NCBI GenBank assembly: GCA_950295325.1
Contig: OX485808.1
Span: forward strand, 10,602,501-10,666,500
DNA length: 64,000 nucleotides
Direction: 5' to 3'
Source of the DNA: Polytrichum commune
Lineage: Eukaryota > Streptophyta > Polytrichopsida > Polytrichales > Polytrichaceae
Both the position numbers and the translations under genes were made by a program. Positions 1-64,000 of this stretch are shown in pieces; position 1 is the first letter of the stretch, and every line of letters begins with the position of its first letter. The notes beneath the pieces are model-generated. The model was not told the DNA's origin. It made no database searches and saw only the letters and a list, made by a program, of their open reading frames with translations.

Positions 1-1
1 G

Positions 2-283
2 GGTACCCACCGACATATCACCCAAGATGAAAACACAGTTGATTTTATTATAGCTTGTGATGTTCTATTTCAAGACGATGTGCATCAAAAAGTAGCATCA
101 CATGTCTTGAATGAGTGTAGGAAGAGGACCCACTTGAGAGAAATTAATTACATATCTACAAGAACAAGTTCTTACTTAGACTCCGTTTGCCCCAATAATG
201 TTGGTGGGGACCCAACTAAAAAGAGCTGGATGTCTAGCCTTGGCCTTCCAACAATTATGTCAATGATCTCAAAACATACATAG
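2..283 (+). CDS. Unidentified open frame running off the left edge
   Basis: The frame starting at base 2 is open for 94 codons to the TAG at 281-283 and has no stop upstream inside the window, so it could be the 3' part of an exon or of a transposon ORF. Near the start it reads DFIIACDVLFQDDV, followed by a mixed charged stretch. It ends just before a GGGA microsatellite. I recognise no family, motif or splice signal. A 94-codon frame can arise by chance in this base composition, so this is a weak candidate only. Confidence 0.2.
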   Translation, partial: GTHRHITQDENTVDFIIACDVLFQDDVHQKVASHVLNECRKRTHLREINYISTRTSSYLDSVCPNNVGGDPTKKSWMSSLGLPTIMSMISKHT

Positions 284-308
284 GGAGGGAGGGAGGGAGG
301 GAGGGAGG
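282..308. repeat. (GGGA)n microsatellite
   Basis: About six consecutive GGGA units lie directly after the stop codon of the left-edge open frame. Confidence 0.9.
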
Positions 309-1190
309 CCATTATTTTCTATTTCAAGGTAACAAGACTTTGAGATTTTTCTCTTTTGAAAATTTTCTTTTATTTGGGGACAACACAAGTAGTGAGAAAA
401 AAAAACAAAGAGGTGCATGGATAAGTAGGTGACTAAGAATATGAGAAGACTCTCAACGATATGAAAATTAAACATGTTGGAGCCCAAAACTCAATCTAAG
501 AAGCCGTCCAGAACCTCCGGTTAAACTCAAACAAAGGATCATTTCATTAGGGGATTTTGACCCCAATTCATACCCATTTCACTCTCATGGACCAAGTGAA
601 AATATTCACGTCGATATAAGATGATGGGAGCTCATATAAACTACCAGATACACCTTTCAAAAATGGAAATTTCAACGTCAATTGGTGAAACTCTTCAAAG
701 GACGACTTGAAAACTCGACAGAAAGAAAAAAGCGAAAACTTTGTTGAACAAAAAGTGGTACCATTCCCGAGATTTGTCCGTCGGTTTTCATGAACGGATG
801 GAATCCCCCGAAAACCACTAATATTAGCACAATAATGACTGCGATAACCAAAATGGAGGAAAACAACACACACACACACACACGCACTGCTTAGAAAGTG
901 AAAGTGAAGGTGAAGTGGTTGTGCGTGTGTTGTATGTAATTGTACCCGGGGTTAATTACCATAACTTAACATGACGGGCTTCTTACTTAAGCCTGGCAGC
1001 GGCCTACCTAATCTGGATCTTGGTGGCAGGGTAATCGTGCATGTCTCCCACGGCTCATTGGCTTGCCAGTCTGCCAACCAAGCAATTAGCCCTGCCCCCC
1101 TGTGCTAATCGCCACTTTTCATGTGGTAATGTGGGATTTTGGAGCCTCGATGTTCACGAGTGTACGTGGCCTGGCCTGGAGGACGGTGGT
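309..1190. other. Anonymous DNA with an (AC)n tract
   Basis: No repeat ends, RNA gene or convincing exon seen. An AC dinucleotide run lies at about 866-883, with a shorter GT-rich patch after 918. Two overlapping minus-strand frames of 103 and 69 codons at 568-887 look like chance: they are low complexity (repeated CVCV) where they cross the AC run. Confidence 0.5.
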
Positions 1191-1880
1191 GGTGATGATC
1201 TTCTTCTTTAGTGGACACTCCCAATGGGATCGAATGTGTTGAATCGACTCTCTGTTCCAAAGGGTATGAGAGTTATCCGCAAAGCCCGTGAAATGAGGGA
1301 CGAAAATACCATGGGTTTTGATCCTTCGTTCAGGAAACTTTTCTACCGAGAGCTCGTCGTGCATTGGAGCTTCTTTGGAAAGTTGGGTGAAGGTTTTGCC
1401 CCGGACTAGATCATCTCATCATTCGGTTGGGTCCCGCCCCTTCCATGTTTCCTTCACTACCTAGTCTTCCTGCCCGCACCTGCGTGGGAACTCTTCCATG
1501 TTGGGAACCAATGTGACAATATCTGGTCACTTAAGTCATGATCTTCTTCACCGGACACTCCCCGTGGGATCAAATGTGTTGAATCGACTCTGTTCCAAAG
1601 GATATGCGTGAGGATATGAGAGTTATCCGCAAGCCCGTGAAATGAGGGAAGGAAAAACCATGGGTTTTGATCCTTCTTTGAGAAAACTTTTCATCAAGAG
1701 CTTGTCGTGCATTGGAGCTTTTTTTGAAAGTCGGGTGAAGCTTTTGCCCCGGGCTAGATCACATCTTCATTCGGCTGGGCCCCGCCCCTCCCATGCCTCC
1801 TCATTGTCCGGTTTTCCTGCCCGCACCTATGTGGGAACTCTTCCCTGTTGGGAACCAATGTGACAATACTCAGTCACTTA
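1191..1880. repeat. Tandem duplication, two units of about 340 bp
   Basis: Two direct units run from about 1191 and about 1537. The shared word GGACACTC falls at 1213 and 1553, giving a period of 340. Each unit ends in TGTTGGGAACCAATGTGACA. The units share most bases but differ by small indels and substitutions, so the duplication is not recent. The short plus-strand frames inside (1224-1409, 1642-1863) translate alike only because they sit on the same repeat. The TGTTGGG start is reminiscent of plant LTR ends, but no primer-binding site or second LTR was found. Confidence 0.75.
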
Positions 1881-1970
1881 AGCCATTAAGCTCCTTTTGG
1901 CATGTGAAGGAACTTCATCAATTAACGTGGGAATAATGAAAGTGATGTCAACTTGAATATTTGTGATTTT

Positions 1971-2115
1971 GACCGGGTATTGTCACATTGGTTCCCAACG
2001 TGGAAGAGTTCCCATGCATGTGCGGGCAGGAAAACCGGGTAGTGAAGGACGCGGTGGGAGAGGCAGGGCCTAGCAGAATGAAGATGTGATCTAGCCCGGG
2101 GCGAAGCTTTTGGGA
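1971..2115 (-). repeat. Inverted partial third copy of the 340-bp unit
   Basis: The reverse complement of 1971-2115 matches the last ~140 bases of each unit at 1191-1880, including the Cys/Pro-type GC-rich patch and the TTGGGAACCAATGTGACA end. Together the three copies form a tandem plus inverted arrangement around a 90-bp spacer. Confidence 0.75.
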
Positions 2116-2875
2116 TCTCTTTCCTTTCCCTCAAAAAAATTAGAGAGTATAAGGGTTTAAAATAGGGTATGCGCATGGGACCTACTGCCCTAAATCTCGA
2201 ATCAACCTACGCAAGGTTAGCTTGGTCCACCCATTCTAGTAGGACAAGCAAGGAAGTTGGTTTTTAATAACCTGAGACCACACTTTGTGTATGGTAGTTT
2301 AAGCTTTCATAAAACTTGGGTGACTTTGTGTCAATTCTCATAAACTCAAGGTTTGCGACTAAACCCATGGTTTCATTTTCTTTAATTTTACAAATAAGTT
2401 TGTTGATCTAGTAGAGTTATTTGTAAAGTCTTGACATCAAACTCAGTTGTTGAGTTGGCTAAAACATGTAAGTTTGAGAGATGATGCATGAAGTCACTCA
2501 AATTTTTATTGTTAACTTACCATATTCAATGAGTGATGTCGGGTTATTAAAAACATGCTTTCTAGCTTGTTTTATTGGATGGAAGGTCCAAGCTACAGAG
2601 CCTTGCATGGGTTGATACAAGATTTTGGGTAATGGGTCTCATGGGCACACTCTATTTGAGATCTTGAAGTTCTCTCAAATTTTATGGGATGGCAAGACAC
2701 TATAACTAGAGAACCGGATCTAAATTAAGGGAATTTTACTTAATCATTGATTACCTTGAGTTCCATGATAAGCGGGTCCATGCACATAGCGCAATCTCAC
2801 TAGGACACATGTATTTATGGTGTCCATTCTTGAGCCTTGTCATATACCACTCAAATATAGGCATCCAATCAAGAA
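2116..2875. other. Anonymous AT-rich stretch
   Basis: I see no repeat ends, RNA gene or coding signal here. It abuts the left target-site duplication of the Mutator-like element at 2886. Confidence 0.4.
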
Positions 2876-2885
2876 GAGGGACCAC

Positions 2886-3176
2886 GGGGCTCCCTAAATA
2901 CCCCCGACGAGCGTTGCAGGTGTCAGGTTCGGAGGCCAGGTTCGGTGGGGTTTATTTTTCTGGCCCTCCCCGTTTTAGCCACTTGGTAACTTTTTTTGGT
3001 TTTTTTTTTGCTAGATTTGGGTCCTGCGGCCCCAAATTACCCTAGGGAGCCCCTTATGAGATCAAATAAGGCCCCACCCAATTAAAAAAATAGGGGGCAT
3101 GTTTTATGCCAACCCTGCCACCCCCTCCCGAACCTAGCCTCCGAGCCACGCTCGTCGGGGGTATTTAGGCAAATCC
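2886..3176. mobile_element. Mutator-like MITE with 10-bp target-site duplication
   Basis: A 291-bp element flanked by perfect 10-bp direct repeats GAGGGACCAC (2876-2885 and 3177-3186). Its ends are inverted repeats: CCTAAATACCCCCGACGAGC at the left reappears in reverse complement at about 3149-3169, continuing less exactly through a shared GGTTCGG/CCGAACC block. The first ~8 bases at each end match poorly. Duplications of 9-11 bp are characteristic of the Mutator superfamily. There is no transposase; the 78-codon frame across it is a shadow. It could be a different superfamily with an unusually long duplication, but Mutator fits best. Confidence 0.8.
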
Positions 3177-3186
3177 GAGGGACCAC

Positions 3187-5480
3187 ATAACGCCCACATA
3201 CTAAATGCCAAATAAATGTTTGTCATATAGAATCCGAAAAGGTAGGTGGCCATTTTGCATGCTTATTTTACACATAAAGAGTGGAGTTTACATGAGTGCA
3301 AAATGGAGTTCAAATTGTGGATAGTCTTCTAATAACAACAATTTCTTTGGTGTATAGTTCAATTGCGAAACAAAGCCCCCTTTCCTTACTAATAAGAGGT
3401 CCAAGGATGTTTCACCCAACTTTCCAAATAGGCTCCAACACGCAATGGGCTAATGAGTTCTTCATAGAAAGTTCTCTCAAAATAGGAGCAAACCAACGGT
3501 TTTTCTCTCCTTAACGGACTTTAAGAATAACTCTAATATACCTTACAAGTTACTTAAGATTTGCGTGTTATTTTATGGCTGGAAAGTAATGTTGTAGTGG
3601 CGTTTATCTATGCCAATTCTTTTACATCATACTATAAATTTGATGGTACTCATCACCATCCCCATGTAAACGATCTTGCATGGTACCATCTAGAAAAGAC
3701 ATCATGTATCGTTGAAGATTCTCTACATCTACCACGGTGGTGGTAAGGGGGTAACCATGTGGAACTTGAGTGGGTCTCAAAATCCTAGCCAATGTAAGAT
3801 TGCCATGTGGAAAATTTCAAGAATATTATTTACTAGAAGATGAACCAAGAAGTATCACACGTGTACTCATCCAAAAGAACATCTAGCTTCATATCGGTAT
3901 GGGATTCGAGTGATTCATGTCATCGTGTGCATAAGGGTTTGATCAATCTATGGGAACACCAAACTAGGAATTGAGGTTGGCACTAGCGCCACATGGAGTG
4001 GAAATAAGGATGTTGGGGGTTTTGAAGATGAATTTGTTGATGAAAACTAAGACCCATATGGGCGTCCTTGCATGGGGACCACTTTACAACACGACAAAGT
4101 TGTATACATGGTCGGGTTACAACTAGTGCATACATCCCAACAAAATCACATAGTACCCAAACACAAAATATTTGGGCATTGGACAAAGATGCCAATCATG
4201 AAGGACCATCCAATTCCTATAGAAGGTGACCAAATTATGTCTCATGTATTAGTCTTGCCGACAAGGATGGATGCAGGTAGTCGTGTCACATTGGAAAAGA
4301 GTGTATTACTCCAACAATGAGCCAAGGTTTTTGAGGAATGGCAAACCCTAGACATGTAATGCAAGCCAGTTATTGGTAGGCTAGAGCAAACCAAATAACC
4401 CTAAAATCAACCCGGACCAAAATGCAAGGCGCTCGGACCCCTTTACGAGGTCCCAAAAGGATGGGACAAAGGATATGCAATGGGCAAAAGGAAACAATCA
4501 TCTAGACAAATCAACAAAGATGGTATTATTGGATGGACTTTGATTGAAATCATGCCATTGATGCAAAAGTCACGTACAAAGATTGTGACAACCTCTAGAA
4601 TGTTTGGCATTCCTTTCATCTATATGGTGATGAAAAATCAACAAGAAACGAGGAGCTGTCTTGGCAGATTTGGAAGAAGAATGATTGATGAAGTGGGCAT
4701 GCAAAGATGCAAGATTAGACATCCCATCTCTTCTACAACTTGCCGCCTCAACGTAACTCCAATTGGTCACGTGACAGTCTTGTAATTGTCCACTTTAAAA
4801 TGCTAACACAATGTTGTTTTTGCTATGCATGCCACCTGTCCACTTGTACATTAAAACTTCCACATCTCTGATGCTATTGCTTTAGTGATGATTATGGGAT
4901 CGGATATATATTTTTTAAATCGATTGGTCGAGAAGAAGTGTATGGGCGATGAAAGCAGCTTATGGCTTCTAGTGAGACCACGTTGCCTGTGCTTTCTCGA
5001 CCGCCGGATCTGACCGATGTAACCCTCCTCCCCTAATCTCCTCTGTCCACTGCCTATGTTAAAGTTCCGACCTACCTACAAGGCCCGGATCCCATAAATG
5101 TTTTTAACCTTTCAATCTACATGAAAGGGATGAGTTATTGCCCCCCATACCGATTAGGCACTTGACCCTAGTGTAGTAGCTGCTACAACCATGGCCCTAA
5201 TAAACCCCATGAAAGTCTTAGATTGCATATATGTTACCCTAACATAAGGAGCTAAGTTAACACGTGGTGAAGTTACATTTGAATCTTACGTTGCACAAAC
5301 TTACAATGCAGGCAAGTTTGTACTGAAGTGAATGGATTTGTCCAAGTTATACTCAAGGCGAACTTCGAAGCTTTCAATGTCTAGCTAGTATCCTAGCTGA
5401 AAGTGAAAGATTTGGAGCTTCCTTCACCAAAAAGCTTTTTGTTTTAATAATAGGCACCCTAGGTACCCCATATCTCTCAG
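3187..5480. other. Anonymous stretch with scattered short open frames
   Basis: About 2.3 kb without a recognised repeat. Several plus-strand frames of 60-101 codons (3296-3514, 3561-3746, 4072-4320, 4480-4785) lie in succession in different frames. This is compatible with a badly decayed coding element, but none shows a motif I know, and the minus strand gives frames of similar size. I do not call a gene. Confidence 0.4.
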
Positions 5481-5482
5481 TA

Positions 5483-5816
5483 CACTAAATTATAATATGA
5501 TATTCGGTGTCATATGGTATTCTATGTCACCATGGTAATTTTTCGGATGACACTTTGCATGAGTAAGTGAACAAATGTCGTCATGGATGATGGATGAGTT
5601 CATCCGTTGGCCAAAACCCTACCTTCTCTCGTCAACAACTTGGGATGAAATAGTTTCATGGATGATTGAAAAATCGCTTAATGAGTTATAGTAATTGCAA
5701 CACCACAAATCTATAATCCCCCAAATTAATTACAAGGAATGAAAAATAATGCTTGGTTAACAAGTAGGATTGAGCAAGACAATTAGAATTGGTGACACTA
5801 AATATCATATTTAGTG
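5483..5816. mobile_element. TA-flanked CACTAAAT-type MITE (copy 1, full length)
   Basis: The element runs from CACTAAAT at 5483 to its inverse ATTTAGTG, ending at 5816, with TA on both sides. The terminal ~25 bases are themselves near-palindromic (CACTAAAT...ATTTAGTG within each end), so each terminus can fold alone. The interior matches the copy at 44341 nearly base for base over long blocks, for example around TCATGGATGATGGATGAG. TA flanks suggest Tc1/mariner-type insertion; the CACTA start alone is not enough to claim the CACTA superfamily, which makes 3-bp duplications. Confidence 0.75.
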
Positions 5817-5881
5817 TAGTATTGTCACATGTGTGGATTTGACGGAAGGATTTAGTACTCATATCTGGATTCCAAAGCAAG

Positions 5882-6178
5882 TTATTTGGTACTTAGTAAG
5901 TTAAACATCAACACATTAAGGTACGTGTGCTTAACACCATCCTCATGTACATCAGTCGTACATTTGAAGCTTTCTTCAAATGTATAAATACGGTACATAG
6001 TGTTGGGCACTCTACATTTCATGTTGGTTGTGGGTATGCGGCACCTTCTTAACCCAATTCCATGGCGGAGGAGTTCAACCCTCAAAGCATCAAGCCCTTC
6101 CTTGCACGACAACATGCATTGTTCATTTAGTATAAAATAAGGTTGTGAAGTTGGAAAGTCAAAACAAAAGTGAAGCAA
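5882..6178 (-). CDS. Unidentified 98-codon frame
   Basis: A minus-strand frame with mixed composition and a CKEGLDALRVELLRHGIGLR segment. It begins immediately beyond the right end of the MITE at 5483-5816. No known domain, no visible splice sites and no paralog in the window. Probably a chance frame or a worn transposon remnant. Confidence 0.12.
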   Translation of the reverse strand: MLHFCFDFPTSQPYFILNEQCMLSCKEGLDALRVELLRHGIGLRRCRIPTTNMKCRVPNTMYRIYTFEESFKCTTDVHEDGVKHTYLNVLMFNLLSTK

Positions 6179-7291
6179 CGGTTTGAAATTGGTGTTGATC
6201 TATAGATCATATTCAATCAATGGGTCTTTTGAAATGAACTTCGTTGACTCAAACATGCAAATATGTGGAGTTTGAAATTAAGTTATCTAATTGTAAAATA
6301 CATATGTGTTTGATTTGAGTTTTAAAGGTACGATGAGCATTGTAGAACTTCTTACGTGTTTAAAAGGAAAGCAAGAACACGACTATTTATTGATGATGAT
6401 ACCGGAAAAACAATGACGGTTTGAATGAAAGATGATACTTGATCAAAAGCATTCAAGTGAGTGTAACTTTTGTGTAGAATAATAGCGATTATCAAGGTCT
6501 ACGGATGGGATGTTTATTAAAGGCTATTGCAATCAAATCCAATATGGGGACGCTTCAAGGTTTAAGATTATGTTTTGGATTGCATGAACATCTTAAATAG
6601 AGTACTACCTACAAGTCACAACCTTTGTTTTTGTTTTTGTTTTTGAGAAGTGACCTTTGGAAAATGTTGTCTATGACTCTTGCTCCTATTTCCTTTTCAA
6701 GGTTTCATAAATTTGAACATTTGAACCTTATGGTCGGACCCTAGTGTCTCATAAGACACTCGTTAAACCCTAAAACCCGTGTCAACGTCAAAAATGGTTA
6801 GTTGAAGGTGATCAAAGCGGCGTTGAGATTATATGAACGTCTTGTACACAATCAGATGTTCAAAGTTGGTTTTTATTTTTGATCACTTACAACCACAAAA
6901 CCAAATATTAAGGATGTATTTGGAAATCGGTGTCCTGCCATAAGGTTCATTTCACTCTTCTGAATATTTAAAAATGTTTTTTCTTTTCTTTTTTCTTTTT
7001 TTGAAATGAACAAAACCTCATGCTTTAATGGAAAACCAAAATTAGTGGTGTTTGTGGAATAACTTTTTTCTCAACATCGTTTTTTTGGACCACTCTCTTC
7101 ATGTTTTTGTGAATAGACAACTCTACAAGATGTATCAAAATTATGAATCCAGAGGTCTTATTATTGACAGATTTAAGGGTCTACTATGAAAGTTGCTGCT
7201 TGCATTAAAATTTGAATTTTATACCACTGGGTCTTTAAGGTTTTAAACAATTCAACAAACATTACAACTCATGAGTGTGTGGCTCAAACCC
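6179..7291. other. Anonymous stretch
   Basis: No repeat ends or coding signal. (TTTTTG)n-like and T-rich patches occur at about 6628-6645 and 6968-7000. Confidence 0.4.
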
Positions 7292-7294
7292 TAA

Positions 7295-7395
7295 GGGTCA
7301 CTTCACACACAAGACTGGAGGCATGTGACCATTGCAATGTAAGAGCTCTCATTGGTCGAAAAGGCGGAGACCATCCAAGTTTACTTTGCGCTAGG
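7295..7395. mobile_element. Degenerate end fragment of the Tourist-like MITE
   Basis: After TAA (7292-7294) the sequence GGGTCACTTCACACACAAGACTG and about 80 further bases follow the end of the family described at 9258 (the AAAGGCGGAG block is recognisable), then similarity is lost. The other end is absent. Confidence 0.65.
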
Positions 7396-7611
7396 AGGTG
7401 AAGGCCTAAAGGCCCAAATAAAAGTTTGTAAATGAAATCCTACATGACTGGATGTATGTACACCTCAAAGCAGGTGGTCACCACAAAACCCTAGAGAAAT
7501 GGGGTATAAGATCGTCCCCAAGGTGATTCAATTCTTGGAAATGGCTCCCTCCCTCCATCACCTGGCAAATTTTTCACCATTTTTTTGGTCCCCAACATGA
7601 AAAAAAAACTA

Positions 7612-7980
7612 CACTAAATGTTGTATTTAGTGTCACTTACTATTTGAAACTACGCAATGCTTATAACTGTATAACTGCTATAATAGAAATGAATGTCTTT
7701 TTTCTGGGCCAACAGAGGTCAAATTGATTGTTGGGCATTATAGAACAACAACATCTTTACTTGGCCGGAAGTTAAATGGAAGTTGGGTGGGCATCCAGTT
7801 TTAGTGGCACATGAAAATCCGTCTGAGGGATTTAGGGTTTAGGGTTTATATAAATCTTATTGGTCCAGATTTATATACATTCAAGGATATAGAATTACAC
7901 AATGCTATATCTTTAGTAAAAAGATATAGCATTGTGTAATAACTCCAAATGATAAGTGATACTAAAGACAATATTTAGTA
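7612..7980. mobile_element. TA-flanked CACTAAAT-type MITE (copy 2)
   Basis: The left end reads TA then CACTAAATGTTGTATTTAGTG. The right end reads ATACTAAAGACAATATTTAGTA then TA (7981-7982), a worn inverse of the left end. The interior differs from the copies at 5483 and 44341 and contains the perfect hairpin annotated at 7894-7940, so this copy may be a composite. Confidence 0.6.
7894..7940. repeat. Perfect 21-bp-arm hairpin
   Basis: Arms 7894-7914 (ATTACACAATGCTATATCTT plus one T) and 7920-7940 are exact reverse complements around a 5-base loop, AGTAA. It lies inside the MITE at 7612-7980. No flanking duplication is evident. Confidence 0.85.
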
Positions 7981-8079
7981 TAGACCCTTCTTCTTTTTGG
8001 TAAATTTTGGCACCTCATCTTCCCATACAGACTCCAAAATTTTAATGCACATCTTTTGACTCACGGATAGACAGGCCTT

Positions 8080-8440
8080 TTGGTTTGTGGACTATCCTCA
8101 TGTTCAAAATTAGGTCAAATTCTTACGCCTGGAAAGACCGTATTCTTTGCGACCCTCCGGAGTGGCTTTCAGTTGGTGCGTATTCAAGCTCCCACCCTTG
8201 TTTCCGTTGACCTCAAACGATGCACGGGGCTCAAGAGCCACCTTTTCTATTACTTGCACCTTCACACAAAGTTTGGGTTTAATAACATTACAACGTGGCT
8301 AGATGATGGTCTCTTTCCAAAAAACGAGGTTGCGATTGAAAAACTTTGATAAATTATAGTTGTTTTTTTAGAACTTTACAGTACACAATTTGAGTGCTCC
8401 CCATATATGGGGACTCCTGTAACTAAAGGAGAAGTATGTT
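8080..8440 (+). repeat. Dispersed repeat with a conserved short frame (copy 1)
   Basis: The open frame 8080-8349 (89 codons, beginning at a TTG codon; an in-frame TAG lies just upstream) reads APTLVSVDLKRCTGL in its middle, vaguely like a leucine-rich repeat. Its end, WLDDGLFPKNEVAIEKL, matches the frame encoded at about 45510 (ELHDGSFPNEEVAIKR), and the ~90 bases after the stop (AGTTGTTT...GAGTGCTCC...AAAGGAG) are also shared. The frame and a 3' tail conserved together suggest the 3' end of a decayed mobile element or of a captured gene. The family is unknown. Confidence 0.35.
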
Positions 8441-8558
8441 CGTCCGATAGCTAGTCCTATAGAACACAACCAAGGAGTTAAGCAAAGTCATGTAGAAGTT
8501 TTGTGTTGCTTCACTTGTAAAATACACGATCCCAAACAACATGTCCCAAACAACAAAG

Positions 8559-9049
8559 CGAGGGAATTATCGCATACCAACATACCTCTCATTCATCCAA
8601 CATAACCGATCGTTCATCCAAGAGGCATCAAGGAACTATGAGAACTCCTCTCAATGTTTCATTTATGTAGGCACAACATCATCCCCAATTCCAAAGCATA
8701 TGTCCACAACCTTATCGATAACCAACTTGAACAGGTGCATAACTTGCCGATTCCATGGTTTGTCAACTACTCTCCTCTCGATGGTTATCTAGTCCAAAAA
8801 AACTTGACCCCCTATAAGTTTGTGGCCAATCAATGTCAAACGATTCTGAACCCCAAACCCTAACCCTAAACCCTATGTAAACCTTGGACCCATTCGGGCC
8901 ATTCGGAGGTCTTTGAAGCTATTAATGATGTCAAATGAAGTAAAACTAACAACCTCCGAGTTGCATACTATTTCAAACCTTTCACATTGAATGAACGAGA
9001 GGATGAATGAGAGGTAGGCACGCTCGTATACGATATATCTCTCTCTCTC
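8559..9049. mobile_element. GA-ended MITE (copy a)
   Basis: The left end GAGGGAATTATCGCATACCA leads to CTCTCATTCATCCAACAT; the right end carries the inverse (GAACGAGAGGATGAATGAGAGG ... ATATCTCTCTCTCTC). At about 490 bp it is longer than the usual 250-bp copies and holds unrelated interior DNA, including a short telomere-like patch (AACCCTAACCCTAAACCCT, about 8857-8875). Target duplications cannot be read because the ends merge into GA/CT runs. Confidence 0.55.
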
Positions 9050-9257
9050 GCCCTAAACAACTACTGTGGAGGTTGGGTTCGAAATGAAAATTGCATTGCT
9101 TCGAGTGGAGGCACACGGCCAGATGTTCGAAGGGGTGGAAACTAATAGTCGGTGCATATATAGTGTGCGAGGGATATTCATGACTGCTCCAATATGTTAT
9201 ACGGGTACTTGAAGATTGCCACTTACTCCACTTGAAGAGGATGATATCATAAGTTAA

Positions 9258-9756
9258 GGGCCACTTCACACATGAGCCAAGAGCCATGACCATGAAATTG
9301 TGAGAGCCCACAAGAAAGTGTCCAAAGGCTGTCCCAACACACCTCCAAAATCATGTAGAGTGGTCATGGACCCTCAAGTGTAGTGTGAAGTCATATGAGA
9401 CCAGGCCCTCAACCGAATTCTATTTCAATGAAATTTTATTCATACGGGTCCTCACACATGATAAAATAGAATAAACCAACGGTTGTGAACGTTCGCACTG
9501 CCATGGTCTCCCGGTTTTGTGGTAGGCCTACCTCCAAGAGGTGGTTTTTGAAAATAGTCCAAGTGACCATGAAACCCGATCCATTCGATGCCATGTAGGA
9601 ATCCATGTACACTTTACATCCATCTTGCATTCACACACTCCGTTGGTCCCCCAAGCGTAGTGTGAAGTGAACTTGGACCGGCTCCGGCTTTTCCACCAAT
9701 GAGAGTGCTTGAAGTGTAATGGTCACGGGCTCTCAGTCTCGTGTGTGAAGTGGCCC
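9258..9756. mobile_element. Tourist-like (PIF/Harbinger-type) MITE, copy A
   Basis: A 499-bp element starting GGGCCACTTCACACATGAG and ending with the inverse CTCGTGTGTGAAGTGGCCC, flanked by TAA on each side (9255-9257, 9757-9759). GGG/GGC ends with TWA duplications are characteristic of PIF/Harbinger elements and their Tourist MITEs. There is no transposase. The minus-strand frames of about 64-68 codons here and in copies B and C (MQDGCKVYMDSYMAS...) recur because the DNA repeats, and they carry no known domain. Confidence 0.85.
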
Positions 9757-9777
9757 TAAGTTAGCCCACTCATATCA

Positions 9778-9999
9778 GGGCCACACCGGTAGGCCTAGCC
9801 AGAAACACCAGCCCTACATATTCTCCGGGAATACAGGGCTGGGATTTCAGATGGCTGGAGCTGCTGGTTGCAGGCTACCCGCCTTCTTCCAGCCACTCCA
9901 ATAGCTCCAGCCATCTGAAATCCCAACCATGTATTCCCGGAGAATACGTAGGGCTGGTGTTTTTGTCTACTGGAGCTGCTGGGGTTTTTGGTGTGGCCC
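9778..9999. mobile_element. 222-bp foldback element
   Basis: Ends are GGGCCACACC and GGTGTGGCCC. Inside, a long hairpin pairs about 9802-9860 (AAACACCAGCCCTACATATT ... GATGGCTGGAGCT) with about 9900-9962, with few mismatches and a loop of about 40 bases. It begins 21 bp after the end of Tourist copy A, whose termini start with the same GGGCCAC. Flanks are CA on the left and TGG on the right, so a TWA duplication is not preserved. It may be a distinct Harbinger-type foldback MITE. Confidence 0.75.
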
Positions 10000-10573
10000 T
10001 GGTATCACATTGGAATGAGATAATAAGTTAGATCCCCCTCCCACTCACTCCATGGCAGAATAGCCAGGCTCATCAGCTGCTGAGACACCAGCCGCCCGGC
10101 TGACACCTCTGCTAACTTCTCATCAGTGTCCCCAATGTAAGTTAAGTACTTTAACCTTACGGGTTAACTAATTACCGGCTCACCGGAAAAGGTCGCTTTT
10201 CGGAGGCCCCCTTGCCACAATGCCTAACTTACAGGTGGCCAAGTGCCATTGGAAGCACGTGCCACCGAGCCCCTTCTCGCACAAGGACTTAACGCCCCAT
10301 ATTCCCGTCTTTGGTACTTCACGGGTGGTTTAGGGGCTAGGTAACCGTCGAGAGGAGAGTGGATGACTCGATGTGGCTTGTCATTCATCTCCTTGATGTT
10401 GGTTATCGGACATAACCGATCAGCTCATGGACAAATCTTGGAATTGTGTGGATAATATCGCGTGTTTACATGAATGAGTCATTGTGACGAGTTTTCATAG
10501 GCGTCCTGTTGTTGGGTGAGCGAACGGTTATAATATGAGTAAAAAGTTGTGCATTAGATGGGTTCTAAATGGT

Positions 10574-10612
<39 letters not shown>

Positions 10613-11217
10613 ACTAACTCACTTCTCCTAAGATATGAAACATGTGATTAGTATAAGATTGCTAGCATATCCAAATCTAGGCCATAGCTACTTTTCTCAT
10701 TATATTTGGAGTTCGTTCTTAGTACCTTGTTCATCATCAAAGTGAAGACTCTCATACGCATTAAATGGTCGTATTCCAGCCCCACCCCTCCCCCCCCCAA
10801 GCAAAACTATCTTGACTATCTTGACTAGGATGATTATTATGTTTTGAACACACAATCCAATCTCTTCTTAACACGAATCCCCAACCTTAAAGAGGAGATA
10901 CATAGACAATGTCACCGTCTACTACTTGGTACTCGGGAATCACGACCCACCAAAGCATTCTCTCGCCAAATCATAATTTCATAACATTATCTAGCTGAAG
11001 AGAGAAGTTGGTTAGGGCCGGGAACATGTCAAATAAGGTCTAGGAACTATGCCTTTCATATGCCTTATCCAACATATTTGGCTTGAAGAACTCAATTGTG
11101 TTGAGTAAAACAAACCAGCATCATGCACATTAAACAACTGCGGGCCCGACCGTCAATTGCCACCGGCTGGTGCTCTATCCTTTAATAGCGCCCCAATGTA
11201 TATGTCAAGCAGCCTAA
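10000..11217. other. Anonymous stretch with a (CT)n microsatellite
   Basis: A CT dinucleotide run of about 30 bases at 10580-10609 and a short C tract near 10790. The 10.0-10.4 kb part is GC-richer than its surroundings and contains small palindromic words (for example around CAGCTGCTGAG), but no gene or element end was recognised. Confidence 0.45.
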
Positions 11218-11717
11218 GGGCCACTTCACACACGAGCCAAGAGCCGTGACCATGAAATTGTGAGAGCCCAAAAGAAAGTGTCCAAAGGCCGTCCCAAGAC
11301 ACCTCCAAATTCATGGAGTGTGGGCATGGACCCTCAAGTGTACTGTGAAGTCATCTGTGACTGGGCCCTCAACCAAATGCTATTTCAATGGATTCTATTC
11401 ATGCGTGTCCTCACACATAAAATAAAATAAAATAAATCAACGGTTGTGAGCATTTGGAGTGTTAGGGTCTCCAGGTTTTGTGTTAGGCCTACCTCCAAGA
11501 GGTGGTTTTTGAAAACAGTCCAAATGACCATGAAACATGATCCAATCGACGCCATGTAGGAATCCATGTAGACTTTACATCCATCTTGCATTCACATGCT
11601 CCATTGGTCCCTCAAGCATAGTGTGAAGCAAACTTGGACCAGCTCCGCCTTTTCCACCAGTGGGAGTGCTTGAAGTGTATTGGTCACATGCTCTCAGTCT
11701 CGTGTGTGAAGTGGCTC
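11218..11717. mobile_element. Tourist-like MITE, copy B
   Basis: A 500-bp copy in the same orientation as copy A. The left end GGGCCACTTCACACACGAG follows TAA (11215-11217). The right end reads AAGTGGCTC followed by TAG (11718-11720), one base from the expected TAA duplication. Confidence 0.85.
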
Positions 11718-11820
11718 TAGGACTGTTAGATTCTTGTTATGCTAAGATAACCCACTCATAAATATACAAAACAGGTCGTGGAGTTTAAGAGTTGGCGAGG
11801 CATGTAAGAATCGTGTAACT

Positions 11821-12543
11821 TAAGGTAGAGGGTGCTAAAACCAACACCCCATCCAAAACCAACACCTATAAACGCCTCCCAATTGCCAACACTCTACAAC
11901 CTTGAACCGTACCCGGCGGTGTAGGAGTGTCTGGGCCCACAGAGTGACGGTTTTAGGTGCCATTAGTGGTGCCACCTCATAGCGGCCTCCATGACCTTCA
12001 TGTAGGGTATGTAACGGGCTCCACTCTACCTCGGGTTGGTTCAAGGTGGGATTAGGGTGGCTTGTCAATGCCTATTCTAGTCATTCTATTCACAACGCCA
12101 AGGAGGTAGGCCCACAAAGCACAAAAGGGTCATTTCCCAAGATGCAAGGGGGTCGGTTCCCGGGCTGCAAGGTGATGGTTTTGCAAGTGAACCAGGAGGG
12201 ATCATGGAGGTAGCCATGTGGCTTTGCATACCATTACTACTTGGGCTTTGATGTAGTTTGGGTCTAGTACCCAGCTATGTTGTGTTGGTTCTAGGCAATG
12301 AAGGTGGGGGTCCTCATCATATGCGAGGTTGCCAAACACGGGGCCTATGGATTGGTATAAGGAAGCTAGTAGTTCCGACTTTGAATATTCATCAAATATT
12401 CAATTGAGACTAAAAATATTTTTTCTTTCTTGATACCTATGTTTAGCCCAAAGGCTAATATGAATACATATTTTATATATCAACCACATAGCCATATGTA
12501 TGTGCAATAGCTTAAAGTGTTGGTTTAAGCACCCTCTACCTTA
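11821..12543. mobile_element. TIR element of about 720 bp, superfamily unresolved
   Basis: Inverted repeats of 27 bp with one mismatch: TAAGGTAGAGGGTGCTAAAA... at 11821 and its inverse, ending at 12543 (GCACCCTCTACCTTA). The duplication could be TA, or the ends may be TAAGG/CCTTA with no duplication preserved. The interior is GC-richer than the surroundings (repeated GGTGCCA and GCCTCC words) and could hold captured sequence, but no protein motif was recognised. The 77-codon minus-strand frame (11835-12068) starts inside the terminal repeat and is not a credible transposase. Confidence 0.7.
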
Positions 12544-12802
12544 TATTGGCATGTACAATGAGCCAGGCTAGCTAGTATGTCCTTTGAGGGTGAAGGAGGA
12601 GTAACTTCCGATTCAAAATGTCCATGTTGCCAAGTTACACACGCGACCGTTCTCAGGCCTTCAGGATCTGCCTGCTCACAAGCTAAGTTAGCTTACCACC
12701 ATCCAGCAGGTGGGCTTGCCAGGATTTTCAGGCATATTGTCTCCTTCCCACTGTTTTATTCTCATACCCCAAACAACTTTCAGTCACTGCCAATCTAACT
12801 TA

Positions 12803-13279
12803 GGGCCACTTCACACACAAGTCAAGAGCCGTGACCATGAATTTGTGAGAGCCCAAAAGGCCGTCCCAACACACCTCCAAAATCATGTGGTGCAGTCATG
12901 GACCTTCAAGTGTAGTGTGAAGTCATATGTGACCATACCCTCAACCAAATGCTATTTCAATGAATTTCTATTCGTGCAGGTCCTCACACATGATAAAATA
13001 GAATAAATCAATGGTTAGGAGCATTCGGAGTGCCATGGTCTCCCGGTTTTGTGTTAGGCCTACCTCTAAGAGATGGTTTATGAAAATAGTCCAAGTGACC
13101 ATGAAACATGATCCATTCGATGCCATGTAAGAATCCATGTAGACTTTACATCCATCTTGCATTCACATACTCCGTTGGTCCCTCAAGCATAGTGGGAAGC
13201 GAACTTGGACCGGCTCCGCCTTTTCCACCAATGAGAGTGCTTGAAGTGTAATGGTCACGGGCTCTCAGTCTCGTGTGTG
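12803..13279. mobile_element. Tourist-like MITE, copy C, right end lost
   Basis: Left end GGGCCACTTCACACACAAG after TTA. The copy follows the family to CTCGTGTGTG at about 13278 and then breaks just before the expected AAGTGGCCC. The break adjoins DNA of the TTAA family (13283 onward), so its loss of the end is probably linked to that junction. Confidence 0.8.
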
Positions 13280-13282
13280 GGC

Positions 13283-13450
13283 ATGACTCGGTCGCTTATC
13301 TTAATCGGACGACACGTGCTTTCCAATCGTGGTTGGTTAGGTGTAGATCTAAGAACAGACACTAGGAAGACACGTGTTTGCAAGGAATTGGATTGGGTGC
13401 TCAAAATTTGTTAACCATTCTAAGCACAACAAACAACTGTTATTTAAGGG
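13283..13450 (+). mobile_element. Fragment of the TTAA-flanked family
   Basis: TCTTAATCGGACGACACG, then GGTTAGGTGTAGATCTAAGAACAGA, then GACACGTGTTTGCAAGGAATTGGATTGGGTGCTC follow the left half of the family defined at 19805 and 59998. The terminal GGTATGCATGTG is missing. Confidence 0.55.
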
Positions 13451-14889
13451 AGGGGACTTGTGTGGTCTTCTTATGGCTCGCTGTCAATCATAACGTTACC
13501 GATCATCATTAGGAATGTTGCGGCCTTTGTGCTTGGAGTTTTAAGAGAAGTCATTCTTCACTTATGTTGGGCCACTCTTGCAAAACGAACAACTCTCAGC
13601 CTAAGTTTCGTTCACTGTGCAAGGGTGAATAGATAAGGGGGACCGGACTTGGGGTTATGCTACTGAAAGAAATTTGGAAAATACTATTTGGTAAATACTA
13701 TTTGGAAAATACTATCGTGAGGATCTTTGTTGGCATGTTGGCTTGCCTGCATGTTGTGTGGGTTGAGCCCTCACTACGCAAGTGAACACACACCGTGAAT
13801 TGGTCGTGTCAAGAACCTCCTACTAGGTCATGGTTTTCCTTTTAGAAAAAAGGAAGCCCAACCTATAAGTTGTGTAATGGTAAGACAACCTTTTGATTTT
13901 TCTTAACAACTGAAGATCATCTCCAAAACTTCCCGAAATCGATGCTAGCTCCTCTTGACACATTTGCAAACACACAAAATATTCAACCTTGTGAATCTAA
14001 GTACATCCATAATTTCATTTAATGTCACACACTATTCAGATTTACACACTATTACTCAAGAGTCCAATTGTTACTAACGAAAGTTCAATAGGTTGTCCGG
14101 ACATGAAAACACATAACTGACTTTGCTTGGTACAATACTAAATTCTCAATAAACAGTTATAACACTGCGAAACTCTGAACAGTAACACGCACTAATTAAA
14201 ACAATCAGTGTAGTATGAGGTAGTAAATAACAAAAAGTAACATAACCGAGTGAGGCCCATCCACCTTTTTTACGCACCTTTTCACTGCCTGGGCCTGTAT
14301 GCGAAATTTACATTGCATGGCGTCAGGGTGGGGTGAAAACATTTATTATAGCAGGCTCACTTTTGTCGGGGCCATGAGCTTCTTCTCTTCACTTCTCTTC
14401 ACTTCACTTCACTTCACTTCACTTCACTTGCATAGAAAGCCTGCTTGCGGAAGGTGAAGGAAATGTGTTGGTCGGCTATGTATGTATGTAGCTCTATTAT
14501 GATGGACGGCGATAATTAACATGGCTCTTTAATTAATAACTCACCTGTTACAGTTACACACCTGTTTAGGGGGGAAGGGAAGGGAAGGGAAGGGAAGGGA
14601 GCGCACATTGAATAAGGTGCTGGGGCCTGGCTTGTCATGCACACTGTGGAAAGACCCACAAACAGTTAGCATTCGGGGTGTCATAGAAACAGGTGGAAAT
14701 GGTTAATGGCCATAATCAATCTGGCAGCGCCGTAGGCGGAGTAGGTACTGATTGCCAAATATTCGTGTGCTCAAGTGCATGCGTACTCCTCCCAGTGCCA
14801 ATTTCAGTACAAGTGCGCTTCAAATGCCTCTGCCATGGCCCCTCCCCTCCCTTCCCCTCCCCTCCCTTCCCCGTCATTACACTCACATG
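13451..14889. other. Anonymous stretch with purine/pyrimidine simple repeats
   Basis: Holds (CACTT)n at about 14390-14429, (GGGAA)n at 14571-14600 and a pure C/T tract at 14838-14873, all within 500 bp; a TATG tetranucleotide patch lies near 14481. A small direct repeat (GGAAAATACTATTTGG) occurs at about 13674-13712. No coding signal. Confidence 0.6.
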
Positions 14890-15330
14890 AGGTGCTGGAG
14901 GTTCAAGGCTTCAGGAAAGCAACCGACCATTATAGAGGAATATGTGGAATATGCCTCAAATTAATAGAGAAGATCCGTAAGATCATAACATGTAACTGGC
15001 AAGGGGCGAAGCCAAGGGGGGCTCAACCCCCCCTGTTATTGAAGGAAAGTCCCCCCCCCCCCCCTAGCTTCGATCTTGTTGCCAAAGTTTTGGATATTAA
15101 TGATGTTATCAATTTTTATTACGGAGATGTCAGCTCGACGAGTCCAAATCTCTCAATAAATAATCAAATTCGACCACGTATTCAAATTTGAAAATAAAAT
15201 ATACATTGGATGTTTCCATAATTTGAGGTCACCCCCCCCCCCTAGGTCAAAATTATGGCTTCGCCCATGGTAACTAGTTGGAGTTGGAAACACTAGGATC
15301 TTGACTGATTAGGCTCCAAAAATCTCCCAG
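14890..15330. repeat. Dispersed repeat (copy 1), split by an hAT insertion
   Basis: TAGAGGAATATGTGGAATATGCCTCAAATTAA... and, after the insertion, GGAGTTGGAAACACTAGGATCTTGA match copies at about 45025-45130 and 55990-56125. In those copies GTAACCGG(ATGG)A is continuous; here the hAT element at 15000-15269 interrupts exactly that point. Family unknown; no end structure seen. Confidence 0.65.
15000..15269. mobile_element. hAT-like MITE, 270 bp
   Basis: Ends CAAGGGGCGAAGCCA and (inverse) CATGGGCGAAGCCA, flanked by 8-bp direct repeats GTAACTGG (14992-14999) and GTAACTAG (15270-15277), with one mismatch. Eight-base duplications and a CA-GGG start are typical of hAT, and the GGGGCGAAGCCA-type end resembles known plant hAT MITEs. 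It carries two long C tracts (about 15048-15064, 15232-15242). Related copies without the insertion at 45 kb and 56 kb show the empty site. Confidence 0.85.
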
Positions 15331-15375
15331 GACGTGGGGCTCAATTTGTGACTTGGAAGGCTCATCCCAAAGAGA

Positions 15376-15377
15376 AG

Positions 15378-15428
<51 letters not shown>

Positions 15429-15917
15429 ACATACGAGCATACCTCTCAATCATATAACATTAAAAAAACCCATAAAATAGCATGAATTCCAAATGCTATT
15501 ATTTTTGTTGTTTGACATTGGATTGGGCAGCTAGGGATTTGTGGTGTCTATGTAAACTCATTCATGCGAAGGTGTAAAAAACGTAGTGAAATTATATTAT
15601 AACATGTAAATGATTATTTTATGACAAATCGAGTCTGTCAAATAGATTGAGGGACCCTGAATTAGGTTGGTAGTGTTGAATTGGAGTGAAATGTCCCTCA
15701 ATTTTATAGGGGAATGCTTTTTGTTGGAGCCCCTTCATCCATGATGGATGAGTTTACTTAGACGTCACAAATTCCAAGCCGGACTAAGCTTTGAAGACCA
15801 TAGATTAGTCTACTCCAAGTCACTTGAGATGGATCGGCCACAAATCTATAGGGGTCAAGATTCTATGTTGGATGGATGAGAGGTACACTTGTATGTGATG
15901 ATTCCCTCTCTCCACCA
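15376..15917. mobile_element. GA-ended MITE (copy b) with a (GA)n tract
   Basis: An almost pure GA run of about 47 bases (15379-15425) leads into ATCACATACGAGCATACCTCTC; the other end is ATGTTGGATGGATGAGAGGT...GATTCCCTCTCTCC at 15871-15917. At about 540 bp, its interior is roughly twice the usual size. Confidence 0.65.
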
Positions 15918-16199
15918 TTTTAGGAAATTTGATGGAGAGATACAACCTTGCTTATTGTAAATAATGTGGGCAAATGTATAGTGCGATTTATACTACCCTA
16001 GGTTGTGTTATAGTGTGGCCCACAATATACACCATCATGGAAGATAGTGTGCAATCCTAATCATGCTTGTTGTGCACGTCTATGATATACACATAGTTCA
16101 AATGGATGTTAAATTTTGATCCAATAGTAAAGATGTACCCTACAAAATAGACCTTTTATGTTTAAAAATGTAGGTTGGTAAAGAGTGCACACCCACAAT

Positions 16200-16759
16200 C
16201 ACGGGTAGGTCACTCTAAGGCTTTTTTGTGCACCACGTGCGGCTGGGGGTTTTTTGTTTTGGGGCTATTTACCTTCAAGGGCTGAATTAAAGCCTCCCTA
16301 TAATTACTTAAATTTCAAAAATGGACCATTTGTTTGCACCCTTCCATTACTTATATTGTCCAAGTCACTGCAATTTTTTGTACTCTATATTCCTTTTAAG
16401 TAATAAAAGCTAATCTACTTCCTAACGCATTGACGAGTGTTAAGGGAAACCATGAAAACAAAGAAGGGTGCAAAGAGTAATATCATTGCAAACAAAGTGA
16501 TGAAGAAAACACATAGGAGACCATAGCAAACATACTAAACATACCTTCTAGGATCCTTATCTTCAGCCCCTATATTAATTTTACAAAAAAATAATGGCCC
16601 ACATTTTATGTCCACTAACTTACTTATAATGGGATTGTCTACATTTAATGGCCCCTTCATTATTTGGAATTCCTTTATAATTTTTATTTCAAATGATTTT
16701 AATCCTCTCTATATTATGCCACACGTCGTTTTTAAAATGCACTAAGTGACCTACCCATG
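16200..16759. mobile_element. hAT-like MITE, 560 bp (copy 1 of a pair)
   Basis: Flanked by perfect 8-bp repeats CCCACAAT (16192-16199 and 16760-16767). Ends CACGGGTAGGTCAC and (inverse) CATGGGTAGGTCAC. The interior is the reverse complement of the element at 31327-31823 through blocks such as GGGATTGTCTACATTTAATGG. It has no transposase. Confidence 0.9.
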
Positions 16760-16767
16760 CCCACAAT

Positions 16768-17387
16768 ATTATCCCCATTGAATTTGGTTTGGAAATAAGC
16801 TTAATAGGGTGGTCCACATTACTTCGTAATCAATGTGCCTATGAGATGAATCTAATGTATGACAGTGCCAAGTTGTGTGGACTTTGTGTCATGTTAGCAA
16901 CTTAGGAAATGAGTGACCCCAATGGTCTTTGGAAAATGATGCTCTCAATGATCTATTTTCTAGAAATTTGAGGGATAAGATTGCATGCTCATTCCACCCA
17001 CAAAGCCTATTTTCGTTTGCCATGTTCTTATTGCCCATTAGCATTGGGAGAGAGCTAGGCAACCCTCTAAAGCCCTTCGCACTCTCAAGAGTCGAGGTTA
17101 AAGGACTTTAGAAGGTCATCTCTCATGGGCATTGACGATTTGTGTTTATATACACTTTATGTGTGAGATGAGCATGTTGCACTGGTCCCAAAAACCTTGA
17201 AAGTCGAGCATTGAGAGAATCATTTTAAATTGACCGTAGGAGTTGCTCTATTTGGGTTACAATCCTATCATGACTTGAACGGAACTCTCCAATGGATAAA
17301 ACACTTGTACTTCAAGTAGCCCACCCTAACATCATCAACATTGAACCTATGACCACTCAAATGAAAAGAAGGGACATGGCCAAGGCA
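16768..17387. other. Anonymous stretch
   Basis: A 60-codon plus-strand frame at 16929-17111 (NDLFSRNLRDKIACSFHPQS) has no known domain. Nothing else was recognised. Confidence 0.35.
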
Positions 17388-17641
17388 TAGAATTATTGCA
17401 TACAAGTGAACCTCTCATTCATCCAACATAAAGTTGTGAAATACTATGTAACCTAGAGATTACTAGTGTTAATTGATTTGACACCAAAATGATGTTTGAG
17501 GACCCCAAATGAGTCTAATCCAAGGCATGTGGCCACAAGCCTATAGAGGAAAAGCTTTTTTCTTTTTTTTTTGGTTTTTGTTTTTGGTTTTGTGAATGGG
17601 TGAGAGGTGTGCTTGTATTTGATAACTCCCTCTCTCCCTCC
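17388..17641. mobile_element. GA-ended MITE (copy c)
   Basis: AGAATTATTGCATACAAGTG ... CTCTCATTCATCCAACAT at the left; GTGAATGGGTGAGAGGTGTG ... GATAACTCCCTCTCTCCC at the right. About 254 bp, with a TTTTTTTTGG-rich interior. Confidence 0.7.
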
Positions 17642-17664
17642 AACTTTGGTGCCGAGGCCAAACG

Positions 17665-18020
17665 CATACTAAATATTTTTATAGAGTCACCAATTCTATT
17701 CGTCTTGCTCAACACTAATTTTGATACGCCCATGTAATGTCACCAACACTAAATGTAAACCAAACATTATTTGTCATTCCTTGTAATAAAAACTTAGACA
17801 TTACATGTTCACTATATTGCAATCACTATCACTTACTAGGCAATTTTCATCCAAATTTCAATCACCCTTGACAATAATTCATTGCATAAATGTTAGGATA
17901 CAAAATATACCATAAGTGGATGAACATATTTGCAAACTTATTCATAAGAACTGTCATCAGATAAGTTGGTACAATGACATAAAATACCATGTGACACTAC
18001 ATACAATACTTAATGTAGTG
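17665..18020. mobile_element. TA-flanked CACTAAAT-type MITE (copy 3)
   Basis: Worn ends (TACTAAATATTTTTATAGAGTCAC and GTGACACTACATACAATACTTAATGTAG) enclose an interior shared with the copy at 46912 (AACATTATTTGTCATTCCTTGTAA, then CATCCAAATTTCAATCA). It lacks the SINE that interrupts that copy. Confidence 0.65.
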
Positions 18021-18525
18021 AAGGTTGCATGGATAACATGATTCAACTATCATTAGTCATTCCATTATATTAATATTCAACGAGAATGCTTCACCCGAAT
18101 CTCACTCATTTTTGAGGTTGAATCTACATATTGACAAGTATCCATAAGGTATAATTCTCGCACCTTCCATGACATGCTCTTTACCCCACCTAACCTGGTC
18201 ACTCATATGAATAATGTATAGCATTATTCATATATTATTCTTGTAATTTGGCTGTCTGTGCCCTCCATCCAGAACTCAACTCCCAATAACGTTCTTAAAC
18301 CTAAACATATGACATGTACGACCGCGATCTTCTGAAGCTTCTCGAGCTTTTGCGTGAAAGAAAATTCGAGCAAATCTTTCAGCGGTCGGAGTTGCTATGA
18401 TTTTTTGGGGCACCTGCTGCATGAATACATGCGAAATGGATCAGATCCCGTCACCAGCAATCTTTGTCAAACAATCAAAAAAGAAATAAAATTCAATCCA
18501 CACTGATGCCAGCCGAACGTTCTCG
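18021..18525. other. Anonymous stretch, possible exon scrap
   Basis: Around 18314-18400 a short frame reads YDRDLLKLLELLRERKFEQI before a stop. Its codon use looks more gene-like than most of the window, but it is too short to identify. Confidence 0.25.
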
Positions 18526-19058
18526 AAGTGCAGTGCTGTCTTCGTGTTCTATTTAATTTCGATCTTGCATTGAAGGCACCAAACAAACAACCCACGAAAG
18601 CTCAATCAACGGAGGAACGGAATTGGGCACGGGCTTCAACTTCTGCCTGTTTTGTTGTAGGGTTCCGTCCGGTAGGCACCGAGGGCCGGTTTAGACTCCA
18701 GTGAAGAAGTGCACCAATCAAGATTTTTAAGGGAATGGAGCAATATGATTGGCTATGGATGTTCTGAGATGATCCACAGAACTGAACGGAAGACATCACT
18801 GAACATAAGTGCAGTGTTGTCTTCGCGTTCTATTTCATTTCGATCTTGCATTGAAGGCACCAAACAACCAACCCACGAAAGCTCAATCAACGGAGGAACA
18901 GAATTGGACACGGGCTTCAACTCCTGCCTGTTGTGTTGTAGGATTTCGTCCGGTAGGCACCGAGGGCCGGTTTAGACTCCAGTGAAGAAGTGCACCAATC
19001 ACGACTTTTAAGGGAATGGAGCAATATGATTGGCTATGGGTGTTCTGAGACGATCCTG
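18526..19058. repeat. Tandem duplication, period 281 bp
   Basis: Two units start at 18526 and 18807 (AAGTGCAGTGYTGTCTTCG); TTAGACTCC recurs at 18691 and 18972, so the period is 281 at both landmarks. A partial third unit (TTAGACTTTAGTGAAGAAG) starts at 19110. The second unit runs straight into a SINE head. On the minus strand each unit encodes a similar frame ending in a stop (PTTKQAEVEARAQFRSS), which could be a captured last exon; I cannot identify it. Confidence 0.8.
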
Positions 19059-19112
19059 AACACCCGGGTGATAACTTAGTGGAGAGGTATTCATTTCTGA
19101 ATGGAGTGGTTA
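19045..19112 (+). mobile_element. SINE head fragment
   Basis: GAGACGATCCTGAACACCCGGGTGATAAC then TAGTGGAGAGG, the same Pol III A box as in the complete copy 130 bp downstream. The fragment stops at GAGTGGTT, where a partial tandem unit takes over, so the B box is lost. Confidence 0.65.
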
Positions 19113-19181
19113 GACTTTAGTGAAGAAGTGCACTAGTGAAGACTTTTAAGGGAATGGAGCAATATGATTGGTTATGGGTCT

Positions 19182-19454
19182 GAGATGATCCTGAACTACC
19201 GGGTGATAGTGGAGAGGTATCCCTTTCTGAATGGAGTGGTTGGCGGTTCGATTCCCACCATGAAAGCTTCTCTCTACTTGATGGGAAAAAACTTACTAGG
19301 TAGGTAGGTAGGTAGGAAACCAAGAGCTCGCCCACCGCGAGGTAGGCAGTAAACCCCATCATGCACCAAGAGGATTCTTGAGCAGGGTAGGGCCAACGGG
19401 CTCAAATTCACATCGGATTGCCCGACATTGGTTATTTTATTTATTTATTTATTG
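19182..19454 (+). mobile_element. tRNA-derived SINE, copy 1
   Basis: Internal Pol III promoter: A box TAGTGGAGAGG at 19207-19217 and B box GGTTCGATTCC at 19245-19255, both exact matches to the consensus TRGYNNARNGG and GGTTCRANYCC. A body of about 200 bp follows (ending ...CCGACATTGGTTATT) with a (TTTA)n tail. A (GGTA)n run at about 19296-19316 sits in the middle. The same A/B-box unit and body recur at four other places, so this is a SINE rather than a functional tRNA gene; no cloverleaf with a plausible anticodon arm was drawn. Confidence 0.85.
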
Positions 19455-19499
19455 GCTATGAAATGGGTTCTTCACTGGCCAAGGTTTACACTATCGCCA

Positions 19500-19650
19500 C
19501 AACTTCTATGGTGGAGAACTTCAAGCATTAATGAAAATATGACATGGATGCCAACATGGCAACACTTTTTGTTAGGGTAGTTCTTTGGAGGTCAAGTTTC
19601 TTGGGCAACCTCAAACCCTCGGACAAGAAACTTGCCCTCCAGAGAACTCC
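19500..19650. repeat. Hairpin next to a worn Tourist-related fragment
   Basis: A 24-base arm at 19580-19603 (GTTCTTTGGAGGTCAAGTTT...) pairs with 19624-19647 at 22 of 24 positions around a 20-base loop. The preceding ~80 bases (ATGACATGGATGCCAACATGGC) are the reverse complement of a block in the divergent Tourist-related repeat at 36380-36450. Confidence 0.65.
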
Positions 19651-19804
19651 AACGTGAGGCATTATTCATTTGATTGTTTTTCCCATCTTGTCCGCCATGC
19701 CAACCGTTACCTCAAATAACCTTGTCTTGGGCTAAAATTCTTGACCAACCGGGACACTTCTTCATTGTAGTTTAAACTGACCTCGAATTGTGAAAATTGG
19801 TTAA

Positions 19805-20177
19805 GTATGCAGGTGAAATTCATTTACTTTTCTTGATTGGGCACCTATATTTACTCAGGGTGTGGTTAGGTTAGGATCAAAGAACAAACATGGTGTTTAA
19901 AAAAGATTGGACTACGTACATCAACAACTCCACACTCAACAATACACTTAAATAATACTAGTGAACCTAAATCGCAAGGCCTATATATTCAGTTGAGAAA
20001 TCAACAAACATGCACTTCCGATAACCATAACTAAATCATAAGAGGTCCAATTTTCAATCCGATTCTTGCGAATGACTCATTGAAGATTTGCCAATGCAAC
20101 ACAAGCGCCGCTGTGTGAATATGATCGGTAGAAGCTGGAGAACATGGAAAGCAAACCAAATAACACCCCCACGTGCC
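19805..20177. mobile_element. TTAA-flanked TIR element (single copy)
   Basis: Preceded by TTAA (19801-19804) and followed by TTGA (20178-20181). The left end GTATGCAGGTGAAATTCATT and the right end CAAATAACACCCCCACGTGC correspond to the ends of the array at 59998. The interior shares GGATCAAAGAACAAACATGG, then AACAAACATGCACTTCCGAT, then AAGAGGTCCAATTTTCAATC. There is no transposase. Confidence 0.7.
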
Positions 20178-20181
20178 TTGA

Positions 20182-21574
20182 AACAAAAATTTGCGCAAAC
20201 CGTTGGATGCTCCACATGATGAACCTCATACTTTTCTAACAAAATCTTTGAATCGGTGTTGCACGGTTTGAAGGAGGGAAGGGTGGATTAACAGTCAAAG
20301 CTAAGTCGGCATGCTTGGGGGCCGGGGCACTGGTTGATCAATCCCTTGCACAAGGACATCACAAATATCTGTTTAGAAGTGCGCTAAAGTTGAGAGATTG
20401 AAATTAGGCCCATGCAACCGACCACATGATATGTTTATGCCAATTGGGCCAACCTCGTAAGCTTAATGTGCTTTGGAATTGTCAGCAGGGTAAAAAGATG
20501 GTTCCAGGGTCAGCTTTAAGTAGGTGTCAATTCTCACTAAGCCGACCCTGTACGAAAAGCAAGAAAAGCTGTTTAGCAACTCGAACTGATGATTTTGTGA
20601 CCAACTTGCACATGTATATGTATCAATATATCGTGTAAGTGTTATGTGTGGGGCTTATATATGTGGTCACTCATCTTAAGCGGGCACCTATGAGCATACA
20701 AGTCCTAGGCAATTGACCTGTGTCATTGAGAAGTTGTTTTACGTCACTGGAGGATTTATGAATCTACCACCATGGTAGATTTGCATATTTCACAAACGCA
20801 TGATAATTGTCTAGGACTCATATGCTGGTAGCTTCATTTGAGTGGTATAAGGCAAGGCTTGTAGGTGTTAACGGATAACAAAAGATACGTGTCACGCTGA
20901 GACTGGACTATGTGCTCAAAAGATGGATATCAATAATTGAGACCACTGGGAGGACTTATGTTATGACTCGAGAAGAAAGAGAATCTTTACTTTTATTTCT
21001 CATAACTTCTATGATACAACTTTGGTACTCAAACTTGGAATGAGTGTTTTGTAATTCTCAATGTCTGGTCGAGCTGAGACAATTTCCCGATCATATCCAA
21101 CTGCCAAAGTTGAACAGGGAATTGAGAGTGCCCACAACATGGCCAAATACCTTGTAACGTCTCCTAAGTTAACTAGAAAATGATTATCTTCATTATTGGC
21201 TTTCTAGAATTTTATTTACAGGCTATCCCTATGCAATGCACACTGCTTGGATGGATCCCAAGAGTGGCCCATGATGGATATGTGTTTCATGGTCTTAACA
21301 ATAATTAATATTGCAGAGAGAAACTTGTATTTAGGTGATTCAAGACTTTTGGATAGTATGGAATTATGCACGCATTGTGTGTTAACAAACAAAAAACATG
21401 GTGCAAACACACAACCATATGGCCATAAATCATGATTGAAAATAACCCAATAAGAGCTACATATGATGCACGACATCAAAGTTGTGGAAAGAAGTCATAA
21501 TATTGAAGGGATTTGGAGTCAACCACTGGTTCTTTCCGGAATTGGCCAAATTGTCCAAAATTACCTCAATACTG
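20182..21574. other. Anonymous stretch
   Basis: Overlapping frames at 21216-21479 (minus) and 21247-21435 (plus) shadow each other and carry no motif. A weak resemblance to the TTAA family (ATTTGAGTGGTAT, then GAGACTGGACTATGTGCTC) occurs at about 20835-20925. Confidence 0.35.
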
Positions 21575-21838
21575 GTTGAGGGAGTTATTACATACAAACG
21601 TAGCTCTCATTCATCCAAAATGAAAGCCTTGAAATAATATGCAACCTAAGGTTTCCTATTTTGAGTTAATTTGACTCCAAAATTAGCTTAAAATATCTCA
21701 AATTTGTCTAGTCCAAGTCAATTGAGATGAATTGGCCACCAACCTATAGGGGGTTAAGTTTTTTATTTTTTATTTTTTATTTTATTTTCAATGTTGGATG
21801 AATTAGAGGTACACTTGTATGCGGAGATTCCCACTCTC
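21575..21838. mobile_element. GA-ended MITE (copy d)
   Basis: GAGGGAGTTATTACATACAA ... CTCTCATTCATCCAAAAT at the left; AATGTTGGATGAATTAGAGG ... GAGATTCCCACTCTCC at the right. The interior has (TTTTTATTTTTTA)-type expansion at 21757-21788. Confidence 0.75.
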
Positions 21839-23889
21839 CATTAATATTGTTGTAACCTCAAGTTGATTGATGTTATTGTGACTCCAACAAGTTTGACTTG
21901 TGTTGAATACAATTACATTACTATTAGAAATATGGTTTCATAGGAGGAGTAATTGGCGCAAGTTGTTACTATCAAGTATGTGAGTACAAGCCCCTTTTTT
22001 TTCCCGGCTACTAGTAGCCACTTTGCTATGGTGAAGTGTATTGATTTACACACACATGCTTTTTTTTAAGTGGATTTTTGCCTTGTACGGTGCCACCTCC
22101 ACTCATTGTGGGTAAAAGGCAATGCCAACTAGCTGCACATGGATGGAGTGGAGTGGCCTAAAACCGAGACTTGTCACTAAGCTCCATTGTGAGCCATGGA
22201 TGGAGCCCATGCTCCCATCCAAGGGCTCATGTTACCAAGGGTTTAGTTGAGTGGGGTGAGTGGTGTCACCACTTTCTCCTCCATACTCCACCCCTATGGT
22301 CACCACCTTCTTGCTCTCTCAAGTGTCTCTCAGCTTGTACCTTGTAGCCTCTTTGCTCATATAGTGCCGATTAATGGCGCCACCTTTTGGTTGTAGTGGA
22401 GTTTAAGAATTTTGGGTACCAAATCTCAAGTTTCGGAGCGGTGCTTGTAGTGGGTATGCATTCCCAAAGGCAATTTCACCTTGTTAGATTTCCCTCATGA
22501 TGAGGTTTTTGATTCATAGATAGGAGGAGTGGAATTCCGATGGTACGAAATTGAGAGTTGAGTTTGAATAGTAGGAGATTTTGATACCTACTAGTAGCAT
22601 CATATTAAATAACCACAATTGGACCCTTTATTGCAAAGGCCAACCTCCCTCCCTACCTATTTGTACTTGTATGTGTGATTGTATGAGTGGTTTTTAAAGT
22701 AATGATGCTCATTTTGGGTGTAGAAATGCATTAGGTACTTCAAATTTATGATGTTTCAATGTTGATCATCTAGAGTGTGTGTGCAAACTGATTCACTTTG
22801 GATGCACATTGATGTTTTAGAGGGTTGGTGGCTTAAGATATTCTAAGTGCTTGAAATGTATGATATGTGCATGTTGGTCTTTCCATACATTTGCAAACTA
22901 GTTGTACTTGGAAGCCTCTAGAGGTTTAAGGGGTTAGTGTATTTTTTTTTTTGTGTGTAGCCAATTTCAATTGGCTTGCTCAATTTCAATACGTAGCCAA
23001 CTTCCCTCTTGTTTGTGGTGTGTGTGGCCGCATCTAGACAAGAAACATAAATTTGGGGCCACTTATTTCGCTTACTACTTTATATGTGTGGCCATTGTCA
23101 CTCTTTTCACAACATATATATAGCCTTGGATTTCTTTCACACACAATTAGAAATTGCCAACCATAATGACACATAGGTTCTGTGCATTTGCCAAATACTC
23201 CCTTTGATTCACATAAATGTAGCCCACCCTAAACTTCACCAAAAATCCTAACCTCGCCACCTTGGTACATGTTGGGTGTATGAACTCAGTATGTAGCCAA
23301 ACCTACTACTTTTCAAAAAAAAAAAAAATTAGGGTTGGTGAGTACCCTCCATACAAAGGCTCCATTTATCTTCCTCGGTCACAAAGATTTGATTGAATGT
23401 GTACTTGAGTCCGTGTTTTTTACCAATACTAGGTTGACTTAGGATTTGTGGTAGCCATGTTAGGGGGTCTGATATGAACTTATGTCCCATGAAGGTGAGG
23501 GGATGGAAAGAAGGGTGGGGTATTTGATGATGATTTCCCTCTAATACATAGGTACATAGGATATTGAGGCATATGTGGGTGAGACATTCACATTTTGGGA
23601 GACAATGGATGCAAGATAGTAGCCATAACATGATTGTGTTCTCCATATTTTATTCTTATGCATGCCAATATGGATAAGTGTAAAGTGTCTAGTAATTGGA
23701 TGAGCAAGAAGGGTTTGTGCAAGTATACAAACAACCTTGTTATGGTGTTTGGTTCAAAGGTTGTTAATATATTTGTCTTTGCAACATAAGAATAGATGTA
23801 GACATAAGTAACAAATGCTTAACATGACGTAAGTAACATAGTGAGGAGAGCTTGAGACTACGGGCCTTTTGTTTATGAAAGTTGTCCAT
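21839..23889. other. Anonymous stretch
   Basis: About 2 kb with no recognised element ends. A palindromic GGCTACTAGTAGCC lies at about 22004. A 105-codon minus-strand frame at 23329-23646 has no domain I can name. A-tract at 23315-23328. Confidence 0.35.
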
Positions 23890-24595
23890 ATCTCTCCCAT
23901 AGCGAAATTTAAAATGTGGGTGATGTGTGCATGTGATTTGTTGATTAGAGTTGTCTTCGTGATTTTTCATGTAGCATCACACATCACCTTTTCTAGTTGT
24001 CATCCAATGATTGGATAATAATAATAATATGGATCTCAATGATGAATAGTGTGGGCTGCACAAAATTGGGTCTAAGTAAGATGTAGTTTCCCATGAATTT
24101 TATGCTAAAACAAAGATTGTGTGACCTCCCAATCAAGCATTTTTTAAACTACATATAGATAGAAATAAGCGCTAGTTCATGTGGAGCAAACATCATTAAA
24201 GAGTCCCTTCTCTAAGGGCTACTATCCATTTTCAAGGTGGACTCTATATGTGATCAATATCCAATACCCAATTGTGCATGTAGGCTCAGGGGCGTCTATA
24301 TGGGCACTCTTTATTTTGGTGTGGGTTGGAGGCAGACAAGATAGATGGAAGGGAGTTTAGGTGTGGCTTTGTGTGTGCACTTTCACGTTGGTGATTGTCC
24401 AAATCTCTCGTCGAGTCTTTTGCCACACTACCTATTCATCTGACTCAACACTCAACATGGCAATCAAAACGGCCTTCATGATTTGTCATGTAGCACCAAG
24501 TATATTGTGTCACACATTCCAGTTGCCATCAAGTGACTCCAAAATAAACAACATGAATCACATTGAACTCTAGTGCAGCCCAAACTAAATCGGAC
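23890..24595. repeat. Two copies of a dispersed repeat
   Basis: The blocks GATTTTTCATGTAGCATCACACATCACC...AGTTGTCATCCAATGATT (about 23958-24015) and GATTTGTCATGTAGCACCAAGT...CAGTTGCCATCAAGTGACT (about 24479-24540) are diverged copies. A third lies at about 54790-54960. No ends were found and the family is unknown. Confidence 0.5.
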
Positions 24596-24596
24596 G

Positions 24597-24850
24597 AAAG
24601 GAATTACCACATACGGTCGTACCTCTCATTCATCCAATATTAAAACCTTGGAGTAGTATGCATCCCAAAGTTCATTACATTCGATTGAACTGACACGACA
24701 CAATTAACTCTCAAGACCCTGAACTAATCTAGTGCTAGTCGTTTAAGATGAACCGGCACGTCGAGTTTCTATGTTGGATGGATGAGAGGCATGCTTGTAT
24801 GTGATAATTCCCCCCCCCCCCTCTCTCTCTCTCTCTCCCTCCCTCCCCCA
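24597..24850. mobile_element. GA-ended MITE (copy e)
   Basis: GGAATTACCACATACGGTCG ... CTCTCATTCATCCAATAT at the left; TATGTTGGATGGATGAGAGG ... GATAATTCC at the right, running into a C tract and a CT repeat (24811-24848). Confidence 0.75.
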
Positions 24851-25277
24851 CTAACTAAATTGGACCAAAATGTAGTGTTAATCCCCCGCTAATTTTCCCG
24901 CTAAAAGCACGACCAAGAGGAGACCAGCGCCTGACATGGGTCTGGGCCCAGTTCCCGACTTTGGTGGATGAAAGGCCCGCTAACTTACTTAGCGGGCAAA
25001 GCACACAGAGCTGCCATAACAGATTGATCATGGGCTTACCTGCCACAAATCACAAGGCTCATGCGCTTTTGGTAGTAGTCCTAGTAGTGATAGTAGTAAT
25101 TATAGAGTAAGTAAACCACCATCCCCCACCCTCATCATCATTCTTACCTAGCTAGTGTCCGGGGAGATTTTTGGGCATAATCGGTCAAGATCCGAGTGTT
25201 TCCAAGTCCGACCGGTTACATGTTGTGATCTTTCGATTTTTTCTCATTTAATTTGAGGTATGTTTTATAAAACCCTG
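24851..25277. other. Anonymous stretch
   Basis: GTAGTAGT-type short trinucleotide patch at about 25070-25105. No gene or element end recognised. Confidence 0.35.
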
Positions 25278-25534
25278 TAAATAACCAACGCCAAGCAATC
25301 CGACGTGAATTTCAGCATGTTGGCCTTCTCCTGCTCGAGAATCCTCTTGGTGCAGGGTGGGGTTTACTGTCTACCTTGCGGTGGATGGGCTCTTGGCTTC
25401 CTACCTACCTAGTTGGTTTTTTTTATCAAGTGAAGAGAAGATTTCACAATGGGAATTGAACCGCCAACCACTTCATTCGAAAATGGGTTCCTCTCCGCTA
25501 TCACCTGGTAGTTTCGGGTCATCTCGGATCATCT
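25278..25534 (-). mobile_element. tRNA-derived SINE, copy 2
   Basis: Reverse-complement copy: B box visible as GGAATTGAACCGCC (about 25450) and the A-box region as CCTCTCCGCTATCA (about 25492-25505). Body and tail match copy 1. The B box has one change (GGTTCAATTCC), still within consensus. It ends about 50 bp before the MITE at 25588. Confidence 0.8.
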
Positions 25535-25587
25535 ATAGCACCCTAAAAAATGATGGGTACTTTCCTTAAAGCCTTGAACTTCAACTA

Positions 25588-25904
25588 CACTAAACATGAT
25601 ATTTAGTGTTTGATTATGTAGTGTTGTTACCACTCTACCATGCTCAACACTAATTTTCAAATCCTTGACAATTAGTGTTAGACATAAATGTGCCGCTACC
25701 TTCCCTACTACCACCTCCCTTATTATATCCCTTTTCCCCATATCCTTACTAACACTAAATTCAAACATGTAACTTCCACAAATTACCATAGTTGATATTT
25801 AGTGTTTGAATTTACATTTGATGTTACTTACTTTCATAGGGTTATTGATATTTAGTATATGCGTTCGTAATTAGTGTATCAAACACTAAATATCCTATTT
25901 AGTG
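25588..25904. mobile_element. TA-flanked CACTAAAT-type MITE (copy 4, second subfamily)
   Basis: CACTAAACATGATATTTAGTG at the left and CACTAAATATCCTATTTAGTG at the right, with TA on both sides (25586-25587, 25905-25906). The interior repeats the word AACACTAA or AGTGTT several times, as in the copy at 52513, and differs from the 5483/44341 subfamily. Confidence 0.75.
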
Positions 25905-25906
25905 TA

Positions 25907-27439
25907 GTTATTTCTCAAACTCAACCATTCACCTGTAACTAGCAGCCGGTTCTCCTTCTCTCTCTCTCTCTGCCCCACTGACTGACCCTCAGTTTGGTTG
26001 CTTTATTCGCACCCTACGAGCTCGGAAATTTACGTCTAATGATACTCTTTCCCCGACTAAATTTTTTTTAGTGGACACTAGGGTTCGGTGATTTGAAACG
26101 ATCGAACGGCTAGTTGGATCCCGCTAGTTTGGGGGGGGGGGGGGGTTTGACGAGGTCGGTAGCCGGAAATTTGTACCATAGTTAAGCCACTAGTTCGAGT
26201 TGTGTGCACGTACTACTACTACTACTTCTACTACCTCTTGAAACGTCCATAACTTTGAGCCCACGCTTGCAGTTTCTTGCAGCTTTGAGATGATGATGTT
26301 AGCTTTTACGGCCTTCTTGTGTATTAGTTAGAACTAAATAATTTAGTGGGTACGGATGGATTCAAGTGGGACATGCACACTAACTTACAACTTTGTGAGA
26401 CGATGAGAAAAGGGGACCGAGTCGTAGTCGAGGTTTGCCGTACGAGGGCTTGTAGGTAGTTGAGATTCTTGTGGACGACATGCATGTGGCGTTCCCAATG
26501 TTAAGTCTAAGATGCTCCTTTTGGGATGGTTTAGAGAGGCGAGAACTATGCAATTATGGAGCCATGTGTGCTTTTTGTGTTCATTCTCGGTCCTCTTTGT
26601 TTGTTTTCATCTCATAAGATTACTCCAACTGATGTTGGCCGATCCTTTTTCTAAATGAAAGCACCTCGACAAATTTCAAGGATTGGAGGTGGGAGATTCT
26701 TTGCGATGCCCACTTGACAGTCATAAGCGACCAGCTCCTCGAAATCCATGCAGTTCGCATGGACATCTGGATGTACGGCAAGTAGGCTACCTCACATTGA
26801 TTGGTTCCCTCTCAATTTCTTAAGAATAAGAATAAATATGTGTTAACCAATACGCAAGTCATGTGGTTGTTCACCCTTGCATAATGGACATGATTCGGGC
26901 TAAGTATTGTTTGTTTGGCAAGGGTGACCCATTATAAAAGGGAATGATTCCAATCAAATTCTCAACTCAAGGTTGCAACAACATAGTGTTGAGTGGTGAT
27001 ACGGTATCAGTATAGAAAAGGAAAGAAAAGACAGTTGCGTTAGGATCGCGAAGTGAGAAGGGACCTACTCAGTAATGTTGTGGTGGGCTTAAATGACAAC
27101 ATCGTACAACTTTTCACAATGAATTTAATGAATTTTTTATTTTTTGATCAATATATTTTTTATTAAAAAAATCATGCAACACAACCTTAAGAAAATGTGC
27201 ATATAAGATGTGTAATGATTTTGATTTATTCCCTCATGTTGATTGATGAACGATCGTTTGCACCAAGAGTAGGAACGTAAATGTCATTGGCATTGTATAA
27301 AATAGCATAACACTATAGCAATGTTCCTTTTCACCTCGGATCTTCATCCCGTGTTATAACATATATGCCAGATTTTAAGATTTCAAAGAGATCAAATGGC
27401 AAGTAACTCAAAAGAAATGAAAACAATGTCAAGTTACCA
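25907..27439. other. Anonymous stretch
   Basis: CT run at 25954-25968, a G tract of about 15 at 26131-26146 and an ACT trinucleotide patch at 26211-26235. No ORF longer than 60 codons and no element ends recognised. Confidence 0.4.
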
Positions 27440-27552
27440 AGTTGGCGATAGATTCCCTCTCAGATAGATAGCTTTCAAGATGTATAATATCTGAGGGCTT
27501 TTATGTTAGATAAATGAGAGGTATGGTTGTATGTGATAATTTCCTCTATCTC
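27440..27552. mobile_element. GA-ended MITE fragment (copy f)
   Basis: Only the right end is clear: TGTTAGATAAATGAGAGGTA then GTTGTATGTGATAATTTCCTC. The left end is not recognisable. Confidence 0.5.
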
Positions 27553-28084
27553 AAAGGGGAGGGTACAACACCTTGCAACCTAGATATTTTATGAGTCTAG
27601 ATGTTTTAACACTATATTAGATTCGGAGACCCCAATTTGATTTTTGGGATAAAATAGAGAGTATTAGGTCACAAAACATATAAAGGACACATTTTTACCT
27701 CACCTCACCTCATCCCATGCCCTCGCCCTCACCCTTCAATTAGGGGCTCCTTTCATGTGAGGCCCAACCCGCACTCCTAGTTGGGCTAGCATACATTTTC
27801 CATGCCCATATTTGGAGTCCATGCCCATTTTATGAAGGAGGGTGGCCCACTTTGATTTCTAGTCTTGACACCAAGTGTGTGGATCCTTGAAAATCAAAAT
27901 AGGCCGCTCGATCTTCTTCACTAAATAAAGCCCTTTCTTCCTACATAATCTACTTTATAATGTGAACACCTTTGTTCCCCATTCCACCCTATGGTTACAT
28001 TGAGGTAGTCACATTTATAACCATTGAAGACCGGGAAGTAGTCTTTGGGCCTCCCATGGAAAGGCCCCAAATTTGTAGAGCCCA
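27553..28084. other. Anonymous stretch
   Basis: No repeat ends or exons seen. It ends at the left target-site duplication (28085-28092) of the hAT element at 28093. Confidence 0.35.
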
Positions 28085-28092
28085 ATTAGGAC

Positions 28093-29530
28093 CAGTGTAT
28101 ATGTTTGACAAAGTTTTTGCAAGTTTTTCTCTTTTGACACGCAAAAACTTGCACAAAAAAAAATGCACGTCAATTGACACGCACAACCTAGAAATTGACA
28201 CGTATTGTGACTTGTGAAGAAAAAAACCACACGTCAATTGACACACTAGAAATTGAAATGACACGTATTACTTGAGTACTATAAAGTGCAGCTCAAGTAT
28301 CCGGAAAACATAACCCATAACAGTAGGAGAACTTCCTACACTCACTCACATACTTAAGTTCAACTTTGCTCTTGCAATTTCCTTCGTAACCGGGAGCTAA
28401 GACAGTGATCGGAGAGCGAGACTAACTAGGAACATGGCGAGGCAAATGTTTGTATCACCGTGGTGCTTGCACATCCTCCACTCCATATGAGTTTTTTCTT
28501 GCTTCCAACCAATGTGAGTTTTTCTTGCTTTCAACCAAAGTTGTTTTGAGCAATTCCCTTTGAATCGCAAAGCTCCCTTGTTGAAAGCATCTGAATCCCT
28601 TTGAGCTTTCTTGGAGCTGGAGAGGCTTCTTATTGCAAAAATGACACAGAAGTGGCACAAAGATCAGCGCCTGCTTTCGGTTAGGATTGATTGTAGCGCA
28701 CTTTGTTCCAGAATGAATTGTTCTGTTGGGATAATTAACCTGTAATTATGAAGTTGTGATTGTGTGGTTGCTTTCCACTTCCCATGCCTCTTTGGAAACA
28801 CCTGGAACCAATTAATTCCCAACGATAATCAATATTCCTTCTTGTAACAACCTTTTGTTGGCCAACGCACTAGAAGTATTTCTATATTTTATAATTCCAA
28901 TTCAGAGACCTAGATCATACCTCACCAATTGAACAACTTTTTATTCTTTTTCTTTACCACTAAAGGATATAATATGCTTCAAGAGGATATTGGTTGATAT
29001 TGATTGTTCAGCAGATAGGTAGATAGATAAATAGATACATTCAACTAGAATCAAGCCAAGGATGGAGCATACATAATTGTGAGCCTTAGAGCCTCCGTAC
29101 TGAAGTGCAAGAGAGTCACCCATGTTGATCACTTTTGAGAGTTTTTGTCTGTTGCTTTTGGCGGAGAGATAGCAGAGTCTGGCTGTAGATTCAGAAGCAA
29201 AAAGTGGAGAAAGACGCCTAAATTCAAGGCTCCTGACTTCTTTTCTGTATGTCGTGCATTTCTCTCTAATCGTATTGCATAAGTGGAGAAACATGCGAGA
29301 CCGAAGGATACTTACGCTCGATTGATAGTTTTTTTTTGGTTACAAATCAAGTTTGTTTTTTATTATTCAAAATATTAGTTTTTTTTTATTGTGTAAGCCA
29401 AAAATTGAGGTGACATTTTGGAATAAAATGTAAATGTCAATTGACATTCATTTTTGTTTAAAAAAAATGTCACGTGACACTTTGGATTTGAGGTTGAACG
29501 TCACATGAAATTTGTCAAACATACACACTG
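28093..29530. mobile_element. hAT-type transposon (1438 bp) with captured host-gene exons
   Basis: Perfect 8-bp target duplications ATTAGGAC flank it (28085-28092 and 29531-29538). The terminal repeats CAGTGTATATGTTTGACAAA and (inverse) CAGTGTGTATGTTTGACAAA match at 19 of 20 positions. Subterminal regions carry many TGACAC/GTCAATTGAC words (about five in 28133-28268, more at 29435-29490), like transposase-binding repeats. No transposase is encoded. The centre instead holds two exons and the intron of a SAC-domain phosphatase gene on the minus strand (separate entry). The remaining interior, including minus frames at 28397-28660, is unidentified and may be further captured DNA. This is a Pack-type arrangement. 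Confidence 0.9.
28740..29132 (-). pseudogene. Captured fragment of a SAC-domain phosphoinositide phosphatase gene
   Basis: On the minus strand, 29132-29073 encodes 20 residues containing MGDSLALQYGGSKAHN, followed at 29072 by GTATGC, a plausible splice donor. After 271 bp, TTCCAG at about 28802 is a splice acceptor, and 28801-28740 encodes VFPKRHGKWKATTQSQ before another donor-like GGTTAATT. From what I know of plant SAC/FIG4-type phosphatases, GD(T/S)LALQYGGSAAHN is directly followed by VFSERRGQWKAATQSQ, so both exons, their order and the phase-0 junction agree. The catalytic CX5R exon is absent, and later residues diverge. It cannot encode an active enzyme. The family makes enzymes that dephosphorylate membrane phosphoinositides. 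Confidence 0.85.
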
Positions 29531-29538
29531 ATTAGGAC

Positions 29539-29985
29539 TTCTTAGGTACCCCAGCTTGGAGACCAGTCCGGGCCTCAACATGGAATATGGCACTTATTAG
29601 TACATTGAATTCGGTAATTAGTGTGAGCCACTCTACCCTTAAGCTAATTTAGTCAAGGATTCTAATAAGAATAATAGTTGTTAATAAAAAAATGCATGCT
29701 TTGATGTGGGAAGGAACTGACATTTTTATAAATTGTTGAAACATGAGCTCAATATTATCACAATGATTGCCTAGTTGATTTTGATACTTAGAATTTACCT
29801 TGTAGTCGCAAAAACCCAATAATGATGCCATGTCATTCTTGTGCTGTATTTTAAAGTCAACTTCAACACATACTGAAAGAAATTTTCTTCATCTAGATAT
29901 GTGTACAATTTTATGCACGTTTGGGCAAGATTGATTTACATCTTCTGACCAAATCTAAATCTAAATCAAAACACTACCACAACAC
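29539..29985. other. Anonymous stretch
   Basis: No element or gene recognised between the hAT element and Tourist copy D. Confidence 0.35.
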
Positions 29986-29988
29986 TAA

Positions 29989-30483
29989 GGGCCACTTCAC
30001 ACACGAGACTGAGAGCCCGTGACCATTACACTTCAAGCACTCACATTGATGGAAAAGGCGGAGCCGGTCCAAGTTCGCTACTTCACACTATGCTTGAGGG
30101 ACCAACGGAGTGAGTATGTGAATGCAAGATGAATGTAAAGTCTACATGGCATCGAATGGATCATGTTTCATGGTCACTTGGACTATTTTCAAAAACCACC
30201 TCTTGGAGGTAGGCCTAACATAAAACTGAGAGACCATGTCACTCCAAACACTCAAAACCATTGATTTATTCTATTTTATTATGTGTGAGGACCCGCATGA
30301 ATAGAGATTCATTGAAATAGCATTTAGTTGAGGGTCCGGTCACATATGGCTTCACACTACACTTGAGGGTCCGTGACTACACTACTTGATTTCGGAGGGT
30401 GTGTTGGAACGGCCTTTGGACACTTTCTTTTGGGCTCTCACAATTTCATGGTCACGGCTCTTGGCTCGTGTGTGAAGTGGCTT
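29989..30483. mobile_element. Tourist-like MITE, copy D (opposite orientation)
   Basis: A 495-bp copy flanked by TAA (29986-29988 and 30484-30486). It starts with the end that follows ...CACGAGACTGAGAGCCCGTG and is inverted relative to copies A-C. The 70-codon minus frame at its right end is a shadow. Confidence 0.85.
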
Positions 30484-30486
30484 TAA

Positions 30487-31318
30487 GCAACAACAACAAA
30501 TGGGGAGATCCGACACCTCGTTACAAGCGAGCCGGTTTGTTTCTCTAAATTGCCGATTCAAAAACAAAGCTTCAAACATTTCACTAAACAACATTTCATA
30601 GTCAAATCAAGTTCAAAACTACAAGCCATAACAAAAGTATTGCATAAAATAGCCTATTGATCAAATAAAAATGAAATAAAAAAAATAGTGCCGAGTTGGC
30701 TAAAATTTCTTCTCCCATTCACTGCAACAACCTTCTTGAAAGAATCATGCAAATTTTTTACACAACTACAATAGGAGATGAGGCTAACACATTTAGTCAA
30801 AAGAAGGTATTACCCTTTCAATGACCAAGGGGGGGGGGGGGGGTCAATCGACAACCGCAAACAAAATTTAAATTGGCCTTCACCAAGTCTAAATAAGGTA
30901 TAAAATTGGTTTGAATACATCATTGTGCTATTGAAGGTTTAGGTTCAAATACATAGCTTGGATGTCTTTAGTGCAAATACATAACTAGTAGTTTTATTGT
31001 CGTTCCCACATGTACATATATTTCTATTATTCATGACACAGTCCTCTATACATTATCTCATGTCAAAAATAAAATAAAATACAATCACATGTGAGAACAG
31101 TAATCAGAACACTAGGCATGTATTTGCACTGAGGTCACCCAAGCTATGTATTTGAACCCAAAGCTTCAATAACACAAAGATACTCAAGCCCATTGTTTTA
31201 CAATTTCACTTTAAAATGAGTTAGCTTTAGATATAATCACTTTTAATCACAATTGAACTTAATTTTTTTTTTCGAAATACAATATGTAACTCAAGTATAA
31301 CGTTTTGTGCATGGAGAA
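30487..31318. other. Anonymous stretch with a G tract
   Basis: A run of about 15 G at 30828-30842. Two flanking blocks read as inverses of each other (TTGAAGGTTTAGGTTCAAATACATAGCTTGG at about 30933 and CCAAGCTATGTATTTGAACCCAAAGCTTCAA at about 31139), so an inverted repeat of about 240 bp may be present; no target duplication was found. Confidence 0.45.
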
Positions 31319-31326
31319 GCCCAGAT

Positions 31327-31823
31327 CACGGGTAGATCACTTAGTGCATTTTAAAAACAACGTGCGGCATAATATAGAGAGGATTAAAATCATTTGAAAT
31401 AAAAATTATAAAGGAATTCCAAATAATGAAGGGGCCATTAAATGTAGACAATCCCATTATAAGTAAGTTAGATGGACATAAAACGTGGGCCATTATTTTT
31501 TGTGAAATTAATATAGGGGCTGAAGACAAGGATCCTAGAAGGCATGTTTAGTATGGTATGTAAATGGGTTTAGGACTCACGGGGATGGATGATAATTGGG
31601 ATCTCCGTCTGTCCAAAACTACTTAAAAGGAATATAGAATACAAAAAATTGCAGTGACTTGGACAATATAAGTAATGGAAGGGTGCAAACAAATGGACCA
31701 TTTTTGAAATTTAAGTAATTATAGGGAGGCTTCAATTCAGCCTTTGAAGGTAAATAGCCCCAAACCCAAAAAAACCCCAGCCGCACGTGATGCACAAAAA
31801 TGCCTTAGAGTGATCTACCCGTG
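31327..31823. mobile_element. hAT-like MITE, 497 bp (copy 2 of a pair)
   Basis: Flanked by perfect 8-bp repeats GCCCAGAT (31319-31326 and 31824-31831). Ends CACGGGTAGATCAC and (inverse) CACGGGTAGATCAC. The interior is the reverse complement of the element at 16200-16759, with indels. No coding capacity. Confidence 0.92.
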
Positions 31824-31831
31824 GCCCAGAT

Positions 31832-33049
31832 TGGACCTCTTGGACGCTTAGGGGTTAGTGTGTTCGATGAAACAAACCCTCGTTCACATCAACAAATAAT
31901 GTTAATCTTCATTTCCTCCTCTTTTTCTTTTGATCAACCGAAGGGATGATGTCACGTATCTAAGAAATTATGAGATTCAAGAGGCATGTTCCACCCAACC
32001 TTAGAGCTTATATACTAGATACTACTATGAGTTGAGGCCACCTCCAACTAGTAGTTAAGTATATGCTAGCGAGCTCTCCCTCCATGCCTTTAGGATAACT
32101 CTAAGTGCACTTAACTAATGGTCGTTACTTACGAGGTAGAACCAAGTGTAAGACCATAGCTTCAACTAGTAGTTAACTCCCTTTACCTTTAGGACTGCTA
32201 GAGCACTCAGGGTAGCGCCTCTAGTCTTCTAGTAAAGGAGTCCTAGTTGAATGAGAGGTTGTAAACAAGAAAACGGTAGAACTGTGAGGCTCTGTCCTTT
32301 GATATGAAAGACTACAATTGTAGCTGATTACTTTGCTCATGGCTATTCACTATACCAAACCTTTCTTGAATTTTGTGCACCTTCTTCTCAAATACGGGTC
32401 AAGGATTGAAGATACTCATTTATCACCCAAAATTATTAAAACAAATAATCAAGAACTGCCGAAATAACTATAGTTAACTAGATTTCTTTCAATGCATTTT
32501 AGGGAGCACTTTTATATTTATATATATTTATATATACACTATAGATAAACTATAGATAACATCCACATTAAATAAAGTGGACCAAACATAACAAGAACAA
32601 GTAACATCTAAGTGTGAACACAAAGTGGTTAGGAAATTTGCTCTTGAAACGAAGAAGTTGATGCATAGTCTCTGTCCTACAGACAGAGCCAATAAACAAT
32701 AAACAATAAATATGTAATACACGTTACAGATGATGCTCATTGCGTGCAATGATGGATCGTTCCAACGATGGGTGCGCCTAGAATCACCACCAAATAAAGA
32801 CTCCATGATTATGATCCGCTTACATGAGCTTTACACACTTGGCTCGCAACCCACAAGTAAGTACGGAGTTGGTGAAATTCCATCCACCTTGTTCATGGTG
32901 TGATCCACGGCATGCTATTTCCCTCCCTCGTGGAGTGGGTAACCGGCCGGTACCCGAATTCATTCGACTTGGAGTAGGTGTTCTCGGCATAATGACATGC
33001 TTGGAGCGTGAGATCAACATGAGAGTAAGTACTATGCTTAATTAGTAGT
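31832..33049. other. Anonymous stretch
   Basis: Within 32.0-32.25 kb the words AACTAGTAGTTAA and CTAGTAG recur. TATATATTTATATATA at 32512-32536. The minus-strand frame of 92 codons at 32528-32806 and mirrored frames at 32820-33045 have no domains. Confidence 0.35.
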
Positions 33050-33310
33050 AGTCTCCTCACATGGGACACACACACACACAAAATACCATTCACCAAAGGA
33101 CCCTCACCACATTCTTCTCATTATTATCGCAACCTATATATGTACCCATTCCAACATTGGCCACTCAAATCCATGCCCCACAAATTAAGCACAAATTTTT
33201 GTTTCGCGTCCAATCTAAATTTTGGGTTCAACTCTAAGTCAAAGTTTTGTGACCCAATTATATATACCGGTCGTGAGTGTTAGTAATGTGACCATGTGCA
33301 TTTGTTTTTT
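33050..33310. repeat. Dispersed 250-bp repeat, copy 1
   Basis: Shares the order CATGGGACACA, then ATTCTTCTCATTATT, then GGTTCAACTCTAAGTCAAAG with copies at about 33830-34035 (worn), 34800-35075, 35090-35330 and 37010-37240. All lie within 4.2 kb in the same orientation. It contains a B-box-like GGTTCAACTCC in some copies but no matching A box, so I do not call it a SINE. Confidence 0.6.
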
Positions 33311-33335
33311 GGGGACATGCTTAGCATGTACTTAA

Positions 33336-33640
33336 GGTAAGTGGGTCTTTCATGGTTACTTTTCTTAAACGGTCAACTATATTTGATTGGTGTGTGGTTA
33401 GGTGTGGATGTTCGAATGCATAGCAAAAATACGTGTTTAAAAGAGATCAACATATTACTTGCTTGAAATATGGTAATTGTGAAGGTTTAAAATTCTACAT
33501 ATTTGCGGGGGGACCTATGGGTCCCATTTAATCACACTAAGATTCACTTCGACAATGAATAAGGTGTTCGTACGAACTTAGAAAATTATGAGGTGAAGGC
33601 CTATGGACATGATTTGAAATTGGCAATCATTAAACACTAA
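33336..33640 (+). mobile_element. TTAA-flanked family, left part
   Basis: TTAA at 33332-33335, then GGTAAGTGGGTCTTTCATGG and ACGGTCAACTATATTTGATTGGTGTGTGGTTAGGTG. The right end is not recognisable. It starts just after the dispersed repeat at 33050. Confidence 0.55.
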
Positions 33641-33986
33641 AAGTGTCTTTCACAAGCTACAAGAAGTGGGTGTAACGCTTAAGGCATTGATCTATCACAT
33701 GCTTATCTTTTACCCAAAACCAACACAAAATCTATATCCAAGGTTATGTGACACAATCATACATTGAAAGCACTCAAATGTATGAAATTGGTACATTGTG
33801 TTGGTTTTGGGTTAGCTTACTTTAGGCTCCATACATCATGGGTAATGAAAACATACCCCACAATTCTAACAAAAGTGTCAATTAAAACATTAGGCGCTAA
33901 ATTCATTCACTTTTATGTGATGTTCCAAATCCAACCAAAATTTCAAGTTCAATTTCAAGTCAAAAATACATTCCCCAATATGATCC

Positions 33987-34190
33987 TTGTTTAATCATGC
34001 TATGAATATTACCAGGTGCAATCTTCTCCATCACAAATTTCTCTTAATTGAAATTGGTCGGAGATCAACTATCCCAATCTTATGCTACTTTTGCATTTAC
34101 AACGTAGTTGAAAACGAAGCACGTTTTGTGCTAGGATGTCCCCTTTATAATATATTAAAAAAGAAATTGCTTTCTTATTTCATTGTGTAG
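33987..34190 (+). pseudogene. Possible LINE-type zinc-binding (RT-associated) remnant
   Basis: The frame contains IEIGRRSTIPILCYFC, then VVENEARFVLGCPLY. The pattern L.IE.GR...IP...C..C....VE.E..F.L.CP.Y matches what I know of the short zinc-binding segment near the C-terminus of some plant LINE-like reverse transcriptases. The expected histidine is an arginine here, and no reverse transcriptase core is visible on either side. The segment follows a worn copy of the dispersed repeat (33830-34035). It may be a decayed 5'-truncated LINE, or the match could be fortuitous. Confidence 0.45.
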
Positions 34191-34799
34191 TGTTACGTAT
34201 TCTTACTCAAATACCGCAACTCTCTAGCAACTTGGACAAAAAAATAATTAATTTTAAAGGTGCTTAAATTTATGGGAAATTCATTTTATTGAGTGTTCAA
34301 AAAGAAGAAACAACATTCTAAAAGTGCCTAGAATCGTAATATTGCAAGTGACGTTCACTGGAATCCAACAAAATAGCATCAAATAACTTCAACAAGTGAC
34401 ATACAAGTAAAAGACAAACTTTAGGGTAAGGAATGTTGGTTAAGGGAAGTATTTAGGTTACTCATATCCGCCATAGATGAAATCAGGAAAAACCATCCCA
34501 TGAAGTATAGAAATGACTTGGATGAATGTCTGGCTTATTTTAGATTACTTTTTGAATCTACCCGATTTTAGAATATTACTTTTTGGGCTGCTTAATTTAC
34601 TTTCGCGCTTTAATTAATCATCAGGCATAAAGGTGCCCAAGCTGCTAGAAAACTACGGTATACTTATACCAACTTGATGATCATGCTAATACCGTCCATT
34701 ATCTCACAAATGCCATCCATTCCATCGCTCTCGGAAGTGAGCCATTTTGACTCCACCTTGACCTGTACTTCCATCTTGTACGTGGACTTCAAAATTAAG
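34191..34799. other. Anonymous stretch
   Basis: AT-rich DNA with no recognised feature. It could include the 3' tail of the LINE-like remnant. Confidence 0.3.
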
Positions 34800-35330
34800 T
34801 CTCATTTCATTTCACATGCTTAGTATCCTCCCATGGGACACAAATATTTGCCACAAAGACCCAAACTCTTCTCATTCTTCTCATAAAAGTACCAATCATG
34901 GCATATATAGGCCCTTAATTACACTCACAACCAAGGAATTTTTGTATTGAATTTTTCGTGTTTTTCACATGGATCCAACTCCAAAAAGCGGGTTGCACTC
35001 CGAGTCAAAGTTAAGAAAGATTGTGCTCCATTTTTCTCCAGCCGTGAGAGCTACCGGTGCAATCTTCCCCAAATTTGGCCAAGTGTCTTCACATGCTTAG
35101 TAGTATCGTCATATGGGACACAAATACCCATCACTCAAGGGCCTACGTTCTTAAATACGTTATTTTCCACCAAAAGTACCCATGACGACCTCGGCCACTA
35201 ATTTCATTCACCTTCGAGCAATTTTTCCGGGATCCAACCAAGTACTTTGAGTTGTTTTTGTTCTATTTTCACAAGAGTATCCGGGATCTTGTGATCCCGG
35301 GTATTTAGAACTTGACTTGAAACTTTGAAG
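34800..35330. repeat. Dispersed 250-bp repeat, copies 3 and 4 in tandem
   Basis: Two consecutive units: CATGCTTAGTATCCTCCCATGGGACACA at about 34816 and CATGCTTAGTAGTATCGTCATATGGGACACA at about 35092, period about 276. The second unit ends near a CCGGGATC/GATCCCGG hairpin (35281-35300). Confidence 0.65.
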
Positions 35331-35381
35331 GAAGTCAAAGTTCCATGCCTTGGTGCATTTTGGCTGTTATATATAGAGAGA

Positions 35382-35970
35382 GAGAGAGGGAAATATCCAT
35401 ACAAGCCTATCTTGCACGGGGGGGGGGGGTAGTCATTGGTTGGAGTAGCAATATACGTGCGAATAAATGATAGGGTATTTTAAAAACATGGGGGCAAAAT
35501 TTTATAAATGGACTTAAGAGTGATATAGGGTATCAAAAATGGCACTGGACATCTTTAAAGTACTATAGGGTATGGAATAATAGGTAATTTGGAATTATAA
35601 GTAATGTAAGCCATTTTTCTATTAACCCAAAGTAGAAATTTACATAATGATAGCATGTGAATTTTTTTTTTTGAAAGTAATACCCCCTTATAAAATAGTG
35701 GTTGTTCGCACCTATATCTTTAACTTTTTAGCACACTGCCCCCCCCCCCCCGAGATCTTGCATTCATCCAACATAAAATCTCTTAAATAGTCTACATCCC
35801 GAATGCTAATATTTTAGTTGACATGAAAGCACGTTTTAGTTTTGAAGATCACGATTTAGTTCAGTCTAAATCGTTTGGGATGAAATCGGCCACAAACTTA
35901 TGGGAGTCCATTCATTATGTTGGATGTTATGAGAGTTACATTCGAAATTCTCTCTTCAAGCTCCTTGGTG
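35382..35970. mobile_element. GA-ended MITE (copy g), split by an hAT element
   Basis: GAGAGAGAGGGAAATATCCATACAAGCCTATCTTGCA, then the hAT element at 35417-35754, then TTCATCCAACATAAAATC continues the same terminal repeat. The right end is ATGTTGGATGTTATGAGAGT...GAAATTCTCTC at about 35919-35965. Confidence 0.8.
35417..35754. mobile_element. hAT-like element, 338 bp, with poly-G termini
   Basis: Flanked by perfect 8-bp repeats ATCTTGCA (35409-35416 and 35755-35762). The left end is C followed by about 11 G then TAGTCATTGG; the right end, in reverse complement, is CTC followed by about 14 G then CAGTG. It inserted into the terminal repeat of a GA-ended MITE, so it is younger than that copy. 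End structure resembles the elements at 60739 and 61746. Confidence 0.85.
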
Positions 35971-36219
35971 CCTTCATGAACTCATCCATGGCAATGACCT
36001 CGAAATGGAACAAGCTCTTCTATAGTGAGATTTTTGTTTTTTTTAACTTTCCAATTTAGCCTCAAAATCAGTTCAATGATTGCTTCAAGATTTTAAGTTG
36101 GTCTAGTGGAGTCCAATTGGGAATGCAAATTGCCGTAGTCTTTATAGGAGACCTATATTCACTATAGACCTTCGTCCTCCATGAATGTGGTTACTCAAGG
36201 TGGGGATTACTCTAGGGTT

Positions 36220-36600
36220 TAGGACCAAGAAACTCCAAAATTAAGTGATTTTTTTGATCGAGTGCAAAGAAGCAACTCAAAGAAGTTTACACTAGGGGTA
36301 TAGGTCCAAGGTATGATAAAATCAAGTGGAGCTAAATGTGGCATTGTTTTATCATCAAATCCCGATAATTTTTGCATAAATTGAGAGTTAGGTCTACCTC
36401 CAAAAAGTGTTGCCATGTAGGCATCCATGTCATACTTGGACCGTAGGACTTGCAGAATCCTGTGTGAAGTGCTGAGAGTTCGATCCACCTTGTGACTCCC
36501 AACTTCCATGCTCTCAATGGTGGAGATTGCACAGATTGACCTCAAGTGACTTGGATCTTAGGACTTGGGACCCCTTGTGAACTGGCCTTTAGACACCACA
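36220..36600. repeat. Divergent Tourist-related repeat
   Basis: Contains GTTTACACTAGGGGTATAGGTCC (also at about 43611) and GGTCTACCTCC...GCCATGTAGGCATCCATGTC, which parallels GGCCTACCTCCAAGAG...GCCATGTAGGAATCCATG of the Tourist-like MITE. It ends ...GTGAACTGGCCTTTAG, a worn version of GTGTGAAGTGGCCCTAA. It appears to be an older sister family. Confidence 0.55.
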
Positions 36601-36625
36601 AAGCCCATGCCCAAGCCCATGCTAA

Positions 36626-36975
36626 GGTAGACGTGCCTAGTTCGGATACACGACTGAATCAAACACCTATATTTGAGTGGTATGTGGTTAGGTGCGGATC
36701 CAAGAACGGATACCATAAAAGACGGTCGTTCAAAAGAGATTGAACTGCATGCTCAAATCATAATAACCATTCCAAACTCAACAATCAACACAATTGGAGA
36801 AAACATATGTGACCATTTAATGAGCACATGAATATATTCACTTTAATATGAAATAAGATATCCATATGAGCTCCAAAAATTATGAGGGAAGTGGTTGCAA
36901 CCTTGATTTGAATTTGCTAACCATCTCGTACTAATTGCGTGTTTCATATCATAGGCGAAGTGGGCTAGTTGGAAA
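36626..36975 (+). mobile_element. TTAA-type family member, longer variant
   Basis: After CTAA (worn TTAA) comes GGTAGACGTGCCTAGTTCGG, then ATTTGAGTGGTATGTGGTTAGGTGCGGATC and TTCAAAAGAGATTGAACTGC. The second half (GATTTGAATTTGCTAACCATCTCG) matches the copy at 43098-43455 rather than the array, so a variant interior exists. Confidence 0.6.
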
Positions 36976-37009
36976 AGAAAAAAAGAAGAAATAACGTATC
37001 TTTTGAGAC

Positions 37010-37240
37010 CCATCTACTCAAAGTTTCCTTATATATAGGACACACACAAATACCTATCGCAAGGGCCCATATTATTTTCATTATTCTCGCAAAAAGTGTG
37101 TAGTACGTCATGAGCCGCTAAATCCATCCACAGCCAAGTGCAATTTTTTTGCGGATCCAACTAAAAATCCGGGTTCAACTCCAAGTCAAAGTCTGGTGCC
37201 CGGGTTGCATCAACTTCGAGTGTCATGGGTGCGATCTTCC
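37010..37240. repeat. Dispersed 250-bp repeat, copy 5
   Basis: AGGACACACACAAATACCTATC, then CATTATTCTCGCAAAAAGTG, then GGGTTCAACTCCAAGTCAAAG, in the same order as the copies at 33050 and 34800. Confidence 0.6.
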
Positions 37241-37795
37241 TCCATTTTGCCCTTCGGGCAGGGGCAGGGTCCGGGCAGCGGGCAGCGGGCAGGGGTACTT
37301 GAAGGGTAGGGGAGATCTTCACTTTTGGGAATGTGGAATGGAACTCCTGAGTGTCAGGCTCCACATGATCAAGCAGCCGACTAGCATACGGGCACCTCGG
37401 TAAATTCGTAGATGGGGGCAGCCCTCACACGCTCAGAATCGGTCAGGGTTAAGCTGAAGCAGCACATATCATAAAAGAAATAAAACAAAATCAAACACAA
37501 TCAAAAGTTTCAAAATTTCAAGAACACCCTCTCCCTTCCGCGTGCAAGGAAGAGAATAGAAAGTTTTCTTTTTCCCAAGTAGGGGCGTCACAAGTTCGAT
37601 ACCTCAATTTCAAAACGGAGCTCGGTAATGGTAATAGCATTAGTAGAGATGCATACTTCAAGCGAGTATATGGATAATTCACCCTACAATCATGATGAGC
37701 CAAACAAGCTTTATAATTCGGTTAGGAGTTCATTGAAAGAGAAAAGAAAATGAGAACATTATATGCATTGCACAGTTTGTTCGAATAAACAAATA
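37241..37795. other. Anonymous stretch with short G-rich repeats
   Basis: GGGCAGGGGCAGGGTCCGGG and GCAGCGGGCAGCGGGCAGGGG at 37256-37293 form an imperfect GGGCAG tandem. No coding signal. Confidence 0.4.
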
Positions 37796-38052
37796 CATAA
37801 ATAACCAACGTTGGGCAATCCAACGTGAATTTGAGCCTGTTGGTCCTATCTTGCTCAAGAATCTTCTTGGTGCAGGGTGGGGTTTACTGCCTACCTTGCA
37901 GTGGGTGGGCTCTTGGCTTTCTACCTACTTAACTAGTTTTTTTCCCGTCAAGTAGAGAGAAGATTTCATAGCGGGAATTGAACCGCCAACCACTCCTTCG
38001 GAAATGGGTACCTCTCCACTGTCACATGGTAGTCTAGGGTCATCTCAGACCG
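37796..38052 (-). mobile_element. tRNA-derived SINE, copy 3
   Basis: Reverse copy with GGGAATTGAACCGCC (B box inverse, about 37974) and CCTCTCCACTGTCA (A-box region, about 38010). The body matches copies 1, 2 and 5 and the AT-rich tail lies at its left edge (ACAAATACATAAATAACC). The long minus-strand frame 37966-38409 overlaps it and is not a gene. Confidence 0.82.
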
Positions 38053-39713
38053 ATTTTGTTCATCTTTGTTCATGGGTGAAAAAAACAAACTGGTCTTGTG
38101 GCCAAGTTTGTTGTAATATGATGCACATATATGCAAGGTGTATTGTCCACGCAACTTCCCACACCTTAAATGTAGGTCGTCTCCACTTGTAGCCAACCAC
38201 CTCCAATTCTTAATCACAAGGACAAGATTGGCTCTTGAACTTATACATGTAATTTGGACATAATGAAATTGTGTATGTCTACTTTTATCAATGGACCTTT
38301 TGATAGAAATGGCAAAATCTAGTCTTAGATCTGGACCACAATTCTTGTCGTAGACATGTTTTGGTTGCTTGCACATTGTGTTCTTTGTGACACACACACA
38401 CATAAACAACGATTATGAGACCACACCGCTTCTCAACGCATACAACAAAAATAAGAATTTCATCAAGAAAAAGCTTTGTTTTCTCTCCAAATTAATTTAT
38501 TTGCAATGTGCAAATCTTAACGACGCAAAAATCTCAGACTCAACATTGTGGTTTTTGAACAAGTCTTTTGTCCATATTTACCTATACCATAGACCGGTGT
38601 TCAAGTTTGAAGTGTGCACATGCATTTCAATGTGAAGGGCTTCAAAATAATCACACTTCACTCAAACTTTCAAACTTTTTTGCAACACTTCACAAACAAA
38701 CAAACAAAAAAACTTGATATTGGCTGTTTTGTATTGAATATGAAAATAATATGATGTCTCACTATATTGAAGAAGTACATGCAATAAAATGATGCACTAA
38801 AATAATTTAGATTCCCTACATAATGCACACAATCATCATCCAACTCCAAAGGCAAAGCCCTCCGGTTTTTGGTCGATTTCCAAGTGTCAAAAATTCTAGC
38901 CCAATCTATATTTTCCATCGGAAGACCGCATAATGACACTCACATCAATGCATCCAATGTTTCAAGTTTCAATCGACTTCTGCAATCACTCCTCACCCAA
39001 TAATGTTTGGAAAATCCACATTCACATATAGTTGTGCTTACCAAGCTAAAGTTGAAGTCGGTGCCGAGTCGAAATTGCAAGAGTTATTGGAATTTGGAAG
39101 TGTCTGCTAGTGTGCCAAGATTGGAGTCCAACTATGTTTCTATTTGCAAATTGAAGCCAGTGTATTTTGTGACATGCAGTTTTTAGAGAGACCTTCACTG
39201 TGACTTGTGGAAACTTTGCAGAGCACATTTTTGTGAAGTCCCCCCCTCCCCCCGATTTTTTTTTAATATAAATTTTTAATAACCTTTTTGACAACCAAAA
39301 TGACATTTGACAGGTGTTTAAGACTTCAATATTGAACATTGCCATAGACTATAGTCCATCGCTAGCATTTGAGCCTAGAGGACGCCTGGATTATGCCATA
39401 GAGAACAAGCTACTTCACCTATTTTGGTGACGGGAAGAAGTTTCCATGTTGATTTAAGGGTCTCGATCAATGTACAAATGACATGTGGCAAAATTTGAGG
39501 GAACATTAACCAACATTTGTGGCTGAATAAAGAGCTCATTACAGTAGAAAATAACTTTGGTCACCGTCACCGGGCTAAAGATGTAACAGAGATTGACATC
39601 ATTAGAGTTAACTTAGCCTTGGCTTCATTGGCGTCACAACCTCAAGTACTTAGCCTTCTTTAGTGGAAATTTTGCTATTTAGTACTAGGAACATCAATCA
39701 TTCCTACTCTTTG
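38053..39713. other. Anonymous stretch
   Basis: (CA)n of about 10 bases near 38392 and a C/T tract at 39239-39253. Minus frames of 89-99 codons at 38670-38939 and 39046-39345 show no domains. Confidence 0.35.
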
Positions 39714-39972
39714 ATGGAGAGAGGGAAGGAATTATTGTACATAGTGCACCTCTCATTCATCCAACATAAAAGCCCTAAAATGGCATGCAACCCAGAGGTT
39801 AGTATTTGAAGTTGATTTGACACTAGAATTTGTTTTGAAGACCTTCAACTAGTCTAGTCCAAGTCATTTGAGATGAATCAGCCACAAATTAATTGGGGGA
39901 GGGGGGGAGGTCAAGTTTTTGTGGTGGATGGATGAGGCACACTTGCAAATGATAATTAGCTCTCTCCCTCTT
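39714..39972. mobile_element. GA-ended MITE (copy h)
   Basis: GAGAGAGGGAAGGAATTATTG ... CTCTCATTCATCCAACAT at the left; GGTGGATGGATGAGGCACAC ... GATAATTAGCTCTCTCCC at the right. A G-rich patch at 39895-39909. Confidence 0.78.
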
Positions 39973-41862
39973 GCACAGTTCAAGTGGAACTCAAGACTTG
40001 ATCAACATCTCAATAGGGTTTCGGATCTCAAATAAATAAGGAAGTGCCACGTTTGTGTGGACTTGAAGTGACACGTGGCTAGTTGTCCGTTGTAGCAAGT
40101 GAAGAAAATGACTTTGGAGTAGGTTAGTCAAAGTAATGGAAGGCGATTGCGTCTAGAGGTATAAGAAAGCAACCTTCTCCAAGAGGATAATCTTTTCCTT
40201 TGCACTTGCACCATGTGGCTAAGAAATACAAGGGTTTTGGCATGGCATGGATCTCTTGTTTGTGTTTCCATTTGCAAACCTTCTATGTCTGTGTGTGTGT
40301 GTTTTTGTTTTTGTTTGTTTTGGGGGGGGGGGGAGCGCATGAGTGAGGGTTTCTAGTGCTAATGAATCAAGATTTGGTAGGGACACTCAATGAAGAAATT
40401 GTATCATTGTGCCAAGAGGCATTTCAAAGGGCCACGATGCACATCCTTTGTTTTATTTCCTTCTACCAAACATGTTTAGCATGGAAGAAGAACATTGCAC
40501 CGTTTATGATATTTAGTGTCACGAACATTGTTAGAAAAATGTTAAACTAGATTACCTAGAGGCCTAGAAATGTCACATCCACTAATTATCAACATGGCAT
40601 TATTTACAAGTAGAAGTAACTTTTTGAAGTGTATGCTTGGGGGGGGGGAGCATACTTCTAATATTTTCCAAAAGGGGGTGGAATATAATATAGGAAAACA
40701 TTTATTTTTCAAAAGTAATATTATATCAAAGTTATAATTGACAAAGGATGGCCTTTACACCTAATGCTTGGATTAAAGAAACTTAGCCTACTAGTTATGA
40801 GGTGAAGAGAAAAAAAAATCAAAAGCCTACAATCAAAAGTTTATCTAGTGATTTATAATATGACTATGCACCGGTGATTTGCGATTTTGAAAACAGAAAA
40901 ATTCTAAGGTAATTTGACGTTCTTTGGTGGACGGAATGGCCGGAAACACACCTCAAAAACCATAAAAATTAGATGTGTATAAATCTGAATGAAATTTTTA
41001 TATGATACTCCATATGTGGTGGCTTCATCGCTCCCATAGTCGAAGCCAACACTCCTAGATCTCTTTCACCGGCCGGCCTTATTAATCATCTTATAATTTT
41101 GGGGGTGGGCAGCGATACAAAGGCCGGGCAGGCGGCGGTAGTAGCATGTAACTTATTAGTAGTCCTTTTCAAGCTGGGTTCGGTTTCTGGCGCCCTGCCC
41201 GGTTTCCTATGAAAGCCGTGGGATCGAGCCGCTCCTTTTTTTCTTTTTCCTTTTTTTCTTCCCTCGGGACCCTAAAACTTGTAAGGTATTGGTCACTGCA
41301 AAAATTTTGCCTCTTCATCACGTCTGCCCAACTGCATCCTCATGAAGTCAACCCACTGGCCTCAAACTCGGGAAAGTCTCAAGAAATTCATCAACAAATT
41401 TTGCGGTCACTTAATTCATTCCGGTCAAAGCTCCAGGCCGGGCTCAAAAAGCTGCCGCCACTATCTCCCAGTTGAAGCAAAACACGAAAATTTGCAGTGA
41501 GGATCAGCACCACTTATGAAGAGGTGTACCTTACAATAGGGCGTCCTCTCACAAGATAAATTCACATTACATACTTGTCAACGAACAGTAGTGGTGAAAA
41601 ATCCTAACAAATTCCAACCCACAAAGTTTGGACCAATACATGTACTACACGTGCACGGAATTATCGCCTCACTAAGTTACTCCATCACTTTAGGCTTCAA
41701 GGCCTCTGATGAGTTTCCAGTGGTGGTCAGTACGCTTAATTAAGGTAGCACAGAAATGGGTCGTAATTTATAGCACCCACTACTTTCTCTCTCCCATTGC
41801 ACAACACAGAGTTGCAGTGAATTAGCGATAACTCAAGCGCGCGCACCTCCAGTAACATCTAC
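39973..41862. other. Anonymous stretch with G tracts
   Basis: G tracts at 40321-40333 and 40640-40648; the latter begins CTTGGGGGG, as do the hAT-like ends at 60739, but no partner end or duplication was found. A frame of 88 codons at 41209-41475 ends ...LRSNSFRSKLQ-like and follows a GC-richer patch (41090-41220); I do not recognise it. Confidence 0.35.
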
Positions 41863-42246
41863 AGTACATACATGTGGTTGTTATTCGGTGCATGCATGAT
41901 TCATGCTCCCCAACTTCCTTCTACTGATTAATTAGATTCACACAACGAAAGTTGTGTTGCGTTAGCAAATCTGCGACGAAGCATCGACACAAAAACAAGG
42001 CTCCGTCGATTTAGTCTAGGGTTATGAAAAGCGCATGTTTGTCGATTCATCAACTAAATACATGTGTAAGGAAGCCCTCCCTGCAGGTTCGGAATAGTTT
42101 ATCAAACTCTTGAACGACGTTCTCCAATCTCATTTAAGCGTGTGTCTTTATGGTGTTGGTTCTTTGATCCTCACCAAATTAAACCACACACCGATCAAAC
42201 ACAGGTCGCCTGATCAAGAAAAGTAACCGAATAACACACGCTCTCC
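41863..42246 (-). mobile_element. TTAA-flanked element, inverted copy
   Basis: Reverse orientation: GTAACCGAATAACACACGCTCTCC then TTAA (42247-42250) is the left family end; ATGTGGTTGTTATTCGGTGC at about 41871 is the other. The interior shows TTAGCAAATCTGCGACGAAGCATCGACACAAA, the inverse of the array unit. Confidence 0.7.
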
Positions 42247-42250
42247 TTAA

Positions 42251-43093
42251 CCCTAATTTTTTTAATACATACTTTGGTCAATGAACGAGAATTTCTTAGA
42301 AATTGAGACTACGAATCTCGATATACGTGTACTCAACACACAGGATCGTATCCCGCCTCACTACTCATCACAATTTAGGCAAGAAGACAGGGCCGGGGTT
42401 CCAGTGACATTGTCAGTACTACATATCTAAGCTTACTAAGCACCTCGGAAGCGGGCTTTGCAAAACAAGAATATTTGGCAGTGAGGAGGAGGAGGAGGAG
42501 GAGGAGGAGCTCTGTGTAAGCGTACCTTCGGTGTCATCTAAGTCGCATACTTGTCAACTTACGATAAATCCATGGGAAATTCCAAACCGCAAATTCCACA
42601 ATACACATATATTTGTACACTGCATCATATATACATACTACTACCAAATCTCACCTCACTCATCACGCTTTGAGCGAGATTGATTAATGCAGTCTAGTGC
42701 GTTATTGTATATATCGTATTGTCAGTGACGTAGCACGAAACCATTTGAGTCTCCGAATCTCATGATCAGTTCGTTGCAAGTAAGTTAAGTTATCCTTTCC
42801 CGAAAGGGGAATCCAAGGCGAGGTTTATATAAGGCGTTAGATTTTTGGGTGGTTTTTTTGGGGGGGCCAGAGGACAATCCAAATGGCAACATGCATGAGA
42901 GACTCACTGCTGCCATGAAATGGAAGTAGGTCAACACACTTGCCTTCGACAGTCAGTGACCTAAAAGTCAAAAGGTTTAGGGGGTGCGTTTTCCTAATTA
43001 CATTCCGGGTAGGGTTTGACCTTCGTGGGCCTCGGTTGACTAAAACCAAATTAACTATATCTTAAGTTCTCTAATTGGATGAATTAATCTACG
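42251..43093. other. Anonymous stretch with (GAG)n
   Basis: GAG trinucleotide repeat of about 27 bases at 42483-42509. No gene signal. Confidence 0.45.
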
Positions 43094-43097
43094 TTAA

Positions 43098-43455
43098 GAT
43101 AAGACATGCCTAATCCGGCTGCCCTACCTTAATCGGGCACCTAGATTTGAGTGGTTTGTGTTTAGGTATGACACCAAAAACGGTTGCCCAAAAAAACATG
43201 TTTTTTTTCCAAATAGATTGGACTACGTGCTCAAAATATGATAACGATTCTATGGTCCAAAGTCAACGTGAGCGGAGGGATATCTATATGAATGACGGTT
43301 TGATGAGCACGAGAATCTTCGCTCATATAATGAATAAGATATTTGTGTGAGGTTTGAAATTATGAAGGAAAAAACGGCTATGGCTTTGATTTGGATTTGC
43401 TAACCATCTCGAACATGTCGTGTGTGTCATATCTTAGGAGAAGTGGGCTCATCGG
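43098..43455 (+). mobile_element. TTAA-type family member, longer variant
   Basis: TTAA at 43094-43097, then GATAAGACATGCCTAATCCGG and TTAATCGGGCACCTAGATTTGAGTGG. The distal half (GATTTGGATTTGCTAACCATCTCG) matches 36626-36975. Confidence 0.6.
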
Positions 43456-43499
43456 CAAAAGTGATCATTTGAAACTCATCTCCCTTAAAAGCATTAGGA

Positions 43500-44165
43500 A
43501 CAAAATTGAGGGCTACTACCTTAGGGTGTGGGGCTGTGCTACAATCCAAGAGCCAAGACCAAAAAATGTCTCAAACCAAGCAATCCTATTGGTCCAGAGC
43601 AGAAGTTTGGAGTTTACACTAGGGTCTAAGACCAAATGTGAAAAATTGAAGTGGGCCAAGGTGGCACCACTTTCCCGACGGGGTTGTTGGTTCCAATTCA
43701 TATAATCTTCTAAGTCTGAGAAACCAATCTTAGTCAAGTTTGGGTTCAAAATGTAAGGTATGATAAGGGATGTATTGGACCTCAAATTTCATGGACTTGG
43801 ACCCTAATGTAAAGGGAGTCACCCTTACAATTCCCTTTAACATTGTGTCCTTGAGACTCATGCAAGGGTCTTCCCATGGAAATTGAAGTTGAATTTTGGT
43901 TGTCACAAGCTTCCAAGTGTAGTGTAACAACACGCACAACTAGGCACTCGATCGGATGCTATTTCATTCACATGGGTCCTTCCACATAACAAATCACCTT
44001 AACTTTAAGGGCTGTGAAATTTTGTAGGGTGATGGTGTCACGGTTTGTGTTAGACCCATCTCTTGAAGGCAAACAAGAAGCAAATCATGTCATGCCATGT
44101 GGGTCTGCATGTATCTCCCATGTATGATGTACATGTTATGTATTCATTCAAACCTCCTTAGTCTC
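43500..44165. repeat. Divergent Tourist-related repeat, second copy
   Basis: GTTTACACTAGGGTCTAAGACC as at 36285, followed by CTCGATCGGATGCTATTTCATTCACATGGGTCCTTCCACATAA, TTAGACCCATCTCTTGAAGG and CATGTGGGTCTGCATGTATC. These track the interior of the Tourist-like MITE at low identity. Ends not located. Confidence 0.55.
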
Positions 44166-44340
44166 ATAGGCCCTCAACCTGTACAAAAATTATGAAATTT
44201 AGTGTTACATGCGTTATAGTATGACTTACCTTATTCTAAGATGTAAGCTAGGCTACACTCATGGCCAACAACTTGACCATTAGTGTAACCTCATGACATT
44301 TGGTATTATAGTGTGCTAACTAATGTCTTGAGATTAGGTA

Positions 44341-44616
44341 CACTAAACATGATATTTAGTGTCATATGGTATTTAATGTCGCTATGGTAACTTTTTGGAT
44401 GACACTTCTTATGAATAAGTGAAGAATTATTGTCATGGATGATGGATGAGTTCATCCATTGGCCTAAACCCTACCTTCTCTTGTCAACAACTTGTGATGA
44501 AATGTTGTCATGGATGATTGAAATCTCGATGAAAAATCACTTGGTAAGTGACAGTAATTGCAACACTGTAAAACTATAATCCCCCCAAAAAGTTTACAAG
44601 GAATGACGTATAATTT
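44341..44616. mobile_element. TA-flanked CACTAAAT-type MITE (copy 5), right end replaced
   Basis: TA then CACTAAACATGATATTTAGTG starts a close copy of the element at 5483. It continues to TTTACAAGGAATGACGTATAATT and then stops. Where the right terminal repeat should be there is an unrelated perfect hairpin (44617-44651). Confidence 0.7.
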
Positions 44617-44651
44617 GATTCCATCACAAATTTGTGATTTGTGATGGAATC
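44617..44651. repeat. Perfect 15-bp-arm hairpin
   Basis: GATTCCATCACAAAT (44617-44631) and ATTTGTGATGGAATC (44637-44651) are exact inverses around TTGTG. Confidence 0.85.
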
Positions 44652-45024
44652 AGATTTTTATTTGTGTGCACCGTTCCATTATACGAGTTAGTAGGCGGGA
44701 TGTACATCTTTGTGTACGATCATTCATATTGTTAGAGTAGTCAATGTGGCAATGACTATCATAAAGATATTCGTATTTCATGGTAACGTTTGGATAGAAT
44801 GCAACATTCATCCTAAATTTTGTCAATAATAGCAAAGTTGTGCTCACAACCTTTCTATTTCTAATTCTTAGTTCACTAGAAGCATCGCACCACCACACCC
44901 ATACACACTCCTATGCACTCGGATTCACAATTGACTACTAGACCATGTTATGGCCCATAAAATTCGATGCAATGTGGGTTTCATAAGGAAAACAAAGATC
45001 CCACGGTCATAGAGGAATCTATGG
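44652..45024. other. Anonymous stretch
   Basis: An 82-codon minus frame at 44650-44898 begins at the hairpin; no domain seen. Confidence 0.3.
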
Positions 45025-45130
45025 AATATACCTCAAATCATTAAAGAAAACCCAAAAGATCCCACCGTGTAACCGGATGGACTTGGAAACACGACTAGGA
45101 ATTTTGATCAAAAAATATGCTTAAAAATCC
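45025..45130. repeat. Dispersed repeat (copy 2 of the 14890 family)
   Basis: ATAGAGGAATCTATGGAATATACCTC, GTGTAACCGGATGGACTTGGAAACAC, uninterrupted by the hAT element found in the 14890 copy. Confidence 0.6.
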
Positions 45131-45509
45131 TCCGTGGACACCGAAAGCGCAAGTGCATGGTGGCCGCCTACTACACAAATATAAGCATTAGGTCATGAGG
45201 ATGGCAAGAGGGTGTCCTTTTGGGGAAGTTGTTTGAGCTTGGCCTAGGAATCCCCAATGTTGGAAGCCCATGTATGGTGCATGATACAAGGAGCCGTGTC
45301 TCATGACTCATCTCGCATCCCAAGGACACTCATGTGAGATGTGTGGATGGCCATCTCGCAATATTGCATTGGCGTACCTTACCACCTCGAGAGCGGCTTT
45401 AGCTCAAAATTTAAAGGTTTTGGTACGATGAAGGCCGTAGCCGTCTCGTCACACAACTTATATAAGGGATGCTAACGTATGGAGGTAGTCAAGTTGTCCA
45501 TAACATTAC

Positions 45510-45665
45510 TAGGGAGTTACATGATGGTTCTTTTCCAAATGAAGAGGTTGCGATTAAGCGGCGATTAAAAAAATTCCGATGATTTACAGTTGTTTGTCAT
45601 AAAGTTCACAGTGTATAGTTAGAGTGCTCCTAATAACGAGAAATCCCATAATGAAAGGAGCATTG
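45510..45665 (+). repeat. Dispersed repeat with conserved short frame (copy 2)
   Basis: The frame ELHDGSFPNEEVAIKRRLKKF ends in TGA and is followed by AGTTGTTTGTCATAAAGTTCACAGTGTATAGTTAGAGTGCTCC, matching copy 1 at 8280-8440. Differences at the DNA level partly preserve similar residues. Confidence 0.45.
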
Positions 45666-46911
45666 TGTTCAAACAAACAAAACAAAATTATGCTCGTACA
45701 TTGTACTGGCATGAATGTGAGCCCGTTATCCAAATGCTTAACATGGCGGACCATGTTGTAGCATGAGGAGTTATGCCTCTTTGGAGCATTGTGTTCATGA
45801 GATACTTGGTCCCACGAAATGCAGCCAAGGGGTTGTGTGAATGTTATGCCAATTGAAACATGACTAGAATGATTATGTGAGTGACCACAATGTGTTCTAC
45901 AATGATCAACATGATGGTGGTGAGGTTGTCACCTCACCGTTCCCACCTGTTTTGAGAACGATGTACGGAAAATGCGAGTTGTCGGGCTTGGACCACATGG
46001 GACTGCATTCAAATGATTCATGATTCATAGGCATGGGTGCAACAAATTGGAGTGGCATGGGTCCAAAGTAGTAGGATACATAGGTATAATGGGAAAGCCC
46101 GATAGCATGTCGAAGCCAAAGAGCTCATGTTCACATTGGTCTTATCGATGTTAACTTTCTTTCTTTCTTGAGTGAGTGACCTTAGCAAATTCTACTATAA
46201 TTAATTCCTCACTTTAACTTTCATGTGGGTTGTATGAAATTTAAATCATAGAATCTCATTCTATACATAGGATCTAACGTGCGCCTCCACTATCTTACCT
46301 TTCATGGAAAGAAACGTACAAAACAGGAAGAAATTGACGTCAATACAAATAAGGAATAGTGTCGGTTTGAGTAGTAAGAATATTTTGAATAGTGTCGGTA
46401 TTTTTGAATGATAGTGTTGCTATGAATAGTAATTTCAAAGAATAATATTGAGATGAACAGTGTTTCATGTGAATATTCCTAGAATGAACGGCAATCCCAT
46501 GCGCATAGTGCTAGGAGTATAACTCCACCCAAATTTCCAAGTTTAGCCTAAATGTATGAATAATAAACAACTATTTCATTTGTTGTTTGAGGGGCCCACC
46601 GAATATAATTAACATATTCCAGGGTCATGAACCAACCCACATGGCTGAATAATGTTATGAAGGTTTTCCATGAAAGACAAAAAAAAATTATGCATCTTGC
46701 AGGCAAGAAGGAAGGAAGAAGAATGCAAGTTCATGTTGATGATGAGATCACATAGATCAGGGCTAACACAAATGAAATGTTCACATCTACTTATTGTGGG
46801 GGAGGCTTGGACATTGGTCTCCATTGCTTAAACCTTCTTTGACTGCATTCTAATTGTGGGGAGCTTAGTATCTAAGAAGAAGTTAGGATAAAGAGGAGGA
46901 GGTGAAAGCTA
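45666..46911. other. Anonymous stretch
   Basis: At about 46365-46465 the word (A)ATAGTGTYG recurs several times with spacing of about 25-30 bases. No gene or element end recognised. Confidence 0.35.
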
Positions 46912-47497
46912 CACTAAATGTTGTATTTAGTGTCACCCATTCTATTGTCTTGCTCAATAGCAATTGTAAACCGCCCGTGTAGCAACACCAACACTAAAAT
47001 GGAAACCTAACATTATTTGTCATTCCTTGTAAAGGAATTTGGGCATTATAGATATGCAATGTCACAATTAATGTCACTTGTTAGGTGATTTTTCATCCAA
47101 ATTTCAATCATCCTTGATAGTTTTTATTTTTATTTTTATTTTTAAAAAATGGAACACAAGAGGTGTTTTTGAAAACCTAGCTAGTTTTTCCATCAAGTAG
47201 AGGGAAGATTTCATAGTTGAGAATCGAACTGCCAATCACTATGTTCAATTTTGAGTACCTCTCCACTGTCATCCAATGATTTAGAATCAACTCGGACCCA
47301 TCCTTAATAATAATTCATGACATAATATTTGAGATGCAGAATGTATCACACTTTGTTTGAATAATTGACATTTGGATGAACTAAAACCAAGTTGGGATGA
47401 CACTACTTGTAAACTTGTTAATAAGCAGTAGTCACACTAGAAAAGTTACCGCAGCTACATAGAGTACCATATGACATTGAATACAATCTACGGTCTA
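46912..47497. mobile_element. TA-flanked CACTAAAT-type MITE (copy 6), interrupted by a SINE
   Basis: The left end CACTAAATGTTGTATTTAGTG follows TA. The interior matches the copy at 17665 on both sides of the SINE at 47120-47298; in the 17665 copy CACCCTTGACAATAATTC is continuous at that point. The right end is worn near 47497. Confidence 0.7.
47120..47298 (-). mobile_element. tRNA-derived SINE, copy 4 (short)
   Basis: Flanked by CATCCTTGATA (47109-47119) and CATCCTTAATA (47299-47309), an 11-bp duplication with one mismatch. The reverse strand holds a worn B box (GAGAATCGAACTGCC) and the CCTCTCCACTGTCA A-box region. A (TTTTTA)n tail is at its left. The usual 3' body is missing, so this is a short or truncated form. 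Confidence 0.82.
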
Positions 47498-50400
47498 CTA
47501 ATTGATATTGAAGAATTACTATCAATTATCTTGCATTCATTGAGATTCATTGAGATTCTCAAATTTGTGGGTTCTTCTTCTTCTTCTTGCCCTCCCCCCT
47601 TAAGGTCTCTTCCACTCCCCTAGAGGTTTAATTCCCAATGATTGACTTAAGGATGGATGAACCGTTTCCAATAAGTGTTCAAAACATTGTTCACTCTTCA
47701 CTCTTCTACTTGCTTTACTATATGGTGTTAATCCACGTGTTATATATATATATATATTGGTATCCCTTGGCATGGTAGGCACTTCAATACCAAAAATGAT
47801 TTTTAATTTCTTCTAAATAGGTGATGAAGAAATTCTCCAACTACTTGTTGTCTTGGTTATAATCCACCCCTCCACTATGGATGATGCACATTCCACTCAT
47901 ACGAGAGAGTGCAAGATTCAAGGTGTTCAACTTTGAAAAAGACATTAGTCTTTGAAAGCACTCTAGTTTCTCATGATGTTCGTTTCGAGATTATAGAGTT
48001 AGACTGGAACGAAGATGAAGGAACACATTGTTCATGCCGGACCCAACATCGGAGTTATCTCTTCCTCTCTTTTGAGTGCAAGAGCCTCACACATTAGTGA
48101 GATATAAGCAGCAATCAATATTCTCCATCATTATACATACAAACATATGTATGTATCTAGTATTTAGATAATCTCAAAATTTTTGACCGATTTGAAATGA
48201 ATTGCCGCCGCATGCCCGCTTTAATATCTCCACTGTGATGCCACAAATCTGCACACATCATGTCCATGGTTTTTTTAATATACACTTGCCTACATATTAG
48301 CTAAATAGCAAGTAACAACCGAGTACAAGTAACAACGCTTGAAACACAAGTATTTACATTTTCAAAACCACAAATTTTAAACTCATCAAAAGTCCGATAT
48401 TACTTAAACGCCAGTTAGTATCAACCCTAGTTTTAAGACAAAAAGGTTAGATTGTAAAATTTAAAAATAAAAATTGAATATCGTATCATCTTTTCATAGT
48501 TGGAATCATCATGAACACCCCCAAAATTAACTTTCTTAAAAAAATTAAGTTACCAAAATTTGGATGAATATATCCCTATTAGGATAAAAAAAAAATTGAA
48601 CATCATCCATAGGTGGCTTCACCACTCCATGTATGTATGTATGTATGGTATTTCCTTAATAGTACCTCTTTGGAGTCATAGAAGTAGTGCTCGGATCTAG
48701 AAGTATAGTCGTATTGCCTATTTCCAATCGAGACCCCATCATGAACCTATAGGGTGTCATAATTTTGATCAAGCTTGGACTAAATTTCGATCATGCTAGA
48801 ACCGATGATGGCATGACACATGTCCTTGGTTTGAGTGCTGAGGTGAGGAGAGCGGTTGAAATGAACAGTCGTGACAAAGTCTAGACATTGGTAATATGTT
48901 TGGGCCAACTTTTGGCTTCAAAAATTTATAATGATTTCAATTTAAGAAAAAAAATTACCAACCCTCTTGATTTCTATCTTCCTACATGGGGAAAAAGTTG
49001 TAGCACCTCATACTTCTTCAAATGTGGTGCACAATCTCTTAACCCCCAATGTTGTATGCGACCATAATCTAGTCATGACTAATTTGCTTTGACCCCTTTG
49101 ACACCAGTTCAGATGGTTTTTGGATTGTTTCAAGTACTCCTCTTGTTCATGTTTAGATCTACTATGTCCAAAAATGTGGATAATTTTCATTCAACAAAGT
49201 TATCTATTTTTGGATTAATTCAAACATGGGAATGTGCTCTCAATCAGTTTACAGTGGAACTGGTCCACAAACACTTGCTTGACATTTGTCACCTCCGCAA
49301 TTTAGGGGCAACATATCCTAAAGATGTTTTCTTTTAATCCCTATGTGCAAATGATTCCCAATTGATCTAAGAATTTGCAAGACACTCAAATACAACATAT
49401 CCTAAACATCTAGTATTGGAATTTCTTAGTTGGACATGTTGTTGGTGGGTGTAAATCCGTGTGGAAGGTGCGCAATTGCAGCACCGCTACCTCAAATCGC
49501 AAAGCTTCCCAAAAGTTCACAAAAGAATGGTTTCAAGATTTGTAAGGTGATTTGAGTAGGTAGATGGCCCCTTTTTTTGAACAAGGGTAACATTTTATCA
49601 TTTGGAGATGATGTGAGTGGAGGTCCGATCAAAAACCAACCCCAACTTAATATCTACATTGTTGCCCCTCAAGACCACTATTGACATTCCTATTATCATT
49701 TCCTACATAACAAAAAATCTTCACGTCTAAAATTGAGACTGTGAGTAGTCACCTCTAACATACAAACATATGTACGATTGGATGTGTCCCAAAAAGCTTT
49801 AGATGTTCAACTATGATCATTGAAATATGAGCTCACATTTTCTGGGCAAATTTGAGGGAAATTGGGCGTGGAAATTTAGGGATTAAGTGATCAATTATGG
49901 GCACCTCTATTCTATATTCATGGTGATTGTCTTGGATATGGCCATGCTCAATTGAAGAAGCGGAACGATTGACGGGTGGAAGTTCAAGTCCTCACTTGAG
50001 TATCTTATTACCATTTACGAGCCCTTAGAAGACTGAATCATGAGGATATTATTCTCTATCAAAACCACAATGATAGCTAGGCTGCTCCAAGTAACACAAA
50101 TGATGGCCATAAGTTATTGCAATTACTTGAACAAGGCCAGATCCAGGCCTGTGCTTTATAGTGAAGAAATTTAATATTTTCCCCAGAATTTTAAAGGAAG
50201 GATGCCCTATTATTATTATTATTATTATTATAGTGACAAATTTATTTCAATATATTTAGTTACAACATTATTTGAATTGTAAGGAATATCTAATATGTAT
50301 TCAATTTACCATAAATAAGTACTTGAGTTTTTCCGAACACATAGTGACTGTCTCAAAAGGATAACAATAATATTAAAAATATTGCCATTTGGATGATGCA

Positions 50401-51307
50401 GCATAACATTCTTCAATGGCTCATAGTCGTTCATTGGGACCAACACCACTAGCCATTGATCTTCAAATCTACACTTGAATGTTCAGCTCCCTATGAAGTT
50501 CAATGTAAATATGAAGCTTTGTTGGGAGAGGTTATTCATTGGAAACCTAAATGACATGCGTGGGTGACTATGATATAAAACCCAATATATATAAGAATTT
50601 TGTAAAGAAAAATAAATGTATATGTACTAACGGTAGGCTAGAAAATGGACTCATGTATTTATGCTAAGTTTTTCAGTTTAATGAGACAATGCTTCCACTA
50701 GATACACAAATGTATAAGTCATGAAATAAATAGACCTCTATTGCATAGACAAGTCATTGGGAACTATCACCATATGACAACGATGGATGAAACTAGCACA
50801 GTCATTATCAAAAAAAATCTCTAAACCTTAGGGCTGCCTTTTGTGACTCTAGATTTACTTCATAATTCTTAATAGCCTTTTTAAAATGTACAAACTAGAG
50901 AAAAGTAATACCTCACCCTTATGTATACTACGTACAGTAATGCCTCAAATAATACTCCTTATGACATTCACTTAGTTTGTACTTGGTGTGAAAAGTACCC
51001 CCCCCCCCCCCGGGTTATAGTAACAAGGTGACTAGAGGGATAGAAGCCATGTACTTTTGTGTGTGTTGTGTGTTAACATACTACAATGGCCAACTACATC
51101 TAGATTTCCACCTTACTTGGCAACCTCCCCATTTTGGACGGCAACTCCCTTACATATAATGGCAAGCGACCATGGAGAGCACACTAAAGAATGTTATGTG
51201 AACAAATGTGTGTTTGTTTGTTTCAGTTTATTCTTGAATGTCTAGGTATTCTTAGACGAGAGGGAATTGTCAAATATGAGTGGATCACTCTTTCATCCAT
51301 GTTTGGT
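47498..51307. other. Anonymous 3.8 kb stretch
   Basis: Simple repeats only: TTC at 47576-47588, TA at 47742-47756, GTAT at about 48631-48646, TTA/ATT at 50210-50231 and a C tract at 50997-51010. The DNA left of that C tract ends GGTGTGAAAAGTACC. Frames up to 82 codons (49089-49337) are featureless. No decisive repeat family recognised. Confidence 0.4.
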
Positions 51308-51578
51308 CCATGACGACCCTAAACTACCGGGTGATAGTGGAGAGGTACCCATTCCCAAATGGAGTGGTTGGCGGTTCGATTCCCGCTATGAAATCTTCTC
51401 TCTACTTGACCAAAAAATAAAATAATAATAATAATAATAAAAGCTAGCTAGGAAGCCAAGAGCCCATCCATTGCAAGGTAGGCAGTAAACTCCACCTTAC
51501 ATCACAAGGATTCTTGAGCAGGGTAGGGTCAACATGCTCAAATTCACGTCTGATTGTCCGATGTTGGTTATTTATTAA
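51308..51578 (+). mobile_element. tRNA-derived SINE, copy 5
   Basis: A box TAGTGGAGAGG at 51335-51345 and B box GGTTCGATTCC at 51373-51383, exact consensus matches. An (AAT)n run (51417-51441) occupies the position where copy 1 has (GGTA)n. The body ends ATGTTGGTTATTTATT. Nearly full length. Confidence 0.85.
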
Positions 51579-52512
51579 TTCCTCCATGTCAAAAAATGTT
51601 CACCTCTTATTTTGTTGGTGGTTGAATGATTCCAAATGTGTGTTCTTGAATAAATTTGGGATCTTGAAACTAACATAACATCATTTAGCCCAAGAGGATG
51701 CTTTGTGAGCCCTTTCATATTTTCCACATATTGTCTCACATATGCTCATCTCCCACAAGATCCAAATGGAAGTTGATGGGTGAATAAAAATGGCAATTGA
51801 TAGGTGGACCTCATAGACTACGTGTGACTAATTGTGGCAAAGTTTCATTTAGCTTTGATTAGTTGTTGTGCAATGTTGTCGATGAATTCATTTGTGCATG
51901 GTAATATACGACACGAGGATGACATGCATGTTGGAGCTCCATACACTTTCTTTGACCTTTACATACTTAATTGAATCACTTCAATGATGTCATGACTTAA
52001 CATAACTCATATCCATAACAATGTTTTGTGGGACTGACAATATTCCCATCAAACCTTGTTATGGATCTGAATAATGTTATGGAATTTCAATGTCAAATCA
52101 ACTTAAGAAAGCAACCTCTAGGCTACACACTATTTCATGACTTTTTTTTTAAAACATTGATGTATGAGAGGTACTGCGCTCTCCATATACAACAATTCTC
52201 TCTTACCGTATTATTGTGATAAATGACAGGTGCATACACTGGATGGACCAAGGGAGAATGCCCCTATGTAATTCAAATGCAACAATGAAGTAGTTTCAGG
52301 GGGCGGGGGCAGGGGCTGTAAAATAACGTGCATATTCATAGGATATTCTTCATAGTTGATGAACATTCTTAAAAACATACCCATTATATCCTGAAAATGG
52401 ATTCCCGATGTCCTAAATGTTTGTAACAATTTCATACAATTTTACTCTAGAACATTCAAATGGCTCTCCCTTCCTGTTTGGGAGAACACGTACACATGAA
52501 CTTCATCTACTA
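51579..52512. other. Anonymous stretch
   Basis: Nothing recognised. A short frame at 52028-52219 has no motif. Confidence 0.35.
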
Positions 52513-52850
52513 CACTAAATAGGTAGATTAGTGTTAGATGAAGATTAGTGTTAGATGCAATAGTTACCTAAAACACTAATTCTCAACTGATATTACAATT
52601 AGTGTTTGAATAGGGTTTGAACAAATTATACCTTTTACGAGGTTCTCATATTCTTCTTCCTTCAATTCTTCATTCCAAGATTTACAAAATATCATCTAAC
52701 ACTAAATGCGCTCATGTAAATATTTAAAGTTACTACTTGGTACAAATAGTGTTAGAGTTGACATTTAGTGTTCTAACACTATAGAGACAATTTACATTTA
52801 GCGTTTTCGTCGACTATTAGTGTTTCCAACACTAATCTACCTATATAGTG
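52513..52850. mobile_element. TA-flanked CACTAAAT-type MITE (copy 7, second subfamily)
   Basis: CACTAAATAGGTAGATTAGTG and (inverse) CACTATATAGGTAGATTAGTG ends, 338 bp, TA on both sides (52511-52512, 52851-52852). The interior is dense in AACACTAA/TTAGTGTT words, like the copy at 25588, so several internal pairs can fold. Confidence 0.8.
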
Positions 52851-52852
52851 TA

Positions 52853-53093
52853 GCATTTGCGGGGAAAGTAAGCTTAGTTGGAGATTTTCATAGTCTCCGG
52901 TGGAGTTGCAAAGATAACGTGTCAGCTTCATTAGACATGCATTGATGGAATGAAGGATGCCAGGCTCCTGCATATGATGTCATGTTTAAACATTCAGCTG
53001 ACATCGAGGTCGATTGCTTACTAAATGTCCATTTTAATTCCTAGCACATGAATGAAGGCACTCATTCATCGCGTTGCTTCTGCTTATTTAGGA
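52853..53093. other. Anonymous spacer
   Basis: Short unassigned DNA between the MITE and the pogo-like element. Confidence 0.35.
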
Positions 53094-54036
53094 CGGTGGT
53101 CCTACCTCTTTAATACGACACTCAATAATATGACAACCTCGATATGATGACGCAAATATTTTGTAAACCATACTTTCTAGTTAAAATCTACCTCTATGGT
53201 ACGACCGTGACATCATTAATATGATACTTCTAGACACCCAAAAGGGTTATATTATAGAGGTGATAAATGCATATATGTGGGTCCTGTACAAGTATGAGTA
53301 CATAGTTAATGCAGAATTTATGTGACTTTCATATGTGAAATGTAGATGAAAGAAATCTTAATGTAATATGTTGTTAAAGCACGAGAACTAAGGGAACTAT
53401 TTTTTTTTGTTTTTTTAATCTCAAAACCTAATCAAGAGACTCGTTAGATTATGTCTCGTTCATAACAATTTCCCACCTAAATCCTAAACCAAGGTGCACA
53501 TTCTACTTTTTAGCACTTTAAAGTCAATATTTATCATATCACTTTGATCTATACATTGGGATAGAGAATAGAGCCACCTAGTTTTGACCCTAATGCAAAG
53601 CTCCTGTGATGAAATCAGCAGATGCTCAACAACATGCTCAATTGTTAACTTCAATTTTCAATTTTTTTTTTCTATGGACAACCCATTAGAGTTTACTCCT
53701 GCATACGTAATGAAGTTGCATGCCATATCAGAGAAGCTCAATAAGATACATGTTGCTAATTTGAAGCAGCAATATCAATGGACTATCGATTCCTTCTTCA
53801 GGTCCACATAGATTTCATGAGAAAAAATTGCATGAATATATATATTTATCTTTGACATTTAAAAAAAACATTATCTTGCATATGTGGCAAAATATCTAAT
53901 GTGCGTTTTCATGAAGTGAAGTATCTCATTATTGTGACAAAGAGGTCCAATTTGTCATATTACTCAATATGTGAGACGTTGATAATATGACGGTTTTCTC
54001 GTTTCCCAAACGTGTCATATTAAATATGGAGGACTG
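53094..54036. mobile_element. Pogo/Tigger-like (Tc1/mariner) element remnant
   Basis: The right end, read inward on the minus strand, is CAGTCCTCCATATTTAATATGAC directly beside TA (54037-54038); the left end reads CGGTGGTCCTACCTCTTTAATACGACAC. Both ends are full of TAATATGAC and TACGAC words in repeated order, a layout known from plant pogo-like elements (CAGT-ended, repeating AATA-rich termini). The 943-bp length is far too short for an intact transposase, but a short C-terminal-like frame survives (53584-53811). The left TA is offset by three bases, so the left end is approximate. Confidence 0.65.
53584..53811 (+). pseudogene. Possible C-terminal scrap of a pogo-like transposase
   Basis: The frame includes SRCSTTCSIVNFNFQ and, after an in-frame Met, NPLEFTPAYVMKLHAISEKL and ends KQQYQWTIDSFFRST. 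Helical segments ending in a (T/I)DSFF tail resemble the C-termini of many pogo/Tigger-type proteins as I know them. No DDE catalytic core or CENP-B DNA-binding domain is present. The assignment depends largely on its position inside the CAGT-ended element. Confidence 0.4.
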
Positions 54037-54357
54037 TAGTTCGAGAGAAAGGATCATAAGCACTTGAAGAGGTTCCTAGAAACCATTCAAACCCTGACAT
54101 GATAACATCTAAAGAGCTCCTTTTGTGAGCTGCACATGCATTTAATATGACAAAGGGGCTTTTTTTTCTTTAAGAAAAAATCTGTTCATTGTTACATTCT
54201 ACCATGCATTACAAGCTTATTATGAGAAAAGAAAAGGCACCTTGTCTTGCACCGGTCAATATTTTTGCAAATTTACTATAGTGGTAGATTTTTAGAAATT
54301 TTTCCGGTGACAAAAGACATTTTTCACCAACGCAAGATGAGGTGCTTAGGTCTCATT
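54037..54357. other. Anonymous spacer
   Basis: T/A tracts around 54160-54180; nothing else seen. Confidence 0.35.
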
Positions 54358-54550
54358 TGAGGAGAGAGGGAGAGAAAGCATCACATACGAGCATCTCTTT
54401 TTCCATCGATTTGACACCAGTGTAAGCTTTGAAGACCTAAATTAGTCTGGTCCAAGCCATTTCATGTGAATTGGCCACAAATTATAGGGGATTTGAGGTT
54501 TTATGTTGAATGATGAGAGGTACCCTCATATTCCATATTTCCCTCTTTCC
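54358..54550. mobile_element. GA-ended MITE (copy i)
   Basis: GGAGAGAGGGAGAGAAAGCATCACATACGAGCATCTC at the left; ATGTTGAATGATGAGAGGTA ... ATATTTCCCTCTTTCC at the right. Shortened interior; the CATTCATCC part of the left repeat is damaged. Confidence 0.65.
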
Positions 54551-54789
54551 ATGTGACAAGGCCAGTGAGTGCCATCCAGGTGCACGAAAATGCATTGAAA
54601 TAGTCTAGGTGGAAGCACCCAATTTTGTCATTTCATGTAAATTTCTTAGGTTAGATAAGAACATGAGTAGTTGTATGTGAATCCCATAGCACACAGGTCT
54701 TCTCTAATTGTAAAAATAATAGCTTGGAGTGATAAATTTACCAATTTCTCAGTTGCATATGACATGTGCTTTGGGACTTATATGTTGTG

Positions 54790-54960
54790 CATTCTATATC
54801 CGATTTGGTGTGGCAATAAATTTGATGTGTTTTGATCACTAGAGTGGCCTTTAAGACTTGCCATGTAGCAACAAGTATCCCATTGCACGCGACTTTCTTT
54901 AGTTACCACCCAATGATTCCTTAAAGAGGGTGATGGGAGATGGACATTAACAAGTTATTT
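54790..54960. repeat. Dispersed repeat (third copy of the 23890 family)
   Basis: GACTTGCCATGTAGCAACAAGTATCCCATTGCACGCGACTTT, then ACCACCCAATGATTCCTTAAA, in the same order as at 23958 and 24479. An (ATTT)n run follows at 54957-54978. Confidence 0.5.
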
Positions 54961-55353
54961 ATTTATTTATTTATTTATATTTAGAACCATTAGTGCCATG
55001 TTAATGTTAGATTCAGGCACGTCTACCTTAACAAGGCTCATTTTCACGTCAATAAAAACACCAATGATCATTTATTTTATTTTTAAAAAGAATGGAAGGG
55101 GAGTGGAAGTGACTTCATAAAACCGAAGGGAAAACAACCAAACCTAACCATGCTCCCAAGTCTAGGAGCACTAAGGTTACTATAAAAGGAAGGGTGGGGG
55201 TGGGGGAGGGGTGAAGTCGACTCCCAATGGAAGTGATTAAGGTCGCCCAATACAAAGCACCTCACCAACACACCAAATTTTAACAAACTCGGTCTAAGAA
55301 GCTGTTCATTTTTTTGCACTCCTAAATTCCACGAATCTCATAACTTGACTTCC
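54961..55353. other. Anonymous stretch
   Basis: Includes an (ATTT)n microsatellite at the start and a GGGTGGGGG patch at 55193-55211. No gene. Confidence 0.4.
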
Positions 55354-55356
55354 TAA

Positions 55357-55861
55357 GGGCCACTTCACACACGAGACTGAGAGCCCGTGACCATCACACT
55401 TCAAGCACTCTCCTTGGTGTAAAAGGCAGAGCCGGTCCAAGTTCGCTTCACATATGCTTGAGGGACCAACAAAGTACATGAATGCAAGATGGAATGTAAG
55501 GAATACATGGATTCCTACACGGCATCAAATGGATCATGTTTCATGATCACTTGGACTAGTTTTCTAAAAACCACCTCTTGGAGGTAGGCCTAACACATCA
55601 AAACCGGGAGACCATGGCACTCCGAACGCTCACAACCGTTGGTTTATTCTAGTTTTATCATGTGGGAGGACCCGCATGATTCGAAATTCACTGAAATAGC
55701 ATTTGGTTGAGGGCCCAGTCACATATGGCTTCACACCACACTTGAGGCTCCATGACCACACTACATGAGTTTGGAGGTGTGTTGGGATGGCCTTTGGGCA
55801 CTTTCTTTTGGGCTCTCACAATTCCATGGTCACGGCTCTTGGCTCGTGACCGAAGTGGCCC
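55357..55861. mobile_element. Tourist-like MITE, copy E
   Basis: A 505-bp copy in the orientation of copy D, flanked by TAA (55354-55356, 55862-55864). Ends GGGCCACTTCACACACGAG and CGAAGTGGCCC. Interior matches copies A-D throughout. Confidence 0.88.
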
Positions 55862-55989
55862 TAAGGCCACACCCGCATGGGAGGGTGCCACTCCCAACCA
55901 ATGGTCGGGGAGAACCGGCAGTTAGTTACAAATGAACCGGTTGAGTTTGAGAAATAACCGGTTGAAGCTCAAGACCGCATGAAAATCAC

Positions 55990-56125
55990 CGTTCATTTTA
56001 GAGGAATGTATAGAATATACCCCAATTTAACAAAGGAAAACCGGAGGATGTCAAAATATAACCGGATGGACTTTCAAACACTAGGATTTCATCCGTTCAT
56101 GCCCAAAAATCTCCCCGATCGCCGC
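55990..56125. repeat. Dispersed repeat (copy 3 of the 14890 family)
   Basis: TTAGAGGAATGTATAGAATATACC, ATAACCGGATGGACTTTCAAACACTAGGATTT and CAAAAATCTCCCCG follow the other two copies. A pair of AACCGGTTGA words lies just upstream (55935-55975). Confidence 0.6.
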
Positions 56126-57019
56126 TCCCAACCCCTAGAACTCGTTGGATTAGCATCCACACCCTCGTTCGAAAAGGCTATCCTATATATTCCTACCACA
56201 CCCAATATGCCAAAGGGCCGGGGGTGTGGCACCTCCTCCATCGTGTCTTTTTTTTGTGTTTTTGTGTGAATATCTTGTCATGGCCCTGCTGCCCGCCCCT
56301 GCCACCACTCCCTACACACTTTGGCTCCCCATGGCTTTGTTCCTTGTGCCGTTTTTTCAACGACAAAACTGCCCGCTGTGACCCAGCCTGTGAGCAAATC
56401 TGCCCCTCATATATGCATCCCACGAGCACCGAATTATTCACACTTATTAATCACACTAACTCCCAAAAATTTATATTAAACTCACTATAAACCCCGGTTT
56501 TGTTTTGTTTTGTTGTTGCCCCCCCCCCCCCCCTCCCTCGTACACACTGACGACTGTCGCAACTTGCATCCTCGGCAAAGGCCGAGGCCCATGGCATTTT
56601 GACCCGTGTTTTGGCGGATCAGATCGCATGGGGCTGGGGCATAGAATAACACGCCCCGGGAGTTGTTTAAGGCGGGGGCTCTTAAGGCGGGGGTTTGAAC
56701 TTTGTTTGTATTCGACTCCACCCTGGACAGCCGCTCAACCCTCTGATCAATGACGTTAAAGGAACTGGAAGGCTTCCTCTGCACTTGTCACCAGGCGCTA
56801 AGCCTCCCTCTCCCTCCCTCCCTCCCTCTCCCCCTCCCTCCTCCATTTCTCTAAGTTATTATAAACTCCATGTCGCGAGCCATTCGTCAACCTGTTGCAC
56901 TCTGCAATTTTTAAAGCCGTTTCATACCCTAAAGTCGTAGGGGCTTGGACTTTACCTATGTAACTCCACCTGCTGCACCCGGCATGTTCCCGGGATCCTG
57001 TCTGTGCGCTCCCAAACAA
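56126..57019. other. GC-richer anonymous stretch
   Basis: A C tract of 14 (56520-56533), a pyrimidine tract (TCCCTCCC repeats, 56804-56845) and several GGCGGGGG or GCCGAGG words. Overlapping frames on both strands (88-99 codons) cancel each other as evidence. Higher GC could mark a gene-derived segment, but no exon was recognised. Confidence 0.35.
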
Positions 57020-58640
57020 AAGGGGAATCCAAACACGCCAAACTTCAAACTCGTTGTGTTGGTGGATTGGTGGGTGATGTCACTCTGTTGAAAGATGCTC
57101 TTGGAAGGTTCAATAGAGGGGTCTGTGTCTAAACCTTGGCAAAGGAAGGTAGGAGTGTCCAATTCCGACACTAACCTAGTTATTATGACACCTATGTTTT
57201 TTTTTTTTTTGGGGGGGGGGGGTCCTGAACTGGGCTCCTACATGGTCATATTATTGTTTAGTCCCTTGGCGAGTGATCGAAACAAAATTTGGAATCCAAA
57301 CACGCCAGAGTTCCAACTTGTTTTTGGATTGGTGGGTGATGTCACTCTGTTGAAAGATGCTTTTGGAAGGTTCAATAGAGAGGTGTGTGTGTGTGTGTGT
57401 GTGTGTCTAAACCTTAGCGAAGGAAGGTAGGAGTGTCCGATTCCGACACTGACCCAATTATGACACCTATGTGTTTTTTTTCTTAATCCCAAACTGGGCT
57501 CCCACATGGTCATAATATTGTTTAGTCCCTCGGCGAGTGATCAAAACAAAATTGGAATCCAAACACGCCATAGTTCAAACTTGTTTTTGGATTGGTGGGT
57601 GGATGTCCTTTTGTCCAAAGATGCTCTTGGAAGGTCCAATAGTGAGATGTGTGTCTAAACCTTAGTGCAGGAAGGTAGGAGTGTCCAATTCCGACACTGA
57701 ACCAATTATGACACCTATGTTTTTTTTGTTTTTGTTTTTGTTTTTTGTCCCAAAGCGGGCTCCCGCATGATCATAATATTGTTCAGTCCCTTGACAAGTG
57801 ATCGAAAAAATAAAAAATGGAATTCAAATACGCCAAAGTTCACACTTGCTTATTTGGATTGGTGATGTCACTCTATCCAAAGATGCTCTTGTAAGGTTCA
57901 ATAAAGAAGTGTGTGTCTAAACCTTAGCGAAGTAAGGTAGGAATGTCCAGTTTTGACACTGACCCAATTATGACACCTATGTTTTTTTTAATTCGTTTAT
58001 TTTAAAAAATTAGGGTCCCAAAGCAGGCTCCCACATGGTCATGATATTGTTTAGTCCCTTGGTGAGTGATCAAAACAAAATTGGAATCCAAACACGCCAA
58101 AGTTCAAACTCGTTTTTTGGATTGGTGTGTGACTCGCCACATCACTATGTGCAAGGATGCTCTTGTAAGAGGTATGCAAAAAATCTTGGCAATGTCAGGT
58201 AGAAGTGTCCAATTCTGACACTACCCAATTATGAGACCTTTGTTTATATTTCATAGTATGTCTCAAAGTAGATTCTCTATGTAATTGTGATATTGTTTAG
58301 TCCCTTGACAAGTGATCCTTTTGAGTTTGGGGTTTGGGGTATAGGGTTGAAAATAAATTGGAATTTCAAGTCATGAAGTTCATACTCGAGTTTGGATCGG
58401 ATTGGTAGTAACACTCTGTCCAAAAGTGCTCTTGTAGGCTTTGAAGAGGTATGCAAACATGGGCGGTGTAAGTAAATAGATGTATCCAATTCCATAAATA
58501 TGACACTTGTACTTTCTTTGTCCCAAAGTAGGGTGCTACATATTCATAACATAATTTAGTCTCTTTGCAAGTAATCCTTTTGAGTCCAAGGGTTCGGCTA
58601 CAAGATGGTCTCATTTGGGATTCACAACCAAAGTCTCTCA
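57020..58640. repeat. Tandem repeat array, six units of about 265 bp
   Basis: The unit landmark GGAATCCAAACACGCC (variants) falls at 57024, 57291, 57554, 57819, 58083 and 58360, so successive periods are 267, 263, 265, 264 and 277. Within each unit the order is GGAATCCAAACACGCC, GATTGGTG, AAGATGCTCTTGGAAGG, GTCTAAACCTT, GTGTCCAATTCCGACACT, TATGACACCTATGT, a T tract, GGGCTCC(T/C)ACATGGTCAT and TTTAGTCCC. Divergence grows toward the right. A (GT)n run (57380-57403) expands one unit, and a T13-G12 tract another (57199-57222). Confidence 0.88.
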
Positions 58641-59997
58641 CGAATATTCTTAGTGTAGCTTGTCATTCACCAACTTTACTTCCCCACTAGTTCTAGCCTA
58701 CTCGTCCTAGACATGTGTGCATTGATTCCATCACGGATGAGCCCCTCCCAAGAGACCGAGCAACACTATGTTCTTAAATGAATACTAAAGAGTTCATTTT
58801 GAAAATGAAAATAAAAATCATGCTTAAAAAGAGAGATAAAGAAAAAAATGAACTTTGAACAACATTGTCTTTGATGCATAAATCTCGACTTTCATAAAAT
58901 CATATTTATATCACACATTGTTGATATGTCATGAACTCATGACTAATATTAATCCCCTCATGGATTTACTAAGTTCATCTTGAAATTATCCATGAAACAC
59001 TTTGAACATATTATGGTCTCAAGTGCTTGACGTGTGGGTCCATTATAGGCGCTTCTTCCATGGAGCAAAAGCAATGTTTTACGACAACTAACTTGTAATT
59101 TACAACACTTGATTAGTGTAGGTTGTAGGCTGATCTTGATATCTATCCTTTCAGTTCCGAGTTGAGTACCTTCCCACCTCAATCATTCATACGAATATGG
59201 AAATCGTAAGGAGTAATTTGAGGTGAACAATCAATTATATCAGAGATTGTCATTCAAACTTTAGAAGCAAAATATGTAAGGTATGTGTATACCTAGACCA
59301 ACATTATGGACCACAATCATACATTGGGGGCTTTAAATGTATGATTGTTTTGCATAGTGGTGGTTTTAGGTTATGTGTTGGTTTAGGGTATTCTTATTTT
59401 ACACAGAGGGCATGAACATATAGTTTAGTTTACATATTTTCTGGACAAGTCACGTGACATAACCCTAGCTTATTTCTTAGTATGCATATAACTTAGATGA
59501 AATAGGTTTAGGGTGTGCAAGAAATATGTTAAATTGCATTCCTTTCATGACTATAGCTGATCCATTTTAATTTTATTAGGCTTGGTTGAGGTTTTTATGC
59601 TAACTTTGAGGTCAAATTTGCTAACAGGGTGAAAGTTTTGAGCTATAAGAGATCTCTAACATTGTCACCTTCAACTGACATGACTTCCAAGTGGTAAGAA
59701 TCCCTTGCTGATATTGGGCCATCTCTTGAAAGGCACCTTGTACTGCCCATAAATAGTTTCTCCTTAAAGATAAAAAAATTAACCCCCATGAACTTATGGC
59801 TAGAAAACTCATCAAGGATTATATTTCACTGGACTAATTCAAGATCTCTTATGAATATAATGGGGTTAGGTTTGTTGGAGAAAGAGATGTCCAAGGTGAA
59901 AGGGGTTCCCAACATTTTCATCCACAACCCCCATAGGTGGCACTCATCCTTGACCAATTTTGGTCATGTCCTTATATGCACCTTATAACAATTGTAA
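58641..59997. other. Anonymous stretch
   Basis: A small hairpin ATCATACATT...AAATGTATGAT at about 59317-59346 has a worn counterpart at about 33749-33780 with a similar flank (GTGGTTTTAGGTTATGTG). Frames at 59621-59988 on both strands overlap and are not identified. Confidence 0.35.
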
Positions 59998-60738
59998 GGT
60001 ATGTGGGTTTTACTCGGTTACTTTTGTCAATCGGACACCTATTTGGAATGGCGTGTGATCATCATGTGTGGATGTAATAAGAAAAACCATCAAGACACAT
60101 GTTTGGAGAAGATTGGACTATGTTGACTGCTCTACACTCAATAATCAACACAATGGGGGGGGGGGGGGGCTACTTTAAATATTTATGGAATGAACACACA
60201 TACACTTCTAATAACCATAACTAAATAAAGGGAGGTCAAATTTTCAATAAATAAATAATTTTATAGATGTTTCATTATAGATTTGCTAATAAAACACAAA
60301 TTTCAAGACATAATATGATAACTAGAGATGGAGAACAAGAAATATTAACTGAATGTCACATGTATACCTTAAGGTACACATGCCTCACTTCATTATGTAT
60401 ACTAATGGGACACCTATATTCAAGTGGTATGTCCTTGCTAGGCTAGATCTAAGAATGGAGCCCAACAAGATATATGTGCTTGAAAGAGATTGGACTACAT
60501 ACTCAAAAATTACCATTATAGACTCAATAGTCAACACAATTGGAGGGGAGAGGTCCAATTTTTGCTAACACTTCACCCTAGAGTTGGCTTAAGCAAAAAC
60601 AAGTGTCCTTGTGTAGATATGATATAAACGGACCAAATATCACCCACATGCCTTAAGGCATGCATGTGTTATTTTGTTACTTTTCGTAATCGGACACCTA
60701 TATTTGATCAATGTGTGCTTTGATGGGGATCAAAGAAC

Positions 60739-61007
60739 CTTGGGGGGTTCATTGGGGAATATCGTAGAACAACGTGCGATAAAAAATAGGGTCTAATATA
60801 TTCATTGTAGATGAATTTTGTAAAAAACTTACATAGAATATAGGGGGTTTTAAAATAATGAAAAATGATTACATGTAAAATACCATCACACCTTTATTTT
60901 GAAAAATACCATACCTTATAATATTTTCTGCAAGGTAAATAGGCCCCCAATAAATAGGTCCCGAACGCACATGTATGCAAAATATAGGAGGGAGTGAACC
61001 CCCCGAG
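60739..61007. mobile_element. hAT-like MITE, 269 bp, inserted in array unit 3
   Basis: Perfect 8-bp duplications CAAAGAAC (60731-60738 and 61008-61015). Ends CTTGGGGGGTTCA and (inverse) CTCGGGGGGTTCA. Uninterrupted units read GATCAAAGAACAAACGCC, which shows the empty site. No coding capacity. Confidence 0.92.
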
Positions 61008-61745
61008 CAAAGAACAAACGCCATAAAGACACAAATGTTCAAAGGAGATAGGACTGCGTCTCCAAATTGGTAATAAATACGCTTTACTCAATAGTTGAAC
61101 AAAATGGGAAGTCCTACGCATGTATTCAGTATAAGAATCAACAAACATGCACTTCCCATAATCATAACTAAATCAAAGGAGATCCAATTTTCAATCCAAT
61201 ATTTGTTGATGCTTCGTCATGGAGTTGCTAATGCAACATGAGTCCCGTTTTGTGATGCTTTTGAGTAGAAGTTGGAGAACATGAAACATGAACTGAATAA
61301 CACCCATAAACCTTCAGGTATGCATGTGTTATTCGGTTACATGTCGTAATGGACACCTATATTTGATCAATGTGTGCGTCGATGAGGATCGAAGAACAAA
61401 TGCCATAAAGACACACATGTTCTCCGAATTGGTAATAACTACACTATACTACACTCATTAGTTGAACATAATGGGAAGTCCTACCCATGTATTTAGTTAA
61501 GGATCAACAAACATGCACTTCCGATAACCATAACTAAATAAGAAGAGGTATGATTTTCAATCCGATTTTTGTTGATGCTTTGTCGTGGATTTGCTAATGC
61601 AACTTGAGTCCCATTATGTGATGCTTTTGAATAGAAGTTGGAGAACATGAAACACAAACTGAATAACATCCACATGCCTTAAGGTATGCATGTGTTATTC
61701 GGTTACTTCTTGTGATCGGACACCTATATTTGATCAATGTGTGCT

Positions 61746-62148
61746 CTCGGGGCAATCACACCCTCTTATGTTTCATAGCCATGTGTGATAAAAGTTTGCT
61801 ACCCTATATTATATGCCATAGATAAATTTTAAAATTATGATATTTTTTTCTACATATACATAACCATTGATAATATCTTTTGTATATATTTTTTGAAATT
61901 TTTAGTCATCTTCATTTTTGTAGTAATTTGTTTAGTTCAATTTTGCGTCATTCTAGTTAGAAATAGTATGTTCTATAAAAAAACACAGTATGTTACCAAT
62001 TTTTACTATGTAATAGATACCGTGTACATCTACTCATGAAAATAAAATTCATAAACTTTTGACCAATTTTGGTGATGCTTTATGTAAAAAGTAGATTTTG
62101 TTTAATCGCACGTGGTGTTCAACTTGACAATGAAGTGCACCCCCCGGG
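61746..62148. mobile_element. hAT-like element, 403 bp, inserted in array unit 5
   Basis: Duplications TGTGTGCT (61738-61745) and TGTGTTCT (62149-62156), with one mismatch. Ends CTCGGGGCAATCAC and (inverse) CCCGGGGGGTGCAC. The subterminal CATGTGTGATAAAAG parallels ACGTGCGATAAAAA of the element at 60739, so the two are related but not identical. Confidence 0.85.
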
Positions 62149-62475
62149 TGTGTTCTTTGATCCTCATCAAAGAACAAACACCATAAAGACACACACGTTC
62201 AAAAGAGATTGGACTACGTCTTCAACCTGGTATTAACTACGCTACACTCAAATAATGGAACACAACAGGAAGTCCTACCCATGTATTTAGTTAAGGAATC
62301 AACAAACATGCACTTCCGACAACCATAACTAAATCACAAGAGGTCCAATTTTCAATCTGATTTTTGCTGATGCTTCATCGTGGAGTTGCTAATGCAACAT
62401 AAGTCCCGTTGTGTGACGCTTTAGAGTAAAAATTGAAGACCATGAAACATGAACCAAAATAACACCCACATACCT

Positions 62476-62763
62476 TATAAGTAGTTGTCCGCCGCCCGGG
62501 GCGACGCAAACGGGAGACCAACCAACGGCAACCCCGCCCGCCCGGGCGGGGGAGGACGTCGGGCACACCCTACCTACCTACTTGCCTACCCACCGCTTTG
62601 TAGGCGTAGGGGCACCATCATTTGACTCGGGCGGCCTTTTGGTGGGACTCTTTAGGTGTCATTCACTCCGACGGGTCGTATATATGGTACTCTAATATAA
62701 GAGCCGGCTATAGTTTATACTACGGAGGGCTACTAATGGGTGGGAAAGGACGGACACACGGAG
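62476..62763. other. GC-rich insert between array and inverted unit
   Basis: About 290 bases of much higher GC than the neighbours, with GCCCGCCCGGGCGGGG at about 62535-62550 (self-complementary) and CGCCGCCCGGGGCG at about 62490. It separates the direct array from an inverted unit. No gene or terminal repeats recognised. Confidence 0.55.
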
Positions 62764-63132
62764 TTTACGGTTACGGGGGTGTTATTCGGTTCATTCTTTA
62801 TGTTCCCCTACTAGATTCACATAACAAATCTCGTATTGCATTAGCAAATCTACGATGAAGCGTCAACAAAAATCGGATTGGAAATCGGACCTCCCTTGAT
62901 TCAGTTATGGTTACTGAAAGTGCACATTTGTTGACTCGTTGATTGAATATACAAGTCTTCCTAATTGTGTTCATTGTTGAGTGTAGAGTAGTTAAGAGTG
63001 TTCAAAGACGTAGGTCAATCTGTTTTAAGTATGTGTTTTTGTGGTGTTTGTTCCTTGATCCTTGCCGCACCACATGTCAATCAAATATAGGGGGCCTCAA
63101 TTAAGAAGAGGAACCAAATAACACCCGCATCT
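62764..63132 (-). mobile_element. TTAA-flanked element, inverted copy at the array end
   Basis: Reverse orientation: GGGGGTGTTATTCGGTTCAT at the left, CAAATAACACCCGCATCT then TTAA (63133-63136) at the right. The interior contains TTAGCAAATCTACGATGAAGCGTCAACAAAAATCGGATTG, the inverse of the array unit. Confidence 0.75.
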
Positions 63133-63136
63133 TTAA

Positions 63137-64000
63137 TACAAAACTCAAGGGCGTGTCAATACATAAGGGAGGGTGGCCTCGATCTCTCACATCATGGGTG
63201 TTGATTCCAACAAGCATAATTTCAATCCTTTTATATGGGGGATACTCTTTGATAAAGTGGGTGTTCGCAATAGTTTAGTTATCCTTTAACCCAATGGGGT
63301 GAGTTTTTGGTTGGGAGTTGGTCCTTTATGGTTTTCCGTTGGTTGTTTTGCCTACAATATCACAAATTTCTTTACAGTTGACATGATGCATGTTCAAAGG
63401 TGACGACGGTGTGTGCATGAATTTGAATGAAGAGCAACGTATTTCAGTTCATTGAGGATGAAACTTATTTTAGCACTTTCCGGCATGTTCGATTAAGTTT
63501 GACCTTCCATGAATTGATCTCGAACAAATACATGAGGTATGTTGTTCAACTCCTTGCACTGTACTCCAAACATGCACCACAAACTTACTGAACATGGAAG
63601 GTGTTGTATGGAAAACAATAAACTCCGGAGCAAGACTCATGTTGAGTTAGAGTCTAGTTAGAGGTTAACTCGGACTAATATCCACCCAGGTTTGGCCAAG
63701 GATTTGTCACACCTGAATCATTTGGCAAGCCTGGCCTTGTGGATTGTGGTAGAATTTTGGGAGGATTTCATGGGGCAAGGGGCTCAACATGGTAGAAGAG
63801 TGGCATTTAACAATCACACTAGATTCACTCCAATTCCACAATTTCTTGCAACATTAAGGCGTCTAGCAAATTATGTTGCTCGCTAGTCTCAAATAAATAC
63901 ATAAATAAATAAATAAATCGTGACAACCATGTAAGTTGAAGATGATTGATGTTGGGAAATTCTTATAGTTGAAAAATTGCATTTTGGAACATATTCAACT
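63137..64000. other. Anonymous right-edge stretch
   Basis: The plus-strand frame 63692-63886 (64 codons, IVVEFWEDFMGQGAQHGRRV) ends just before an (AATA)n repeat (63886-63918). It has no domain I can name and could be a decayed transposon frame. Otherwise nothing recognised. Confidence 0.3.

Follow-up and report, generated by a model that had tools for sequence, protein, structure and literature searches.

Exon–intron–exon capture by hAT transposons is already known from maize, where two Ds2 and nine Ds-l4 elements carry gene sequences and Ds2-22 contains exons 5 and 6 plus the intervening intron of an ILR1-like gene; the mechanism of acquisition is stated, in the available text, to be not known (Du et al. 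2011, PMC3260210). Pack-hATs have also been reported in rice and maize (Gisby and Catoni 2022, PMC8903248), hAT transduplication has been described in grapevine (Benjak et al. 2008, PMC2528002), and, of the animal Pack-TIRs examined elsewhere, 190 (67.6%) showed microhomology at a minimum of one breakpoint (PMC8277862). A 2026 review treats Pack-TYPE capture, and a search of the accessible portion for hAT as a whole word found none (PMC13317346). Among the literature matches listed, none was by title on SAC-gene capture, and the 8 listed out of 38 in one search did not mention phosphoinositide phosphatases.

Here, we describe a hAT element of the moss Polytrichum commune that, as far as the available text of the maize study goes, is a further example of such capture. 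Like Ds2-22 and the Ds-like elements, it is a hAT element holding two exons and an intron from another chromosome, taken up at the DNA level. However, the maize cases are described as individual elements, with no pre-capture site in the available text, whereas the moss fragment occurs at 75 or more loci, and its donor, SAC-free sequence and coding carriers are found in one genome (PMC3260210). With the Pack-hATs and other Pack-TYPE elements of rice and maize it has in common terminal inverted repeats (TIRs) enclosing host-gene DNA, 8-bp target-site duplications (TSDs) and large hAT clusters; the model given there, in the text at hand, is fusion of neighbours, whereas the junctions here fit microhomology-guided template switching into a leader (PMC8903248). 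Grapevine Hatvine-6 is similar in that transposase sequence and TIRs are common to its members, whose variable regions correspond to exons and introns of genes, and differs in the genes concerned and in that the accessible text describes no breakpoint-level pre-capture site (PMC2528002). Finally, animal Pack-TIRs, including hAT-N8_XT, resemble the moss case in breakpoint microhomology, template-switch models and multicopy hAT elements with distinct TSDs, yet they come from animals and, in the excerpts at hand, their multicopy cases are few (3/23 in western clawed frogs; PMC8277862).

The element and its surroundings

The window analysed is a stretch of 64,000 nucleotides (contig OX485808.1, positions 10,602,501 to 10,666,500). 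A sequence-only reading had proposed a hAT-type transposon at 28093–29530 of this window, and on our reading of the sequence the hAT element there is 1438 bp long. The perfect 8-bp TSDs of that reading are present as ATTAGGAC at 28085–28092 and, identically, at 29531–29538. Its matching 20-bp ends are likewise borne out, the left TIR CAGTGTATATGTTTGACAAA (28093–28112, plus strand; pattern search) and the reverse complement of the right one (29511–29530, minus strand) agreeing at 19/20 bases. When up to three mismatches are tolerated, the TIR pattern matches the window only twice, at the two outer ends of this copy; shuffled sequences gave a mean of 0.01 matches, and none of 100 shuffles reached two. 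Dense subterminal TGACAC words had been described as well. This holds for the left end only: five of the seven words, at 28135–28264, lie in the left subterminal region (28113–28282, plus strand; word count), the others start at 28642 and 29475, and the reverse word GTGTCA is absent. When the flanks of the window copy are joined, they align unbroken to C2:22069627-22069770 at 73% (query 55–199, spanning the junction at 150/151), and judged by this alignment the C2 stretch is a paralogous empty site of the window copy.

From left to right on the plus strand, the interior begins with a TATAAAG at 28280–28286, a putative promoter of the transposase leader within a region that aligns to the 5′ end of transposase-coding relatives. 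The hAT 5′ leader common to coding elements follows at 28283–28519; it matches the 3952-bp relative L048 and is also found in L085–L088, and positions 1–427 of the consensus of the short size class, to which the window copy belongs, are 98.4% identical to L048. Leader segments P4 and P1 (28520–28753), from about 28615 on related to a repeat array on contig C4, lead up to the captured SAC segment of 374 bp (28754–29127, minus strand), which has TTG at both ends in plus-strand reading. Beyond it lie leader segment P3 (29128–29283) and, recognized by comparison with longer relatives, the last 13 codons and stop of a hAT transposase (WRNMRDRRILTLD*, 29284–29325), all that the window copy keeps of this gene. 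The right subterminal region (29326–29510) matches the 3′ end of L048, to which short-class consensus positions 1193–1439 are 97.2% identical.

Across the window, tRNA and Rfam scans were empty. The window has 12 listed stop-to-stop frames with a length of 110 aa or more; Pfam was run on 10, leaving aside the frame inside the element and 57092–57430, and recognized no family in them. Two tandem repeats were seen, one at 18526–19056 (unit 281 bp, 1.9 copies, 94% matches) and one at 57395–58245 (unit 262 bp, about 3 copies).

A family of transposed copies

Across the 407.8 Mb of genome searched, the TIR pattern with at most one mismatch occurs at 918 sites (477 + 441), and a reversed control gave 0. 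Among TIR sites read from the first 100 of these 918 places, 16 pairs (L048–L063) each carry a perfect 8-bp TSD and enclose interiors of 317–328, 928–949, 1526, 1612, 1855, 2991, 3710 and 3952 bp, so the element ends do recur with other interiors, as the sequence-only reading had required; a 17th pair, L064, has no TSD at the fetched ends. In a non-random set of 20 loci, made up of the first TIR sites listed on C1, a script located a right end in 15/20 cases. The smallest class, a MITE class of 317–328 bp (L058–L063, on C1 and C2), has in common the TIRs and ends of about 175 and 127 bp that are 82–94% alike, with a perfect 8-bp TSD in all six copies read. A 2991-bp sister, L050 (C1:53107086-53110076), has similar TIRs and no SAC piece; its ends and part of its transposase show a likeness of about 84%, and for about 1.4 kb of the interior no match turned up among the references tried.

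Scoring 40 out of 1232 first-look candidates gave at least 55 matches to the window element. The 40 loci scoring best against the window copy comprise 33 complete copies, six incomplete ones and one without the searched core. The complete copies fall into a short class of about 1440 bp (22 copies), a mid class of about 1722 bp (8) and a long class of about 2163 bp (3), the high share of the 1440-bp class being biased because loci were chosen by best score against the window copy. TSDs are perfect in 23 of these copies, carry one mismatch in seven and are lacking in three, and 28 different TSD sequences occur among the 30 copies that have one. L002 and L012 have the same TSD in different flanks. 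L014 and L016 (C3:31959889-31978705), about 16–17 kb apart in opposite orientation, show no base differences and also agree in the TSD and in the 12 flank bases beyond it on either side; they are probably one insertion copied with its surroundings in a local inverted duplication.

In a tree of the copies, a single branch sets each size class apart from the rest. The window copy has 2.4% differences from the consensus of its own class. Only 1–3 bases in about 1440 separate some copies that lie on different contigs and have different TSDs, so movement was recent. The SAC junctions themselves can be traced genome-wide: with at most two mismatches, the left junction occurs at 73 places and the right one at 57, with controls at 0; for 55 of the left junctions a right one lies no more than 1 kb away, and both junctions together mark 75 loci, all three counts (73, 57 and 75) being lower bounds. 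Because the copies have the same SAC junctions, they derive from a single capture, after which the family transposed many times.

The captured SAC piece and its donor gene

All parts of the proposed coding content, namely two minus-strand peptides and a GT...AG intron of 271 bp, are present at 28754–29127. On the minus strand, a partial exon A of 55 bp, (N)MGDSLALQYGGSKAHNY (29073–29127), is followed by the 271-bp intron (28802–29072; 787 bp in the donor) and a partial exon B of 48 bp, VFPKRHGKWKATTQSQ (28754–28801). The extent of 28740–29132 given by the sequence-only reading has to be narrowed: comparison with the donor gene places both ends within exons, leaving 28754–29127 with both exons partial. 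Its statement that the two peptides are contiguous stands for order and phase and needs one amendment, a single residue (Y) between AHN and VFP.

Searching the genome with a plant SAC segment turned up two SAC genes, on C1 and C7. The C1 gene matches the element at 90.6% over 287 bp and 93.3% over 89 bp (C1:68247633-68248522), and both peptides fall there, with order and phase as had been predicted, in neighbouring exons of a single SAC gene; the C7 paralogue gives a single 23-bp match. The donor exons read ...MDMYHNMGDSLALQYGGSEAHNY / VFPERQGKWKATTQSQEFLKSIRRYY..., and the element copy starts inside the first and stops inside the second. DNA-level capture, also part of the earlier proposal, is borne out: the element matches the donor in its DNA, intron included, and retains 271 bp of this intron between its two partial exons. 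When joined, the donor exon peptides match the Pfam family PF02383 Syja_N (6.1e-79, residues 108–403, ending before the captured part), and their best PDB match, Fig4 7k1w (1.5e-39), spans the captured part. Plant SAC1–SAC5 are placed in a Fig4-like clade in the text at hand (PMC8717918). By these homologies, the donor is a FIG4-type SAC phosphoinositide phosphatase gene that is still present on contig C1.

The captured fragment starts C-terminal to the loop RTNCIDCLDRTN, which lies outside it and which we take to be the catalytic loop of SAC phosphatases. With this loop upstream of the captured part, the fragment cannot be a phosphatase, and nothing in its sequence indicates a functional protein. 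The short-class consensus peptide equals the donor in 34/34 residues, and the mid- and long-class consensus peptides differ from it; the K2P distances between donor and class consensus are 0.045 (short), 0.063 (mid) and 0.066 (long).

About 516 bp of the donor intron (C1:68247681-68248467; L033) have no counterpart in the element and consist of diverged repeats of a unit that is also in the element intron, together with a telomere-like TTTAGGG stretch. Growth of the donor intron after capture was considered and is less likely, the other donor repeat units being 76–86% alike to the element's unit. Since these units have diverged beyond the donor–short distance of 0.045, it is more likely, if short of proof, that the donor intron did not grow and that the element lost or skipped this DNA.

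The site of capture

Three SAC-free loci on C4 (L090–L092) read through an uninterrupted TTG-ATCACC at the position where the elements carry the SAC piece. L090 reads CTGAAG-TTG-ATCACC, and L091 and L092, with one base missing, read CTGAA-TTG-ATCACC; a pattern search for the exact L090 junction, allowing at most three mismatches, found L090 alone. Measured at L090, the C4 sequence is 86–88% alike to the flanks of the SAC piece. Since the donor is closer to the element than the C4 relatives are, these look ancestral rather than excised, and the SAC-free sequence looks like the pre-capture state. L090 (C4:2562000-2563000) is part of a tandem array of diverged leader-like units, which may be a relic hAT leader or another repeat.

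TTG stands at each end of the stretch that was copied from the donor, and microhomology at the junctions amounts to 3 bp on the left (TTG) and 4 bp on the right (GTTG). In 200,000 trials, random placements gave 3- and 4-bp matches at both ends at a frequency of 0.00185.

The C4 repeats also bear on the rest of the interior, for which the sequence-only reading had suggested the same or another gene as source; P4 aside, hAT leader, transposase tail and C4-array-related sequence are found there instead. In the C4 repeats, P1 directly adjoins P3. A second host gene as the source of both was examined and rejected, given that 51 of 54 P3 matches have a SAC junction within 1 kb and that the other three are the C4 loci themselves. 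For P4 (about 28520–28693), 22 of 94 matches lack a SAC junction within 1 kb. The six of these 22 that were read comprise L052 and L053, in which the SAC piece is deleted or nearly so, two places in the C4 array and two about 2.5 kb from the L089 junction on C6, and P4 could conceivably have a host-gene source.

Transposase-coding relatives

The assignment to the hAT type rests on the 8-bp TSDs, on the short TIRs with their 918 genomic sites and on the longer sister copies: the consensus of the 1722-bp class, which holds a C-terminal transposase piece, matches PF05699 Dimer_Tnp_hAT with 25.2 bits (cut-off 21.4). The TSD preference consensus of hAT elements is nTnnnnAn, and T at position 2 (17/28) and A at position 7 (14/28) occur here as a preference, not a rule.

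L048, flanked twice by the TSD GTTGGGGT, has a broken transposase whose N-terminal frame matches the zinc-finger family PF25431. A search with this frame gave 13 full-length matches with at least 83% identity, five of which have 745-aa open frames, one with a stop counted inside the matched stretch. A SAC left junction lies upstream of five of the 13 near-complete transposase N-termini, three of them read (L048, L085, L089) and two, C6:19046341 and C7:24965721, placed by pattern position alone. The frames of these five SAC-bearing loci measure 179, 179, 212, 228 and 319 aa, against 426–745 aa at the other eight, three of which were read (L086–L088) and five assigned by having no junction pattern nearby; this contrast (1/1287) was noticed after the fact, with two split loci of 681-aa frames excluded.

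The SAC piece is antisense to the reading direction of leader and transposase. L048 and L085 have a SAC remnant between the TIR-bearing left end and the transposase start, and L089 (C6), alone among the coding carriers read, has a complete SAC fragment plus P3 upstream of the transposase N-terminus; the 1481 bp fetched at L089 show no left TIR, and their first 547 bp match nothing in the family. L086–L088, by comparison, have 745-aa frames and no SAC, P1 or P3, so the recipient leader is without an intact representative. Among further relatives, L053 and L054 lack SAC, and L052 (1612 bp) keeps about 12 bp of it. Since coding relatives carry the SAC piece antisense upstream of their transposase start, capture probably took place in a coding element, and the window copy looks like a deletion derivative that keeps 13 transposase codons.

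Mode of capture

The features of Pack-hATs and Pack-TYPE elements are found here: a host-gene fragment lies within a non-autonomous TIR element, its donor is elsewhere, and the fragment was mobilized with the element. It is very probable that the window element is a non-autonomous, multi-copy Pack-hAT whose SAC piece came from C1, captured in a leader by template switching and followed by later deletions. The recipient was probably the 5′ leader of a transposase-coding hAT element whose DNA was being repaired or replicated, and short microhomology, TTG on one side and GTTG on the other, probably guided the switch. The polymerase would have copied C1:68247633-68248522, with about 516 bp of the intron either skipped then or lost later. 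Internal deletions of SAC-bearing coding elements would then have produced classes of about 1080, 1440, 1722, 1855 and 2163 bp and the 1612-bp copy, different SAC or leader points being joined to different transposase points to give L051, L052, L053, L054 and L066 as well as the three main classes. The 1440-bp class, including the window copy, may have been moved in trans by transposase from SAC-free members with 745-codon frames.

Fusion of two neighbouring hAT insertions that are mobilized with the DNA between them, as proposed for Pack-CACTA and Pack-TYPE elements, is a published model that, in the text at hand, includes hAT (PMC8903248), and the TIR family is abundant enough for neighbouring insertions to arise. 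Yet such a fusion would leave terminal hAT sequence beside the captured DNA and would not split a leader unit, whereas the leader-like sequence around the SAC piece runs on without a break in SAC-free relatives, both ends of the piece show short microhomology, and the TIR pattern, at up to three mismatches, is confined to the two outer ends of the window copy. We consider this route very unlikely. Slightly likelier, though still unlikely, is the insertion of filler DNA at a staggered break with a 3-bp TTG duplication and no template switching: the pre-capture relatives have a single TTG where the insert has one on either side, but the donor has TTG at both copied ends, which a target duplication does not require, and the rarity of chance matches at both ends (0.00185) also speaks against it. 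That the likeness to SAC arose by chance or convergence, or that the element is an ordinary gene's intron region, has a negligible probability. The 33-residue element peptide alone has no SAC match in Pfam or PDB (one PDB row is titin, E 0.052), but at the DNA level a SAC gene within this genome gives a long match that includes the intron, and many TSD-flanked copies exist.

Retention and possible effects

Another reading is that the fragment is kept for a function, be it leader-driven antisense SAC RNA or small RNAs acting on the donor, or splicing into a chimeric protein. The SAC piece is antisense to leader and transposase; 32 of the 33 complete copies have at least one perfect 21-mer in common with the donor exons (30 in the window copy), 31 of the 33 keep GT...AG, and the short-class consensus differs from the donor at 0/103 exonic and 16/265 intronic positions (Fisher P 0.008). 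However, this exon–intron contrast is confined to the short class (5/103 and 17/265 in the mid class, 4 and 19 in the long class), and selection on the donor gene itself would give the same contrast. Moreover, the mid-class consensus peptide has a stop, and by eye the 34 codons are interrupted by a stop or frameshift in 14 of the 33 copies. Pairwise divergence among the 22 short copies is 3.8% and 2.6% in the two exon pieces, 2.9% in the intron and 2.6–4.7% in other parts, which gives no sign of constraint after the spread. Retention for function hence appears improbable, while a small-RNA or antisense effect on the donor gene is possible.

A related idea concerns the coding elements. Transposase transcripts of the SAC-bearing lineage would carry antisense SAC, since the piece lies antisense upstream of the transposase start and downstream of the possible TATA; that they did so and thereby linked transposon activity to silencing of the phosphatase gene is quite unlikely. 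If true, antisense SAC would perhaps explain the decay of all five SAC-bearing coding loci as against the longer SAC-free frames.

Significance

The unusual value of this case is that the donor, the SAC-free capture point, the coding carriers and the amplified deletion derivatives survive in one genome. One hAT capture can thereby be followed base by base: its junctions have microhomology of 3 and 4 bp, its intron was kept but shortened, and one event was followed by many transpositions. The case speaks for a template switch within a coding element rather than for fusion of neighbours.
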